Shown: positions 1-64,000 of the stretch, one piece after another | Numbering within the stretch: the first letter of the stretch is position 1 | Layout: every line of letters begins with the position of its first letter | Assembly: GCF_037975445.1 (NCBI RefSeq) | Contig: NZ_CP150254.1 | Span: forward strand, 3,966,001-4,030,000 | Source: Peribacillus sp. FSL P2-0133 | GTDB lineage: Bacteria > Bacillota > Bacilli > Bacillales > DSM-1321 | Length of the DNA stretch: 64,000 nt | Direction: 5' to 3' | The notes under the pieces: generated by a model | Database searches by the model: none | What the model was told of the DNA's origin: nothing | The model's input: only the letters and a program-made list of their open reading frames with translations | Made by a program: the position numbers and the translations under genes

Positions 1-1796
<1,796 letters not shown>

Positions 1797-1815
1797 TTAT
1801 TTATATGTAATAACT

Positions 1816-2406
1816 CTATTCGTTCACTTTTACCATTGCAGGTCGAATCACACGGTCTTTAAGGATGTATCCTTTTTGGAATTCCTCGACGACGATGTTC
1901 GAACCGAAGTTTTCATCTTGAACTTGCATGACCGCTTGATGCAAACGCGGATCGAACTCTTCACCAACCGAACTGATCGGTTCGATGCCTTCTTTAGTCA
2001 ATGCATCAGTAATCGCTTTATAGACCATTTCCATGCCGGATAGCAAGGATTTTGTCTGTTCATTATCCGCTTCGATTTTTGTAGCTCTTTCAAAATTATC
2101 AAGAGCCTCCACCAAATCACTAGCAATACTTTGAACTCTATATTTTTGAGCCGCCTCCATATCAAGCTTGGCACGGCGTCTTGAATTATCAAAATCGGCC
2201 TGCAGACGAAGATAACGGTTATCCATTTCTTCGATTTTCGCCTCAAGTTCGGCAATCTTTTCTTGAGCCAATTGAAGTTCATCTTTTTCAACCTGACCAT
2301 GGTTTTCTTCCGCTGGAATTTCTTCTTCAGCGAAAACTGCTTCTGCAGCGCTTTCCTCGATTGTTTCATTTTCCAATGTTTGTTCTTCGTTTTTATTTTC
2401 TGTCAC
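1816..2406 (-). CDS. grpE: Nucleotide exchange factor GrpE
   Basis: GrpE releases ADP from DnaK and acts as a dimer in the cytosol. The 196-residue protein has the usual build: an acidic, low-complexity N-terminal 50 residues, a long helix/coiled-coil segment (about 50-110) and a C-terminal beta domain with the family signature [11 protein letters not shown] followed by a KGY...RPAMVKV ending. The length is normal. The start codon follows an AGGGAGGTGAG ribosome site. It sits between hrcA (101-base gap) and dnaK (37-base gap), the standard Firmicute heat-shock operon order. Confidence 0.98.
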
Positions 2407-2461
2407 AATCTCACCTCCCTAAAAGGGTAATACAATTTATGCTAAAGTAATATATGCCAGG

Positions 2462-2488
2462 CCGCGGAAAATACTCCTCCGCCACCTT
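2462..2488 (-). other. Possible stem-loop in the hrcA-grpE gap
   Basis: The 101-base hrcA-grpE spacer contains the pairing GCGGA/TCCGC around a 9-base loop. In B. subtilis the dnaK operon transcript is cut between hrcA and grpE, beside a stem-loop that stabilises the grpE-dnaK part. This hairpin is in the right place for that, but it is short and there is no direct evidence of cleavage. Confidence 0.35.
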
Positions 2489-2507
2489 AACAATATTACC
2501 TTTGCTA

Positions 2508-3536
2508 CTATTTTTGATACAGTTTTGTCATCAGGGCCGTTAAATCTTTCGAGAAAAACGAAAGCAAACTGATCACTCTCGAATATTCCATTCTCGTTGG
2601 ACCCAATATGGCCAATGTGCCAACTTGCTCCTGCCCGATTGAGTAGGTTGCCGTAATCAAACTGCAGTCATCGAGCACTGTGTTTTGATTTTCACGGCCG
2701 ATTTTGACGTGGATGCCCGATGGATTTTGGGTAATAAGTTCATAAAATCCCTGTTCCTGCTCAATCATCGATAAAAGCGTGCTTACTTTAGCAATATCAT
2801 GGAACTCCGGCTGCCTCAGCATATTCGTTTTCCCGCCGAAAAATATTTTTTCGGGCTTTGTGTCCGTCAGGGTCTCCGCAAGGTTCGAGACCATCGATCC
2901 ATAGTTATGAATGTGGCGGCTCAATAGAACTGCAACTTCCTTATAGATCTTATCCTTTAGATCAACTAGCGGAACATCGACCAAGCGGGAATTCAATATG
3001 TTCACCATCTTTTCAATTTCGTTTATATCAAAAGAAGGCGGTAAGGAAATCATTCGATTTTCCACATGACCTGTATCCGTAATAATGATGGCTATTGCCG
3101 TTTCAGGACTTAAAGGAATGATCTGAATTTTTTTCAGCTTATGCTCATTCACTTTTGGCCCGAGTACAATCGCCGTATAATTCGTCAGTTCCGAAAGTAT
3201 TTTCGCTGACTTCTGAACGATCTTTTCCAATTCATAAATTCGTTCTACAAAAACGGATTTTAATATCTTCATTTCATTCTTTTTCGGAGCTTGAGGAGAA
3301 AGTAAATGATCCACATAATATCTATACCCTTTTTCAGAAGGGATCCTACCGGAAGAAGTATGGGTTTTTTCTAAAAATCCCATTTCTTCTAGATCAGACA
3401 TTTCGTTGCGAATTGTGGCAGAGCTGAACGTAATTTCATCTTTCTTCGACAAGCTTCGTGACCCGACTGGCTGGGCAGAATGGATGAAATCCTCGATTAT
3501 CACTTGTAGAATCAATAATTGACGATCAGTTAGCAT
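2508..3536 (-). CDS. hrcA: Heat-inducible transcription repressor HrcA
   Basis: Repressor of class I heat-shock genes; binds the CIRCE inverted repeat and needs GroEL for activity. The 342-residue product starts [18 protein letters not shown], the N-terminal winged helix of the family, with a conserved [18 protein letters not shown] recognition region near residues 38-55, and ends in a GAF-like domain (IGPT-type motif [15 protein letters not shown]). Length is normal. First gene of the operon with grpE and dnaK. A CIRCE lies 16 bases upstream of the start, so the gene should be autoregulated. Confidence 0.97.
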
Positions 3537-3551
3537 GTATGATCACCTCTG

Positions 3552-3578
3552 TTAGCACTCTGTCTCATCGAGTGCTAA
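3552..3578 (-). promoter_or_regulatory. CIRCE operator (HrcA binding site)
   Basis: A perfect TTAGCACTC-N9-GAGTGCTAA inverted repeat, the canonical CIRCE element, lies between the hrcA promoter and its start codon. Perfect agreement with the consensus makes this a confident call. Confidence 0.98.
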
Positions 3579-3587
3579 TATACTAAT

Positions 3588-3616
3588 AAATTATCAAATG
3601 AAGCTTATGATGTCAA
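3588..3616 (-). promoter_or_regulatory. Sigma-A promoter of the hrcA-grpE-dnaK operon
   Basis: Minus-strand TTGACA (3616-3611) is separated by 17 bases from TAATTT (3593-3588), immediately upstream of CIRCE. The spacing and the perfect -35 fit a vegetative promoter whose transcript starts inside or just before the operator. Confidence 0.8.
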
Positions 3617-3660
3617 CAATGAAAACCGCTAATTCATCGTTAAAATAACATAGATTTCCT

Positions 3661-4812
3661 TCAGTCGGAATCAATAACGCCTAAAAATGATTGGAACACT
3701 TCATTTCCCAGCAGTTTGCCCCGCTCAGTCAAGCGTACAAACCCGTCTTCCACCTTTAGCAGACCCTTTACCGACCCTTCTTCGAGCGGTTTACTGAAAA
3801 TATCCGTCATTTCAACAAAAAATTTATTCTTAAAGATTTCCAATGAGACTCCTTCCGTTTTCCGGAGCCCCAAAAACATCTCCTCTTCCATCCGTTCATG
3901 AAGCGGTACCGGATGTTCTTCCAACACAGGCAGCTCGTTCGCCAGCAATGGCGTGATATATTTCTTCACAGGCCCATGATTGGCCACCCTTTTACCTCCA
4001 GTATAGCCATGTGCACCTGCACCAATCCCATAATACTCCACATTATCCCAATATGTCAGGTTGTGCCTGCTTTCAAACCCCGCTCGGGCAAAATTACTGA
4101 TTTCATATTGATGCAGACCATGCTTCTCCATCTCTTCCATCAGCCTCTCATACATCGAAGCCTCGAGCTCCTGAGGCGGCAGGTTTAATTTACCCCTTCG
4201 CATCTGATTATAAAAAACCGTCTTCGGCTCAACGATCAACGAGTAGCTGGAATAGTGCGGCAATTGAAGGGCAATCGCTTTATCCAGCGTATCCTTGAAA
4301 TCTTCCATCGTTTGGCCCGGCAATCCATAAATCAAGTCGATGCTTATATTCGTAAAGCCAACCTCTTGGGCCAAATGAATCGTTTCATATACTTCAGAGG
4401 CCCGGTGAGTCCGGCCAATTCGTTTTAATAATTCATCATTGAAGCTTTGCACTCCAAAGCTAAGTCTATTGACCCCCGAATCATAAAGTATCTCGAGTTT
4501 TTCCCTCGAAAGATCCCCCGGATTGGCTTCGAATGTATATTCAGCCTTTTTAGGATCAAAGGGCAGGGTTTCATTGATTGCTTCACATAAGAATGCAAGC
4601 TGCTTTTCATCTAGAGAGGTCGGTGTCCCTCCACCGACGAAAACCGTCTCCAAACCTGCAGTCGGGTATTTGGAAAGCTGCATCACCATTTCCCTTTTCA
4701 TCATCTGTAAATATTCGTCGACCGGCTGTCCCTGCAAAAATACTTTATTGAAATCACAATAATGACAAATATGTTCACAAAATGGTATATGGAGGTAGGC
4801 GCTTTTGATCAT
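3661..4812 (-). CDS. hemW: Radical SAM heme chaperone HemW
   Basis: HemN-like radical SAM protein; family work supports a heme-delivery (HemW) role rather than coproporphyrinogen oxidase activity. The translation has the 4Fe-4S motif CEHICHYC (Cys12, 16, 19 from the chosen start), the glycine-rich GGGTPT SAM loop, and a C-terminal HemN_C domain (about residues 300-375). Total 383 residues, normal for HemW. I chose the ATG at 4812 (MIKSAYLHIPF), which aligns with the family N-terminus and has AAAAGG upstream; a GTG three codons earlier is possible. Downstream of lepA, with a hairpin terminator between them. Confidence 0.94.
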   Translation of the reverse strand: MIKSAYLHIPFCEHICHYCDFNKVFLQGQPVDEYLQMMKREMVMQLSKYPTAGLETVFVGGGTPTSLDEKQLAFLCEAINETLPFDPKKAEYTFEANPGDLSREKLEILYDSGVNRLSFGVQSFNDELLKRIGRTHRASEVYETIHLAQEVGFTNISIDLIYGLPGQTMEDFKDTLDKAIALQLPHYSSYSLIVEPKTVFYNQMRRGKLNLPPQELEASMYERLMEEMEKHGLHQYEISNFARAGFESRHNLTYWDNVEYYGIGAGAHGYTGGKRVANHGPVKKYITPLLANELPVLEEHPVPLHERMEEEMFLGLRKTEGVSLEIFKNKFFVEMTDIFSKPLEEGSVKGLLKVEDGFVRLTERGKLLGNEVFQSFLGVIDSD

Positions 4813-4846
4813 TGTGTTCACAACCTTTTAATCGAATGAGTCGATA

Positions 4847-4881
4847 GAAAAAGAGGCTAGATTTCCTCTACCCTCTTTTTT
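4847..4881 (-). terminator. Intrinsic terminator between lepA and hemW
   Basis: Minus strand reads AGAGGGTAGA-GGAAA-TCTAGCCTCT followed by TTTTT, a 10-bp stem with one mismatch and a U tract just after the lepA stop. hemW transcription may therefore depend on readthrough. Confidence 0.75.
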
Positions 4882-4901
4882 CTAACTATCGTTTATTTTA
4901 T

Positions 4902-6737
4902 TTATTTTTTGGGTGTCGTGTCATCCATTTTCAAAACAGCCATGAAAGCTTCTTGCGGAACTTCAACTGAACCTACTTGTTTCATCCGCTTTTTACCTTC
5001 TTTCTGTTTTTCGAGCAACTTACGTTTACGGGAAATATCGCCGCCGTAACATTTAGCCAATACGTTTTTGCGCATTGCACTAATCGAAGAACGAGCCACG
5101 ATTTTTTGCCCGATTGCCGCTTGGATCGGCACTTCAAATTGTTGTCTTGGAATCAGTTTCTTCAATTTTTCAACAATGACTTTACCGCGTTCATAAGCAA
5201 AGTCCTTATGAACGATGAAACTTAAAGCATCGACAGTTTCAGAATTCAGCAAGATATCCATCTTCACAAGCTTGGACGGTTGATAGCCAATCATCTCATA
5301 ATCGAATGAAGCATAGCCTCTTGTATTGGATTTCAATTGATCGAAGAAATCATACACGATTTCCGATAATGGTATTTCGTAATGAATGCTTACACGAGTC
5401 TCATCGATATATTCCATATCAATGAAGTTACCGCGTTTATTTTGACAGATTTCCATGATCGCTCCGACGAACTCCGTCGGTGCCATCATCGTTGCTTTGA
5501 CATATGGCTCCTCGACCCGTTCGATCTTTTGAGCATCCGGCATATTCGACGGATTATCAACTTTCAGGACCGTTCCGTCTGTTTGGACCACATCATAAAT
5601 AACACTCGGTGCAGTTGTGATCAGATCAATTTTGAATTCACGTTCGATACGTTCCTGGATAATTTCCATATGAAGGAGTCCAAGGAATCCGCAACGGAAA
5701 CCGAAGCCCAACGCTTGCGATGATTCCGCTTCGAACTGCAGCGCTGAATCGTTTAATTCCAATTTCTCCAACGCATCCCGTAAATCATTGAATTTCGATG
5801 CGTCAATTGGGTATAAACCGCAATATACCATCGGATTCATCTTCCTGTAACCCGGCAATGGTTCTGTCGCACTGTTCACGGCACTTGTAATCGTATCACC
5901 AACAGTCGTATCACCAACGTTTTTAATGGCTGCCGTAAGGAAACCTACATCACCGACGTTCAGCTCATCCAACAGCTGTGTCTTAGGGTTGAAGACACCC
6001 AATTCGGTAACATCGAATTCCTTGCCTGTGGACATCATTTTGATTTTGTCGCCCACTTTAACGGAACCCTCGACAACACGGATATAGGCAACTACACCGC
6101 GGTACGCATCAAACAGTGAATCGAAAATAAGCGCCTTGAAAGGAGCATCCGGATCACCTTGTGGAGCTGGAACCAATTCAACGACCTGTTCCAAAATCTC
6201 CTCGATTCCGATTCCGGCTTTAGCCGAAGCCAAGACTGCATCGGAAGCATCCAATCCGATCACTTCCTCGATTTCTCCACGCACCCGTTCCGGATCTGCA
6301 CTCGGCAAATCAATTTTATTGATGACCGGAATGATTTCAAGGTTGTTGTCCAAAGCTAAATACACGTTTGCAAGCGTTTGGGCCTCAATACCTTGTGCCG
6401 CATCGACAACAAGGACAGCGCCTTCACACGCTGCAAGGCTTCGTGACACTTCATACGTAAAATCGACATGTCCCGGTGTATCAATAAGATGGAAGATATA
6501 TTCTTCTCCATCTTTCGCGTTATATTTCAATTGAATCGCATTCAATTTAATCGTAATTCCGCGCTCACGCTCTAAATCCATGGAATCCAACAGCTGACTC
6601 TTCATTTCACGCTGAGTCATGGCGTTCGTTTTTTCAATGATACGATCCGCCAATGTAGATTTACCATGATCAATATGAGCGATGATGGAAAAGTTACGAA
6701 TTTTTGATTGTCTTTTTAATTTTTCTTCTCTATTCAT
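4902..6737 (-). CDS. lepA: Elongation factor 4 (LepA), ribosomal back-translocase GTPase
   Basis: Translational GTPase of the LepA/EF4 family that acts on the ribosome, probably in initiation or stalled elongation. The P-loop AHIDHGKST is at residues 20-28, with DTPGH (G3) and NKIDL (G4) following. The C-terminal LepA-specific domain ([17 protein letters not shown] region) marks it as LepA rather than EF-G or TypA. The open frame extends 35 codons further upstream, but the ATG at 6737 has a GGGAG ribosome site and gives 611 residues, the family's usual length. Confidence 0.98.
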
Positions 6738-6846
6738 GACGTTCACTCCCACTAGTCGACACAATACACTATTTTTTATTATATCAATAGAAAATGCAAG
6801 ATTCAACAGAATAGTTACAAAAGAAGCATCATTGCAGGGCAAAGGA

Positions 6847-6885
6847 TTAAAAAAGGCTGCATTCCGGATTCGGATGCAGCCTTTT
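6847..6885 (-). terminator. Terminator after the spoIIP-yqxA genes
   Basis: An 11-bp perfect stem (AAAGGCTGCAT pairing with ATGCAGCCTTT, 11-base loop) is followed on the minus strand by a T run. It lies 29 bases downstream of yqxA and upstream of lepA. Confidence 0.88.
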
Positions 6886-6913
6886 GGCAGGGCACACTCA
6901 ACTTATTACATAC

Positions 6914-7237
6914 CTAAATCATATCAATTAGTGCTTGAAAGGCCCCTGATATGGACTCTCCGAGCGTTTTGCCGATCGATGAAAAAAAGTTGAAGGCTTT
7001 CATTTCTTCAAGTTTTTCTTTTTTCGTCTCCAAATCATGACTTGTTACTTTTTCGCCAAGGATATCCGCTTCCATCTCCCCTTGGTCCGATTGGTTAATC
7101 ATGAATGCACTATTCAAAGAGGGATCTTCATACCCCTTCATTTTTTTCATCCCGTCGTTCGCTTGCTGCATCCCAATCAGAACACCTAAAAATAATACGA
7201 GCACGATCCCTGTACATTTCAACCAAAATCGAACCAT
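6914..7237 (-). CDS. yqxA: YqxA-like protein (DUF3679)
   Basis: 107-residue small protein of unknown function found next to spoIIP in Bacillus. It has one N-terminal hydrophobic segment (about residues 6-23, with LVLFLGVLIG), then a charged domain. That is consistent with a membrane-anchored or secreted protein facing outside the forespore or cell. It lies 21 bases downstream of spoIIP and shares its terminator, so it is probably co-expressed during sporulation. Assignment rests on position and on the N-terminal sequence; no catalytic motif is visible. Confidence 0.82.
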   Translation of the reverse strand: MVRFWLKCTGIVLVLFLGVLIGMQQANDGMKKMKGYEDPSLNSAFMINQSDQGEMEADILGEKVTSHDLETKKEKLEEMKAFNFFSSIGKTLGESISGAFQALIDMI

Positions 7238-7258
7238 GATAAGAGAACTCCTTTCAAA

Positions 7259-8458
7259 TTACCTCGCTTCCGAATCCCCGGTCGGGTTATCCACTGCTTT
7301 GGCATCCCAGTAAAATTCACTGAAAACATCGGTAAAGGCATCAACGGTCAAGTACATTTCCTCAAAAGTATTATCAACACCGCCAACTTCAATAAGCATG
7401 GCATTGCCTGATAAATCTTGATTATATATACCATTATGGCTAGATCCGCCTTGTTTCATAACCCCTCGTGAAATTCCGGGATATTTTTTTTCCAGAGCTT
7501 TATGAAGTTTATTGGCAAGCGCCGCATTTTTTTCAAAGTTCGGGTTATTCCCACCGATTACGAAGGCGATTTTGGCATACTCTTTACCTTTAATCGTAAT
7601 TGTCGTATCTTTTTTCCGCTTTGAATCGCGGTGAATATCGATCAGATATTCTAAATCTTTATTATTGGCCAATGCCGTCTGAACAGAACTTCTGGATTCT
7701 TGATAGGATTTGGAAAAATTCAAGCCTTTATTATTCAGATTTCCCATGATATCCGTTTTATCGAGCGAGGAGCCAATCCCTTTATCAGCCAAATCTTCAA
7801 CCATCCGTTCCCCGAGTTTCGTAATATTAATTTTAGAATGGTAGGCCAGGTCCGGATTTGTCACACCTTTTAAATATGGAAGATATGACTCCCGATTATG
7901 GCTATGGTAAATCTCGACCACTTTCCGTCCATTGGTCGTTTGTTTCGGCTGATTGGCCGCTCCTTTTTCCGGTTCTTCAATCTCATCCAGGTTTTGCAGG
8001 GATGCATCCCTTTCTTCATTCAGGACGTCTACCGGCGGCGAGGATTCATATGGCATATTCGTATAATTCGTTCCTTCCCCAGCAACGAGGATCTCATTAT
8101 CAAAAATTGAAAAACCAGGTAGTTCCCTGCCAAGTAGACTTCGCGGGTCCTCGAGTGAAATATTTGTCGAGACTTTTATCAATTGATTCGTAATCACCGA
8201 TTCCTGCTTTCCTTCCGGCAGGGCATTAAAAAGATAATGGTTTTCATTGGCCAGCATCGAGAACAGCATTTTTCCCGAGAATTGGTTGGCTACAGTATGT
8301 ACGGAATTAGAAGATATCCGATACTCCGGTCTTAGGGAGGTCATGACCCCACTGACTGAAAAAACAAAAAGAAGCAAGGCGAGAATACCTAGAAAAGTTT
8401 TTATTATTGTTGATCCGTGAACGGCTGTAATGATTCCTGGGGAATTTCTTCTTTTCAT
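7259..8458 (-). CDS. spoIIP: Stage II sporulation protein P, peptidoglycan hydrolase
   Basis: SpoIIP is the amidase and endopeptidase of the SpoIID-SpoIIM-SpoIIP engulfment complex and removes septal peptidoglycan in the mother cell. The 399-residue protein has a single N-terminal membrane anchor (about 20-40) and a C-terminal SpoIIP domain with HSHNRE (185-190) and IHRDS (275-279), which carry the expected metal-binding His and acidic residues. Located directly downstream of gpr, as in B. subtilis, with an 86-base gap that could hold its own promoter. Confidence 0.96.
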   Translation of the reverse strand: MKRRNSPGIITAVHGSTIIKTFLGILALLLFVFSVSGVMTSLRPEYRISSNSVHTVANQFSGKMLFSMLANENHYLFNALPEGKQESVITNQLIKVSTNISLEDPRSLLGRELPGFSIFDNEILVAGEGTNYTNMPYESSPPVDVLNEERDASLQNLDEIEEPEKGAANQPKQTTNGRKVVEIYHSHNRESYLPYLKGVTNPDLAYHSKINITKLGERMVEDLADKGIGSSLDKTDIMGNLNNKGLNFSKSYQESRSSVQTALANNKDLEYLIDIHRDSKRKKDTTITIKGKEYAKIAFVIGGNNPNFEKNAALANKLHKALEKKYPGISRGVMKQGGSSHNGIYNQDLSGNAMLIEVGGVDNTFEEMYLTVDAFTDVFSEFYWDAKAVDNPTGDSEAR

Positions 8459-8544
8459 CCTTCCACCCTCTCTATAGCTTGTCTATTAATACCTATGACT
8501 TTGCTAGAAAGGGTAGAACACCATTTTTGGGCACTGAAAGTGAT

Positions 8545-9663
8545 TTAACGGGTGTAGTAGCCGGTATTATCCTGATTTATTGAATGATGCAAGGCTGCAT
8601 TTAAACCATTGGCTATTAAATTGGCCATATCCTCAATGAAAACATCGACTTCTTTCGGTGTAACCATTAAATTTTGACCAAGCGGTGACAACACTTCATA
8701 AATCAATTTCCGTTTCTCTTCATCAGGGAGGACACCTATCATTCCTAAGAAGGTTTGGCGCTCCTTTTCACCTGGCATATCCTCTTCGGTCAACTTCGTG
8801 CGTTTCCCAAAACTGAATCCAGCGGGTGCCAGCGATCGTGATGGTCTGTCCCCTTCATTCAGTTCCTTGCCAAAGTGCTTCAAAATATAATCTATCGTAT
8901 CGCTGGCAATTGATACGGCGTCCACGACGGTAGGTATTCCAATTGCTATAACAGGAACTCCCAGTGTATCCTGGCTCAATTCTTTTCGTTTATTTCCAAC
9001 ACCAGACCCTGGATGGATGCCTGTATCCGTAATTTGAATCGTGGAATTCACCCGTTCGATCGAACGGGCAGCCAATGCGTCAACGACGATCAGGAAATCA
9101 GGATTACTTTTTTCGATGACTCCTTTAATGATGTCACTCGTCTCGATTCCCGTAATCCCCATCACCCCGGGGGAAATCGCACTGACCGGCCGATAGCCTT
9201 CCTTGACGGACTCCGGCTGCAATTCGAACAAATGTCTTGTGACTACAAGGTTCTCAACGACTGCTGGTCCAAGAGCATCGGGAGTAACATTCCAATTACC
9301 AAGACCTACAACCAAACAACTGCTTTCTTTGGTGATTTTATTCCGTTTCAAGAAGTAAGCCAGTTCGTTGGCGAACACCTTTTCCACCCGTTGCTGCGTT
9401 TCCGTATCCTGCTGGCGGATGCCCTGCACTTCGATGGTCAAATAACTGCCCTGTTTCTTACCGATTTCTTTTTCACCCTCAGCCGTGACCTCGACCAAGG
9501 ATACCTTCAGATCATCCACTTCTTTTTCCTTAATAATGACCCCTTCGATACGGGATACATCCACTTCCTCTACAACACCTTTATGTTCAAGGGCAATTTC
9601 CTTTGCCTCTATCGCCAAATCTGTACGAATTCCGTATTCACTAAGGTCCAATTTATTTTCCAT
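8545..9663 (-). CDS. gpr: Germination protease GPR
   Basis: Endoprotease that degrades small acid-soluble spore proteins during germination. It is made in the forespore as a zymogen. The 372-residue sequence contains the conserved IRTDLA stretch at residues 12-17, beside the known autoprocessing region, and the family blocks [28 protein letters not shown] and [14 protein letters not shown]. The C-terminal [15 protein letters not shown] block is also intact. ATG 9663 follows AGGAGG. It is divergent from rpsT. In B. subtilis the gene is read by sigma F/G; I could not fix those promoter elements here. Confidence 0.98.
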
Positions 9664-9760
9664 AACGGCCTCCTGATGTTTTGAATTGTATCTAATCTAG
9701 TATTTTCAATAGTCTCTCTTAAACATTCTGTCATTTTTGCTTTTTTATTATTCATTTTTT

Positions 9761-9769
9761 TGGTACAAT
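9761..9769 (+). promoter_or_regulatory. Candidate extended -10 promoter for rpsT
   Basis: TTGGTACAAT contains the TGn extension and a near-consensus -10 (TACAAT, 9764-9769). No clear -35 exists because the upstream sequence is a T-rich run. It implies a leader of about 165 bases before rpsT; the 9664-9938 gap shows no other gene. Confidence 0.45.
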
Positions 9770-9938
9770 GAGTGATGACGAGATGAATTTATTCCCGAAA
9801 TTATAATTCCTTTTCGATTCTCAATCTGAAGTATTGCATATTTATGAGCAGTCTGATAGAATATCACTTGTGCTATTTGATATGGATTTGAAAAGTCGAG
9901 TTCATATAATCTCGATTTCTTTGTAGGAGGTGAACGGA

Positions 9939-10205
9939 ATGCCAAACATTAAATCTGCTATTAAACGTGTGAAAATTAACGACAAAAAACGCGTTCATAA
10001 CATTACTGTTAGATCAACTATGCGTACTACAGTGAAAAACGCTGAAGTTGCATTAGCTGGTGAAAACGTTGAAGCTGCTAAAGAAGCTCTTTTAACAGCT
10101 GCTGTGAAATTAGACAAAGCTGCATCTAAAGGATTAATCCATAAAAATGCGGCAGCCCGTAAAAAATCTCGTTTAGCGAAAAGACTTAACGCTCTTAACG
10201 CATAA
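9939..10205 (+). CDS. rpsT: 30S ribosomal protein S20
   Basis: S20 binds 16S rRNA and helps assemble the 30S subunit. The 88-residue basic protein starts MPNIKSAIKRVKINDKKR, a textbook S20 N-terminus, and ends KKSRLAKRLNALNA. A GTG three codons upstream is in frame, but ATG 9939 is preceded by AGGAGGTGAACGGA at ideal spacing. It is one of few plus-strand genes in this half of the window and has its own terminator. Confidence 0.98.
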   Translation: MPNIKSAIKRVKINDKKRVHNITVRSTMRTTVKNAEVALAGENVEAAKEALLTAAVKLDKAASKGLIHKNAAARKKSRLAKRLNALNA

Positions 10206-10216
10206 TGACAAAAAAT

Positions 10217-10244
10217 AAACGATCCAATCGGATCGTTTTTTTTG
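10217..10244 (+). terminator. rpsT terminator
   Basis: AAACGATCC-AATC-GGATCGTTT, a perfect 9-bp stem with tetraloop, followed by eight T, 13 bases after the rpsT stop. Confidence 0.93.
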
Positions 10245-10257
10245 TGCCGTTTTTTGC

Positions 10258-10293
10258 ATAAAAAAGGTGACAGGATATCTGCCACCTTTTTTA
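10258..10293 (-). terminator. holA terminator (bidirectional)
   Basis: Hairpin AAAAAGGTG...CACCTTTTTT with U runs on both strands, directly abutting the holA stop codon. It can end holA transcription and back up the rpsT terminator. Confidence 0.85.
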
Positions 10294-11307
10294 TCATCTA
10301 ATTTTCAAAAGCAGCAGCTCAAGCGTGATTGCCTTATCCGCTTGGCCGGTCTTCATTTTATAATCCGCTTCCGCTAAGTCGTTCATGATGCTCAACAGCT
10401 CGCGTTCCTGGAATTTCCCCGTCTTTTCAAGTGCCAGCTTTACCCGGTAAGGATGCACCTTCAGTTGACCCGCAATTTTTTGCTGGCTATAGCCCTGACG
10501 GGAAAGCTCCTTCACTTGATACATGAGCCTGACCTGACCTGCAATGACACTCAAGATCTTGATGGGCTCTTCATTCTGCCTGAGAAGATCGTGCAGTATC
10601 GACATGGCACTCTCCATCTTTCGCTGTAACACATGATCAACAAGCGTGAAGATATTCTGTTCCAGTGATTTAGCGACCAGCTTTTCCACTATCTCGACCG
10701 TAATGTGTTTATCAGCTTCTGCATAAAGCACCATTTTATCCAGTTCATTCGTCAGCATCATCAGATTCGTTCCTGCAAGTTCAAGTAAAAGCTCTGTTGC
10801 CTGCTCATCTATTTGGACTGAAGAAGCTTCGACCCTCTCCTTCACCCACCCCTTTAACTCATGATCACCAAGCTTCTTCGCTTCAACGAGAACCGCCTTA
10901 CGCTTCAGTTCCTTGGTGATTTTTTTCCGTTCATCCAGTTTCTCATAAGGTGCGGTCAATACGACAATAGAATAAGGGACCGGGTCAGCCAAATACGCTT
11001 CCAGTCTTTTCACATTATGTTCAACTCTTGACTTCGTTTTTTCAGCTGTCAAAAAAAATGGGTTTTGCATGAAAACAAGGCGCCTTTCCCCGATAAACGG
11101 GAGTGTTTCGACATCTTCAAGCGCAGTTTCAACAGGCGTCTCTTCTAAATCAAATTGAGCAAAGTTAAAATCCATCTCATCTTCGTGAAGGACATTTTCG
11201 ATCAATAGCTGCTTCGTTTCATTAATTAGATAGGCTTCTGTCCCATATAACAAGTATACTGGCGAGAATTGCCCTTTTTTTATACTTTTCCAAACGTCTA
11301 ATACCAA
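10294..11307 (-). CDS. holA: DNA polymerase III delta subunit (clamp loader)
   Basis: HolA/YqeN opens the beta clamp as part of the clamp-loader complex at the replication fork. The translation contains the family's LLYGTEAYLINETKQ block near the N-terminus, an AAA-like core (FAQFDLEETPVE...LPFIGERRLVFMQNPFF) and the C-terminal helical collar (YRVKLALEKTGKF...LAEADYKMKTGQ). The ATG-opened frame is 358 codons, but the family aligns from a TTG at 11307 (MVLDVWKSIKKGQ) that has GAGGCGG at good spacing. This gives 337 residues, the normal length. Confidence 0.93.
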   Translation of the reverse strand: MVLDVWKSIKKGQFSPVYLLYGTEAYLINETKQLLIENVLHEDEMDFNFAQFDLEETPVETALEDVETLPFIGERRLVFMQNPFFLTAEKTKSRVEHNVKRLEAYLADPVPYSIVVLTAPYEKLDERKKITKELKRKAVLVEAKKLGDHELKGWVKERVEASSVQIDEQATELLLELAGTNLMMLTNELDKMVLYAEADKHITVEIVEKLVAKSLEQNIFTLVDHVLQRKMESAMSILHDLLRQNEEPIKILSVIAGQVRLMYQVKELSRQGYSQQKIAGQLKVHPYRVKLALEKTGKFQERELLSIMNDLAEADYKMKTGQADKAITLELLLLKIR

Positions 11308-11377
11308 TAGAATCCGCCTCTTTACTATGTATTCTTCTCTAATGGTATAGGTGGATGGACCATTTGACAAGCTATAA

Positions 11378-11475
11378 AGGGAACTAGCCCTTAAAAAGGG
11401 CTAGTTCCGGATCTATATGAACACTTTCAAGAAAGGCCCGGGTAATCTCCCTTGAAAGCGGGTAGAGTATTCATG
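11378..11475. repeat. Two inverted repeats in the holA-yqzM gap
   Basis: First is a perfect 13-bp arm palindrome (GGAACTAGCCCTT / AAGGGCTAGTTCC) around 11381-11409. Next comes CTTTCAAG/CTTGAAAG around an 18-base loop (about 11419-11457), itself inside ATGAA...TTCAT. Neither has a T tract, so they are not obvious terminators. They could be a decayed palindromic element or an RNA structure. Apart from these and the yqzM promoter region, the 11308-11650 gap shows nothing recognisable. Confidence 0.6.
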
Positions 11476-11650
11476 TAGAACAAAAAATGAGCTTTTCACT
11501 TTCACTTGCTTTGTTTGTACTTATATTTTGACCTCAAAATCCCAAACTATTTGTGTCAACTCTTGTCAGTAAAGGAAATGAAGGAATGAAGCCTGTAGAT
11601 TTTTTTTTGGTAATGTTTTATACTATTAGCAGAAATAGGAGGGGTAAATA

Positions 11651-11785
11651 ATGAACGAATTCGAAAAGAATGTTCAGTCAAAAACAGATGACGTCGCTGA
11701 TTCCGCTATAGGATTCATCGGTTCTTTTGTATTTTTCGCTGCCATGTTCACCATAGCTGTCGTCATTAAAGCTGTCGGATCCTGA
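11651..11785 (+). CDS. yqzM: YqzM-like small membrane protein
   Basis: A 44-residue ORF beginning MNEFEKNVQSK with a single hydrophobic segment from about residue 20 to 42. Sequence and position between comEC and holA match B. subtilis YqzM, a conserved small protein of unknown function. ATG 11651 is preceded by AGGAGGGG. It is convergent with comEC and read opposite to its neighbours. Confidence 0.85.
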   Translation: MNEFEKNVQSKTDDVADSAIGFIGSFVFFAAMFTIAVVIKAVGS

Positions 11786-11861
11786 TTTCTTTAACTACAT
11801 GCACTTATTTTTCCTGATGGAGGCTGCCGCTGCAGTCTCTTTCTTTTTGATTTTCTACATA

Positions 11862-14168
11862 CTATGGGAGTGTCTTCCGAAAGGTTCCGCTGCTTTTGTA
11901 ATACTTGTAAATAATAGAACCATCCTCGTCCGTCCTGAACACCTTTATGCCATTTTTCTCAAGATTCCCAATTACGTCTCCATGAGGGTGACCGTAGCCA
12001 TTATCTTTTCCAACTGAAATAAGCGCCGCTTTCGGCTGTATCTGTTCAAGGAAGGCCATGGAAGAAGAAGTTTTACTGCCATGGTGTCCAACCTTCAAGA
12101 TATCCGCCTGCAACTGCGGAAATGTGCTCAATAGTTCCTTTTCCCCTCCTTCTCCCATATCACCAGTTAATAACCATGACAATCCCCCAAGCTCCGTGAA
12201 TAGAACTACGGATGAATCATTCTTATTTTCTTCTTTCTCATATGGACTTAGCACAGCAAACGGCGCTCCGCCCGCCACCCAATTGTCCCCCCTTCTAAGG
12301 ACAGTCATTTTCATTTTTTTATCTCTTGCCATGGACACAAAATCCATATCCCTATATTGCTCTTCACTCCAGCCTCCAATGATGATCTCCCCAACTTTAA
12401 AATTTTCAATCAATTCTTTTGCACTTCCCATATGATCTGCATCCGGATGGGTTAAAATGAGTTTGTCCAATTGGTGGATCCCCTTACTTTTCAATAATGG
12501 AATAATGATATCATCCGCGGTGTTGAACTTCTTTCGCTTTTTTGCCCACGTGTCGATTGGAAATGTAATTCGCCCACCCGTATCGATCAAATAATTGCCG
12601 CGATTGAACGGCAGGATGATTAAAATGGAGTCACCTTGTCCAACGTCGATGATCTGCACTTCACCAAAAGGAGAGAATCTTTGTAAATTATATTGAAAAA
12701 GCAAAAGGACAATCATTATTCCGCACCAGATTTTACTTTTTTCAAAAGATACATCCCAAGTCAGGTATAACCCTAAAAGGGAAATAACAAGTAATGCCAT
12801 CATGATGAAAGGTGGTTTTCCAAACTGAATGGAAGCCAGCGGCAAATTCGATGCTGCATCAGCGGCTTTATTGCAGAGTACGAATATGAAATTCAATAAT
12901 GATATGAGGGGTTGCCCCAAGGGAGGCAGTAATAAATGAATAAGGAGGGAAATCAGTGAAAGTGGCAGCAATATGATGGAATAAAGCGGAACATACAATA
13001 CGTTTAGAAACACGCCAAGAAAGGATACTTCAAAAAAGTGAAAAAGCAAAATCGGAAGGGCTGCCAATTGGCAGATGGAACTGATGATGAATAGCTGCGT
13101 TGTTTTCTTAGGATATTGTAAGAAAATGCTTGAAGACATGATAATGGAGAAAGTGACTGCGAATGAAAGCTGAAAACCTATATCATAGATCATATTAGGC
13201 CGAAAAAACAATAATGCCATATAGGTCGATCCGATCGCGGCACCCGCCGAGATTCGCTTCTTGAATAGCAGGAGCAGAAAGAAAAGCATAGCCATTAAAC
13301 AGGATCTCACCACAGATGGACTGGCACCTGAAAGTAACATGTAAACCGGAAGGAAGATTAAGATGGCCACCATCATTCTTTCCCGTGTAATCCCAACCCT
13401 GATGCCGAAGTAAAATAACATCCCCGTTAAAAAACTGACATGGAGACCGGAAATCGCCAGTAAATGAACCAGACCTAACCGCTGATAATTAGTAAGGTCG
13501 CCTTCATCTATATATGACTGGTCGCCGAATATGAGGGCTGTGACAAAACCGCTCGATTCTTCCGGAAAGTGTTCCCTAATATACGTAATTCCCTTCAGGC
13601 GCCAATTACGAATCAAAACTGGAATCGAGTTTCCAGCCTTTTTGCATTCTTCAAATGAAATGGAATCTGCTTTGAATATCCAATGGATGCCATGGCGGAA
13701 AAGATAACGCTGGTAATCGAAACTGTTTTCATTCCTGTTTTTGTCGGGAATTTGCAATGTCCCTTCTGCCGGACATGATAAACCGATTCGCAGAAACCGA
13801 CTCAGCTTTTGCTGTTCCAATTCGGTTGTGATTTTATAACGAAGCACTAGCCGTTCACCTTTCTCACCGCGCACGAATCCTTTTAATGAATTTCCATCTA
13901 TATTCGGTTGGTCGGTAAAAGTGATGATAAATCGGCTATCCGTTCCATGATAGGCAGTTTTGTTTCGGTGATCGGAGAAGGAGGCGGCCCCTATAAATAT
14001 CCCCATGATCACCAAATGAAAACTAAGGGCCTTCACGCTTAACCCCACCGAAAAATAGAGGAAACAGAGAAAAATAAGGATAATGATTAGCAGCCTTACA
14101 TTTAAAAAAGAATGGGCCGTAACACCAAATGTAGCCGAAACAGCTAGTAAAATAAGATGTCTAGCCAT
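11862..14168 (-). CDS. comEC: Competence DNA channel protein ComEC/Rec2
   Basis: Integral membrane protein that passes single-stranded transforming DNA into the cytoplasm. The 768-residue protein shows the expected order: N-terminal membrane segments with an OB-like domain (to about 200), the Competence domain with many membrane helices starting near LLAISGLHVSFLTG (residue 237), and a C-terminal metallo-beta-lactamase-like domain with HPDADH (574-579) and GHHGS. Length and motifs are intact, so this strain keeps a full channel gene. Third gene of the comEA-comEB-comEC operon, 18 bases after comEB. Confidence 0.96.
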   Translation of the reverse strand: MARHLILLAVSATFGVTAHSFLNVRLLIIILIFLCFLYFSVGLSVKALSFHLVIMGIFIGAASFSDHRNKTAYHGTDSRFIITFTDQPNIDGNSLKGFVRGEKGERLVLRYKITTELEQQKLSRFLRIGLSCPAEGTLQIPDKNRNENSFDYQRYLFRHGIHWIFKADSISFEECKKAGNSIPVLIRNWRLKGITYIREHFPEESSGFVTALIFGDQSYIDEGDLTNYQRLGLVHLLAISGLHVSFLTGMLFYFGIRVGITRERMMVAILIFLPVYMLLSGASPSVVRSCLMAMLFFLLLLFKKRISAGAAIGSTYMALLFFRPNMIYDIGFQLSFAVTFSIIMSSSIFLQYPKKTTQLFIISSICQLAALPILLFHFFEVSFLGVFLNVLYVPLYSIILLPLSLISLLIHLLLPPLGQPLISLLNFIFVLCNKAADAASNLPLASIQFGKPPFIMMALLVISLLGLYLTWDVSFEKSKIWCGIMIVLLLFQYNLQRFSPFGEVQIIDVGQGDSILIILPFNRGNYLIDTGGRITFPIDTWAKKRKKFNTADDIIIPLLKSKGIHQLDKLILTHPDADHMGSAKELIENFKVGEIIIGGWSEEQYRDMDFVSMARDKKMKMTVLRRGDNWVAGGAPFAVLSPYEKEENKNDSSVVLFTELGGLSWLLTGDMGEGGEKELLSTFPQLQADILKVGHHGSKTSSSMAFLEQIQPKAALISVGKDNGYGHPHGDVIGNLEKNGIKVFRTDEDGSIIYKYYKSSGTFRKTLP

Positions 14169-14186
14169 GCCTGCCCCCCGTCTTAT

Positions 14187-14747
14187 TTAATTTTCAAATA
14201 TTTGATTGGCCTGCTTTTCCAACTCCAATAAATCTTCTTTTCCCAAGTCTGATCGTTCAAGTTGAGCCAGCAATGAGAATACAAAGTCCTTTTTTTGTTT
14301 TCCATTAACATCGATGGCCCCTTTTGCTTCAACCTTCTCGGTCTTGACACCAGCCTGTTTGAATAATTCCAGGGCATATGGATGATTTTTGTAATCCTCT
14401 GCATAATAAACAGCCTTTATGCCAGCTTGGATGAGTGATTTACAGCACTGAAGACACGGAAAATGCGTCACATATATTTCTGCCCGATCAGTAGGTACCC
14501 CAAATTTCGCACATTGTAAAAGTGCATTCATTTCTGCATGTATCGTTCTGACACAATGATTATCAATTACATAACAGCCGTCATCAATACAATGCGTCCC
14601 TCCGGCAATGGACCCATTATATCCCCCCGCAATGATTCGGTTGTCCCTGACGATGGTCGCCCCTACAGTGAGGCGTGTACATGTGCTTCTTAAAGCTAAT
14701 AAATGGCTTTGCGCCATGAAATATTGATCCCAACTAATTCTGTTCAT
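14187..14747 (-). CDS. comEB: ComEB, dCMP deaminase-family protein
   Basis: Zinc-dependent cytidine/deoxycytidylate deaminase fold, 186 residues. The zinc site is visible as HAEMNALLQ and PCLQCCK, with additional His/Cys residues (HCIDDGCYVIDNHC) as in dCMP deaminases. It would convert dCMP to dUMP. In B. subtilis it sits in the comE operon but is not needed for DNA uptake. It lies between comEA and comEC. Confidence 0.93.
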   Translation of the reverse strand: MNRISWDQYFMAQSHLLALRSTCTRLTVGATIVRDNRIIAGGYNGSIAGGTHCIDDGCYVIDNHCVRTIHAEMNALLQCAKFGVPTDRAEIYVTHFPCLQCCKSLIQAGIKAVYYAEDYKNHPYALELFKQAGVKTEKVEAKGAIDVNGKQKKDFVFSLLAQLERSDLGKEDLLELEKQANQIFEN

Positions 14748-14831
14748 GTTCTATCCCTATCCCCTTACCACTAGAATGATTTTCTTCAATTTTACCTTCT
14801 TCCTGGCCATTTGTGTAGCATATTCAATCAT

Positions 14832-15467
14832 TCATTTCACCGAAATGGAATCCCGTAACCTTTCAAACGTTTTATCACCGATTCCCGTTACCTTCTTCAA
14901 GTCATCGACCTCCTTGAATTTCCCTACCGTTTCTCTGTATTCCAGGATCGCATTCGCTTTGGATGGTCCAATTCCCGTCAAGGTTTCCAAATCTTCCTGT
15001 GTAGCTTTATTCAAGTTCACCAGTCCTCCTGATGTCCCCCCTGAAACGACATCACCAGTTGACCCGACCTGTATATTCTCCAACTTCCCCTCGTCTTCTT
15101 CACCTATTTCCGGAACATAAATGACCATTTGGTCTTCGACAATTTGGGCAAAATTCACTTTATCCTTATCAGCCTTGTCCGTAAAACTGCCCGCTGCCGA
15201 AATCAAATCGATCACCCGGTCACCTGCCTGTGCAGTGAATATGCCTGGGGACTTGACCGCCCCTTTAACGTCCACTTTAATGATCTCAGGTTCGGCAGGC
15301 GTTTCATCATCACTTTGTTTATGTTCAGATTCTTTTGCAGTAATGGAAAATATATCTTCCGTATCAGCCGGATCCTCCACTTGTTGCAAAAAAAAGTAAA
15401 TGCCCGCTGCCACAAATGCCACGGCAACGGTTATAATCGTCAATTTTCTTTTAAAAATCCCTTCCAT
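14832..15467 (-). CDS. comEA: Competence DNA receptor ComEA
   Basis: Membrane-anchored receptor that binds double-stranded DNA outside the membrane. The 211-residue product has an N-terminal membrane anchor (about 10-30), an acidic linker, an SLBB-type domain (VDVKGAVKSPGIF...) and C-terminal twin helix-hairpin-helix motifs (LTGIGPSKANAIL and VTGIGDKTFERL). The longer open frame starts 27 codons upstream, but ATG 15467 has AAGGAGG at ideal spacing. Divergent from comER, with a 110-base intergenic region. Confidence 0.95.
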   Translation of the reverse strand: MEGIFKRKLTIITVAVAFVAAGIYFFLQQVEDPADTEDIFSITAKESEHKQSDDETPAEPEIIKVDVKGAVKSPGIFTAQAGDRVIDLISAAGSFTDKADKDKVNFAQIVEDQMVIYVPEIGEEDEGKLENIQVGSTGDVVSGGTSGGLVNLNKATQEDLETLTGIGPSKANAILEYRETVGKFKEVDDLKKVTGIGDKTFERLRDSISVK

Positions 15468-15577
15468 TTCTTTACCTCCTTGTTGGATTTCGCACGATAC
15501 ATTGTCATAGGACAGATTAAAAATACATAGTGTTTTTAGGAGAATCAATCGCTTTAAGTGAGAGGAGTTGATCGGAA

Positions 15578-16408
15578 TTGAAGAAAATCGGTGTTATCGG
15601 AACCGGAAATATGGGTACCATTTTAATCGAGGCATGGCTGGAGGCAAAAATATTGAATCCGGCGGATCTAATCATTACAAATCGCACGCTTTCCAAAGCA
15701 TTGGTGCTGAAAGAAAAACACCCTGGTATCAAGGTTGCGGAAAGCGCAGCCGAAATCGTCCAACAAGCGGACTTTATCTTTCTCTGTGTAAAACCATTGC
15801 AAATTAACAGCCTATTACAGGGCATCAAACATCATATAAAAAGGGATCAGCTGGTTATTTCCATCACAAGCCCGCTTTCGGTCTCCCAGCTTGAATCTGC
15901 CGTGAATGCCCCTTGTGCCCGTTTTATCCCGAGCATAACGAACCGTGTGGGTTCTGGGGTATCGTTACTTAGTTTCAGCAAGAGCTGCAGTAAGGAGAAA
16001 GTGTCAGCTTTATTTGATTTGGCCTCCGCCATATCGGCACCGGTCATCATTGAAAATGATATCACCCGGGTATCTTCCGATATCGTCAGCTGCGGTCCTG
16101 CCTTTTTCAGCTATTTAGCACAAGCTTTTATTGACGCGGCTTGCCAAACGACGAAGATAGATAAAGAAACGGCTACGACTTTGACTGAGAATATGCTGGT
16201 TGGCTTAGGGGAACTGCTTGGTAAAGGGGTTTATACATTGCCGACCTTACAGGAAAAGGTTTGTGTAAAGGGTGGAATAACAGGTGAGGGGATCAAGGTT
16301 TTAGAAGCTGAAACCGGGGAAATGTTCCATCATCTTTTTCAAGCGACACATGAAAAGTTTGCAGAGGATCTTCACGAAGTTGAAAAGCAGTTCGGCCATC
16401 CTTATTAA
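15578..16408 (+). CDS. comER: ComER, pyrroline-5-carboxylate reductase-like protein
   Basis: 276 residues with an N-terminal Rossmann motif (IGVIGTGNMGTIL) and the P5CR-type dimerisation domain, including VKGGITGEGIKVLE near the C-terminus. It belongs to the proline-biosynthesis reductase family and is always found divergent from comEA. Its physiological role is unclear, though links to sporulation and biofilm control have been reported in Bacillus. Start is TTG 15578 with AGAGGAG upstream. A long hairpin terminates it. Confidence 0.92.
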   Translation: MKKIGVIGTGNMGTILIEAWLEAKILNPADLIITNRTLSKALVLKEKHPGIKVAESAAEIVQQADFIFLCVKPLQINSLLQGIKHHIKRDQLVISITSPLSVSQLESAVNAPCARFIPSITNRVGSGVSLLSFSKSCSKEKVSALFDLASAISAPVIIENDITRVSSDIVSCGPAFFSYLAQAFIDAACQTTKIDKETATTLTENMLVGLGELLGKGVYTLPTLQEKVCVKGGITGEGIKVLEAETGEMFHHLFQATHEKFAEDLHEVEKQFGHPY

Positions 16409-16451
16409 TATTCGTAATCAATATCGTTAACTCCTTCTAAAAGTATAAAAA

Positions 16452-16513
16452 AAGAAGAGGTCAGATCTCCGCTCGTACAGAATGATGTACGAACGGGGGC
16501 TCATGACCTCTTT
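16452..16513. terminator. Bidirectional terminator between comER and yqeM
   Basis: Outer stem AAGAGGTCA / TGACCTCTT encloses an inner hairpin (CGTAC / GTACG). A-rich and T-rich flanks serve both converging genes. Confidence 0.8.
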
Positions 16514-16514
16514 A

Positions 16515-17258
16515 TCATTTACTGGCTACAAATAAGATTCTTTCGGTTTCCGCTGCAAGCGGTGCGTCTTCAAGATCCGCCAGAATTTCAGAAACCGTAA
16601 AACCTGCTTGCTCCAACCACTTTTTATATTGTTCAACCGGATAGGTCCGTTGGTAATGCAACTCATCAAATCGGTCATACAGGCCGCTTTCATCGTCCCT
16701 TACGAAAAAACTTAAATCATGTTCCACACTGTAAGGTTCAACACCTGGGAAGCAGTCCCATATATAGGATACTTCTTCTCCATTGACAGCAAACGTATTA
16801 TCACGAAAGATTTCTTCCATTTTATAAATGGAATGGACATCAAACAAAAATAATCCGCCTTCCTTCAAATGCTCATGAACCCGGCTGAACGTCTTGACTA
16901 TATCTTCCTCATCGCGAAGGTAGTTCAGCGAATCACAAAAAATCGTGACACAATCAAATTGGCCAAGTCCTTCGAGTTCTGCCATATTCTGCTGGAAAAG
17001 CGGAATCGATAATCCAAGCTTAACCGCTTTTTCATTAGCAACAAGAAGCATTTCATCAGATAAATCCACACCGGTGACTTCGAATCCGTGTTGCGCCAAT
17101 TCAACAGTCATTTCCCCGGTTCCACACGCTAAATCCAGGACTTTCCTACCGCCAATTCCGTACTGTTCCAGCTTCGCCGTAAGGATCATCAGCCATTTTT
17201 CATAAGGTGCGTCCTTCATCAGTTCATCGTATACATAGGCAAAGCGTTCGTACGTCAT
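16515..17258 (-). CDS. yqeM: SAM-dependent methyltransferase YqeM
   Basis: 247-residue class I methyltransferase. Motif I is VLDLACGTGEM (about residue 40-50), followed by GVDLSDEML and a cytosolic Rossmann-like fold. The substrate is not known. The gene is the last of the yqeG-to-yqeM cluster and overlaps the end of rsfS by 4 bases (ATGA), implying translational coupling. Confidence 0.88.
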   Translation of the reverse strand: MTYERFAYVYDELMKDAPYEKWLMILTAKLEQYGIGGRKVLDLACGTGEMTVELAQHGFEVTGVDLSDEMLLVANEKAVKLGLSIPLFQQNMAELEGLGQFDCVTIFCDSLNYLRDEEDIVKTFSRVHEHLKEGGLFLFDVHSIYKMEEIFRDNTFAVNGEEVSYIWDCFPGVEPYSVEHDLSFFVRDDESGLYDRFDELHYQRTYPVEQYKKWLEQAGFTVSEILADLEDAPLAAETERILFVASK

Positions 17259-17611
17259 GTAGTCAGTTCACTCTCTAGATCTTCAAAAGGTGCATCTCCC
17301 CATAAACGTTCGAGGTTATAGTAATTTCTTTCATCTTTATGGAAAATGTGGGCCACTACATCGCCAAGATCAACAAGCACCCATTTCGCCTCGTCAAAAC
17401 CTTCAAGACGTTTTACATTGATTCCTGATTCATCAGCTTTGCTCTTCATTTCACGAGCTATTGCTTGTACTTGTTTTTCAGAATTACCGTGGCAGATCAA
17501 AAAGTAATCCGCTACAAGAGAAATACCTTGCATGTTCAATGCCACGATATCCTCCGCTCTTTTATCGTCCGCCGCTTTTGCTGCAATTACAAGAAGTTCA
17601 CGTTCAGTCAT
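17255..17611 (-). CDS. rsfS: Ribosomal silencing factor RsfS (YqeL)
   Basis: 118-residue RsfS/Iojap protein that binds L14 on the 50S subunit and blocks subunit joining when nutrients fall. The family core is visible as DIVALNMQGISLVADYFLICHG near residues 20-41 and EGFDEAKWVLVDLGDVVAHIF near 70-90. It overlaps yqeK by one base and yqeM by four. Confidence 0.94.
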   Translation of the reverse strand: MTERELLVIAAKAADDKRAEDIVALNMQGISLVADYFLICHGNSEKQVQAIAREMKSKADESGINVKRLEGFDEAKWVLVDLGDVVAHIFHKDERNYYNLERLWGDAPFEDLESELTT

Positions 17612-18183
17612 TACATCTTCTCCTTCAAATTCATGATCAAATCATTATATGTCTTAAATGTGTCAGGGTAAATTGCCTGATTTCTTTTCATTAAAAAAAC
17701 AACTGTATTCCTTAAAGCCTGAATGACAGCATGATCCAAATTTTGCTTTGCCGTCTGCCTGACTTCGTCGACACCGGGAAAAGAACGTCCAGGCTCAATA
17801 TAGTCAGCAAGGTATACGACTTTATCCAATAGGCTCATGCCAACCCTGCCAGACGTGTGATAGGCAATCGCATCCAAGATTTCAGCGTCCTGAATGCCAG
17901 CTTCCTTTTTCACCAGATAAGCCCCGACAGGAGCGTGCCACAGCTCCATATTGTATTCAAGTAACGCCGGGTCCATTTTTTCAGCGATTATTATTTGCTC
18001 CATTTCCTCTTTTGGACGAAATTTTGCATAATCATGGAAAATGGCAGCCAGTTCGGCTTTTTTGACGTCGGCACCATACCGTTCAGCAAGTTCAATTGCT
18101 GACTCGACCACACCCAAGGTATGAATGTACCTGCGCTCGGTTATTTGTTCTTTGACCAGCGCCAATGCTTTCTCACGATTCAT
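17611..18183 (-). CDS. yqeK: YqeK, HD-domain bis(5'-nucleosyl)-tetraphosphatase
   Basis: HD-superfamily metal phosphohydrolase; members of the YqeK family hydrolyse diadenosine tetraphosphate symmetrically. The HD motif is HDYAKFR (around residue 47), preceded by the conserved YIHTLGVVE. I chose ATG 18183 (MNREKAL...), which matches the family start and has AAAGGGA upstream; an ATG three codons earlier is too close to it. 190 residues. It overlaps the 3' end of nadD by 11 bases, so the two genes are probably coupled. Confidence 0.92.
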   Translation of the reverse strand: MNREKALALVKEQITERRYIHTLGVVESAIELAERYGADVKKAELAAIFHDYAKFRPKEEMEQIIIAEKMDPALLEYNMELWHAPVGAYLVKKEAGIQDAEILDAIAYHTSGRVGMSLLDKVVYLADYIEPGRSFPGVDEVRQTAKQNLDHAVIQALRNTVVFLMKRNQAIYPDTFKTYNDLIMNLKEKM

Positions 18184-18742
18184 ATAAACCATTCCCTTTA
18201 ATATACTTCACCACTGGATCTGCTATTAAATATTTCACGGTTTTCCCCGTCCTTAACTTCCTTCGTATCATGGAAGACGAAATGAACATCTGGGGGACTT
18301 TCACCATCGTGATTGGGTATACGGTCTTTTCGTTATATCCAGGGCGCTTCACCCCGACAAAATTGACCATATGCACCAGCTCGTCGATACGGTGCCAATT
18401 TGGTAAGTACTCAATCATATCTGCGCCAATTATGAAATAGAACTCATTGGTTGGCTCAAGTTCTTTCAGCAATTTTATTGTGTCATACGTATAAGATGTG
18501 CCTTTTCTTTCTATTTCAATACCCTCAATATAAAAAGATGGGTTTCCGGCTATCGCGTTTTCCAACATGGCCAGCCTGTCCATATCGGTTACTTCCTCCG
18601 ATTTTTCCTTATGTGGAGGAACGTGATTTGGCATGAACCTGATTTCATCTAGCTCAAGGGCATCCAGCACTTCATTCGCTATAATTAAATGCCCGATATG
18701 CGGAGGATTGAATGTACCGCCAAGAATTCCAATTTTTTTCAT
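18173..18742 (-). CDS. nadD: Nicotinate-nucleotide adenylyltransferase NadD
   Basis: Makes deamido-NAD from nicotinate mononucleotide and ATP, an essential step of NAD synthesis. The 189-residue protein has the nucleotidyltransferase motif GGTFNPPHIGH (residues 8-18) and the ISSSMIR motif near residue 153. It lies between yhbY (11-base gap) and yqeK (overlap) in the usual Bacillus order. Confidence 0.97.
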   Translation of the reverse strand: MKKIGILGGTFNPPHIGHLIIANEVLDALELDEIRFMPNHVPPHKEKSEEVTDMDRLAMLENAIAGNPSFYIEGIEIERKGTSYTYDTIKLLKELEPTNEFYFIIGADMIEYLPNWHRIDELVHMVNFVGVKRPGYNEKTVYPITMVKVPQMFISSSMIRRKLRTGKTVKYLIADPVVKYIKGNGLYES

Positions 18743-18753
18743 AGATAGGTTCC

Positions 18754-19044
18754 TTAAGGTAATTTAAGTTGTTTGTTTTCTTTTGATTCTTTATACAGCA
18801 CAATTGTGTTGCCGATAATCTGAACCAATTCCGCCCGTGCACCTTTTGATAAAGAAAGTCCCACTTCATTGCGGTCCTCTTCACAGTTTTGCAGGATGCT
18901 GACCTTGATTAATTCACGTACTTCAAGCGCCTCACCAATTTGCTTGATGAGATTATCATTGACGCCGCCTTTACCAACTTGAAAAATTGGATTGAGGTGA
19001 TGGGCCTTTGATCGTAAAAATCTTTTCTGTTTTCCTGTTAACAT
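18754..19044 (-). CDS. yhbY: CRM-domain ribosome assembly RNA-binding protein YhbY (YqeI)
   Basis: 96-residue single CRM-domain protein, of the type that binds pre-50S ribosomal particles. It starts MLTGKQKRFLRSKAHHL and has the family GKGG loop (FQVGKGGVND). Length is exactly typical. It overlaps the aroE stop by 7 bases and precedes nadD. Confidence 0.95.
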   Translation of the reverse strand: MLTGKQKRFLRSKAHHLNPIFQVGKGGVNDNLIKQIGEALEVRELIKVSILQNCEEDRNEVGLSLSKGARAELVQIIGNTIVLYKESKENKQLKLP

Positions 19045-19880
19045 GTGTTACCTCCTAGTTTGTTCAAGACAATATCTGTCATTCTTGCTGTATCCGGCAT
19101 AATGCCTGTCCATATCTCAAATGCGAGTGCGGCCTGGTTGATGAACATCCCCAAACCATTTTGCGTTTCCGCCCCTTTTTCCCCCGCTTCACGAAGCAGT
19201 TTGGTTTGCAAAGGGTTATAGATGATATCACTGACAATTGTACCGGTTTTAAGCTGGTCGACCTTTAACGGTGAATGATCCAATTCCGGGCTCATTCCAG
19301 AAGAAGTCGTTTGGATGATTAAATCATATTGTGATAAGCTTTCTTCCGCTTCGATAATCGAGAGTGCCTTCGATACTTTATCATATGGGCAATCAGAAAC
19401 AAGCTGGGCCGCTCTTTCCTTTGTCCGGTTTGCAATATCAACTTGCTTTACCCCTTCTTTTACGAGGGTAAAATAAATCGCACGCGCAGCACCGCCCGCT
19501 CCGATCACTAACGTTTTTTTAGCCTTGATGTCACCTGATATTTCATCGCATAAAGATTTAAAAAATCCTTTTCCGTCTGTATTATACCCTATAAACCGAC
19601 CATTTTTGTTAACAACCGTATTTACAGCACCGATTGCAAGGGCCAGTTCATCCACTTCATCAAGGAAAGGGATGATTGAAGTCTTATGAGGAATCGTGAT
19701 GTTAAACCCTTCTATACCAAGGGCTTTCATGCCCTTCACGGCATCGTTCAAACCTTCTTTCGTCACATGAAAATGATGATAAACCGCTTCTATATTTTCT
19801 TTTTCAAATGCATCATTATGAATGTCCGGTGACATCGAATGTGCAATTGGATCTCCCATTACCCCATATATCTTTTTCAT
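19038..19880 (-). CDS. aroE: Shikimate dehydrogenase (NADP+)
   Basis: Reduces 3-dehydroshikimate to shikimate in aromatic amino-acid synthesis. 280 residues. The N-terminal substrate domain has SMSPDIHND and the catalytic-Lys stretch NITIPHKT; the NADP-binding domain has the GAGGAARA loop near residue 130. The NTDGKGF block is also present. It sits 20 bases after yqeH. Confidence 0.97.
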   Translation of the reverse strand: MKKIYGVMGDPIAHSMSPDIHNDAFEKENIEAVYHHFHVTKEGLNDAVKGMKALGIEGFNITIPHKTSIIPFLDEVDELALAIGAVNTVVNKNGRFIGYNTDGKGFFKSLCDEISGDIKAKKTLVIGAGGAARAIYFTLVKEGVKQVDIANRTKERAAQLVSDCPYDKVSKALSIIEAEESLSQYDLIIQTTSSGMSPELDHSPLKVDQLKTGTIVSDIIYNPLQTKLLREAGEKGAETQNGLGMFINQAALAFEIWTGIMPDTARMTDIVLNKLGGNTC

Positions 19881-19900
19881 AGACTAGACGACCCCTATAT

Positions 19901-21010
19901 TTAGATTAATGATTTGCGAACGATCACATTGACGCCCTTTGGAACATGTGCAACGATTTTCGCTCCTGGCTCATTGACCGTCACCCAGCCAAGACCAGAA
20001 AACACAATATCCATTTTACCATCTTTCAAGGAGAATTCATGAGGAATCAGCTTCGGAAACTCCTCGATTTGTTCAGGCCGTGGTGGCGTCAGTAATTCCC
20101 CGGCATGGTTTTTATACAATTCATCGGCTTTTTCCAGTTTCGTACGGTGAATATTCAATTCATTCGAAAGGTAGCAAGTCAATGAACGCCTTCCGCCTGA
20201 GACATAGTCCAACCGGGCCAGCCCTCCGAAAAATAGCGTCTGCGCTTCATTCAGTTGGTACACTCTCGGCTTGATTTCCTTTTTCGGCATAATCACCTTG
20301 AAGTCCCGTTTGTCCACATAGTGAGCCATTTGATGATGATTAATGATTCCAGGTGTATCGATCAACGCCTGTTCATCATCCAAAGGAATTTCGATCATAT
20401 CCAAGGTAGTCCCTGGGAAGTGGGAAGTCGTGATGATATCACTTTCTCCGCTCAATTCTTTTATAAGACGGTTGATGAAAGTCGATTTCCCTACATTCGT
20501 ACATCCTACCACATAGACATCTTTACCTTTGCGATACCGCTCAATCGCATCAGCCGCTTCAAGTATGTGCTTTCCCTTTTCCGCACTGACAAGCAGGACA
20601 TCAACCGGGTTAAGACCCAATTCCTTGGACGATTGCTTCATCCAATTGATCAACTTGTTCGGTTTTACGGATTTAGGCAATAAATCAACCTTATTTCCGA
20701 TCAGAAGAACATCATTTCTTCCTACAAATCGATGCAGGCCAGGCAGCCAGCTTCCATTGAAATCAAAAATATCGACGATTTTGACGATTAAAGAGTCGGT
20801 TTCGCCTACTTTATTCAAGATTTTCAAGAAGTCATCGTCTGTTAAGGAAACATCCTGAACTTCGTTATAATGTTTCAATTTAAAGCAGCGCTGACAAACG
20901 ATGGTCTCCTTTTCCAGAGCTGATTTAGGGGCAAAGCCCAATTCCTTCGGATCTTCAGTCTGGACCTTCACACCGCAGCCGATGCACACTAATTCTTGAT
21001 GATTGTTCAA
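19901..21010 (-). CDS. yqeH: Circularly permuted GTPase YqeH, 30S assembly
   Basis: GTPase needed for 30S subunit biogenesis. It begins with a Cys4 zinc finger (CIGC...CQRC), then shows G motifs in permuted order: NKVDLLPK (G4), later GCTNVGKST (G1) and DTPG (G3), and has a C-terminal RNA-binding region. I chose TTG 21010: it overlaps the yqeG stop as TTGA and has GGGAGG eight bases ahead, giving 369 residues. An in-frame ATG five codons upstream is the alternative. Confidence 0.93.
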   Translation of the reverse strand: MNNHQELVCIGCGVKVQTEDPKELGFAPKSALEKETIVCQRCFKLKHYNEVQDVSLTDDDFLKILNKVGETDSLIVKIVDIFDFNGSWLPGLHRFVGRNDVLLIGNKVDLLPKSVKPNKLINWMKQSSKELGLNPVDVLLVSAEKGKHILEAADAIERYRKGKDVYVVGCTNVGKSTFINRLIKELSGESDIITTSHFPGTTLDMIEIPLDDEQALIDTPGIINHHQMAHYVDKRDFKVIMPKKEIKPRVYQLNEAQTLFFGGLARLDYVSGGRRSLTCYLSNELNIHRTKLEKADELYKNHAGELLTPPRPEQIEEFPKLIPHEFSLKDGKMDIVFSGLGWVTVNEPGAKIVAHVPKGVNVIVRKSLI

Positions 21011-21528
21011 TTGTGATCCTCCCATTCTATCATTCCTTTTCGTTTAAAAAACGCCATGATCTTTCTTTCAAAATAACGATTGATCCTTGTTCTGAATTCG
21101 TCGGTTTGTGCTACAGGGAGCACTAAGATCGTATGAAACCCGCCTCTGTTCCCTCCCAATACATCCGTCAATAACTGATCGCCGATTACCACCGTTTCTT
21201 CCAATTTCAATCCCATTGCCTTACGGGCTTTATGGAAAGCTCTTGCCATCGGTTTTCTGGCCTGGAAGATAAACGGAATGTGAAGCGGATCGGAAAAAGC
21301 CCGAACCCGATTTTCATTATTATTGGACACAATCGTCACTAAAATCCCATGATCCCGCATATTGTCGAACCATTTGATTAAATCGGGGGTGGCAGTTGGT
21401 CTGTCCCATTCAACGAGAGTATTATCCAAATCGGTAATGACTCCCTTAATGCCTCTTTTTTTCAATTCTTGAGGATCTATATTAAAAATGCTTTTAACAT
21501 GTTCACTCGGCAAAAATAATTTAAGCAT
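21007..21528 (-). CDS. yqeG: YqeG, HAD-superfamily phosphatase
   Basis: 173-residue HAD phosphatase (subfamily IIIA). Motif I is DLDNTLV (near residue 35), motif II is in TIVSNN, and motif III/IV is GDQLLTDVLGGN. Substrate unknown. First gene of the yqeG-H-aroE-yhbY-nadD-yqeK-rsfS-yqeM run; its stop overlaps the next start. The upstream ribosome site is AGAGGTG. Confidence 0.93.
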   Translation of the reverse strand: MLKLFLPSEHVKSIFNIDPQELKKRGIKGVITDLDNTLVEWDRPTATPDLIKWFDNMRDHGILVTIVSNNNENRVRAFSDPLHIPFIFQARKPMARAFHKARKAMGLKLEETVVIGDQLLTDVLGGNRGGFHTILVLPVAQTDEFRTRINRYFERKIMAFFKRKGMIEWEDHN

Positions 21529-21993
21529 ATTGACACCTCTATATTTTCGTTAAAATTTACCGTCTCCATCATATCGAATTTTCAGCACACTTTCAAAAAA
21601 AATTAGGAAAGAAGGGCTGACGGTAAAGAAACATCATAATGTATGTTTTCTGATATGGAAAGGCATTTTTCATTAAATAATGGGAAATTTGCAGGCTGAC
21701 CAGAACAAAAGAACTAATTATTCATAAAAGATTTCGACAAAAAATTCATTTATTCAATCTGTGGATAACTTTACTAACATTTTCCATACTGATGTGCACC
21801 ATTTCGCTCACCTTGTAAACAACTTAACCACAAGTTATCCACTTTCAACTGTGGATAACAGAACGATTGTTCTCCACGTTTATTTCTGATACAGTAGGGG
21901 TACATCAAGGAAGACTTATCATTATATGCAAGAAAACACCAAATTATTACTCGCAATCCCAATTGGAGGTGAGCAGCCGCAAATGGCGTTCTG
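21529..21993. other. yqeG-sda intergenic region
   Basis: A 465-base AT-rich gap. Apart from the DnaA-box cluster (21760-21858) and the sda ribosome site, no coding sequence or hairpin could be supported. It should contain divergent promoters for yqeG and sda. Confidence 0.6.
21760..21858 (+). promoter_or_regulatory. DnaA-box cluster upstream of sda
   Basis: TGTGGATAA occurs at 21760-21768 and 21850-21858 (consensus box on the minus strand), TTATCCACT at 21835-21843, and the weaker TTAACCACA at 21824-21832. In B. subtilis, DnaA activates sda so that sporulation waits for replication. The same arrangement here supports conserved replication-coupled control. Confidence 0.85.
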
Positions 21994-22134
21994 ATGCAAA
22001 AACTATCTGATGACCTGTTGCTTGAATCCTATTTTAAAGCACAGAATTTAAAGTTGAGTACCGATTTCATCCGCCTCATAGAAACGGAAATTCATCGAAG
22101 ATCCCTAACACATAAAATCCGATCAATATTTTAA
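21994..22134 (+). CDS. sda: Sporulation checkpoint protein Sda, KinA inhibitor
   Basis: 46-residue antikinase that binds the dimerisation domain of histidine kinase KinA and blocks the sporulation phosphorelay when replication is unfinished. The sequence [17 protein letters not shown] and the [11 protein letters not shown] helix match the Sda helical hairpin. The strong GGAGGTGA ribosome site is about 20 bases upstream, too far for direct use. Between them lies a three-codon ORF (ATG GCG TTC TGA) whose stop overlaps the sda start as TGATG, which suggests coupled translation. A terminator follows. Confidence 0.92.
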
Positions 22135-22146
22135 TATGAAATACAT

Positions 22147-22177
22147 AGGCTGACATCAAATGTCAGCCTCTTATTTT
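22147..22177 (+). terminator. sda terminator
   Basis: AGGCTGACAT-CAA-ATGTCAGCCT, a perfect 10-bp stem, then CTTATTTT. It also lies at the 3' end of psd on the other strand. Confidence 0.88.
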
Positions 22178-22186
22178 CATTTGAAG

Positions 22187-22987
22187 TTAGACGGCTCTCA
22201 TGAATCCGATTGTTTCACCCACACGGACATCTGCGGGAATGGATATGTTTCCTTCAAGTTCAAAACTTCCTTTTTCAAAAAGAAGAACCACTGTGGACCC
22301 AAAGCTGAAATAAGAAAATTCCTGTCCTTTTTCCAATTCATCCGATTCATCAGTAATGACGATCGAATTTATGAACATGGCCCCGACTTTCACCATTGCC
22401 AGACTTCCCGCTTCATTTTGAAGTTCAGTTATTGTCCGGTAATTTTTTGATAAAGGCTCTTTTCCATATTTCATCCCCCATTTATTAACGGGGTACGATT
22501 TCCTTCCAAGGGTCCAACGTTTGACCACGGAACCCTTGATTGGTGCATGAATCCTATGGTAATGACTCGGGCTTAAGTATAACACGAGATATTTTCCCCC
22601 TAAGTACTTTTCCAAACAAAGCTCATCCCCAAGCATTTCCCCCATTGAATATACCTTTCCCTTAACGACGATATTTTTATCAGCGCGTATCTCCCCTGAA
22701 TCCTCAAGAACACCGTCCACAGGACAAGCTACCGCAGAAGGAACTGCCGTAATTGGCCTGGCATCCGCCTTTAACTGCCTGGTAAAAAGCTCGTGCAGGT
22801 TAGTATAAGCTTTTACCTCCTTACCAAATTCTTGTTGATTAAGATTGAATGTTTTTACATAAAGTAAAATTAAGGGCCTGCTCCAACGAGATTGACTAAA
22901 ATGCTTTAATAAACCTGATGAATACTGACCATTCGTCAGTTCAATAAGAACGCGATACAAAGACTGAAACAAATAAAACCACTCCAA
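22187..22987 (-). CDS. psd: Phosphatidylserine decarboxylase proenzyme
   Basis: Membrane-associated enzyme making phosphatidylethanolamine. The proenzyme cuts itself to form a pyruvoyl group; the cleavage site is FGST, with Gly230-Ser231, in the normal position near the C-terminus. Conserved VDG (about 90-92) and SPSHYHRIHAP (139-149) blocks are present. 266 residues. It is divergent from pssA, which makes its substrate, so the two form a phospholipid pair. Confidence 0.95.
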   Translation of the reverse strand: MEWFYLFQSLYRVLIELTNGQYSSGLLKHFSQSRWSRPLILLYVKTFNLNQQEFGKEVKAYTNLHELFTRQLKADARPITAVPSAVACPVDGVLEDSGEIRADKNIVVKGKVYSMGEMLGDELCLEKYLGGKYLVLYLSPSHYHRIHAPIKGSVVKRWTLGRKSYPVNKWGMKYGKEPLSKNYRTITELQNEAGSLAMVKVGAMFINSIVITDESDELEKGQEFSYFSFGSTVVLLFEKGSFELEGNISIPADVRVGETIGFMRAV

Positions 22988-23108
22988 ATTGTAAAATTAT
23001 TCTAAAAATCCCTTGCATAAATTGTGTTAAATAAAATATTATTATATAATAAATACTTATGTTTACTATATTTTGTTTTAATTTGTTTCATTTGAAAGGA
23101 GTGAAAAG

Positions 23109-23648
23109 ATGTTTTTATTACACGCCCTAGATCAAACCATTAAAAAATTAAAAGCACAAACAGCAAATATACTTACTTTAATTAATTTATCCCTTGGTGG
23201 ATTTGCGATAATTGCCGTAATGCACGGCCAATTGAATTTAAGCCTGCTATTAATTTTCCTGGCTGCCCTTGCAGATCGCTTTGACGGTATGGTTGCTCGG
23301 AAATTCAACATTGAATCGGAATTGGGTAAGCAACTTGATTCGATGTGTGACATCATATCCTTTGGCGTCGCACCAGCTCTATTATTATACCAAGGAATAT
23401 TAATAGAATTCGGAGCACCTGGCACACTATTCACGGTTTTCTATATTGGCTGTGGCGCATTTCGTCTCGCCCGCTTCAATATAAGCGAAAGCAATGGATA
23501 TTTTACAGGAGTGCCAATTACGGTTGCGGGCTGCATCGCTACTTTAAGTTATCTAGCCATCCCGTATTTCCATCCGGTCTTTTTCTTATCCCTCATGATT
23601 ATATTATCATTACTTATGGTCAGTCCATTTAAACTGAAGAAAGTTTAA
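23109..23648 (+). CDS. pssA: CDP-diacylglycerol-serine O-phosphatidyltransferase
   Basis: Makes phosphatidylserine from CDP-diacylglycerol and serine in the membrane. The CDP-alcohol phosphotransferase motif is complete: DG-x2-AR-x8-G-x3-D-x3-D (DGMVARKF...G KQLDSMCD). The 179 residues contain several hydrophobic helices. ATG 23109 has GAAAGGAGTG upstream. Divergent from psd with a 121-base AT-rich gap. Confidence 0.95.
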   Translation: MFLLHALDQTIKKLKAQTANILTLINLSLGGFAIIAVMHGQLNLSLLLIFLAALADRFDGMVARKFNIESELGKQLDSMCDIISFGVAPALLLYQGILIEFGAPGTLFTVFYIGCGAFRLARFNISESNGYFTGVPITVAGCIATLSYLAIPYFHPVFFLSLMIILSLLMVSPFKLKKV

Positions 23649-23657
23649 ATAAGAAAG

Positions 23658-23689
23658 GCGGATGTCCTATACCGGACATCCGCTTTTTT
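23658..23689 (+). terminator. pssA terminator
   Basis: GCGGATGTCC-TATACC-GGACATCCGC followed by six T; perfect 10-bp stem. Confidence 0.93.
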
Positions 23690-23716
23690 CATTCATATTC
23701 CATCCGAAAACCCATC

Positions 23717-25507
23717 TTAAGCTTTTCGGACTAGGGGGTCGGTCAAACGCAAGAATTCTTCTACATCCTCCATACAGGCATTGACCGCTTCTTCCCAAAA
23801 ATCCCTGGTCTTCAAATCGACGCCTAAATGTTTCTCCGCCAAATCCTCGACCTTCATGGAACCGGTATCCTTTAATAGAGCGATATATTTTTCTTCGAAT
23901 CCTGCTGGTTCTTTCAGGGCATTCGCGTATATGCCTAATGAGAATAAGTATCCGAATGTGTACGGAAAATTATAAAATGGTACACCTGTAATATAAAAAT
24001 GGAGCTTTGAAGCCCAGAACGTTGGATTATAATCACTTAAAGCATCGCCATAAGCTTCTTTTTGTGCATCGACCATCAGTTCATTCAGCCGTTCGGCACT
24101 GACATACCCTTGTTTCCTCTCATCATAAAACCTTGTTTCGAATAAGTAGCGGGCATGGATATTCATCAATAATGCCACGGACCGCTGAATTTTATCTTCT
24201 AAAAGCACCAGCTTTTCTTCCTCACTGGCCGCTTCCTTCACAGCTGCATCCGCAACGACCATTTCAGCAAAAGTAGAGGCCGTTTCAGCCACATTCATGG
24301 CATATGACCGATTCAATGGATGGATATCCCTCATCGCATATGAATGGAATGCATGTCCCAATTCATGGGCCAATGTCGATACATTGGATGGGGTACCCGA
24401 ATACGTCATGAAAATTCTTGACTGCTTATTTAATGGAAAACCGGTGCAAAAACCGCCTGGTCTCTTACCTGGTCTGTCCTCCGCTTCAATCCAGCTGTCT
24501 TCAAAAGCTTTTTGGGTGAAGTTTGCTAATTGAGAGCCGAACTTAGAGAATTGCTGTATGATGAAGTCTGCACCTTCTTGATAATCCATTACTTTGGACT
24601 CTGCTGTAACAGCGAGCGGCGCATCCAAATCCGCCCAACTTAATTTATCCAATTCCAGTAACTCCGCTTTCCTTTCTAAAAACCTCACAAGCGGCTCCTT
24701 ATGATCGGCAATTACATTCCACATGCTTTCAAGGGTTTCTTTTTTCATCCTCCCTATTTCAAGGGGCTCTTTCAAAATATCATCCCAGCCTCTTTTTTCA
24801 TTCACACTGAGACGGAATCCAGCCAAGTGGTTCAAAGTCCGGGCAAATAGGTCACTTTTTTCCTCCCAAGCCTGTTCCCACGCCGTAAATAATTCTTTCC
24901 GGTTCCTTTCATCAGGATCAGAAAATTTATTCGCCGCTTGGCCTACAGAAAGCTTTTCACCCTTATAAGGGATGGTCATTGAACCGACGATCGTATCATA
25001 CATTTGGCTCCAACCTTCAAAACCGTCCATAGCCAATTGGGTGATTAATGATTCTTCCTTCACGGAAAGCTTTTCCTTTGCCTTTTCCCGACGTTCATTC
25101 AATACGAATTTCAATTCATTCAATGGTTCTTTTTCGAGGATTTTTTTAAAAAAAGCATCATCAAGCTGTATCAACTTTTCATCCAGCTTGCTTAACACCA
25201 TTTTAAGTGAAGCGACTATCTTCATTTGTTTGATACGCAGCTGACCAGCTTTTTTATCCTGCGCATTTTGCGCTTCCAGGCAGCCAATGAATGCACGTGC
25301 CTGCGTGGATTTCATATTTGTATTTTTAAAAAGATCAAATGCCTTGATTAAACTGCTCTCATCATTTCCTGCTGGATTGATATTGCTTACAAGTCGGTCT
25401 AATTCTTTTACCTCGTCGTTAATTTCATCTAAAAAAATCAGGAACTCCTTAGAAGAGCTTCCTCCTTTAAAAAAGATATCCAAATCCCACGTCAAAGAAT
25501 ATCCCAT
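23717..25507 (-). CDS. M3 family oligoendopeptidase (PepF-like)
   Basis: Cytosolic zinc metallopeptidase of family M3B that cleaves oligopeptides. The zinc motif is HELGH (381-385) with the third ligand in NVAETAS (Glu408), and the usual all-helical fold surrounds it. The 596 residues match the PepF/clade-3 type. I chose ATG 25507 (MGYSLTWDLD) with GGGGG upstream; an in-frame ATG 11 codons earlier lacks a site. It stands alone between pssA and two tiny ORFs. Confidence 0.92.
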   Translation of the reverse strand: MGYSLTWDLDIFFKGGSSSKEFLIFLDEINDEVKELDRLVSNINPAGNDESSLIKAFDLFKNTNMKSTQARAFIGCLEAQNAQDKKAGQLRIKQMKIVASLKMVLSKLDEKLIQLDDAFFKKILEKEPLNELKFVLNERREKAKEKLSVKEESLITQLAMDGFEGWSQMYDTIVGSMTIPYKGEKLSVGQAANKFSDPDERNRKELFTAWEQAWEEKSDLFARTLNHLAGFRLSVNEKRGWDDILKEPLEIGRMKKETLESMWNVIADHKEPLVRFLERKAELLELDKLSWADLDAPLAVTAESKVMDYQEGADFIIQQFSKFGSQLANFTQKAFEDSWIEAEDRPGKRPGGFCTGFPLNKQSRIFMTYSGTPSNVSTLAHELGHAFHSYAMRDIHPLNRSYAMNVAETASTFAEMVVADAAVKEAASEEEKLVLLEDKIQRSVALLMNIHARYLFETRFYDERKQGYVSAERLNELMVDAQKEAYGDALSDYNPTFWASKLHFYITGVPFYNFPYTFGYLFSLGIYANALKEPAGFEEKYIALLKDTGSMKVEDLAEKHLGVDLKTRDFWEEAVNACMEDVEEFLRLTDPLVRKA

Positions 25508-25669
25508 ACTAAATTGCCCCCTTTTTATCACTAATCCCATTATAGAGGTAAATTCGATATTTTTCTAATTAAAAGGAATTTTCAGTATTTTGTCGGAACA
25601 TTTTTCTATATCCCAGATTAAAAGCATGTTATGATGTATATATTCTTGGGAAAGGGGTGGTTGATTCAT

Positions 25670-25972
25670 ATGAAATTCTTTATTCACATGTCTGCCATCA
25701 TCCTGCTCCTTTGGACACTGCCCATACAGTTCCATCATCACGCACAGCAGCTAACCATTGAGGAACATACCGATGTTCACCATTGGGATAAGGCCGATAA
25801 GAAACAGCCTTTCGTGCCTAGCTTTGGTTCCTGGCAGTCTCTTATCATCATTATCTTTTTCGAATTTTCCATTTTAAGTTTTCTTTATTTTCACTCAAAT
25901 CTTCGTCGACGATATCTCGGTCCGGTTTTTTTCCAGGCGAATTACGTAGCCTTACGCTCTGACATTTTATAA
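25670..25972 (+). CDS. Small two-helix membrane protein, unknown function
   Basis: 100 residues from ATG 25670 (GGGGTGG upstream). It has an N-terminal hydrophobic segment (about 4-20), a His-rich extracytoplasmic-looking linker (FHHHAQQ...HTDVHHWDK), a second hydrophobic helix (about 58-76), then a basic tail. The topology suggests both ends inside. I do not recognise the family. The His cluster could bind a metal, which is inference. A second tiny membrane gene follows after 26 bases, so they probably form an operon. Confidence 0.7.
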   Translation: MKFFIHMSAIILLLWTLPIQFHHHAQQLTIEEHTDVHHWDKADKKQPFVPSFGSWQSLIIIIFFEFSILSFLYFHSNLRRRYLGPVFFQANYVALRSDIL

Positions 25973-25998
25973 AAAAATAAAATGGAGGAGTGATTCAT

Positions 25999-26115
25999 AT
26001 GTGGTTTCGATTAATTATGGTAGGGGTATTTTCTTTAACCGCTTCCCGTCTGTTCCTTTTTCAGGGAATCGAGATTTATCACGCATTTGCAGATATGATC
26101 AGAAATAAATATTAA
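25999..26115 (+). CDS. 38-aa membrane peptide, unknown function
   Basis: Begins MWFRLIMVGVFSL, with one hydrophobic segment and a short polar tail, behind a strong GGAGGAG ribosome site. It follows the 100-aa membrane gene and ends at the shared terminator. Function not recognised. Confidence 0.6.
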   Translation: MWFRLIMVGVFSLTASRLFLFQGIEIYHAFADMIRNKY

Positions 26116-26152
26116 AAAAAAGAGTGCGGGGAAATTTCCCCGCACTCTCTTT
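26116..26152. terminator. Bidirectional terminator between the small ORFs and sigK
   Basis: Perfect 14-bp stem AGAGTGCGGGGAAA / TTTCCCCGCACTCT with A7 on the left and a CTTTG tail on the right. It serves sigK on the minus strand and the small genes on the plus strand. Confidence 0.88.
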
Positions 26153-26166
26153 GCCTTTTACCATTC

Positions 26167-26889
26167 CTATCCTTTGGCTTTCTTTTCCTTCTCTTTTTCT
26201 GCTCTGTAAAATTCGTGAAACATCTTCATTAAGGCACGTTTTTCGATCCTTGATACATAACTGCGGGAAATGCCAAGCTCTTTAGCGATTTCCCTCTGGG
26301 TTTTTTCCTTTTTCAAATCCAGTCCGAACCTGCCTACAATGACTTCCTTTTCGCGTTCATCCAAAATATCAATATACTTTTTCACTTTTTCAATTTCCAT
26401 ATTGAGCTGAATCGTATCGATGACATCTTCCGATTCCGATTTCAGTACATCGATTAAACTGATTTCATTTCCTTCTTTATCTTGACCGATCGGATCATGC
26501 AGGGAAATATCTTTCTTCGTTTTCTTTGTCGCCCGTAAATGCATCAAGATTTCATTCTCGATGCATCGCGCCGCATATGTGGCCAGCTTCGTACCCTTCC
26601 CATCCGAATAACTCTCAATGGCCTTTATCAAACCAATTGTCCCAATCGAAATCAAATCCTCTGTATCTTCGCCCGTATTCTCGAATTTCTTGACGATATG
26701 GGCAACAAGCCTGAGATTATGCTCGATCAGGATGTTACGGGCATCACCGTCCCCCTCACTCATAAGCTTCAGATATTTCTTTTCATCCTGAGATGACAAG
26801 GGCTGGGGAAAAGCGTTGTTTTTCACATAGGAAACGAATAAGTAAAATTCTTTGATAATATAACCGACAACTGTAAGTATTCCGGGCAT
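26167..26889 (-). CDS. sigK: RNA polymerase sporulation sigma factor SigK (uninterrupted)
   Basis: Late mother-cell sigma factor. The single 240-residue frame holds the hydrophobic pro-sequence (about residues 1-20, removed by SpoIVFB), then [14 protein letters not shown], region 2 ([14 protein letters not shown]...[12 protein letters not shown]) and region 4 with the helix-turn-helix ([23 protein letters not shown]). In B. subtilis this gene is split by the skin prophage; here it is whole, with no attachment-site interruption. ATG 26889 has GGGGG at good spacing; the ATG three codons earlier abuts that site. Confidence 0.96.
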
Positions 26890-27079
26890 TGGCTTCATCC
26901 CCCGTTTCTTTGGCTTCCCTATTCATACCTATGCAACAGTGGGCTTGTTCGTGCCTGTCCCACTAAAAGAAATCACGAAAGTGTTAAATGTTCAAACCAG
27001 CCTGGATGAATTCCCAAACGAACGAAGGCAAATGTTCATATAATGATAGGGAATTTTTTAGGGAAAGGGGGTTTTTGCA

Positions 27080-27298
27080 ATGGGATATAACTATGGACCA
27101 TACGCATGCAGTTATGGTTATCCAGCTCCTGCGCCTTGTTATGCAGGGTCCGGTTACGGTTACGGTTACGGTTACGGTTACGGTTACGGCTATGGTTATG
27201 GTCTGTTTATTGTCCTCCTGATTTTATTGCTCATTTTCGGGTTTTGCTGGTTGCCCGGATGTGGATTTGGTTTTGGAGGATTAGGTTCGTGCTGCTGA
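27080..27298 (+). CDS. Gly-Tyr-rich small membrane protein (YjcZ-type, spore-associated)
   Basis: 72 residues: a Tyr/Cys/Pro-rich head, a (GY)8-type run at about residues 23-40, one transmembrane segment (LFIVLLILLLIFGF) and a Gly/Cys tail. The GY-run-plus-single-helix layout resembles YjcZ/YczN-type sporulation membrane proteins. The run is encoded by a perfect hexanucleotide tandem, so length may vary between strains. A ribosome site (AAAGGGGG) and terminator support it as a real gene. Confidence 0.75.
   Translation: MGYNYGPYACSYGYPAPAPCYAGSGYGYGYGYGYGYGYGYGLFIVLLILLLIFGFCWLPGCGFGFGGLGSCC
27152..27199 (+). repeat. GGTTAC hexanucleotide tandem repeat
   Basis: Six perfect GGTTAC units (27152-27187) and two variant units encode the Gly-Tyr run. 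In-frame unit gain or loss would change only repeat length. Confidence 0.9.
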
Positions 27299-27312
27299 TT
27301 CAGGCAAAGAAA

Positions 27313-27338
27313 AAAACTCGGCCCGAGTGCCGAGTTTT
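27313..27338 (+). terminator. Terminator after the GY-rich gene
   Basis: AAAACTCGGC-CCGAGT-GCCGAGTTTT, perfect 10-bp stem with T run. Confidence 0.85.
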
Positions 27339-27398
27339 CCATTTACATATTCATTTCCAACGTTGCAGTTCCGAGTTAAGCAGCGTCATAACCATTAA

Positions 27399-27559
27399 TC
27401 ACCATACCTTCACTTTATCATGTTTCCAATGGCCTTTTCCGCTGTTCATATATATACAGACCATGACAATGCTTGGTTTCACCGGCAGATCCGTTAGCCG
27501 GTATCCTTCTCCTGCCAATAGCAACGCTTCTCTCCTTTTACGTATACCAAGTTCAACAT
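27399..27559 (-). pseudogene. Small gene with apparent frameshift at its second codon
   Basis: A strong GGAGG site (27569-27565) precedes ATG 27559, but that frame stops after 21 codons. One base over, an open frame from right after the ATG runs VELGIRKRREALLLAGEGYRL... to a stop at 27399. Adding one G after the ATG would give an intact 53-residue protein. Translation could instead begin at an internal TTG (27524, with AAGGAG upstream) to give a 41-residue product (MLLAGEGYRLTDLP...). It is either a true frameshift, a sequencing error or a TTG-started gene. Function unknown. Confidence 0.5.
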
Positions 27560-27616
27560 ATTAACCTCCACCTTTCTTATTTTTTTTATGAACGGGATAC
27601 CAACCTCGTATATTTT

Positions 27617-27757
27617 TTAGAAAAAAGGACGATGCTTCAACGCTTTATCTAGATGTTCTTCTCGAATCTTCTGGATTCTCTCCTGTTGCAAACATTCCTC
27701 GGCAGTCATTTTTTTCATTTTAATCGTGATTGTGAAAAAAAGCATATTCAGTGTCAT
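27617..27757 (-). CDS. yrzI: YrzI family small protein
   Basis: 46 residues starting MTLNMLFFTITI, the typical YrzI N-terminus, followed by a charged helix (MTAEECLQQERIQKIREEH). AAAGGAGGTGATATT gives a very strong ribosome site. The frame is open 38 codons further upstream but without support. YrzI proteins are small, uncharacterised and Bacillus-specific. It is the second of two tandem genes of this type. Confidence 0.85.
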   Translation of the reverse strand: MTLNMLFFTITIKMKKMTAEECLQQERIQKIREEHLDKALKHRPFF

Positions 27758-27791
27758 AATATCACCTCCTTTAAGGGAGCGGCCCAACAAA

Positions 27792-27827
27792 AAGGCATAA
27801 AAAGGCCGCAGAAAGTTACGTCCTCCT
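27792..27827 (-). terminator. Hairpin terminator between two yrzI-like genes
   Basis: On the minus strand CCGCAG...CTGCGG is followed by CCTTTTTATG. The same hairpin also has GATTTTTT on the plus strand. Its stem and tail nearly repeat the next hairpin to the right. Confidence 0.7.
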
Positions 27828-27849
27828 GCGGGATTTTTTAGAAAATATA

Positions 27850-27888
27850 AAAAGGCCGCAGGATAAAACACTTCTCCCTGCGGCCGCT
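27850..27888 (-). terminator. Hairpin terminator after the upstream yrzI-like gene
   Basis: GGCCGCAGG...CCTGCGGCC stem with TTTTTATATTTT on the minus strand. It copies the stem and tail of the hairpin at 27792-27827. Confidence 0.8.
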
Positions 27889-27919
27889 ATGTCTGAATGA
27901 TTAATAAAGCCAAATTGCT

Positions 27920-28015
27920 TTAGAAATATTCCGCTTGGCACAGGTCGAATGTTATGTGATTGTCAATTGAAACGGACCGGCTAATAGTGACGACTCCATA
28001 TAGATACAATGTCAT
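27920..28015 (-). CDS. YrzI-like small protein, divergent copy
   Basis: 31 residues beginning MTLYLYGVVTIS, recalling the MTLN...TI start of YrzI but ending in a different, shorter tail. AAAGGAGGTCGAAGAAA is a strong ribosome site, and a perfect-spacing promoter and a terminator surround it. Placement next to yrzI with a near-identical terminator suggests tandem duplication followed by divergence. Confidence 0.6.
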   Translation of the reverse strand: MTLYLYGVVTISRSVSIDNHITFDLCQAEYF

Positions 28016-28055
28016 TTTCTTCGACCTCCTTTGGAATATTTTTTATTACCTGGTA

Positions 28056-28084
28056 AGTATATCCATAAATTCGATTTTTGTAAA
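28056..28084 (-). promoter_or_regulatory. Sigma-A-type promoter for the yrzI-like pair
   Basis: TTTACA (28084-28079), 17 bases, TATACT (28061-28056), about 40 bases upstream of the ATG at 28015. Confidence 0.7.
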
Positions 28085-28202
28085 CGGTTTTTGCCTATTT
28101 TTTTGAAATTTCCATCTTTTCCCCCATTTTCAAGGGCTATTATTACCTAAAGTGGCAAGTAGTATGATAAATTTGCCCCTATTGGGCAACAACGTTAGAA
28201 AA

Positions 28203-28237
28203 ACAAAAAAACCTGATTCCATTAAAGAATCAGGTTT
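28203..28237 (-). terminator. Terminator of the yrrT-mtnN-mccAB-yrhC operon
   Basis: AAACCTGATTC / GAATCAGGTTT, perfect 11-bp stem with a seven-base loop, followed by TTTTTTGTTT on the minus strand, just after yrhC. Confidence 0.9.
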
Positions 28238-28241
28238 GCTT

Positions 28242-28508
28242 CTATTGTTGTAAAGAGTCTTGGTCATCCATTTCGGCCAGGATCTTTTTGTGTTTTTTGG
28301 ATAATGAGAAAAATACTATGGACATGCCCAGGAACATTATTGTCGCTCCCATATAGACATATGTGTCAATCATCGCTTTGTCGCCAGAGGGAAGGATGGT
28401 TCCTAAATAGAAGAACGAACCCACACATAACAAAGTGATCGCAAAATATTTAAAATCGACCATTTTCGAACGCAGCAATGCAACCGTTTGTTTTTTGCGG
28501 TTTTTCAT
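28242..28508 (-). CDS. yrhC: YrhC-like membrane protein
   Basis: 88 residues from ATG 28508, with two transmembrane helices (about 22-42 and 50-72) and charged ends. It matches YrhC by position, as the last gene after mccB in the cysteine-from-methionine operon, and by topology. No function is established. The start region is duplicated: a 20-bp unit containing the ribosome site and ATG occurs twice, and an in-frame GTG in the first copy would add ten residues. Confidence 0.75.
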   Translation of the reverse strand: MKNRKKQTVALLRSKMVDFKYFAITLLCVGSFFYLGTILPSGDKAMIDTYVYMGATIMFLGMSIVFFSLSKKHKKILAEMDDQDSLQQ

Positions 28509-28547
28509 GCCATTCCACCTTCTTTCATGCCATTCCACCTTCTTTCA
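28503..28547 (-). repeat. 20-bp tandem duplication over the yrhC ribosome site and start
   Basis: Two perfect 20-base units (28503-28522 and 28523-28542) plus five bases of a third. Each carries AGAAGGTGGAATGGCATG, so the gene has two adjacent, equivalent initiation regions. Confidence 0.93.
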
Positions 28548-28641
28548 AGCTAATAAGATATCGATATCTCATTCTACCATATTTATTCCAAATGACAGGG
28601 TGTAAATAATGGCAGCCAGCTATGAAGCGGCCCCTCTCCGA

Positions 28642-30704
<2,063 letters not shown>

Positions 30705-30798
30705 ATTCGGACACCCTTTCATAGTTATCCTACCAACTTAATAAGAATTATGCAATAAAGAATGATCAGCAGAAAGACTTCCGCTGATCACTTACCAT

Positions 30799-31494
30799 TC
30801 ATTTCATTTTTTCAACCATTTTCAAAATCAGTGCCGCTGAATGAAGAGCCGCAGTTTCCAGGAATTTATCAAAGGAAATATTGGACTCTTTACCTGCGAT
30901 ATCCGAAAGGGAACGAATGATGACAAACGGTGTCTTGAATTGGAAGGCTACCTGTGCAATGGCTGCCGCTTCCATTTCCACCGCGTATAAATCAGAGAAT
31001 TTCCCCCTGACGAATTCAACCCTGTCAGGATCATTCATGAAAGAATCCCCCGTCACGATCAACCCTTTTGCCACTTGTATATCCTCGATTTCTTTTGCTG
31101 CTTCTTCCGCTATTGCGAAAAGCTTCTCATCCGGAGTGAAAGCTGCAGGCAGCTGAGGGACTTGACCGTATTCATATCCGAAAATCGTCACATCGACATC
31201 ATGGTGGCGTACTTCCGAGGAAATGACCACATCCCCTACATTAAGTGCTGGATGATAACCGCCGGCAGAGCCAGTATTGATGACCGCATCCGGTTTGAAT
31301 TTTTCTAACAGGATCGCTGTGGACATTGCCGCATTCACTTTACCGATTCCCGATTTAAGCAAAATGACCTCGACACCATTCAGTGTGCCTGTATTGAACT
31401 CGGAACCGGCAATGGTCACCTGCTCCAAACCCTCCAATTTATCACGTAAAATCGTAACTTCTTCTTCCATTGCTCCGATTATGGCTACCTTCAT
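30799..31494 (-). CDS. mtnN: 5'-methylthioadenosine/S-adenosylhomocysteine nucleosidase
   Basis: Cleaves adenine from methylthioadenosine and S-adenosylhomocysteine, feeding methionine salvage and homocysteine recycling. 231 residues start [13 protein letters not shown]. The catalytic Glu lies in AMEEE (near 12), the substrate loop GSAGG at 75-79, VEMEAAA near 172, and the catalytic Asp198 in SDIAG. The longer frame adds 16 codons upstream that the family lacks. It lies 16 bases after yrrT. Confidence 0.96.
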
Positions 31495-31510
31495 TAGTAA
31501 AAACCTCTTC

Positions 31511-32149
31511 CTATAATTTTTCCGCCTCCATAATCCAGACAAATTGATTGCAGCGCTCGAAGTTCACTTTATATCCATTTACTTCAAGCACTTTTTCCAA
31601 AAAAGGAATCGTAGTATAATATTCCGTTTGCAAATCGTTTGCCAAATTATGAAAGCCTGCCTGCCTTGCATCTTGAATCGCTTGTTCATGCGCTTCCCTT
31701 GATTGATACATCGTATCCGCAAACACTATTTTACCACCAGTATTCAGTAACTTTCCATAGTTGGCTATAGCTTTTTCTTTTTCTTCATCTGTTAAATGAT
31801 GAAACGCGTACGTACTCACAATCGAATCAACCTGTTCCGGCTTCGGAAAATCGATAAAATCGCCATCCACAATTTCTGTTTTTCCGTCCAGCTTGCTTAC
31901 CGCTATTTCCCTCATCGCAGGTGAAGGTTCTATTCCCGATACCTTCAGGCCTTTCTTCAAAAGCCTTTCCGTCAAATTCCCGGTACCTACTCCGAACTCC
32001 AGCACATGGCCATGAGCTCGATCTGTGACGCTGTTCAATATGTTATCATAATGTTTAAAAACCTCTTGATACTCAATATCGTGTCCACCAACCGTATCAT
32101 CATAAGATTTCGACCATTCTTCAAATAAATCTATAAATTCTCTGCCCAT
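31511..32149 (-). CDS. yrrT: SAM-dependent methyltransferase YrrT
   Basis: 212-residue class I methyltransferase with motif [16 protein letters not shown] (around residue 48) and GIEPSPAM following. First gene of the operon that recycles S-adenosylhomocysteine to cysteine. In B. subtilis this operon is repressed by CymR; I looked for but could not confidently place a CymR box in the 158 bases upstream. The natural methyl acceptor is unknown. Confidence 0.9.
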
Positions 32150-32307
32150 TTTTAATCACCTTTTATGATAAGATAATAAAACCTATAAGCATAATATGAA
32201 ATAAACACAGAATCAGTTCTTGTTTTTTAGGCAAATCATTCATTCGGTTCAGATTCGTCCAAAATGGTGTTAAACTAACAGTATCTGAATGTTGGAGGGG
32301 AACAGTC

Positions 32308-32520
32308 ATGGGTTTTCAACTCGACTTAAACTTATTTGAAGATAAAATAGAATTTTTCGAGGCAGAAAGCATTAAGAATCTTGAAGAAAAAATCCAATCA
32401 CAAATTGAAATCAATAAAGCGATCATGCTTCAGGTGGAATCCGTGTCACACCAAATGTATGTAAGTGAAGAAGGCAGACGTTTTTATAGTGCAGTCGTCC
32501 ACTTTAAAGCAAAAAAGTGA
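32308..32520 (+). CDS. yrzA: YrzA-like protein (DUF2536)
   Basis: 70-residue acidic cytosolic protein (MGFQLDLNLFEDKIEFFEA...) of the DUF2536 family, located divergently from yrrT as in B. subtilis. Ribosome site GGAGGGG. Function unknown. A strong terminator follows. Confidence 0.85.
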   Translation: MGFQLDLNLFEDKIEFFEAESIKNLEEKIQSQIEINKAIMLQVESVSHQMYVSEEGRRFYSAVVHFKAKK

Positions 32521-32531
32521 TCACCATGAAA

Positions 32532-32569
32532 AAACCCCCGAAAAGTTGAATTCCTTTCGGGGGTTTTCG
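32532..32569. terminator. Terminator between yrzA and yrrS
   Basis: CCCCCGAAAAG...CTTTCGGGGG followed by TTTT on the plus strand; A-rich on the left so it may act both ways. Confidence 0.88.
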
Positions 32570-32587
32570 TTTATAAATTTTTGACCA

Positions 32588-33295
32588 TTACCTTTTATCG
32601 TTTGTCTTCAGCTCTTCGACTTTTACAGGTTTCCAACCTGATCCGTCCACCCATTCAATATAAACGCGGTAGGTTTTAGGATCATCTCCTTCAGAAACGG
32701 TACCGATTGCCGTGCTGGACGAACCGCCGTTTTGCAGCCACCATATCTTCATGCTGCCTTCATCGATTCCAGCTCCGCTTGCTATGGCTTTACTCATTTC
32801 ATTCCAATCGACCGAGCCCTTTTCAAAGCTTGTAGTGTGATCCCCGGATTGCTCAGTTCCTACTGGTTTCCAGCCCTCACTCGTATATGTTTGAGCAACA
32901 TTGCCATCTCCGCTGCCTTCCACTTCCACAAGTTCGGCATCTCCCGCTTTTTCTGAATCTGCACCATCTTCAGCCTTCTCTTCTGCATCTTCCTCTGTTG
33001 CTTTACTATCTTCTTCTACTGCATCTTCTTCTGTTGCTTCACTATCTCCTACTGCGTCTTCCTTCTCTGAATCCGTTTCTTCCTCTTTCCCAGCAGGCTT
33101 GTCCGCTACTTTCCCCGAATCTGTATCGGCGATTTGCTTCGGTTCAGTCGTAGCTTTTTTTGTTTCGGTGCCATCATCACTTAAGAAAATCGTGACTGCG
33201 ACAATGACGATTAAAATGGAAACGATGGTGATTGCAATATTATATATTTTATTTACTTTTCTTTTTTGATCTCTCTGATTAAAACGTGAGCCCAA
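32588..33295 (-). CDS. yrrS: YrrS-like membrane-anchored protein (DUF1510)
   Basis: 235 residues: basic N-terminus, one membrane helix (about 16-38), a long acidic Glu/Asp/Ser/Ala linker (about 60-125) and a C-terminal DUF1510 domain (KPVGTEQSGDHTTSFEKG...). Orientation implies an outside-facing domain. It lies 87 bases downstream of pbpI, with which B. subtilis yrrS is co-transcribed. Start TTG 33295 is chosen because GGGAGG sits eight bases ahead. The acidic linker is repetitive (EEDAVEEDS, EEDAEEKAED). Confidence 0.87.
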   Translation of the reverse strand: MGSRFNQRDQKRKVNKIYNIAITIVSILIVIVAVTIFLSDDGTETKKATTEPKQIADTDSGKVADKPAGKEEETDSEKEDAVGDSEATEEDAVEEDSKATEEDAEEKAEDGADSEKAGDAELVEVEGSGDGNVAQTYTSEGWKPVGTEQSGDHTTSFEKGSVDWNEMSKAIASGAGIDEGSMKIWWLQNGGSSSTAIGTVSEGDDPKTYRVYIEWVDGSGWKPVKVEELKTNDKR

Positions 33296-33382
33296 GGTCC
33301 ATTCCTCCCTTACCATTTCTTACTGACTCATTTTAACATGATTTAGCCAGAGATAGAAGGGAAGGGTTTCCTACACCTTTCG

Positions 33383-35134
33383 TCAATTCTCGCTTTTGTC
33401 CTGGTCCTTGGAGTACAGGACTTTTACAATATCTGAAAAAAGAGGCGTCATGCTGGAACTGTTTTCCTTCGTTTCAAAACTTACGGTAACAAGAGCATAT
33501 TTGGGATCTTTATATGGAAAGTAGCCCGCAAACCATTTATTCAGCTGCCCCTTTTTGATATTGGTCTGAGCCGTTCCAGACTTGCCAGCGACCTCCACAG
33601 GCAAATCTCTCAAGGAAGCGCCCGTCCCTTTCTCTTCCGTCACGACCTTCCTAAGAAGATGCTGCATCTTCATCGTTGTATATGGAGACAGTGTATCACC
33701 GCCAATAGTTTGATTGGGAAAATCGACTACCGTCGTACTATTGTTAAATTCGACCTTGGAAACGGCTTTGACCTGTTCCTTCTTGCCGCCGCGGGCAATC
33801 GTTGCCATCATATTCGCTATCGCGAGCGGTGTCGTTTGGACATCCTGCTGGCCAATTGCTGTTTTGGCAATCATTTTAGGATCTTTTTTTAAATCGTCAT
33901 CATGCCAGACCTTCCCGGTTTGTTCTTGATGCAATTGAGTGACTTCAGTGTGATAGACGTCCCCTTGCCAGCCCGATTCACCAACCAGCCCTAACATTTT
34001 TGCATATTTGTCCAAAAATTCCGGATCCTTCTCTGCTATTTCCTGTGACAATTCGGCAAACGTCCTGTTGCAGCTCTGGGCAAAGCTATTTTCAAAATTA
34101 AGCATGCCCAGTTCCCTCTGTTTATCCGTTTTGCCGTCTATCGTCAAATTACAATTAAATGTCCTGGTGGGACTAGCCGCTTCATAATCGATGGCCGCTG
34201 CTGCCGTGACCGTTTTAAAGACGGAACCCGGCGTTTTTTGAGTCAGCATCATATTGACGGCCCCTTCGCCATTCGGATCTTTTACATTAAGTGCCGGACG
34301 TGATACCATTGCGACGATTTCACTTTTTTCGATATCGATCAGTACGAGACCGCCTTTTTTTATCCCGCGTTCATCGACGAGCTTCTCCGCTTTCTCCTGA
34401 ATTTCTTTATCGATCGTCGTCACGACCTTCACCGGGTAAAGCGGATTTGCAGGTTCCACATATTTAACATCTACACCGAACATTGGGCCTCCACTGGCGT
34501 CCACGTGAAAAACGAGCTTCGATTCCCCAGAGGAAAGCAAGAACTCATCGAAGGTCCTTTGCAGCCCCGTATTGCCTATTTTCGTTTCAGGAGATAAATT
34601 CATGTCCGGATAACGTTTTTTCTTTTCCGCATCTGATATATTCGTCGTTCCGATCAATTGCGCTGCAGGGGTCTGATCAGGATATAATTTCTCATTCACG
34701 GCAAAGACCCCGGGAATCTTCAATTCATTGATTGCCTTGGATTGACTGGACGTCAACTCTATCGGTTCATCTCCGCCAAATACGAATGGTTCATCCGCTT
34801 GTTCTATCGCCCGTTTTAACTCCGCTTCCGATTTGCCTATTATCGAGGCCACTTCATCTATGGGCCATGTCATTTTTTTTAAAAATGGAAATAGGACGAG
34901 CGTCGGGATTTCTTCATGTGCAAGCGGTTCTCCATTTCTGTCATAAAACTTTCCGCGTCCATCATCAATCTTTAATACTTGTGAACGCTGATTCACGCTT
35001 GCTTCTAACAGGTTCACATCATGCTTTGAAAAAGATTCTGTCGATACAAGTTGGATATAGGCAAGCCTGCCTATGAGCATCAGCATGAAAGTGGTCAAAA
35101 AAACAGCCAGCAACCTCATTCGTTTCTTTTTCAT
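33383..35134 (-). CDS. pbpI: Class B penicillin-binding protein PbpI
   Basis: Membrane-anchored transpeptidase that crosslinks peptidoglycan. 583 residues: N-terminal anchor (about 7-27), a dimerisation domain, then a transpeptidase with SVFK (304-307), SCN (354-356) and KSGT (518-521). Position beside yrrS and greA matches pbpI (yrrR), a sporulation-linked PBP. ATG 35134 has GAGGTG upstream; the frame extends 16 codons further without support. Confidence 0.93.
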   Translation of the reverse strand: MKKKRMRLLAVFLTTFMLMLIGRLAYIQLVSTESFSKHDVNLLEASVNQRSQVLKIDDGRGKFYDRNGEPLAHEEIPTLVLFPFLKKMTWPIDEVASIIGKSEAELKRAIEQADEPFVFGGDEPIELTSSQSKAINELKIPGVFAVNEKLYPDQTPAAQLIGTTNISDAEKKKRYPDMNLSPETKIGNTGLQRTFDEFLLSSGESKLVFHVDASGGPMFGVDVKYVEPANPLYPVKVVTTIDKEIQEKAEKLVDERGIKKGGLVLIDIEKSEIVAMVSRPALNVKDPNGEGAVNMMLTQKTPGSVFKTVTAAAAIDYEAASPTRTFNCNLTIDGKTDKQRELGMLNFENSFAQSCNRTFAELSQEIAEKDPEFLDKYAKMLGLVGESGWQGDVYHTEVTQLHQEQTGKVWHDDDLKKDPKMIAKTAIGQQDVQTTPLAIANMMATIARGGKKEQVKAVSKVEFNNSTTVVDFPNQTIGGDTLSPYTTMKMQHLLRKVVTEEKGTGASLRDLPVEVAGKSGTAQTNIKKGQLNKWFAGYFPYKDPKYALVTVSFETKENSSSMTPLFSDIVKVLYSKDQDKSEN

Positions 35135-35216
35135 AAAATACACCTCGTAACCATTGTTGACGAGGTGCGAATTTTTAAACAATTATGAACAAATTTAACG
35201 CGGCACTTTTCCGATA

Positions 35217-35247
35217 AAAAAGAGGATGCCCCATGGACACCCTCTTT
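35217..35247 (-). terminator. greA terminator
   Basis: Minus-strand AGAGGGTGTCC-ATG-GGGCATCCTCT with G-U wobbles, then TTTTTT, ten bases after the greA stop. Confidence 0.8.
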
Positions 35248-35256
35248 TGCTTTTAT

Positions 35257-35733
35257 TTAGTCGATGGATACGATCTTCACGCTCATTTCGCCGCCAGGTG
35301 TCATGATCGATACCTTGTCGCCGACCCTTTTCCCTATCAGGCTTTTCGCGATCGGGGAATCATTGGAGATTTTCCCTTCGAATGGGTCCGCTTCAACGCT
35401 TCCTACGATGGAATATGTTTCTTCGTCACCATTTGGAAGTTCCACGAATGTTACCGACTTCCCTAGTGAAACTGTATCTGTATTCGAATCATTGCCTTCA
35501 ATGATTTTTGCATTACGGATCATGTTTTCGATTGTTGTAATGCGTCCTTCAACGAAAGCCTGCTCTTCTTTTGCGGAATCGTACTCTGAGTTCTCGGAAA
35601 GGTCCCCAAAACTGCGGGCGATTTTGATTCTTTCCACCACTTCTTTACGTTTAACCGTTTTTAACTGTTCCAGTTCCTGTTCAAGCTTTAACTTACCTTC
35701 TTTAGTCATTGGATATTCTTTTTCAATTGCCAA
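35257..35733 (-). CDS. greA: Transcription elongation factor GreA
   Basis: Rescues backtracked RNA polymerase by stimulating transcript cleavage. 158 residues: N-terminal coiled coil ([17 protein letters not shown]...) with the acidic tip [15 protein letters not shown], and a C-terminal FKBP-like domain with [14 protein letters not shown]. Length normal. Separated from udk by 305 bases and probably transcribed separately. Confidence 0.97.
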
Positions 35734-36038
35734 AACCCTTCACTCCTTCAAATTCTTTACAGCAAGCTTTCGCTGTGACAAGTTTATGTACTATATAGTG
35801 CTTAACCCTGAAATCGAGTCAAAATATATAATTGCGCGACTTAAAAAGTACACGCTTCGATACTAAGAAACAATCCGTTCCTTAGTATATAAACCGACTG
35901 CGGTGAGCAGCCGGTTCGTTCTGTATCAAGAATAGAGTATTGCGTTTTCCAACATTTGTCCAGTCTTTCCCAATAAATAAATGGGATTATTTAAATAAAC
36001 GGAGGAAAATGGCACCTATCATTATTTATGCTATGTTA
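35734..36038. other. greA-udk gap with two inverted repeats
   Basis: ATACTAAG/CTTAGTAT (35860-35888) and AACCGACTGC/GCAGCCGGTT (35892-35916, one mismatch) lie back to back. No T run follows them on either strand. A possible greA promoter (TTGACT 35822-35817, TATATA 35797-35792, 19-base spacer) is nearer the gene. No ORF is supported here. Confidence 0.55.
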
Positions 36039-36677
36039 TTACAAAAAAGACTTTTGTTCAAGGATTGTTTGAATTTTTGTCACCATAAGGTCAATCGCCA
36101 CATGGTTCTGACCGCCTTCTGGTATGATGATGTCGGCATAACGCTTCGTCGGTTCTATGAACTGATTATGCATCGGACGGACGACACTGATGTATTGCTC
36201 GATGACGGAATCTATGGAACGGCCGCGTTCTTTAATATCACGGGTCATCCGACGAAGGATCCGCAAGTCTGCGTCCGTATCAACATAAAGCTTCATATCC
36301 ATCAGGTCCCGGAGGCGCTCATCCTCCAGCACAAGAATCCCTTCAAGGATGATGACATCCTGGGGCTCAACTGTGATGACTTCTTCTGAACGCGTATGGA
36401 TCGAATAATCATAAACCGGTTTTTCTATCGTTTCATAACGCAGCAATGCGTTAATGTGATCGATTAGCAAATCATTATCAAATGCAAGCGGATGATCATA
36501 GTTCGTTTTCAAGCGCTCTTCAAAAGGCAGATGACTTTGATCTTTATAGTAATAGTCTTGTTCGATCATCAAGATGGAATGTCCTTGAAAGAATTCAAAA
36601 ATGGAACGGGTAACACTTGTTTTACCTGATCCCGACCCTCCGGTAACTCCGATGACCACTGGTTTCTTTCTTGTCAT
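36039..36677 (-). CDS. udk: Uridine kinase
   Basis: Phosphorylates uridine and cytidine for pyrimidine salvage. 212 residues with the P-loop GGSGSGKT (13-20) and the family's DHPLAFDND block. It immediately follows yrrO (one-base gap) and is the last gene of the yrrM-N-O-udk run. Confidence 0.96.
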
Positions 36678-36678
36678 A

Positions 36679-37950
36679 TCAATTCTCCTTCCGCATCATA
36701 TTGTTCACATGAACTCTATTATCTACTTGAATGCGGACAATTTGAAGCGGATGGCGGGCTGCCTCCAGCTCCTTACCTGACTCATCCCAGATCGTACCGA
36801 TTTTTTGAGTGAAGTTTTCAATTTCCGGTCCAAAAAACTCCACTTCATCCCCAGGCTTGAAGAAATTACGTTGCTGCATGGTAACGATTTTAGTTTCCTC
36901 GTTGTAATCAAGCACTAATCCTGCAAAGTCGAAGCGAGTCTTTACGGTATGATTCCCGAACATTTGCTGTTTATACCCAGGAATTTCCCCCTCCATGAAC
37001 GATGATGCCGTCTCACGGTTCGCACATTTATCAAGCTCTTCCAGCCATTCTTGTTTAATCTTGAAATTGTCAGGATCGGCACAATACGCATCAATCACTT
37101 TACGATAGACGCTGACAACTGTTGCAATATAATGAATCGATTTCATTCTTCCTTCGACTTTTAAGCTGTCTATGCCAATTTCAATCATGCCTGGCAGTGA
37201 TTCAATCAGCTTCAAGTCTTTTGGACTCATTGCGAATGGAGCATCTTCTTTATCGAATAAAGCCTTTTCTCCGTCTTGATCCAACTCATATAAATCATAA
37301 TCCCAACGGCAAGACTGACAGCAGCCTCCGCGGTTCGAATCACGTGCCGTCATATGGTTCGAAAGGGTGCAGCGACCAGAATAGGCAATGCACATGGCTC
37401 CATGAACGAAAGCCTCGATTTCGATATCGACCTTCTCCTTCATTTCACGGATTTCATCAGCACTCGTCTCACGTGCCAAAACAACACGCTCCAAGCCTTC
37501 TTCTTTCCAATACTGAACAGCCTTCCAGTTCGATAGCGATTGTTGCGTGCTTAAATGGATCTCGACGTTCGGAGCGACCCTTTTACATGTTTCAATGATT
37601 AATGGATCGGCGACGATGATACCATGAACCCCAGCCTCCTGAAGACCTTCCAGGTATTCATCCAGACCATCGATATTTTCATTATGTGCGAAGATATTTG
37701 TAGTTACATATACTTTAGCACCATACTTATTAGCGAATTCGACGCCTTCCTTCATTTCCTCAAACGTGAAGTTGCCGGCATTGGAACGAAGACCATATTC
37801 CTGACCGCCAATGAACACGGCATCCGCGCCGTAATGGACGGCAATTTTTAATTTTTCAAGGTTGCCGGCCGGAGCTAGCAATTCCGGTTTTTTTACAATG
37901 ACTCTCTTTCCATCAACGATCTTGGAAATTTTATCAGCAATAGCATTCAA
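36679..37950 (-). CDS. trhP2: Peptidase U32-family tRNA hydroxylation protein (YrrO/TrhP2)
   Basis: U32-family protein. In B. subtilis YrrN and YrrO together are needed to make 5-hydroxyuridine at wobble position 34 of tRNA, an Fe-S-dependent, prephenate-linked step. 423 residues: [14 protein letters not shown] at the start, a Cys cluster typical of U32 iron-sulfur binding ([17 protein letters not shown]), and a C-terminal beta domain ([10 protein letters not shown]). Clustered with yrrN and yrrM. Confidence 0.92.
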
Positions 37951-37982
37951 GGCTATTCCTCCTCTTTCTCTTACCCTTTTCT

Positions 37983-38912
37983 TTAATAAACCGATTCTTT
38001 AAAGAAGAACCCGGTATCCAACTCACGGTTATCCGGCTGAATCGCTTTGACTTTTTCAAAAAGTTCCGATTTCACATCATCATAGCCGTCAGGGTCTTCA
38101 GCACATACGTCAATCGCTTCCCGATATAACTTTGTCATTTCAATGATATATTCCGGTGTTTGTAATAATCCTTCGATTTTCAGTGAATCAATCTCCGCTT
38201 CAATCAATTCCTGAAGTTCATCAATCATGCACATATCATTCGGACTCATGATATGTGTACCATTTTCATCTTCATAAATCGGATATTTATTTTCACGTTC
38301 CTTATCATGCAAGAACATATTTCTTTGTTCCTTCCGATTTTCCACTTCCAATGCCTTGCCTTGGTATTCAAAGTAATTACCAAGAAGCGTACGCTTCGAT
38401 TGGAACATGCATGTCATGCCATGCACTTGGACTTCAATCTCCACTTCGGCATTTTCCTTCATTTCCACTATCTCGTCCAGACTTATCTCACGGGCAGCAA
38501 CGGCGCGGACAGCACCGCGTTTCCCCCAATAATTACATGTGTACCAGTTCGTTACCGTCATCTCTGTATTCCAGTGCAGGGGCATTTCAGGTGCCACGGC
38601 ACGGACAGCCATCAAGACTGCGGGATCACCGAATATGATCCGGTCGGCACCAGCCTCTTTAAGGAATGTGACATACCCTTCAAGCTCGTCCACTTTTTCA
38701 TTATGGAAAATGGCGTTCATGGATACGTACACTTTCTTGCCCGCAGCATGTGCAAGCTCAATCGCCTTCTCTACATCTTCACGTTTGAACTCCCCTGCCA
38801 GCCTTAGCGCATAACGTTGTTCGCCAATGACGAAGGCGTCAGCGCCAGCATCGATGAGTTCTGTTATATGGTCGACACTTGTCGGAGTCACAAGTAATTC
38901 AGGCTTTTTCAT
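37983..38912 (-). CDS. trhP1: Peptidase U32-family tRNA hydroxylation protein (YrrN/TrhP1)
   Basis: Shorter U32 paralogue (309 residues) that works with YrrO in tRNA U34 hydroxylation. It starts MKKPELLVTPTSVDHI and contains the U32 core without the C-terminal extension of YrrO. ATG 38912 has GAGGTGAC upstream and overlaps the end of yrrM by 14 bases, so translation is coupled. A longer frame adds 14 codons. Confidence 0.92.
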   Translation of the reverse strand: MKKPELLVTPTSVDHITELIDAGADAFVIGEQRYALRLAGEFKREDVEKAIELAHAAGKKVYVSMNAIFHNEKVDELEGYVTFLKEAGADRIIFGDPAVLMAVRAVAPEMPLHWNTEMTVTNWYTCNYWGKRGAVRAVAAREISLDEIVEMKENAEVEIEVQVHGMTCMFQSKRTLLGNYFEYQGKALEVENRKEQRNMFLHDKERENKYPIYEDENGTHIMSPNDMCMIDELQELIEAEIDSLKIEGLLQTPEYIIEMTKLYREAIDVCAEDPDGYDDVKSELFEKVKAIQPDNRELDTGFFFKESVY

Positions 38913-39564
38913 TTTTGTCACCTCTATGTTTACTAATGGCCACACCATCACCAATCGGCAAAATTACGGTATCGAAGTTGGGATGGTCATGTAACCAGAT
39001 GTTAAAGTCCCTGATTTTTTTAATAAGAGCTCGCTTTCTTCTCGTCATTTCCATTTCTTCAATGTTTTCGGCAACCAAGCCTTTGAATAAAACATTATCA
39101 GTAATGATAATGCCAGCACCAGCAAGGAATGGTTCAAACAGTTCAAAGAATCGCTTGTACTGCCCTTTAGCTGCATCAACGAAGATGATATCAAACGGAC
39201 CATGTTCCATCACTTTCGGTCCCGCTTCAAGGGCATCCCCTTCAATGAGGGTGATCCTTTCCGACAGTCCCGCCTTCTCGAAGTTAGCCCTTGCCTGCTC
39301 AATACGGGCTTCATTCCGTTCAAGTGTGACGATTCGAGCTTCCGGAAGGGTCTCAGCCATCCTAATGGCCGAATAGCCAATTGCCGAACCTACTTCCAAT
39401 ATCCTCTTTGGCTGATGAAGCCTTAAAATCTGAAGCAGCACCTCAATGCCTTCGGGCTCCATGATCGGCACATTATTTTCCATCGCAAAATCTTCCAACT
39501 CCTTAAGCAAACCCGTACGCTCCGGAATTAAGGAATGAAGATATTGTTCTATTTTTCCGTTCAA
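38899..39564 (-). CDS. trmR: tRNA 5-hydroxyuridine methyltransferase TrmR (YrrM)
   Basis: 221-residue O-methyltransferase of the catechol/caffeoyl-CoA type. In B. subtilis it methylates 5-hydroxyuridine to 5-methoxyuridine at tRNA position 34. Motif I is ILEVGSAIGYSAIRMA (near 58), and IIFVDAAKG holds a metal-binding Asp. It overlaps yrrN; together the three genes encode the full pathway to mo5U. Confidence 0.93.
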   Translation of the reverse strand: MNGKIEQYLHSLIPERTGLLKELEDFAMENNVPIMEPEGIEVLLQILRLHQPKRILEVGSAIGYSAIRMAETLPEARIVTLERNEARIEQARANFEKAGLSERITLIEGDALEAGPKVMEHGPFDIIFVDAAKGQYKRFFELFEPFLAGAGIIITDNVLFKGLVAENIEEMEMTRRKRALIKKIRDFNIWLHDHPNFDTVILPIGDGVAISKHRGDKNEKA

Positions 39565-39689
39565 AACGTTTCCTCCATTTATAAGGAAAACAAAAGCGCT
39601 TGGTCAGTAACATGAAAAAACTGATTGGACAATTTCTTCACAAGGAGCTGAAACAAGTATGCTTGACGATCTACATTTCCTTATCTTTC

Positions 39690-39716
39690 AAAATAAAACC
39701 CGGCATTCGCCGAGTT
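39690..39716 (-). terminator. mltG terminator
   Basis: Minus strand AACTCGGC-GAAT-GCCGGGTT (one G-U pair), then TTATTTT. It lies about 105 bases after the mltG stop; the rest of 39565-39821 shows no supported gene. Confidence 0.7.
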
Positions 39717-39821
39717 ACGTCACCGATAAGAATCGGATCAAAAATTCACTTGTACTATTCTATCATAAAAACAAGGGGAAAGTAATATCTCTCCCCCCAC
39801 AGTCTCATTGCTATTTTTTAT

Positions 39822-40958
39822 TTATTTATTGGAAATATGCTCTGCCTTTTTGTTATTGTGGTCATCCAAGGTCTTGGAGTAAAGGACTTCCCCTTCAGGT
39901 GTAGCCAAAAAGTACAGATAATCCGTTTTCTCAGGTTTCAGTACCGCATCGATCGATGTCGTTCCGGCATTGGCAATCGGTCCTGGCGGCAGCCCCTTAT
40001 TCTTATACGTATTATAAGGGGATTTCACCTCAAGGTCTTTATAATACACCCTGCTCTTATGTGAACCCTTCGCATACAAAACGGTCGGATCCGTTTGAAG
40101 CGGCATACCTTCCTCAATACGATTGTAAAAGACGGAAGCTATTTTTCCGCGATCGACTTGCGCCGTCGCCTCTTCTTCGACAAGCGAGGCGAAGGTCAGC
40201 ATCTGGTGTACGGAATAATCGTTCTTGTCCATTTGGCTCTCGTAAGCCTGCAATGTTTCTTCGGTTTTCTTCAGCATCTCGATGACGATCGATTCCAGGG
40301 TCGGCTTTTCCTCATAAAAGTCATAAGTAGCCGGGAAAAGGTACCCTTCAAGCGGATATAAAACCTTTTCATTTTCAATTTCTGAGGTCAAGAGCTGCGG
40401 AAATTTCTCTTGCATGGTATTTACGAACTTTTTATCATTCAATTTCTTAAAGACCTTTTTCGGATCTTCACCCGTCTTCACTGCGATGATATCAGCAATT
40501 TGGATAAGCTGCTTTCCTTCAGGAATGGTTATCTTCATTGCAGCTTCCTTCATGAGTTTTCCGGTTTTGATGCTTGTGACGATATCTTCAATTGGCATGG
40601 AAGGTGATAATTTATACTCCCCTGCCTGAAAACCGGATTCATTGCGGAATTTAATATAATATTTGAATACGCGTGCGTCCTTGATTATTCCCTGCTCTTC
40701 AAGCAGCGTTGAAATTCCGTTAACGGAAGAACCGATTGGGATTTTCACTTTCTTGATGGTATCATCATCCGGATCGACTGGTTTCATGGCTGAGTTGATA
40801 TATAAAAAGCCCACAAGACCAACTATCCCAATTAGTAAAATAAGCGAAGCTACCGTAATCATGATGATTTTACGAACCAGCTTGGCTTCTCCTTGCTGTT
40901 CTAACAATTTCATTCGGATATGTTCCTTTTTAGATAAATTTTTATCTTTTTCATCCAT
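39822..40958 (-). CDS. mltG: Endolytic murein transglycosylase MltG (YrrL)
   Basis: Membrane-bound transglycosylase that cuts nascent glycan strands. 378 residues: cytosolic basic head, one membrane helix (about 31-53), a LysM-like region (KIPIGSSVNGISTLLEEQGII) and the YceG catalytic domain, with the conserved ASLVEEEA stretch holding the catalytic Glu. ATG 40958 is preferred because AGGGGG sits seven bases ahead; an ATG two codons earlier is too close. Confidence 0.93.
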   Translation of the reverse strand: MDEKDKNLSKKEHIRMKLLEQQGEAKLVRKIIMITVASLILLIGIVGLVGFLYINSAMKPVDPDDDTIKKVKIPIGSSVNGISTLLEEQGIIKDARVFKYYIKFRNESGFQAGEYKLSPSMPIEDIVTSIKTGKLMKEAAMKITIPEGKQLIQIADIIAVKTGEDPKKVFKKLNDKKFVNTMQEKFPQLLTSEIENEKVLYPLEGYLFPATYDFYEEKPTLESIVIEMLKKTEETLQAYESQMDKNDYSVHQMLTFASLVEEEATAQVDRGKIASVFYNRIEEGMPLQTDPTVLYAKGSHKSRVYYKDLEVKSPYNTYKNKGLPPGPIANAGTTSIDAVLKPEKTDYLYFLATPEGEVLYSKTLDDHNNKKAEHISNK

Positions 40959-41190
40959 TTTCATTCCCCCTGCAAACTCAACACCAACTACAGAATGGTT
41001 TCTTGATGATGCTTTCTCTAATTAATCTTTGCTTCGAACATTATACTAAAATCAACAAATAATTACATGTTTTTTGCAAAACTACATTCATCAATACTCT
41101 ATTTATGGCAAAAATGCACTAGTTTTGTCAATATACAGATGTTATTTTATAGGAAAATAGTGATATCTTTGTCTACAGTCTTTTTATGGC
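40959..41190. other. AT-rich gap upstream of mltG
   Basis: Should hold the mltG promoter; nothing else could be supported. It runs into the first dispersed repeat copy. Confidence 0.5.
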
Positions 41191-41340
41191 TTGTACAATT
41201 TAGTCGTTGATTTCCGCTCCAGGCACTCGCTTTCCGCGGGCGGTCCGGGAGCCTCCTCGGCTTGCGCCTGCGGGGTCTCCCCTAGACGCGCTTTTCCCGC
41301 AGGAGTCTCGCACCTTACTCTCCAATCAACTTTGTTTTAA
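41191..41340 (+). repeat. Dispersed ~150-bp GC-rich repeat, copy 1
   Basis: Starts TTGTACAATTT, then GTTGATTTCC..., and ends CCAATCAACTTTGTTTTAA, so GTTGATT/AATCAAC form terminal inverted repeats. The GC-rich centre (GGCACTCGCTTTCCGCGGGC...CCGCAGGAGTCTCG) contrasts sharply with flanking AT-rich DNA. A second copy lies 330 bases downstream in the same orientation. It encodes no protein, and its features suggest a non-autonomous mobile repeat. Confidence 0.9.
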
Positions 41341-41457
41341 TTATTTACTCAGCTTAAAAAAAATTCCCCCTGCATGTATTAGGCATTTCAGGAAATGAAA
41401 GGAATATTCATACAGGAATGGTATTATTAATTAATGATATAGAAAGGTGTGAAGGAG

Positions 41458-41613
41458 TTGGATAATTCTTATTTTGTAGGTTGGGGGACATTGGCACTCA
41501 TAAACGCCGGACTTGCTCAAGGTAAAAATAGAACGGCGTTGAATTGGTTCTTGTTATCATTATTTTTAGGTCCACTCGCTACATTTATACTTTTATTCGC
41601 AGAGAAAAGATAA
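41458..41613 (+). CDS. 51-aa membrane protein between two repeat copies
   Basis: TTG-started ORF (AAAGG ten bases ahead). The product (MDNSYFVGWGTLALINAGLAQ...) has two hydrophobic segments (about 5-20 and 28-45) split by a short polar turn (GKNRTA). No family recognised. Flanked on both sides by copies of the 150-bp repeat, so it could have been carried in, or it could be the remains of an older locus. Confidence 0.55.
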   Translation: MDNSYFVGWGTLALINAGLAQGKNRTALNWFLLSLFLGPLATFILLFAEKR

Positions 41614-41671
41614 GGCCGTTACTAGTACATAAATGAAAAACCGTCCTTAATGTCTACTGTTTTTTAGGGGT

Positions 41672-41826
41672 TTGTACAATTTGAACGTTGATTTCCTTTC
41701 CAGGCACTCGCTTTCCGCGGGCGGTCCGGGAGCCTCCTCGGCGCCTTTGCGCCTGCGGGGTCTCCGATTGACACGCTTTTCCCGCAGGAGTCTCGTACCT
41801 TCCATTCCAATCAACTTTGTTTTAAA
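41672..41826 (+). repeat. Dispersed ~150-bp GC-rich repeat, copy 2
   Basis: Same orientation as copy 1, with near-identical blocks and small differences (TTTCCAGG for GCTCCAGG, and a four-base insertion in the middle). Terminal GTTGATT/AATCAAC is kept. Confidence 0.9.
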
Positions 41827-41847
41827 ATTTAGATTGAGCCCCTTTTC

Positions 41848-41882
41848 AAAAAAAGAACCGACCTTTAGGGGCCGGTTTTTTT
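41848..41882 (-). terminator. yrzB terminator
   Basis: Minus-strand AACCGGCC...GGTCGGTT hairpin with a long T run, directly after yrzB. Confidence 0.85.
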
Positions 41883-41883
41883 C

Positions 41884-42171
41884 TTATTCTTCTTCTTCTT
41901 CTTGGTCAAGGAATGTATTTAACATTTCTTCGACAAGATCCCATTCTTCTTCTGTTTCGATCGGTGTAAGTTCACCATCTTTATTATCTTCGCTTGGTAC
42001 GAATGATGAAGCGTGGATTTCAATTTCTTCCTCGTCATCTTCTGCAGACATCGGATAGTAAAGTACATAAGATTTGTTGAATTTATCTGAATCGAATGTG
42101 AAAAGGATTTCGCAAAGCTGCTCGTTTCCGTTTTCATCTACTACTGTAATGTTGTTTTCGCCGTGTTCCAT
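41884..42171 (-). CDS. yrzB: YrzB-like protein (DUF1292)
   Basis: 95-residue very acidic cytosolic protein of the DUF1292 family ([21 protein letters not shown]...), ending in a run of Glu. Usual neighbour of ruvX and ireB upstream of alaS-linked genes. Function unknown. Eleven bases after ruvX. Confidence 0.9.
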
Positions 42172-42182
42172 TTGTATTCACC

Positions 42183-42608
42183 TCATAAAGAATTTGTTTG
42201 TCTGTCCAAGAATCCTTGCAGAATCATGACAGCTGCCATTTTATCAATGACTTTCTTGCGTTTGCTTCGGCTCACGTCCGCCTCAAGAAGGACACGTTCA
42301 GCCGCCATAGTTGTCAACCGTTCATCCCAGAGAAACACCGGCAGCTTGAATTTGTTTTCTAATCGTTTAGCGAAATCTTGGCTGATCTCGCCTCGCGGTC
42401 CAACAGTCCCATTCATGTTTTTAGGTAAACCGAGGACAATTTTAGAAACATCATGCTCTTTTATAATTTCATTGAGGCGTTTAAAGCCGAAGTCATTTCC
42501 AGCTTCGTTAATTTTGATCGTTTCCAATCCTTGTGCAGTCCAACCCATCGCGTCACTCACGGCAACGCCGATGGTTTTTGAACCTAAATCAAGTCCCATT
42601 GTGCGCAT
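42183..42608 (-). CDS. ruvX: Putative pre-16S rRNA nuclease (RuvX/YqgF family)
   Basis: RNase H-like protein linked to 16S rRNA 5'-end maturation. 141 residues with [16 protein letters not shown] holding the first catalytic Asp, and LWDERLTT with the second acidic site. It overlaps ireB by one base. Confidence 0.93.
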
Positions 42609-42877
42609 TAGTATTCCTCTCGATGGTTCTTAAGATACGACTTAACCAATTCTTCGATGATTTCATCGCGTTCAAGCTTACGAATAATGTTTCGAGCATC
42701 CATATGGCGCGGGATGTAGGCCGGGTCACCAGATAATAGATAACCGACAATCTGGTTTATCGGGTTATAACCTTTTTCCTGAAGTGCAACATATACTTGA
42801 GACAATACTTCTTGTACATCTCTTTCGAATGGTTCTTCGGGAAAATTAAATTTCATCGTTTTATCAAAGGAACTCAT
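42608..42877 (-). CDS. yrzL: IreB family regulatory phosphoprotein (YrzL)
   Basis: 89-residue UPF0297 protein. The Enterococcus homologue IreB is phosphorylated by the Ser/Thr kinase IreK and affects cephalosporin resistance. The conserved [20 protein letters not shown] core is intact. The ATG at 42877 ([12 protein letters not shown]) matches the family start; another ATG two codons earlier is also possible. Confidence 0.92.
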
Positions 42878-42943
42878 TAACATGCACCTCTCCTCAGCGT
42901 CCAGAATCCACTATTACCTTCATTGTACAACACTTTCCATTGA

Positions 42944-45580
42944 TTATGAAATCGATAAGACCCATTCTTCAACAAAATTAAGTGCTGCATCCAATTTTTC
43001 AGGGTCTTTTCCGCCGGCTTGGGCCATATCTGGACGTCCGCCGCCGCCACCGCCGCAACGGGAAGCAACTTCTTTGACCAATTTACCAGCATGGAAACCG
43101 CGATCGATGTAATCCTTGGTCACCCCGGCAATCAAATTGACTTTATCGCCTTGGGCCGAACCTAATACGATAATGACAGAATCAAGCTTTTGTTTCAAAT
43201 CATCTGCCATGGCACGCAGATTATTCATGTCGGTAGCTTGAACCTTTGCCACCAATACTTGAACCCCATTTATGTCTTTTACGTTAGAAACAAGACTGCT
43301 TGCTTCGATATTACTTAATTTTGCAGTAAGGCTTTCATTCTCACGATGAAGATCCTTCACTTCAGAAAGTACCGTTTCAATTCTTGAAGGTACGTCTTTC
43401 AGGTTTGTTTTCAATTTAGCAGCCGCGTCTTTCAAGACACCGATTTGCTCAGTCATCAATTTGTATGCCCCAGCACCCGTTACCGCTTCTATACGGCGAG
43501 TCCCTGCACCGATGCCGCTTTCGGAAACGATTTTGAACAAGCCGATTACCGCTGTATTCGGGACATGGACACCGCCGCAAAGTTCTAAACTGTAATCGCC
43601 GATTTGAACGACACGGACAATCTTGCCGTATTTTTCGCCGAACAAGGCCATTGCGCCCATAGCCTTGGCTTCTTCAATGTTTTTATAGTCCGTATTCACT
43701 TGTAAGCTTTGCCAAATCTTTTCATTTACAATCGTTTCGATTTGTTCAATCTCTTCCGCCGTTATTTGACCAAAATGAGAGAAGTCGAAGCGAAGACGCT
43801 CAGCTTGTACGAGTGAACCAGCTTGGTTGACATGTGTACCAAGCACATCTTTCAACGCCTGATGCAGAAGATGCGTCGCTGTATGGTTTTTCGTGATATG
43901 GATGCGGTTTTCTTGATTTAATGTAGCAACGATATTGGAATCTGCTGTTAAAGTGCCGGCAGTAACTGTTACACGGTGCAGATTTTGGCCATTAGGAGCT
44001 TTTTGGACATCATGGACATCAACCTTCACGGATTCACTGGCCATCGTTCCTATATCGGCTATTTGTCCGCCGCTTTCCGCGTAGAAAGGAGTCTTGTCCA
44101 GTATCACTTGAACTTCTTCTCCTTCTTCTGCCTCCGTAACAAGCTCGCCATTTTTGATGATGGCAGCAACTTTCGCTTCGACAGCTACTTGATCATAGCC
44201 GACAAATTCACTTTCAACTTTGATATCGCCCAATACCCCGCCTTGAATTTGCATCGAATCCACATCTTGACGCGCTGAACGAGCACGTTCACGCTGTGCA
44301 TCCATCTCTTTTTCAAATCCGGCTTGATCGACCGTCATGCCTTCTTCTTCTGCATATTCTTCCGTTAACTCAATCGGGAAACCATATGTGTCATATAAAC
44401 GGAATGCATCACTGCCCGGAATGGTCGTACCGCCTTTTTGCTTTTCCTTTTTAATGACTTCAGAAAGGATGGACAGTCCATCATTTAATGTTTCATGGAA
44501 GCGTTCCTCTTCATTTTTGATTACTTTTGCAATGAACTCTTTATTCTTGAGGACTTCAGGGTAGAAGTCTTTCATGATTTCGCCTACGACCGTCACAAGC
44601 TCGAACATGAATGGTCGATTGATGTTGATTTGCTTAGCATATCGAACCGCTCTGCGTAGTAAACGGCGTAATACATAACCGCGTCCTTCGTTGGATGGAA
44701 GAGCCCCGTCACCTACTGCAAAGGCTACCGTACGAATATGGTCGGCAATGACCTTGAATGCAACATCTTTTTCTGTATCAACACCATACTTCACATCGGA
44801 AATCTCTTCGACTGCCCGGATGATTGGCATGAATAAATCTGTATCATAGTTCGTCGCCACATCTTGAACGACGGAAGCCATACGTTCAAGGCCCATGCCT
44901 GTATCGATATTCTTCTTTGGAAGCGGTGTGTAAGAACCATCTGGATTATGGTTGAATTGAGAAAACACAAGGTTCCAGACTTCAAGATGTCGTTCATTTT
45001 CCCCGCCTGGATATAGTTCCGGATCATTCGGATCATCGCCATATGCCGGTCCGCGGTCATAGAAAATCTCCGTATTCGGGCCGCTTGGACCTTCACCGAT
45101 ATCCCAGAAGTTTTCTTCCAGGCGAATGATCCTTTCAGCAGGAACACCGATTTTCTTATTCCAGAGTTCGAATGCTTCATCATCTTCAGGATGGATCGTC
45201 ACAGCCAATTTCTCTTTGTCGAACCCAATCCATTTTTCATCCGTCAAAAACTCCCAAGCCCATGTGATGGCTTCTTCTTTGAAGTATTCACCAATGGAGA
45301 AGTTTCCGAGCATTTCGAAAAACGTATGATGACGTGCCGTTTTCCCCACGTTTTCAATATCGTTCGTACGGATGGCCTTTTGAGCATTTGTAATCCTTGG
45401 ATTTTCAGGAATCACCCGTCCATCAAAATATTTCTTTAACGTCGCCACCCCGGAATTGATCCAAAGCAATGATGGATCTTCATGAGGAACCAATGACGCA
45501 CTCGGTTCGATGTTATGGCCTTTTTCACTAAAAAAATCTAAATACATTTGGCGGATTTGAGCACCAGTTAAATACTTCAT
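42944..45580 (-). CDS. alaS: Alanyl-tRNA synthetase
   Basis: Charges tRNA-Ala. 878 residues, full length. The class II core starts with [17 protein letters not shown]; the editing domain shows [11 protein letters not shown] and the CGGVHV zinc/editing site; a C-terminal DHHA1-like domain ends near [15 protein letters not shown]. Controlled by the upstream T-box leader and a consensus promoter. Confidence 0.98.
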
Positions 45581-45614
45581 ATATATATCCTCCTTTTAAA
45601 ATTATGTAATTTTG

Positions 45615-45865
45615 AGCACACAAAAAACCCCCATCCCAAAAACAGGGACGAGAGTTGACTCGCGGTACCACCCTGATTATGGACGCGGGAATTCACCCAG
45701 GCCCATCACCTTCATAAAAGCCTTAACGCGGCATGACGGCAGGTATTAGCTGCTCTCAGGACTAGCTTTCTGCTGCTCTTCACCTGGCAGTCCCTTTCAG
45801 CCTAGGGGACCCCTCTCTTTTAGATGGACTTCAGCATACTTCATCCTTCAACGAATTATCTTATG
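45615..45865 (-). promoter_or_regulatory. T-box riboswitch (tRNA-Ala sensing) of alaS
   Basis: The minus strand carries the T-box sequence AGGGTGGTACCGCG (45674-45661), followed by a terminator hairpin (CGTCCC...GGGATG and a GGGGGTTTTTT tail, 45652-45621). A structured leader of about 200 bases lies upstream. Uncharged tRNA-Ala would stabilise the antiterminator. Gene identity says alanine; I did not place the specifier codon with certainty. Confidence 0.95.
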
Positions 45866-45871
45866 TAATGG

Positions 45872-45900
45872 ATTATATTCACAAGACTTTTATTTGTCAA
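45872..45900 (-). promoter_or_regulatory. Consensus sigma-A promoter of alaS
   Basis: TTGACA (45900-45895), 17 bases, TATAAT (45877-45872): perfect hexamers at ideal spacing. The -35 lies inside the last codons of the upstream yrrI gene. Confidence 0.93.
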
Positions 45901-46975
45901 TAAGGGGCGGCTTCTTTCTAAAGTGAACGCGGGCATGAAGTACAAAAACTTTCAACACAGCCAAAATGGGAATCGAAACGACCATGCCCACGATACCGCC
46001 TATTTCGCCTCCGGCCAATAATGCAAGCATGATGAACAGCGGATGCATATGGAGGCTTTTACCGACTATTAGCGGCGACAGGATATTTCCCTCAAGAAAT
46101 TGAAGTACGAGCACGATGACCGCGATGATCAACACCATTTTAACTGACATTGTCGCGGCGATGATCACTGCGGGAATGGCCCCAATAATCGGTCCGAAAT
46201 ACGGAATGACATTCGTTATTCCGATAATCGCCCCCAATAGAAGCGGATATTGCATTCCGACTACCCAGAACAGCAGCGAGGAAATCAATCCGATCACGGC
46301 ACAGACGATGATTTGTCCGCGGATATATCCGCCAAGCGACGCATCCACATCACGAACGAATGCCCGTCCCTGCTTGCGCCACTTCTTCGGAGTCATATAC
46401 CATGCCATTTTTTTTAAAGCTGTGAAATCTTTCAGGATATAAAAAGCAATGAATGGAATCAACGCAATAAGGAGTATGAAATCAATCATCCTCATTGCAT
46501 ACTCCATCGCCTTTTCAGGTATACGCTTCAGCCAACCTTCGAAAAGGGTGACACCTTCTTCGAATCTTTCATGAATTCCGAACGGCCAGGCCGCCGTCTG
46601 ATGGTTGAGTTTATCAATTCTGCCCCGGTACTGTTCAACCAGTTCCGGTACGCTTTCCGAAAGCTCGCGTACCTGGCTGACCATCACAGGAATACCTTTA
46701 TACACAGCAAAGCCGATCCCTCCGAAAAACAACAAATAGATGATCGTAATCGAAAGCCAGCGACGCATCCCTTTCTCATTTAAATATTCCACTACAGGGT
46801 GCAGCAAGTAGCTGATGAACGCACCAATCAAAAAAGGCAGCAGTACCGTCACGAATACAGTGACGGCAGGTCCCCACATGGGCTTAAGTTTCATAAAAAT
46901 ATAGATAACGAAAAATAAGAGCAATAAAAAACCCAGGCGATAAAACCATTTTAAACGAATACTCACAATAAACAC
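45890..46975 (-). CDS. yrrI: AI-2E family transporter (YrrI)
   Basis: 361-residue polytopic membrane protein of the AI-2E/UPF0118 exporter family. Around seven or eight hydrophobic segments are visible, with the family block YFGPIIGAIPAVIIA near residue 265 and PLIVGKSLHMHPLFIMLALLAGG near 315. Substrate unknown; related proteins export varied small molecules or ions. Gene lies upstream of alaS. Confidence 0.88.
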   Translation of the reverse strand: MFIVSIRLKWFYRLGFLLLLFFVIYIFMKLKPMWGPAVTVFVTVLLPFLIGAFISYLLHPVVEYLNEKGMRRWLSITIIYLLFFGGIGFAVYKGIPVMVSQVRELSESVPELVEQYRGRIDKLNHQTAAWPFGIHERFEEGVTLFEGWLKRIPEKAMEYAMRMIDFILLIALIPFIAFYILKDFTALKKMAWYMTPKKWRKQGRAFVRDVDASLGGYIRGQIIVCAVIGLISSLLFWVVGMQYPLLLGAIIGITNVIPYFGPIIGAIPAVIIAATMSVKMVLIIAVIVLVLQFLEGNILSPLIVGKSLHMHPLFIMLALLAGGEIGGIVGMVVSIPILAVLKVFVLHARVHFRKKPPLIDK

Positions 46976-47020
46976 CTCCCGCTCATTTATTCTTCGAAAG
47001 GCGGAAGGTTTTCATACATA

Positions 47021-47054
47021 AAAAAGAGTGCCCTCATTAATTCAGGACACCCAT
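47021..47054 (-). terminator. Terminator upstream of yrrI
   Basis: Minus-strand GTGTCCT...AGGGCAC hairpin followed by TCTTTTTT, at the end of the small basic ORF. Confidence 0.75.
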
Positions 47055-47059
47055 TCCTG

Positions 47060-47173
47060 CTATAATAAAGACTTTAATCTTTTGCGTATTTTCTTCATGT
47101 TCCGTTTGACCATCTTCGAGTTCATCAAATCCGAACCCATATTCATTAGAGTATTGCGTGAACGTCTAGCCAT
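47060..47173 (-). CDS. 37-aa basic peptide, possibly YrzQ/DUF3918-like
   Basis: MARRSRNTLMNMGSDLMNSK..., 37 residues with 12 Lys/Arg, behind GAAGAGGTG and followed by a terminator. Position between yrrI and yrzR matches B. subtilis yrzQ, but it lacks the Gly/Ala-rich hydrophobic middle I would expect. The family call is therefore tentative. Confidence 0.6.
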   Translation of the reverse strand: MARRSRNTLMNMGSDLMNSKMVKRNMKKIRKRLKSLL

Positions 47174-47194
47174 TGCAAACACCTCTTCCGTTAA

Positions 47195-47389
47195 TTACAT
47201 ACTGAAGCGGCGGTCATTTTCCTCAAACAAATCGTCCAATGAGCTTAAACTTCCATCTTCCTCGACCTGATGCGTATTAATGAGCCCTTCGGATAGAGTC
47301 ATTTCAATAAAGCAATTCCAACAATAATATTGATTTACGCCAATCTTCCCGACATCTTTACTGCGGCAATTCGGACATTTTATTTCCAA
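47195..47389 (-). CDS. yrzR: YrzR-like zinc-ribbon protein
   Basis: 64 residues with two CxxC pairs (CPNC and CWNC) forming a small zinc ribbon, then an acidic tail with SSLDDLFEENDRR. TTG 47389 is chosen, with GAGGTG six bases ahead; ATG codons upstream lack a site and overlap yrrD. Function unknown. Confidence 0.8.
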   Translation of the reverse strand: MEIKCPNCRSKDVGKIGVNQYYCWNCFIEMTLSEGLINTHQVEEDGSLSSLDDLFEENDRRFSM

Positions 47390-47399
47390 AATGGACACC

Positions 47400-47864
47400 T
47401 CACTGTTCATAAACTGAAACAATGATGGTATCCTTCCCTACTGCAGGCGGCTGTTTTGATTCTATCACTGTCGACTCAGAGAAAAATCCATCCGTTGTTT
47501 CATACGCTATAATCGTGCCCATTTTCTCCTTGAAATATACATCCTGCAGTAAACCAAGTTCTTCGCCCATTTCTGAAAAAAGCATGCGTCCCAATAACTC
47601 GTCCTTCGACAGGCAAATGGAATCCGCAGGCACTTTACTTAAGGTTGAATCTTGCTGCCTGATGACGATCCCATCTGGACCGAATGAAGAAATATCGTCA
47701 AGTCTCAAATGAAAAGCTCTTTTGAACAATGCTTGTTGATGAATGACCAACCCTGTTACCTGTCCCATTTCAGAAATTGATAAATCGTGGACCGTGCCGA
47801 TTCTTTCTCCTTTGATTGTAAAAACCGGCATACCTTTCAATAAAGAAAACGTCCGCAAGGTCAT
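47400..47864 (-). CDS. yrrD: PRC-barrel protein YrrD
   Basis: 154 residues with two PRC-barrel-like units: LKGMPVFTIKGERIGTVHD at the N-terminus and SEMGEELGLLQDVYFKEKMG further on. Such proteins often bind RNA or other proteins; YrrD has no assigned role. Lies upstream of yrzR. Confidence 0.85.
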   Translation of the reverse strand: MTLRTFSLLKGMPVFTIKGERIGTVHDLSISEMGQVTGLVIHQQALFKRAFHLRLDDISSFGPDGIVIRQQDSTLSKVPADSICLSKDELLGRMLFSEMGEELGLLQDVYFKEKMGTIIAYETTDGFFSESTVIESKQPPAVGKDTIIVSVYEQ

Positions 47865-47965
47865 CCCGCCTTTCCGAACATTTTTATTATCTCTTTACTG
47901 CTGAAAATAGATGTGCTGAAAGGTTTTCCATTGTTGGTGCAACTTCCTTAAAATACAGGGACCAT

Positions 47966-47997
47966 GCATAAAAAAAAGACCGGTTTCCCGGTCTGAC
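47966..47997 (-). terminator. Terminator of the lemA-TPM gene pair
   Basis: AGACCGG-GAAA-CCGGTCT on the minus strand, then eight T. Confidence 0.9.
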
Positions 47998-48005
47998 CCA
48001 CTGCT

Positions 48006-48779
48006 TTACCATCCTCTGCTGGCACCTCCGCCACCGGAACTTCCTCCTCCGCCGCCCCGTGGACCGCCGCTGCCGCCTCCACGGCCGCCGCCGCCTCCGC
48101 GACTGATGAATATCAAAAGGATATTGATTAGCGTTTGAAGGAAAAATCCTTTAAAGAACTTGGCATCGAGGATGAATACGATGATGACAACGATGATGAT
48201 CAGGAAAATCTGTAAACCTGATGGCTGAAAGGTTTCTGACTCGGGCTGAACGGAGAGATCCTGATAAAACTCGTCACCTAAGTTGTATTCTTTCGTGACA
48301 TCGTTATATACGGCCTTATAGGTTTCCGTCAGGGCAACATCATATTTACCCTCTTTCAGCGCAGGGATAGCCACATCATCCAAAATCTGTCCAGATTTTA
48401 TATCGGTAATGGCCCCTTCCAAACCGTACCCCACTTCAATACGGATTTTCTGTTCTTCCATGGCCAGCACAATGAGGACTCCATTGTTCAGCTCGGCATC
48501 CCCAAGCTTGAATGATCTCAATGCCTCGACCGAGTACTCCTCGATTTCGGATCCTTCCATCGAATCAACCGTCAAAACGGAAATTTGTGCCTTTGTGGCA
48601 TCATCCAATCGTTTCCCAAGTTCGATGAGTTCGGATTTTTCCTGTTCACTCAGGACTCCGGCAAAGTCCTGAACATATATATCCCCAACTGGTTCAGGAA
48701 TGTTAGGTTGTGCTGCGGCCACGTTTGCTAAACTGAACGTGAGAATGAAGAATAGCGCAAACACAGCGAGTTTTTTCAT
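48006..48779 (-). CDS. TPM-domain membrane protein (YgcG family)
   Basis: 257 residues: signal peptide (about 1-23, ending AAAQ), an extracytoplasmic TPM domain (VQDFAGVLSEQEKSELIELG... IRIEVGYGLEGAI), a membrane helix (about 190-210) and a Gly/Arg/Ser-rich tail. TPM proteins may act as phosphatases or photosystem-repair factors, but here the function is unknown. It abuts lemA, a common pairing, so the two probably form a membrane complex. Confidence 0.85.
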   Translation of the reverse strand: MKKLAVFALFFILTFSLANVAAAQPNIPEPVGDIYVQDFAGVLSEQEKSELIELGKRLDDATKAQISVLTVDSMEGSEIEEYSVEALRSFKLGDAELNNGVLIVLAMEEQKIRIEVGYGLEGAITDIKSGQILDDVAIPALKEGKYDVALTETYKAVYNDVTKEYNLGDEFYQDLSVQPESETFQPSGLQIFLIIIVVIIVFILDAKFFKGFFLQTLINILLIFISRGGGGGRGGGSGGPRGGGGGSSGGGGASRGW

Positions 48780-49345
48780 TATTTATCGCTCCCGAAATCA
48801 ACCTTTGGCGTTTCTTTTTCTTGATCGGTCACTTCAAAATATGGTTTGGCATCGAACCCGAACGCTCCTGCCATCACATTCTTCGGAAAGCGTTTAATCA
48901 TTTTATTATAGTTGGTAACTTCATCATTATAGTCTTTTCGGGCTACCGTGAGCCGATTTTCCGTTCCTTCCAAACTATCCATGAGGCTCTTAAAGTTCTC
49001 ATTTGCCTTTAAATCCGGATAGTTCTCCACAACCACCAAAAGCCGGCTCAAGGCCCCGCTTAATTGTTGATCGGCTGCAATCGCATCTTCAGTCGAATTG
49101 GCACCAGCCAGCTTCGAGCGTGCATCGCTCACCGCTTTAATGGCTTCCGTTTCATGCGAAGCATAACCCTTAACCGTTTCGACAAGATTCGGAATCAAAT
49201 CCGCTCTCCGTTTTAATTGGTTATCCACCTGTGACCATTTATTGTCGACGTCTTCACTGGCACTTACAAGGCCGTTGTACGAAGATGCACCAAAAATGAC
49301 CAGTAAAACGACAACGACTATCCCTATTATCCAACCTTTTTTCAT
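48779..49345 (-). CDS. lemA: LemA family protein
   Basis: 188 residues: one N-terminal membrane helix (about 5-22), then a long helical domain with the LemA hallmark NKWSQVDNQLKRRADLIPNL and VVENYPDLKANENF. Likely anchored with the domain outside. Operon with the TPM gene, which starts on the base where lemA ends. Confidence 0.92.
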   Translation of the reverse strand: MKKGWIIGIVVVVLLVIFGASSYNGLVSASEDVDNKWSQVDNQLKRRADLIPNLVETVKGYASHETEAIKAVSDARSKLAGANSTEDAIAADQQLSGALSRLLVVVENYPDLKANENFKSLMDSLEGTENRLTVARKDYNDEVTNYNKMIKRFPKNVMAGAFGFDAKPYFEVTDQEKETPKVDFGSDK

Positions 49346-49431
49346 CTAATTCCCCCTACTCTTTCACATATAAGTTATATTCTATAGTTCCACCAAAACT
49401 ATGAATTTTAAACAAAATTCATCAAATAGAG

Positions 49432-51837
49432 CTACATAAAATCATATGGCGTGACATTCTCCATCCCGATCATCGGATCAGCATGCATGAGAATATCAAG
49501 ATAACTTGATTGTTGTTGTACCTCTTCCTTTACCACCGGCATTTCTTCTTCACTCAAAATCTCTTGCAGCTTTTCACGCAAAGTCGTTTTCCGGCGCATC
49601 TCATCATTACGCTCGATCCCTAAACGGAATGCATCCTCTTCACCACAAAGGATCAAGAAATTTTTACTGCGGGTAATCGCCGTATACAATAAATTACGGC
49701 GGAGCATCCGATAATAACTTTTCACTACAGGTAAAATGACAATCGGGAATTCACTTCCCTGCGACTTATGGATGGAGCAGCAATAGGCATGTGTAATCTG
49801 GTTCAAGTCCTGTTTCGTGTAAGTCACTTCGATGCCTTCGAACGATATGATTACTTTATCGACATGATCGGTATTTTCTTTAGCGAACAATATGGACACG
49901 ATTTCACCCATATCGCCATTAAAGACACCCTCCTCTGGCTGGTTCACCAGTTGAAGCACCTTATCTCCCGTTCTGTATATCACATCTCCGAATTTTATTT
50001 CCCGCCGCTTTTCATTCACATTGCTATTGAACACTTCCTGAAGCATTTTATTCAGGGCATCAATCCCGGCAGGCCCTCTATACATGGGAGCCAGCACCTG
50101 TATATCCTTGGCCGTGAAGCCTTTCGTCCTCGCATTAGCAACCACTTTCTCGATTACTTGGGGGATTTGACCTGTTTGGCAGCGAATGAACGATCGATCT
50201 TCTTGCTGTTTCGTGACATCATCCGGAAGCCTTCCTTTTTTGATTTCATGGGCCAATTCAATGATCGATGAGCCATCAGCTTGACGATAAATATGTTCCA
50301 GACTGACAGTCGGTACACAATTCGATGCAAGCAAATCCTTTAAAACCTGCCCAGGGCCTACAGATGGCAGCTGATCTTCATCACCAACCAATATCACTTG
50401 GACATTTTCCGGCAGAGCTTTAAACAATTGATGGGCCAGCCAAGTATCCACCATGGAAACCTCATCGATGATTACGATACGGCCATCCAGCTGATTATCC
50501 TCATCATGGGAAAAGCCTTCACTCCCGTTCCACCCAAGCAAACGATGGATCGTAACAGCGGGGAGCCCCGTGGATTCGGCCATGCGTTTCGCTGCACGGC
50601 CGGTAGGGGCCGCAAGTACGAATGGAAATGGATCGCTTCCTTCTTTTTTATAATCGTTAATATCCATGGATACACCATGCAGCTCTGCATATAGCTCAAC
50701 GATGCCTTTGATGACTGTCGTCTTACCGGTACCAGGTCCGCCCGTCAAGATTAACATGGGTGATTGCAGGGCTGTTTGGATCGCTTCCTTTTGGGCCGGG
50801 GCATAGGATACATCCAGCCGCTCTTCCAGCTCCCCAAGTGCCAGCAAGAACTCCGATTCCGGGAACTGGTCCTCATACTCGGTTTGAGCAAGCAGCCTCT
50901 TGATGTTCATCACGATTCCCTTTTCCGAATAGAATAGCGAAGGCGGATAAATTCGTTGATCCTCGACAACTATTTTCCCCTCTTGCGTCAATTCGATTAT
51001 TTCCGAGGAAATGTTCGTGAACTCAATGCGATCCCGTTTATTTTCCTCCAGCAGACGTTTGACAGCCTCCAATAGCTGCTCGGCTTCTATGTAGATATTT
51101 CCGTCCTGGAGGCATTGTGATTCAAGCGTATACAAGCACGCAGCCTTGATTCGATCGGGATGGCTGCCGGAAATGCCTAGCTGATGCCCAAGCTCATCCG
51201 CCCGTCCAAAACCAATCCCTTCAATATCCTCAACGAGCTTATACGGATTTCCCTGAACCATCGTGATCGTATCCTGCTTATACATTTGATAGATCTTCAT
51301 CGACAGCTGCGGACCGAAGCCATATTGATTCAGGGCAATCATCACCTGCTCCAGACCTTGATGCTCGACCAATGTATCATAGAGTCCCTTTGCCTTTTCC
51401 CCGGATAGCTTCGGAATATCATCAAGTAGCGAAGGCTGAGCCAGAATTTTTGAAATTGCCTTTTCACCCAGTGTCTCAACAATGCTTTCAGCTGTTTTTT
51501 TCCCAATGCCCTTGAAAAGGTCACCGGATAAATAACTGACGATTCCTTCCTTGGATTGAGGGAGATCCTTGCGAAAATGTTCTACATGGTATTGAAGGCC
51601 AAAACGCGGATGTTCCTTCATGGCCCCATAAAAAATATAGATCTCATCCTCATGCATCCTTGGAAAATAACCTGTTACGACCGCTTCCTTCTCTTCATAA
51701 TTCAGATTCGTTTCATGCACGCGAATTCTTACAACCGAGTACATGTTTTCTTCATTATGAAAGATCGTCACTAAATGACTTCCTTTCATGAACATTTTCT
51801 CTTCTGAAAACAAATCCAATGAGTCTTGCTGGCTCAA
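49432..51837 (-). CDS. recD2: RecD2 ATP-dependent DNA helicase (YrrC)
   Basis: SF1B 5'-3' helicase without RecBC partners, acting in repair and fork progress. 801 residues: N-terminal OB and HhH regions (SGDLFKGIGKKTAESIV), Walker A LTGGPGTGKTT near residues 364-374, VIIDEVSMVD (motif II), and a UvrD-like C-terminal part with HAYCCSIHKSQGSEFP and LLYTAITRS. TTG 51837 is chosen since GGTGGGGAG lies just ahead; the ATG seven codons upstream has no site. Confidence 0.94.
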   Translation of the reverse strand: MSQQDSLDLFSEEKMFMKGSHLVTIFHNEENMYSVVRIRVHETNLNYEEKEAVVTGYFPRMHEDEIYIFYGAMKEHPRFGLQYHVEHFRKDLPQSKEGIVSYLSGDLFKGIGKKTAESIVETLGEKAISKILAQPSLLDDIPKLSGEKAKGLYDTLVEHQGLEQVMIALNQYGFGPQLSMKIYQMYKQDTITMVQGNPYKLVEDIEGIGFGRADELGHQLGISGSHPDRIKAACLYTLESQCLQDGNIYIEAEQLLEAVKRLLEENKRDRIEFTNISSEIIELTQEGKIVVEDQRIYPPSLFYSEKGIVMNIKRLLAQTEYEDQFPESEFLLALGELEERLDVSYAPAQKEAIQTALQSPMLILTGGPGTGKTTVIKGIVELYAELHGVSMDINDYKKEGSDPFPFVLAAPTGRAAKRMAESTGLPAVTIHRLLGWNGSEGFSHDEDNQLDGRIVIIDEVSMVDTWLAHQLFKALPENVQVILVGDEDQLPSVGPGQVLKDLLASNCVPTVSLEHIYRQADGSSIIELAHEIKKGRLPDDVTKQQEDRSFIRCQTGQIPQVIEKVVANARTKGFTAKDIQVLAPMYRGPAGIDALNKMLQEVFNSNVNEKRREIKFGDVIYRTGDKVLQLVNQPEEGVFNGDMGEIVSILFAKENTDHVDKVIISFEGIEVTYTKQDLNQITHAYCCSIHKSQGSEFPIVILPVVKSYYRMLRRNLLYTAITRSKNFLILCGEEDAFRLGIERNDEMRRKTTLREKLQEILSEEEMPVVKEEVQQQSSYLDILMHADPMIGMENVTPYDFM

Positions 51838-51873
51838 CGCTTCTCCCCACCTTTCCATGCATATGCCGTTTAT

Positions 51874-52545
51874 TTACTCAGCATTCATTTCTTCCAACAG
51901 TTTCTTTCCGTGCGCAGCGAGCATATGGTCTGGCTGTGCTTCCAAAGCCTTATCAAAATAAACCATCGCTGCTTTCGCATCCTCACGGTACCCTGCAAAC
52001 GCAACGCCTAAATTATAATAAGCATCCGCATGGCCCGGATCCTGTTCCACAACTAAATTCAGTTGATTGATCAATTCATCATACAATTCAGCATTGGCAA
52101 GACATAGCGCATATTGGAATCTCGCATCAACGTCCTCAGGGCTCAGCTCCACCGTTCTTTGTAAATAAGGCATCGCCAATTTCGGTTGATCTAACGCCAT
52201 CAATGTCAATCCAAGCATGAAGTAAGCATCGCTGTTATCCAGTCCCAAACGGATTGCCTTTTCAAACATATCCTTCGCTTCAACTAATTTAGAATCGGAT
52301 TCATAATATAAGTTTCCTAATGAATAGTAAGCCGCTGCTGCATTTTCATCCAGCTCAATCGCTTTTTTGTAAAACTTGACCGCTTTTTCCGTTTCACCCA
52401 CGGCAGTCAATACATTCCCAAAGTTTATGTAGGCAACAGGCTCATTCGGATTTTCCTCGATCGCCTCATTAAAAACTTTCGCCGCTTCTTCGTATTTCCC
52501 TTGCTGCATAAATTCAATTCCTTGTTGATTCTTATCCATATCCAT
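51874..52545 (-). CDS. yrrB: TPR-repeat protein YrrB
   Basis: 223 residues made almost wholly of tetratricopeptide repeats (about six, each with the A-x2-Y/F-x-LG pattern, e.g. AAAAYYSLGNLYYE). A protein-protein interaction scaffold with no known partner. Conserved between mnmA and recD2 in Bacillus. Confidence 0.9.
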   Translation of the reverse strand: MDMDKNQQGIEFMQQGKYEEAAKVFNEAIEENPNEPVAYINFGNVLTAVGETEKAVKFYKKAIELDENAAAAYYSLGNLYYESDSKLVEAKDMFEKAIRLGLDNSDAYFMLGLTLMALDQPKLAMPYLQRTVELSPEDVDARFQYALCLANAELYDELINQLNLVVEQDPGHADAYYNLGVAFAGYREDAKAAMVYFDKALEAQPDHMLAAHGKKLLEEMNAE

Positions 52546-52615
52546 TCACACTCCATTTTTATATTAAAAAGTATAGCATAAGCCAGTGGTCGAATTCAGG
52601 CGGTACACCCGCAAT

Positions 52616-52652
52616 CCAAAAGAAGTCCCCAACCGCAAACACAGCTGGGGAC
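52616..52652 (-). terminator. mnmA terminator
   Basis: GTCCCCA...TGGGGAC hairpin followed on the minus strand by TTCTTTTGG. Confidence 0.75.
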
Positions 52653-52661
52653 ATGCTTATT

Positions 52662-53786
<1,125 letters not shown>

Positions 53787-53806
53787 TCATTTATTTAAAG
53801 TGAGAA

Positions 53807-54952
53807 TTATCTTCCCACTAATCTATTAACGATTTTCACGGTGGTTTCAGCTGCCTGCCTTACTTCCTCTTCCGTATTGTTCAGACCGAAGCTGAAACGA
53901 ATCGAATTCTTCGTCCGCTCCGAATCTTTCCCGAACATCGCCACAAGCACATGCGACGGATCGATTGACCCAGCAGTACAAGCGGACCCGCTCGATACAG
54001 CAACACCTGCCAAGTCCATATTGACGAGCATCGATTCCACATTCGTACCCGGAAAACTGACATTCAGCAAATGCGGCAGCGACTGTTCCATAGATCCGTT
54101 AATTTCATATTGTACATCCGCCTCATCAAAGACGGCAAGCAATACGTCTTTAAATCGCTTGTATTGCTCCTTTTTCTTTTCCATCGTGCTTTTAGCAATT
54201 GAAACAGCCTCTGAAAAACCGGCAATGGCCGGCACACTCTCCGTACCAGCACGGCGCTTTCGTTCTTGTTCCCCGCCATATAATTGCGGATTCAGCTTCA
54301 AGCCTTCACGCATATAAAGAAAGCCAATTCCTTTGGGACCGTTGATTTTATGCGCGGATACACTCAGCAAATCCACACCCAACTCACGAACGTCGATAGA
54401 GATCAAACCATATGCCTGAACCGCATCCGTATGGAAAATGGCTTGATGCCCCTTGAGCAGCTGTCCAATTTCAGCAATCGGCTGGATCGTTCCAACCTCA
54501 TTATTGCCATACATGACCGAAACCAAAATCGTGTCATCCCGCAATGCCGCCTTTAAATCGGCAATTGAAATAAGCCCCGCTTCATTCACAGGTAAATATG
54601 TGACCTCAAAGCCAGACTTCTCAAGGTATTGGCATGTATGCAAAACCGCATGATGCTCAATCTCCGTCGTAATGATGTGCTTTCCTTTTTCTTTATAAGC
54701 ATTCGCAACACCAATGATCGCCGTATTATCAGCCTCAGTTCCACCGCTCGTGAAAATGATTTCATTCCGGCCCGCACCGATGCTCGTCGCAATACTCGAA
54801 CGCGCCTCATCCAAAACATGGCGTGCCTCCCGCCCGAAAGCATGAATGCTCGACGGATTTCCGAAGTCATGGCTCATGACTGTCATCATCCTATCGATCA
54901 CCTTCGGATGCATCGGGGAAGTCGCAGCATGATCTAAATATATTCTGTCCAC
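53807..54952 (-). CDS. yrvO: Cysteine desulfurase (YrvO, IscS/NifS family)
   Basis: PLP enzyme that takes sulfur from cysteine and passes it to MnmA. 381 residues; PLP lysine Lys202 in SAHKINGPKG, active-site Cys325 in SGSACTAGS. Not an Isc operon member; its neighbours cymR and mnmA point to YrvO. Confidence 0.95.
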   Translation of the reverse strand: MDRIYLDHAATSPMHPKVIDRMMTVMSHDFGNPSSIHAFGREARHVLDEARSSIATSIGAGRNEIIFTSGGTEADNTAIIGVANAYKEKGKHIITTEIEHHAVLHTCQYLEKSGFEVTYLPVNEAGLISIADLKAALRDDTILVSVMYGNNEVGTIQPIAEIGQLLKGHQAIFHTDAVQAYGLISIDVRELGVDLLSVSAHKINGPKGIGFLYMREGLKLNPQLYGGEQERKRRAGTESVPAIAGFSEAVSIAKSTMEKKKEQYKRFKDVLLAVFDEADVQYEINGSMEQSLPHLLNVSFPGTNVESMLVNMDLAGVAVSSGSACTAGSIDPSHVLVAMFGKDSERTKNSIRFSFGLNNTEEEVRQAAETTVKIVNRLVGR

Positions 54953-54971
54953 TTTTTTGTCGCCTCCATTA

Positions 54972-55005
54972 AAAAACGCAAGCGCCTACATAATAGGCGC
55001 ATTGC
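54972..55005 (-). terminator. Terminator between cymR and yrvO
   Basis: Minus strand GCAATGCGCCTA-TTATG-TAGGCGCTTGC (one bulge) followed by six T. It would separate cymR from yrvO or partly attenuate the downstream genes. Confidence 0.75.
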
Positions 55006-55012
55006 TAATCAC

Positions 55013-55432
55013 TTAAATATAGTACATATAAGAATCGATTTCACCCGTATCCTTGTAGCTCGCCAAATCCATAAGCGTCGTATTATCCAATACATCCTTC
55101 ACGGCATCGCGAATCCGGATCCAAAGCTGCCGCTTAACCGGCTCCTCATCCTCAATTCCTTCAACAGGGGTAATCGGGCCTTCCAATACGCGAATGACAT
55201 CTCCCGAAGTAATCTCCTGAGGATCTTTAGACAGGATATACCCGCCATACGCACCGCGGACACTCTTCACCAACCCCGCATTACGAAGCGGCGCAATCAA
55301 CTGCTCCAAATAATGCTCCGACAGATTATGCGTCTGGGCAATCGATTTTAAACTCTTCGGGCCTTCTCCATAATGTTTAGCAAGCTCGATCATGATCGTC
55401 AAACCATAACGGCCTTTAGTAGATATCTTCAT
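55013..55432 (-). CDS. cymR: Rrf2-family cysteine metabolism repressor CymR
   Basis: 139 residues with the Rrf2 winged helix (MKISTKGRYGLTIMIEL... SEHYLEQLIAPLRNAGLV). It has no cysteine at all, so it does not hold an Fe-S cluster as IscR does. CymR works with CysK as corepressor and should control the yrrT-mtnN-mccAB operon in this same window. ATG 55432 has GAGGTG upstream. Confidence 0.93.
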   Translation of the reverse strand: MKISTKGRYGLTIMIELAKHYGEGPKSLKSIAQTHNLSEHYLEQLIAPLRNAGLVKSVRGAYGGYILSKDPQEITSGDVIRVLEGPITPVEGIEDEEPVKRQLWIRIRDAVKDVLDNTTLMDLASYKDTGEIDSYMYYI

Positions 55433-55583
55433 AATATACACCTCAAATTATTTATCCGTTTCTAAATTCTTTTGAAATTATAGCATATTCCCGCCGGAAA
55501 TGCATTCACCCGCCCTCCATTTGTCAAATTATCCAAATTGGAGAGGTAGGAAAAATGGGAGAAAAGAATGGAATGCTTCTTAA

Positions 55584-55872
55584 ATTGAGAAATATAACGA
55601 AGCGGTCCTTTCTACTAAAGCAATAAAACGATTATCGAATTTATTGCTCTATGGTCATATTCCTTATATCCCTAAACCGCTAGAGAAAGATAGAATTCCG
55701 ATCACCGCCCTCCAAACCGGAGTATGCTGCCACAAGTGCCATAAATTTTCCAAGGGGCGGCAATCAAGAAAGCGGATTTGCCGTACCTGATAATTCCCTT
55801 GATGCTCACATTTCGGCACTTCATGATTTCTATACCTTGTTAAACCCACCATTACAAACCAGCCCATTTTGA
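55584..55872 (+). pseudogene. C-terminal remnant of a NERD-domain (nuclease-related) protein
   Basis: Frame 1 reads KRLSNLLLYGHIPYIPKPLEK...VCCHKCHKFSKG...RICRT to a TGA at 55788. One base over, it continues DNSLDAHISALHDFYTLLNP to TGA 55872. Both parts match the C-terminal pattern of Bacillus NERD proteins: a PKPLEK strip, a zinc ribbon, and an AHxxALxDFYxLL ending. A stop (TAA 55581) and no visible N-terminal half mean the gene is truncated and frameshifted. Family assignment is by pattern memory. Confidence 0.6.
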
Positions 55873-56078
55873 CCAGACTAAAGGCAGAGTTTTATCTATT
55901 TAACTCTCTCATAGAAGGATAGGTAGGATTATTCCGCCGGTAGGTCGATTTATCAACCTTATAGCACAAATTAAATCCCCAAAGGAACTGCCATAATCGA
56001 ATTCGACTTCTTTTACAGCATAATCAGCGCATTTCCCCCATCAGTTGTGATACCTTATATAAAAAGGAGAGGTGCGCA
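55873..56078. other. Gap upstream of rarA
   Basis: No ORF or strong hairpin supported. It holds the rarA promoter region and a ribosome site (AAAGGAGAGGTG) just before ATG 56079. Confidence 0.5.
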
Positions 56079-57350
56079 ATGAATATAAAACCGCTTGCTT
56101 TCCGGATGCGGCCTCGGTCGATTGATGAGATCATCGGGCAGGAGCATCTGGTCGGTGAAGGAAAAATTATCGCAAGGATGGTGAAAGCAAAACAGCTTTC
56201 TTCCATGATCCTGTATGGTCCGCCGGGAATTGGCAAAACATCGATTGCAAGTGCGATTGCCGGAAGCACGAAGTTTGCTTTCCGAACGCTGAACGCGGTG
56301 ACCAATAATAAAAAGGATATGGAAATCGTGGCAGCGGAGGCTAAGATGTCCGGGAAAGTGATCCTGCTGCTTGATGAGGTTCATCGACTCGATAAGGCGA
56401 AACAGGACTTCCTATTGCCTTATCTTGAAAACGGGATGATTACCTTGATCGGTGCAACGACCAGCAATCCCTATCACGCCATCAACCCGGCCATCAGAAG
56501 CCGGTGCCAGATTTTCGAGCTCAAATCATTGGAAACCAATGATATAACCAAAGCCCTGGAACGGGCACTTCATGATGAAGAGCGGGGGCTTGGTGCGTAT
56601 AAAACCGATGTCGGCCTTGATGCCCTTACCCATTTCGCGACTGCTTCGAACGGAGATGTCCGCAGTGCCCTTAACGCTCTTGAGCTCGCCGTCATTTCCA
56701 CCGAACCCGATGAATCCGGAACCATTCATATAGATCTGCAAATTGCCGAGGAATGCATGCAGAAAAAAAGCTTCTCACATGACAAGGATGGGGATGCCCA
56801 TTATGATGTACTGTCGGCTTTCCAAAAATCAATTCGCGGCAGTGATGTGAATGCAGCCCTTCATTATTTGGGGCGCTTGGTCGAAGCCGGTGATCTTGTC
56901 AGCATTGCCCGCCGCTTGGTAGTCATCGCTTACGAAGACATAGCTCTTGCCAATCCGCAGGCTGGTCCCAGGGCCCTCGCTGCAGTCGAAGCCGCTGAAC
57001 GACTCGGTTTTCCTGAAGCTCGGATTCCACTTGCCAACTCAGTGATCGAGTTATGCCTATCACCAAAATCAAACACGGCCATTGCCGCAATTGATGCAGC
57101 GCTTACCGACATTCGCAGCGGCCATAGTGGAGATGTACCTGATCATCTTAAGGATGCCCATTACAAAGGGGCCACAGATCTCGGACGAGGCATCGGCTAC
57201 CTTTATCCGCATGACTACGAGAATGGCTGGGTGAAGCAACAATACTTACCGGACAAACTGCGCAGCAAAAAATATTACAAACCGAAAAAGAGCGGGAAAT
57301 TTGAACAAGCCCTTGCCTCGGTCTATGAAAATATCGAGAAAAAAAAATAA
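56079..57350 (+). CDS. rarA: Replication-associated recombination protein RarA (MgsA/YrvN)
   Basis: AAA+ ATPase of the WRNIP1/RarA family that acts at stalled forks. 423 residues: Walker A GPPGIGKT (47-54), Walker B LLLDEVH (97-102), sensor and helical regions, and the C-terminal MgsA tetramerisation domain (GYLYPHDYENGWVKQQYLP). Stands alone on the plus strand with its own terminator. Confidence 0.95.
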   Translation: MNIKPLAFRMRPRSIDEIIGQEHLVGEGKIIARMVKAKQLSSMILYGPPGIGKTSIASAIAGSTKFAFRTLNAVTNNKKDMEIVAAEAKMSGKVILLLDEVHRLDKAKQDFLLPYLENGMITLIGATTSNPYHAINPAIRSRCQIFELKSLETNDITKALERALHDEERGLGAYKTDVGLDALTHFATASNGDVRSALNALELAVISTEPDESGTIHIDLQIAEECMQKKSFSHDKDGDAHYDVLSAFQKSIRGSDVNAALHYLGRLVEAGDLVSIARRLVVIAYEDIALANPQAGPRALAAVEAAERLGFPEARIPLANSVIELCLSPKSNTAIAAIDAALTDIRSGHSGDVPDHLKDAHYKGATDLGRGIGYLYPHDYENGWVKQQYLPDKLRSKKYYKPKKSGKFEQALASVYENIEKKK

Positions 57351-57381
57351 CTCCGGATCACTTCAGATCCGGAGTTTTTTT
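57350..57381. terminator. rarA terminator (bidirectional)
   Basis: ACTCCGGATC-ACTTCA-GATCCGGAGT, perfect 10-bp stem, seven T on the right and a TTATTTTTTTT tract on the minus strand. Confidence 0.92.
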
Positions 57382-57601
57382 ATGGAAAATGAAAACTTTT
57401 AACATGCCCCCTGTTAACAAAAACCGTCTCCCCTTGAGCATTCACCTTCTCAATGATGCCAACTTTCGCCGTAAAGTGTACAGCTACATTCCATCTCGGC
57501 ACATTAAAGATATCTCCTTTCCGAACTAAATTTACAAACTTCCTTCTATTAAAATCCCAACTAGATGAATATTTCCATATAGTTCTAATTATATTGACCA
57601 A
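57380..57601 (-). CDS. Hypothetical 73-aa protein
   Basis: Open frame ending at the rarA terminator. The last 40 residues (VPRWNVAVHFTAKVGIIEKV...) look coding-like, with a possible GTG start behind AAAGGAG; the first 30 are lysine/asparagine-rich and less convincing. No family recognised. It may be a small gene or the tail of a decayed one. Confidence 0.35.
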   Translation of the reverse strand: MVNIIRTIWKYSSSWDFNRRKFVNLVRKGDIFNVPRWNVAVHFTAKVGIIEKVNAQGETVFVNRGHVKSFHFP

Positions 57602-58029
57602 TAAATTTAGATATCATTTGGTGACCGTAAAAAACAACCTATATCCAAACAGTAAGCCATTGTGTCCAAATCATCCACAATCAGTATGTATAACTGTCAG
57701 CCAAACGCTCCGGCTAGGTCTTTCTTAGTTAGAAACCGGAACGCTTAGGCTAAATTCCCTTTGAATCGCCTTGCTTGGCCAATCTTTCCCGGAAATTAGT
57801 CCGCAATCTGTTAAGGTTTCATCAAGGGCAGAAACAACATTTCCAAATATGATTCTAGCCCGATTACTTTTACAGCATTTTAAATTCAGATTATTGCATG
57901 TACGTACTTTTAGCCGCAGAAAAATTAGGCTCCTGTATCCAGTAAGAGGATATGTCAATTACCACTGCTAGCGGCATGTCCCTTTTCATATGAAGGCACA
58001 ACAACTTTTTAGTTGCTGTACCTGTGTGT
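57602..58029. other. Gap without a supported gene
   Basis: Contains an imperfect inverted repeat (AGCCAAACGCTCCGG / CCGGAACGCTTAGGCT, 57700-57749) and a 77-codon minus-strand frame with no ribosome site or recognisable family. It may be relic DNA. Confidence 0.5.
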
Positions 58030-58368
58030 TCAATCTTCGTTATAGATACCCTTCGAAGCTTTAATCATATTTTCCAGCCACATTTTCTTAAATACATTCA
58101 CACGACGAGGGCTGCCATTCTCTTCTCCCTCAGCTGAATTTTCAATTTCTTCTGCGGCGTCGGAAAGGATTTCATTTGAATCGCCTTCATTTGAATCACC
58201 TTCATTTGAATCGCCTTCATTTTCCGAACTTTCCGTTGAGCTACTTTCATCTGATGAGCTTTCGGTTGAACTGCTTTCGGACGATGAGCTCTCCGTTGAG
58301 CTACTTTCATCTGATGAGCTTTCCGTTGAACTGCTTTCGTACGATGAACTTTCAGTTGAATATTCCAT
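58030..58368 (-). CDS. Ser/Glu-repeat low-complexity protein
   Basis: 112 residues. The first 70 consist of (S)STESSSDES-type decapeptide repeats (four to five units) followed by three GDSNE pentapeptides. A non-repetitive end (SPRRVNVFKKMWLENMIKAS...) is basic and amphipathic. Net charge is strongly negative, and the protein is presumably disordered. GGAGG lies 11 bases before ATG 58368. I do not recognise a family. Repeat DNA (30-bp and 15-bp units) suggests recent expansion. No signal peptide is seen. Confidence 0.55.
   Translation of the reverse strand: MEYSTESSSYESSSTESSSDESSSTESSSSESSSTESSSDESSSTESSENEGDSNEGDSNEGDSNEILSDAAEEIENSAEGEENGSPRRVNVFKKMWLENMIKASKGIYNED
58171..58360 (-). repeat. 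Tandem 15-bp and 30-bp coding repeats
   Basis: Three near-perfect 15-base units (58171-58220) encode GDSNE, and about four 30-base units (58227-58360) encode the STESSSDES pattern. All keep the frame. Confidence 0.85.
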
Positions 58369-58647
58369 TTATTCTTTAGCCTCCAATATTTATTTATTCT
58401 TTAGGGATATCCGTACTGCATATATATGCGCCTCCTTTCTAATAGGGACTTTGCTTACCACCCATTTTAGTGTAAAACTTCATTCGACTTGGCTTGAGAC
58501 AAGCTAAACAACGATGAACCACTAAAAGCCGAGTGCAGCCCAAATATCATCACTGAAGTGACACAAACAGTCGTTGAATCCTTTCGAGTTCATGAAACAC
58601 TCCCCATAAACTCATCATAAACATGGTAAAGACAAAACTTGCCGCCG
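58369..58647. other. Gap with possible gene remnants
   Basis: A plus-strand stretch (about 58501-58617) reads KLNNDEPLKAECSPNIITEV... but lacks a start and ribosome site. No firm feature. Confidence 0.4.
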
Positions 58648-58869
58648 TTACAATATTTTACTTCCAAGCAACATCGCTGCAGACAAAGGATTGTACATCC
58701 ACAATTGCATCTCCCCTTCATAATTCAAACATTTAAAAATCAAAGAGAACATAATAAATGGCTGTAAGATCATGATTATAAAAAGACTTGCAATCTCTAA
58801 ATATCTGGATGCACTAGGCCAAATTACACAACCAACAATGAAAAAAGTGTAGAGTTCCCAATCATTCAC
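58648..58869 (-). CDS. Hypothetical 73-aa membrane protein
   Basis: Open frame with two or three hydrophobic segments (TFFIVGCVIW, LFIIMILQPFIMFSLIF, NPLSAAMLLG). No ribosome site precedes ATG 58869 and no terminator follows, so it could be a fragment of a larger membrane gene. Family unknown. Confidence 0.3.
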   Translation of the reverse strand: MNDWELYTFFIVGCVIWPSASRYLEIASLFIIMILQPFIMFSLIFKCLNYEGEMQLWMYNPLSAAMLLGSKIL

Positions 58870-59045
58870 TATATTAAACTTTTAATGATTCTAACTTCCT
58901 AACCCCTCAGATTTGTTCTAGTTACTAGTAAACACCACACCAAAATATGTCAAAGGTATTATAAAATAGTAAAATATACTATTCTTTTATTATGAAATTA
59001 AATATAATAGATGAAGTGGTTACAAAAAGAGGAAGGAAGTAAAAT

Positions 59046-59975
59046 ATGAGACATGAAAAAAAGAAGAAAAAGAAACGGACATGGCTGAAGGTAGTCGGGA
59101 TAATTGTCCTACTTTTCATATTAGCTGGGGGAGCTTTTGCCTACTCCGTATGGAATTCACTGACAAAAACCGTTGACACAATGCATACACCAATAGACCG
59201 TACCACGGATAAACGAACGAAAGACCTTGCGCTATCAGATCAGGAGCCATTCTCGATGCTCATGCTTGGCGTCGATGAACGTGATGGCGACAAAGGCCGT
59301 TCAGATACTATGATCGTCTTGACAGTCAATCCACAAAAGAAATCGGTCAAAATGCTAAGCATTCCACGTGATACACGGACCGAGATTGTCGGTCATGGTA
59401 CACAGGATAAAATCAACCATGCATTTGCCTTCGGCGGCGCGAAAATGTCCATGGATACCGTTGAAAACTTCCTTGATATCCCAATCGACTATTATATGAA
59501 GATCAATATGGAAGGCTTCAAGGATATCGTTGACGCAGTCGGCGGCGTGACCGTTCAAAACGATTTGGACTTCACCTCCGATGGCATTCATTTTGCAAAA
59601 GGAACGCAGACCCTAAACGGGAAAGAAGCCCTTGCCTATTCAAGAATGAGACATGATGATCCAAGTGGTGATTTTGGCCGTCAATCGAGACAACGTGCCA
59701 TCATCGAAGCAGTCATCAAAGAAGGCGCAAGCCTTTCCTCCCTGACGAAATACGATGAAGTCTTCGATGCACTCGGTAATAATATCCAGACTAATTTGAC
59801 GTTTGATGACATGATGGACATCCAAAAGAACTACAGGGATGCAAGCAAAAGCATTACCCAATCATCCATAAACGGTACCGGAACGAAAATCGACGGAATC
59901 TACTATTATATTGTGTCGGATGAAGAAAAAGAAAAGGTTCAATCCGAATTAAAAGAACAATTATCCATTAAATAA
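59046..59975 (+). CDS. LytR-CpsA-Psr (LCP) family cell-wall ligase
   Basis: Attaches teichoic acids or other glycopolymers to peptidoglycan, outside the membrane. 309 residues: Lys-rich cytosolic start (KKKKKKR), one membrane helix (about 13-33), then the LCP domain with LGVDERDGDKGRSDTMIV, SIPRDTR and the late YSRMRHDDPSGDFGRQSRQR stretch, which carry the catalytic Arg and Asp residues. It is a stand-alone gene. Ribosome site GAGGAAGGAAG. A TagU/LytR-type role is likely; the exact paralogue is not resolved. Confidence 0.92.
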   Translation: MRHEKKKKKKRTWLKVVGIIVLLFILAGGAFAYSVWNSLTKTVDTMHTPIDRTTDKRTKDLALSDQEPFSMLMLGVDERDGDKGRSDTMIVLTVNPQKKSVKMLSIPRDTRTEIVGHGTQDKINHAFAFGGAKMSMDTVENFLDIPIDYYMKINMEGFKDIVDAVGGVTVQNDLDFTSDGIHFAKGTQTLNGKEALAYSRMRHDDPSGDFGRQSRQRAIIEAVIKEGASLSSLTKYDEVFDALGNNIQTNLTFDDMMDIQKNYRDASKSITQSSINGTGTKIDGIYYYIVSDEEKEKVQSELKEQLSIK

Positions 59976-59986
59976 GAAAAAATGAA

Positions 59987-60021
59987 AGAGCTGTCCGGAC
60001 CCGCATCCTGACAGCTTTTTC
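59987..60021 (+). terminator. LCP gene terminator
   Basis: AGCTGTC...GACAGCT stem with TTTTT, about 15 bases after the stop codon. Confidence 0.8.
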
Positions 60022-60250
60022 AATTTCCCCGTCCAATATTCTGACAAAAAACGAACACCAATTGTAGAGATTTGTTGGAATTTTTGTTGTTTATTAGGCA
60101 TTAAAAGACGGTATAATCTAATATGAGCTGACAATTCCATCTCCCCTTGCCCCTATAATCACTAGACACAATTATTCTTTGGACCCGGAAATCCACAACC
60201 AACAATCATCAACTAAAATAATTAAACCTAAACAAAAGGAGTGTATTTAA

Positions 60251-60352
60251 ATGAAAATCAAAGCAGGCAGCTGGGCTATGCTAAGCACACAGGACAAAAT
60301 GTTTATTTTGAAAGCCATCAGTGACCGTTCAAGAATGAAATATGTTTCATGA
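60251..60352 (+). CDS. 33-aa peptide, unknown
   Basis: MKIKAGSWAMLSTQDKMFIL..., behind AAAAGGAG at good spacing, with a TATAAT at 60112 that would leave a leader of about 130 bases. Basic and amphipathic, no family. The 60022-60250 stretch before it shows no other feature. Confidence 0.4.
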   Translation: MKIKAGSWAMLSTQDKMFILKAISDRSRMKYVS

Positions 60353-60436
60353 GAAGTAAATCTATTCGGCATTACATGAGAGCAGCGCCTCTCCCTTTTC
60401 AATAAAAAGAACTTGAGCCTGAAAAAGGAGAGGAAT

Positions 60437-60901
60437 CTATTCAAACCGATAATCCCATAATATACGCCATTCGCCTTTTTCTTTGACGACATAGCAATTT
60501 TGTTTCAAAGTAAACATTCCAAAGCGAGAATTGAAGACCTGTGTAACTGGAATCTCATAGGCCGTTTTATGCAGCCTTCCACTCTTATCCAACTTCCAGT
60601 TCTTCACTTTCTTAGAACGGCCTACATCATACTGAAAGGACTTCACATCCATATGCTGTAAAAATACATGTGACCGATTTTGCACATAATCTGCCCGATT
60701 CGGAAACCGCTGCTTCATTTCAGAACTTAACAAATCCCAGGATTTCCCGAACTCCGCTTCACTTTCATACTCATAGAAATCTTCAACCACGCTTTCTGAT
60801 CCGCTCGGAAAAAGAAAAATGATACAAACTCCTGCAACTAAAACCATGAGAATAGCCGTCAATACTCCTATCGGAATCTTACTTTGTCTCCTCACCCTCA
60901 T
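60437..60901 (-). CDS. Membrane-anchored hypothetical protein
   Basis: About 154 residues: basic N-terminus, one membrane helix (about 12-32), then an outside-facing domain (VEDFYEYESEAEFGKSWDLL... KEKGEWRILWDYRF) that looks like an NTF2-like fold. GTG three codons upstream is an alternative start. Function unknown. Confidence 0.65.
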   Translation of the reverse strand: MRVRRQSKIPIGVLTAILMVLVAGVCIIFLFPSGSESVVEDFYEYESEAEFGKSWDLLSSEMKQRFPNRADYVQNRSHVFLQHMDVKSFQYDVGRSKKVKNWKLDKSGRLHKTAYEIPVTQVFNSRFGMFTLKQNCYVVKEKGEWRILWDYRFE

Positions 60902-61010
60902 CACCCTCACAGGTTATCATTCATTTATATATATAATGGAAAACCATAAAAAAGAAGCATGTTGTTAGACATGCTCCTTAAGTATATGTTTCTGAAATGA
61001 TTTCTTAGAT

Positions 61011-61493
61011 TCATTGACGCCTTCTCCATCGATAAAAGAAAAAAGAAAAGAAGATTCCTAGCAAACCGCCGAACGTGTCAAGCATGACATCCTGCCACAA
61101 GGGAGTTCGGCCACCGGTTAGTTTTTGATGCAGTTCGTCAGCACTTGCATAAAAAAGGACACATAAAAGAGCCCCTGAAAACGAAAGAACAGGATTCTTC
61201 ACAAAACGGCCCCAAACACGATACGTCAATAATCCAAACACAAAAAAGATAAAAAGATGGGCACCCTTCCGAAGGAAAAACTCCAGAAAGCCATTTACTC
61301 CAGCTATTTGGGCACTCACCTCAACCCCTCCATACATGAATGAAATGCCACTTAGCTTATCATACCAATATGGAGTATTGAACTGCGCTAAAAAAGGGGT
61401 TATGCTTTGCTCCTCATACGTCTGCGAGGAAAAAAAGAAGATGACCATCGCCCACAAAACGAGCAAACCCGGGAAGAAGTATCTACGGATCAT
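61011..61493 (-). CDS. VanZ family membrane protein
   Basis: 160 residues, four hydrophobic segments. VanZ-family marks: FFSSQTYEEQSI near the first helix, RKGAHLFIFFVFGLL in the middle, and DELHQKLTGGRTPLWQDVMLDTFGGLLG near the end. VanZ relatives give low-level teicoplanin or lipopeptide tolerance; a role in this strain is unknown. Overlaps the upstream small ORF by four bases (ATGA). Confidence 0.88.
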   Translation of the reverse strand: MIRRYFFPGLLVLWAMVIFFFSSQTYEEQSITPFLAQFNTPYWYDKLSGISFMYGGVEVSAQIAGVNGFLEFFLRKGAHLFIFFVFGLLTYRVWGRFVKNPVLSFSGALLCVLFYASADELHQKLTGGRTPLWQDVMLDTFGGLLGIFFSFFFYRWRRRQ

Positions 61494-61621
61494 ATTCTTT
61501 CAGGTTCTTCAATGATCCCGCTTAATTTCTCCTTAATCTCTTCCACAAGTTCATTTACAGTAACATCTTGTCCAGACTCACCTTTTGCAAAAGTGTCTTT
61601 TAAAATATCATAAAAATCCAT
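61490..61621 (-). CDS. 43-aa acidic protein upstream of the VanZ gene
   Basis: MDFYDILKDTFAKGESGQDV... with a helical charged C-terminus. The frame is open further up (96 codons, or ATG 61642), but only the last 45-50 residues look coding-like. ATGA overlap with the VanZ gene supports translation. Family unknown. Confidence 0.5.
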   Translation of the reverse strand: MDFYDILKDTFAKGESGQDVTVNELVEEIKEKLSGIIEEPERI

Positions 61622-61827
61622 TTGAAATTTCCACTCCACCATTTCATAAGTTGTCCCTAATCTTTTTTCAAAAATAAGGAATATAGCTCTTTTATTTGAT
61701 AATCCCATATATATAAGGGGATGGCAAGTGGAAACTAGTTTACTAACAGAAAAATTACTGAAAATTAACATTTTGTACATATTCAGTAGGAAAGAAATCT
61801 ACTAGTCAATATGTGTGGATAAAAAAA

Positions 61828-61853
61828 CAAAAAAGGACCGATTCCTCAGCCCC
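61828..61853 (-). terminator. Terminator after 45-aa membrane gene, copy 1
   Basis: Minus strand GGGCTGA-GGAA-TCGGTCC (G-U pairs) followed by TTTTTTG. A homologous hairpin follows copy 2. Confidence 0.65.
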
Positions 61854-61867
61854 TTCGAAAATCCATA

Positions 61868-62005
61868 TTATGCTTGTCCCATAAAATAAGTCATTAATGA
61901 AATCAATACTAAAGTAATAGTAATATAAGTCCCAATAAAAATCTTCTTGCTTCTTTGTTTCTTTTCATAAACTTCCTCGAACGTAATGAATTTGTTTTTT
62001 GTCAT
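61868..62005 (-). CDS. 45-aa small membrane protein, copy 1
   Basis: MTKNKFITFEEVYEKKQRSK followed by one transmembrane helix and a short tail (YFMGQA). TAAGGAGATT gives a strong ribosome site. About three quarters of residues match the second copy at 63367-63504, and leader and terminator are duplicated too. Conservation of the frame with mostly conservative changes suggests both are expressed. Family not recognised. Confidence 0.75.
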   Translation of the reverse strand: MTKNKFITFEEVYEKKQRSKKIFIGTYITITLVLISLMTYFMGQA

Positions 62006-62025
62006 CAAATAATCTCCTTATATTT

Positions 62026-62078
62026 TGATGGCAGCTATCTGACATCGCTTTCAGCGAAGTACCTTTGCCTGAGCTCTA
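62026..62078 (-). promoter_or_regulatory. Conserved hairpin leader, copy 1
   Basis: Minus strand has GGCAAAGG...CTTCGC-TGAAA-GCGATGTCA...AGCTGCCATCA, shared with copy 2. CGC/GCG closes a five-base loop, and GGCA can pair with TGCC as an outer stem. It ends 21 bases before the ATG, so it may be an RNA regulatory element. I could not assign a known riboswitch class. Confidence 0.5.
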
Positions 62079-62245
62079 TATGTATTATCGGCACATTACC
62101 AAAAATATTTAAGTATTAATAACTATTTTTTTATAGGCTATATTTCTTACATATGTAGTAGGTTACGACTAACGCATTATGTACAATAACTAAATTCTAT
62201 GATCATCATGTTAAATCCTGCCTAGGTATCATTTTAATTAAGCGC

Positions 62246-62359
62246 TTACTTTATAAAATTCATGATTATTTTTACCCAACCGAAAAATGACAGCCATAAC
62301 GGTACACTGAATAAAGTTCCCCATATTAATCCCTTCACAAAAGCACTAAGTCCATCCAT
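62246..62359 (-). CDS. 37-aa hydrophobic peptide, copy 1
   Basis: MDGLSAFVKGLIWGTLFSVP... with the core LWLSFFGW and a short basic end. GAGAGGGA is eight bases before ATG 62359. The core recurs in the decayed ORF at 63118-63303. One membrane helix; could be a toxin-like or bacteriocin-like peptide or a small membrane regulator, which is inference only. Confidence 0.65.
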   Translation of the reverse strand: MDGLSAFVKGLIWGTLFSVPLWLSFFGWVKIIMNFIK

Positions 62360-62448
62360 AATAAAAATCCCTCTCAATTAGGTTATATTTTTATTATTGT
62401 CCCCATGTTCTTTATTCTAGATACCTTTACGGTAATTTCCTGTAATGA

Positions 62449-62480
62449 AAACAAAAAGAGAAGACTGTATAACAGCCTTC
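62449..62480 (-). terminator. Terminator of the SinI-like gene
   Basis: Minus strand AAGGCTGT-TAT-ACAGTCTT (one G-U pair), then CTCTTTTTG, 15 bases after the stop. Confidence 0.75.
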
Positions 62481-62494
62481 CCTAAGATAATTTT

Positions 62495-62599
62495 TCATTT
62501 TCCTTTTATGAACTCCCGCACTTCTTCAATAGATAATCCTAAACTTTTAGCCTCTAAAATTAGATAAACCCATTCTTCCCGTTCATTTTTAGCTTCCAT
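62495..62599 (-). CDS. SinI-type anti-repressor, short form
   Basis: 34 residues: MEAKNEREEWVYLILEAKSL then GLSIEEVREFIKGK. It matches the SinI domain of B. subtilis SinI (EWVELMVEAKEANISPEEIRKYL), the part that binds and splits SinR tetramers. Full SinI has a longer tail; this is domain only. Ribosome site GGTGGGA (62612-62606). No sinR gene lies in the window. A c-di-GMP riboswitch-like leader directly precedes it. Confidence 0.8.
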   Translation of the reverse strand: MEAKNEREEWVYLILEAKSLGLSIEEVREFIKGK

Positions 62600-62615
62600 G
62601 TCAAATCCCACCCAA

Positions 62616-62700
62616 CTTGTGGTAAAACAGCCGTCTTAGCATTTAGCCTTAGACCTGTAATTTTGCGTCCCTACTTTTCAATAGGTTTGCCTTTCTCAAG
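62616..62700 (-). promoter_or_regulatory. Cyclic-di-GMP-I (GEMM) riboswitch candidate
   Basis: The minus strand reads, in order, AAAGGCAAACC (62694-62684), a GAAA-capped hairpin (CCTATTGAAAAGTAGG), GGGACGCAAA (62671-62662), GGTCTAAGG (62655-62647) and AAGACGGCTG (62637-62628). These are the conserved blocks of the class I c-di-GMP aptamer, in the right order and spacing. Closing pairing may be CTTG/CAAG at the ends. It ends 17 bases before the SinI-like ATG, so control of translation is likely: ACCAC at its 3' edge can pair with the GGTGG of the ribosome site. Confidence 0.85.
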
Positions 62701-62705
62701 AATAT

Positions 62706-63051
62706 TTCACATTAATTTTCTAAAAAATTAATAAATCTCTAGAATCCCTGTTTCCATGGTGCTAAATAAACCATCATGACCTAAAAAATTTCCCCTTAAT
62801 TAAAACTATATTAATGTTAATTATACTTAAAAACGTAATAATAGCTCATAATACTATTCGTTTTTTTACGTCATTTTTCAACATCATTCATCAAAAAGTG
62901 ACATCACAATGGAAAAACATTGGTATAATGCGCTTTATATAAAACTCTTTTATTGAAAATAGAGATATAATCTCTATAAAATTCTTATATTTGCTATTTC
63001 ACAAAAATAATATTTTGAACTATTAATTCAGTTTTAAAATATTTCTTCTAA
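62706..63051. other. AT-rich region upstream of the riboswitch
   Basis: About 345 bases of very AT-rich DNA. It should hold the promoter for the riboswitch and SinI-like gene, but no pair of hexamers stands out. No gene supported. Confidence 0.5.
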
Positions 63052-63096
63052 GAAAAAAAGCCAGCATTACAAGCCATAATATGGCTGTAACCTGAC
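63052..63096 (-). terminator. Terminator after the decayed hydrophobic-peptide gene
   Basis: Minus strand GTTACAGCCAT-ATT-ATGGCTTGTAA (one bulge) within CAG...CTG, followed by seven T. Confidence 0.8.
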
Positions 63097-63117
63097 TGTT
63101 CGTGACTCTATAAATAT

Positions 63118-63303
63118 TTACACACTTGATTCCATTTGGATACCTAATAAATTGCTAAACATCCTGAGCCAACCGAAAAATGACAACCATAACGTAAAGC
63201 TTAAAAGCAAAGCATTCCCCACAAAAGTCCCACAACAAGTATTCTGAAAATAAAGATTGGCTCTTTTGACTAGCCATTTCGACAAAAGGAGAGCTCCCTG
63301 CAT
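63118..63303 (-). pseudogene. Decayed copy of the hydrophobic-peptide gene
   Basis: The 61-codon frame contains LWLSFFGWLRMFSNLLG, matching LWLSFFGWVKIIMNFIK of the 37-aa gene. Just upstream, the matching residues GLLWGML are found only in a second frame, and a plausible start (MASQKSQSLFSEYL) lies in the third. The simplest reading is a homologous gene broken by two small indels. The 61-aa frame might still be translated. Confidence 0.5.
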
Positions 63304-63325
63304 ACTCCCTCATTCACCTTCTTAA

Positions 63326-63352
63326 CACAAAAAAAGAACTGATTTCTCAGCC
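63326..63352 (-). terminator. Terminator after 45-aa membrane gene, copy 2
   Basis: Minus strand GGGCTGA-GAAA-TCAGTTC then TTTTTTTG; homologous to the hairpin at 61828-61853. Confidence 0.65.
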
Positions 63353-63366
63353 CTATTTAACATCCG

Positions 63367-63504
63367 TTATGATTTACCAAGAAAAAAAGTTAATAAAGAA
63401 ATCAAAATTAAAATAATAGTAATATAAGACCCAATAAAAATTTTCTTACTTCTTTCTTTCTTTTCATAAGCTTCCTCGTACGTAATAAATTTGTTTTTTG
63501 TCAT
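63367..63504 (-). CDS. 45-aa small membrane protein, copy 2
   Basis: MTKNKFITYEEAYEKKERSK then one membrane helix, ending FFLGKS. GAGGAGAAT ribosome site. Paralogue of the gene at 61868-62005, same length, same leader and terminator layout. Confidence 0.75.
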   Translation of the reverse strand: MTKNKFITYEEAYEKKERSKKIFIGSYITIILILISLLTFFLGKS

Positions 63505-63524
63505 CAAATATTCTCCTCATATCT

Positions 63525-63578
63525 TGATGGCAGCTATATGACAACGCTTTCTGCGAAGTCCCTTTGCTTGATTTTCAT
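63525..63578 (-). promoter_or_regulatory. Conserved hairpin leader, copy 2
   Basis: GCAAAGGGACTTCGC-AGAAA-GCG..GTC..AGCTGCCATCA: the same element as at 62026-62078. The CGC/GCG stem is kept while loop bases differ, and GAC/GTC adds an outer pair here. Confidence 0.5.
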
Positions 63579-63906
63579 ATTAAAGTAACTTCATATCTGC
63601 AAAAATATTAACTGTATTATTCACTATTTTTATAATGAGCTAGATTTTATAAATTAATATCTGTTCTTTACTATATAGTTTACTATAAATTATACAAAAT
63701 ACATTAATTCAAAATATTCCATTATACCCAAAAGTCTTTTATACCAATATAATAATGCTAAGCAATTATCCCTACCTGTCCATAGAACTGTTTTATGGCT
63801 GCAATTAGTTTAATCCATATCGATTTACCTCTTAGTAAATAAATAGGATATAAATTCACCTTTTGCCAAAAATAACAAAAAGGATATCAACGGGAGGAAG
63901 AGAAAA
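63579..63906. other. AT-rich gap upstream of the purF-like gene
   Basis: About 330 bases without a supported ORF. No PurR box is evident. GGGAGGAAGAG precedes the purF-like ATG. Confidence 0.5.
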
Positions 63907-64000
63907 ATGGATTCAGAAATGCAGGAGAAATGCGGGGTATTTGGAGTGTTTAATCACCCAAAAGCAGCCGAATTAACTTATTACGGACTTCATGCACTTC
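63907..64000 (+). CDS. Amidophosphoribosyltransferase-like protein, N-terminus only
   Basis: The first 31 codons read [20 protein letters not shown] and then [10 protein letters not shown], the start of a PurF-type glutamine amidotransferase: the catalytic Cys would be Cys9, exposed after propeptide removal, and YYGLHALQ is a family block. PurF makes phosphoribosylamine from PRPP and glutamine. In Bacillus purF lies inside the pur operon; here the gene opens alone. Cut by the window edge. Confidence 0.8.

Follow-up and report, generated by a model that had tools for sequence, protein, structure and literature searches.

Repeats beside a small resident gene in Peribacillus are probably fossils of an IS1182-family insertion sequence that appears to duplicate terminator hairpins

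We analyzed a 64,000-nt stretch of the Peribacillus sp. FSL P2-0133 chromosome (NZ_CP150254.1, positions 3,966,001 to 4,030,000; hereafter the window), in which two copies of a GC-rich repeat, A and B, flank a small open reading frame (ORF) between an mltG/YceG-like gene and a DUF1292 gene. The features of the locus, in window coordinates, are as follows.

39822..40964, minus strand: mltG/YceG-like gene, the left neighbour (Pfam PF02618)
41172..41345, plus strand: copy A, read as a truncated IS1182-type left part with the module (similarity to copy B and to positions 32-210 of the element IS_L136)
41206..41330, plus strand: GC-rich stem-loop module of copy A, GTTGATT...AATCAAC (structure taken from relatives and copy B)
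41449..41613, plus strand: conserved ORF of 54 aa from its candidate GTG start, a resident gene
41636..41650, plus strand: AAAAACCGTCCTTAA, what is left of the left-hand copy of the terminator hairpin duplicated at the B site (by comparison with the empty terminator of L042 and with L043 and L048)
41651..41847, plus strand: copy B, read as a truncated left-end hairpin, the module and a degraded right end, GAGCCCCTTTTC (similarity; IS_L136 positions 34-218)
41687..41815, plus strand: GC-rich stem-loop module of copy B (a row of alignment A2, with structure counts)
41848..41882, no strand assigned: host terminator separating the ORF from the DUF1292 gene, the right copy of the duplicated hairpin (terminator-like; its hairpin is the one seen at the empty L042 site)
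41884..42171, minus strand: DUF1292 gene, the right neighbour (Pfam PF06949)

The repeats had been noted in a preliminary description as two copies in direct orientation, and both are indeed present, their similarity spanning about 41170-41345 and 41651-41847. The core of copy A, bounded by GTTGATT/AATCAAC, occupies 41206-41330 (125 bp, 64.8% GC) and that of copy B 41687-41815 (129 bp, 61.2% GC). The two cores share 115 of 125 aligned bases, the alignment having 4 gap positions, and, as had been remarked, their GC content of 61-65% is unlike that of the DNA nearby (29-43%). GTTGATT/AATCAAC had also been taken for the terminal sequence of the repeat; it does bound both cores, but it is an inner stem and not a transposon end, since the similarity in relatives continues out to CAGACTGTAGACAAAC and TTTTGTCTACAAACTG. 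Matches at E<=0.001 were identified at 45 or more places in the home genome (40 of 89 candidates were scored), so the similarity of A to B is beyond chance. Of the 41 genomes examined, 32 (the home genome among them) contain the repeat, as do 11 of 17 genera, and it occurs in dozens of copies.

Near-identical copies in five relatives extend on both sides of the repeat and place it between a left end and a transposase gene starting MLSKHDSIQRDQLEMI. The 452-aa product of this gene matched NF033551 (IS1182 family) with 460.2 bits against a cut-off of 270 and contains DDE domains. The module-bearing element of the relatives measured 1744-1755 bp; in general the intact insertion sequence (IS) is about 1.55 kb long, or about 1.74 kb when the GC-rich module lies in its leader. 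The left end of this IS, CAGACTGTAGACAAAC, belongs to a hairpin that resembles a terminator and carries a T-run, and the right end is TTTTGTCTACAAACTG. The comparison established both the family and its ends. The inverted-repeat ends found in relatives (CAGACTGTAGACAAA / TTTGTCTACAAACTG) are degraded or missing in copies A and B, and since both copies lack the outer ends, their membership in the IS family rests on inner similarity: both match the IS past the module, into the arm of the left-end hairpin and the T-run. Copy A keeps the 3' arm of that hairpin, TTTGTCTACAGTC, and has neither a right end nor a target duplication.

In the home genome we found 14 transposase matches, all of them fragments, the best with an E value of 1.4e-23 as against E values of 0 in G006 and G013. 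No intact transposase was found in the home genome and none lies inside the window element. After one overlapping entry was removed (L031 overlaps L001, reducing the list from 31 to 30 distinct home loci), only 7 of the 30 had transposase-derived DNA beside the module. Because so few home loci keep transposase DNA, none of it intact, we regard the home copies as relics, and with only transposase fragments in the genome both window copies are probably immobile today. In G013, pieces of a group II intron RNA (RF02001 and RF01998) adjoin an IS1182-type insertion site (L131, 1-296, minus strand).

Target duplication was assessed at 80 loci from named genomes, of which 7 were dropped when an end was not found. 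Of the 73 copies with both ends, 68 were flanked by duplications of 19-35 bp, while no duplication appeared when right flanks were permuted among loci (0/1439). All 68 duplications fold into hairpins of 6 bp or longer. Taken by itself this is a weak criterion, because shuffled duplications often reach a 6-bp stem as well (1232/3400). Complementarity of the ends is the stronger test, and in 67 of the 68 the two ends complemented each other at 5 or more of 7 positions. At least four T among the six bases after the right copy were seen in 52/68, and at least four A among the six before the left copy in 46/68. Duplication length correlated with the span of the longest stem at only 0.33, and we did not use this value to argue for cutting exactly from foot to foot, because many stems extend beyond the duplication into A/T tracts. 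The targets look like intrinsic terminators of which the whole hairpin has been duplicated. A palindromic target, as reported for IS1272, was found for 68 of the 73 copies, and the B site too lies in a terminator. Deletion of the hairpin with no duplication, likewise reported for IS1272, was not seen in these 68 copies; there the whole hairpin is duplicated.

The two window sites were then compared with the same locus in relatives. The B site is empty in four of them (L042, L046, L049 and L050), where the 65-69 bp from the ORF to the DUF1292 gene hold the terminator alone, which is terminator-like in L042. In the window the order at this site is AAAAACCGTCCTTAA, element sequence, the degraded GAGCCCCTTTTC and then the complete terminator. 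In L043 and L048 the insertions are more decayed, and each lies between two copies of this hairpin. The B-site terminator is thereby documented in both the occupied and the empty state, and copy B most likely entered by an IS-type insertion with hairpin duplication. Copy A lies at GATATC^TTATTTC, a site that is empty in L042 and L043; hairpin target, hairpin duplication and outer ends are all absent there. Of the empty sites and target duplications that the preliminary description had suggested looking for, both are found at B, whereas the A site is empty in relatives but has no duplication.

Short elements of 221-245 bp, with the module between both IS1182-type ends, occurred seven times among the fetched loci, six of them solo (the solo count omits L113, which is located inside a full IS). 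These solo elements are short and non-autonomous with the inverted-repeat ends of a known IS, whereas the window copies have no outer ends. Two of the six passed the strict duplication test, L010 in the home genome (31 bp) and L198 in G034 (18 bp); L022 had a 15-bp repeat under a looser test, and L191 a diverged hairpin pair by eye. L010 and L198 thus have the traits of a MITE, namely both inverted-repeat ends and a target duplication with no gene. At the home loci L010, L019 and L002, short or internally deleted elements are flanked by duplicated hairpins. The term MITE-like, used earlier for the window repeats, comes close in that the copies appear to derive from decayed or non-autonomous IS1182-family elements, but the intact ends are missing and A has no duplication. 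Two further arrangements were observed in the home genome. Three modules about 182 bp apart on the same strand form a tandem array at G000:C1:4070579-4071056 (L011, L014), and L003, L004 and L012 have a common extra tail (ACCATACYYGAGRAGTTGAAG...) before the IS1182-type right end or its remnant, possibly representing a second family of short elements.

Taking these comparisons together, we consider it very probable that A and B are the fossil remains of an IS of the IS1182 family and of short, non-autonomous elements derived from it, and that the hairpins of intrinsic terminators are the target of the intact IS, each hairpin becoming duplicated in full on both sides. The transposase would recognise an extruded hairpin, or the symmetry of the hairpin, and the element would join at opposite feet of the dyad; repair would then duplicate the palindrome. 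The left-end hairpin of the IS with its T-run may replace the terminator that has been parted from its own T-run, and because this hairpin would stand in for the terminator, the host gene would still terminate. Loss of the transposase gene would leave elements of 220-245 bp, mobile as long as transposase is supplied, and later deletions in the adjoining hairpins would truncate them. Copy A, truncated and with no target duplication, may have arrived by this or by another route.

A 24-sequence alignment supports a long bulged stem-loop for the module, in which 93.0% of the cells are paired under the RNAalifold structure, against at most 54.9% in slid controls. A first hand-drawn structure fitted poorly (68.7% paired), and the RNAalifold structure was taken instead. 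Alignments A2 and A3 omit 8 of 28 representative rows (L014, L038, L013, both L051 rows, L173, L164 and L033) and have L252, L240, L267 and window copy B added. In 12 of 28 pairs both sides have changed, and none of 500 shuffles scored as high. No Rfam RNA matched the window stretch at gathering score or the module in nine module-bearing loci, and phage records gave no match. Near a module in G038 (L174) two Bacillaceae-1 RNAs (RF01690) were found, at 1695-1762 and 2023-2090. A partial module-like stretch lies between gnd and a hypothetical gene on the plasmids NZ_CP069398.1 (L287) and NZ_CP028214.1 (L288); the pgi-hyp-gnd-zwf gene set around it is common to Priestia megaterium and Bacillus subtilis plasmids, and Paenibacillus urinalis plasmids gave equal matches.

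On a tree of 49 transposases (31 of the 80 loci were dropped, 5 as short and 26 as duplicate proteins), module-bearing IS1182-type copies are interspersed with module-free ones. The label for absence of the module needs 7 changes, gains or losses alike, and at least 6 of these changes are forced by well-supported branches. The leader is about 90 bp long without the module and about 240-285 bp with it. The module occupies one of two places in the leader, directly behind the left-end T-run or directly ahead of the ribosome-binding site. Among the 80 loci, all 38 modules found in leaders were in the orientation of the transposase gene, although few lineages are represented. An IS1182-type copy in Sporosarcina luteola (L256) has two modules, one in the leader (1341-1467, plus strand) and one inverted near the right end (2891-3016, minus strand).

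The covariation, the low pairing of the slid controls and the shared orientation of the leader copies would also suit a module that functions in regulation, as RNA or as DNA, and is kept by selection, with its mobility incidental. We hold this to be rather unlikely. The opposite strand folds about equally well, and neither the counts of G·U versus A·C nor the covariation favours one strand; the promoter-like site in L131 is located after the module; copies decay at the window locus; and many related IS copies do without the module.

Modules are also framed by ends of other kinds. In G028, 10 of 13 GCTNTGTTAAACTT sites lie 5-6 bp before a module in a fixed orientation, and no IS1182 match was found in that genome, which shows that the module occurs in elements whose ends differ from those of the IS as well. 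Five sites in G027 with GGCTCTGTTAAAC-type ends are short elements or single ends, and by eye no transposase for such elements was recognised among the ORFs at these sites. In three loci of G027 (L183, L190 and L197) the modules are, judged by eye, bracketed by a further pair of ends, approximately GGCTNTTTTCG...TTGTTGCTATTT and the inverse of this. It is conceivable, if doubtful, that the window copies, A above all, came from small module-bearing elements with GGCTCTGTTAAAC-type ends rather than from the IS1182-type IS. The GCTNTGTTAAACTT sites of G028 point in this direction, as does the Peribacillus sequence just left of the module, which by eye faintly resembles that end; on the other hand, the match of A and B to the IS beyond the module and the position of B inside a duplicated terminator argue for the IS1182-type origin.

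From the same observations we tentatively put forward a wider proposal, which we hold possible but less likely than not. The module, of about 129 bp, would be an undescribed covarying stem-loop that is a part common to unrelated Bacillales mobile elements. IS1182-type leaders would have gained it repeatedly, at either of two positions but never against the orientation of the transposase gene, and small elements with GCTCTGTTAAAC-type ends would consist mainly of it. Carriers may profit from the module, which could insulate the transposase gene, regulate it or offer a structured DNA substrate, and insertion of the carrier IS would be measured by structure, duplicating whole terminators and sparing host termination.

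REP/BIME-like repeats mobilised by a Y1 (RAYT) transposase are likewise palindromic, intergenic and high in copy number, but this origin is hardly credible here: a Y1_Tnp (PF01797) match is absent from the home genome and from most module-rich congeners (e.g. G001, G004, G006, G008, G011 and G013), the repeat-free G003, G012 and G019 do have one, and the ends and duplications are those of the IS1182-type IS.

The direct repeats on both sides of the ORF had suggested a composite movable unit, in which the two repeats would serve as ends and carry the intervening ORF along. The ORF encodes 54 aa from a GTG at 41449, or about 51 aa from an internal TTG, and had no Pfam or NCBIfam match. Of 41 genomes, 16 (the home genome among them) contain a relative, always as a single copy, set against dozens of copies of the repeat; the ORF does not travel with the repeats. 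At 12 loci, home included, it is surrounded by YceG-like (mltG), DUF1292 and RuvX-like genes (the synteny count leaves out L052 and L054-L056, at a contig end or a different locus). No repeat match was present at this locus in 7 of the 11 syntenic relatives (L041, L042, L045, L046, L047, L049 and L050); L048 has a 25-bp match alone, and L043, L051 and L053 have at least one copy. A composite unit is refuted, with next to no probability left to it, since the ORF keeps its mltG-ORF-DUF1292 locus in relatives that have neither repeat. The other earlier suggestion, a pair of independent insertions, gained support from the close relative L043, which has a B-site insertion but an empty A site. On this comparative evidence the ORF is independent of the repeats, an ordinary resident gene and not their cargo.

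The bcr1 repeats are intergenic, stem-loop forming, high in copy number and about 150 bp long. The window repeat is like them by this description alone, and we claim no kinship. They are named in PMC2267715 as repeats of the Bacillus cereus group, and the accessible parts of PMC2267715 and PMC9208149 contain nothing further on hairpin targeting by the IS1182 family. In the literature outside most subscription journals, ISfinder and TnPedia we found neither an account of whole-terminator duplication by IS1182 elements nor a description of the module sequence. A covarying module that is absent from Rfam and common to elements with different ends raises the testable question of what role a structured passenger plays for its carriers. 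With a clade that duplicates an entire hairpin (19-35 bp), nature provides a way to test whether target joining by a DDE transposase is guided by structure, and a hint of how the spread of an IS could leave the ends of genes unharmed.

The closest known systems are IS1272 and TnSha1 of staphylococci, which have a transposase of the same family and, as far as the available text of the reports goes, likewise target stem-loops or terminators with no primary sequence consensus. IS1272, itself of the IS1182 family, is described as removing the hairpin with no target duplication (PMC5678879, PMC4923244), and PMC5678879 cites a review according to which some members of the family target palindromes. 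The difference is that IS1272 is reported to delete or replace the hairpin, whereas the present clade duplicates it whole. PMC5678879, in the part available, sketches duplication of the whole stem-loop as an alternative pathway and gives no example; it is this pathway that the present clade appears to follow.
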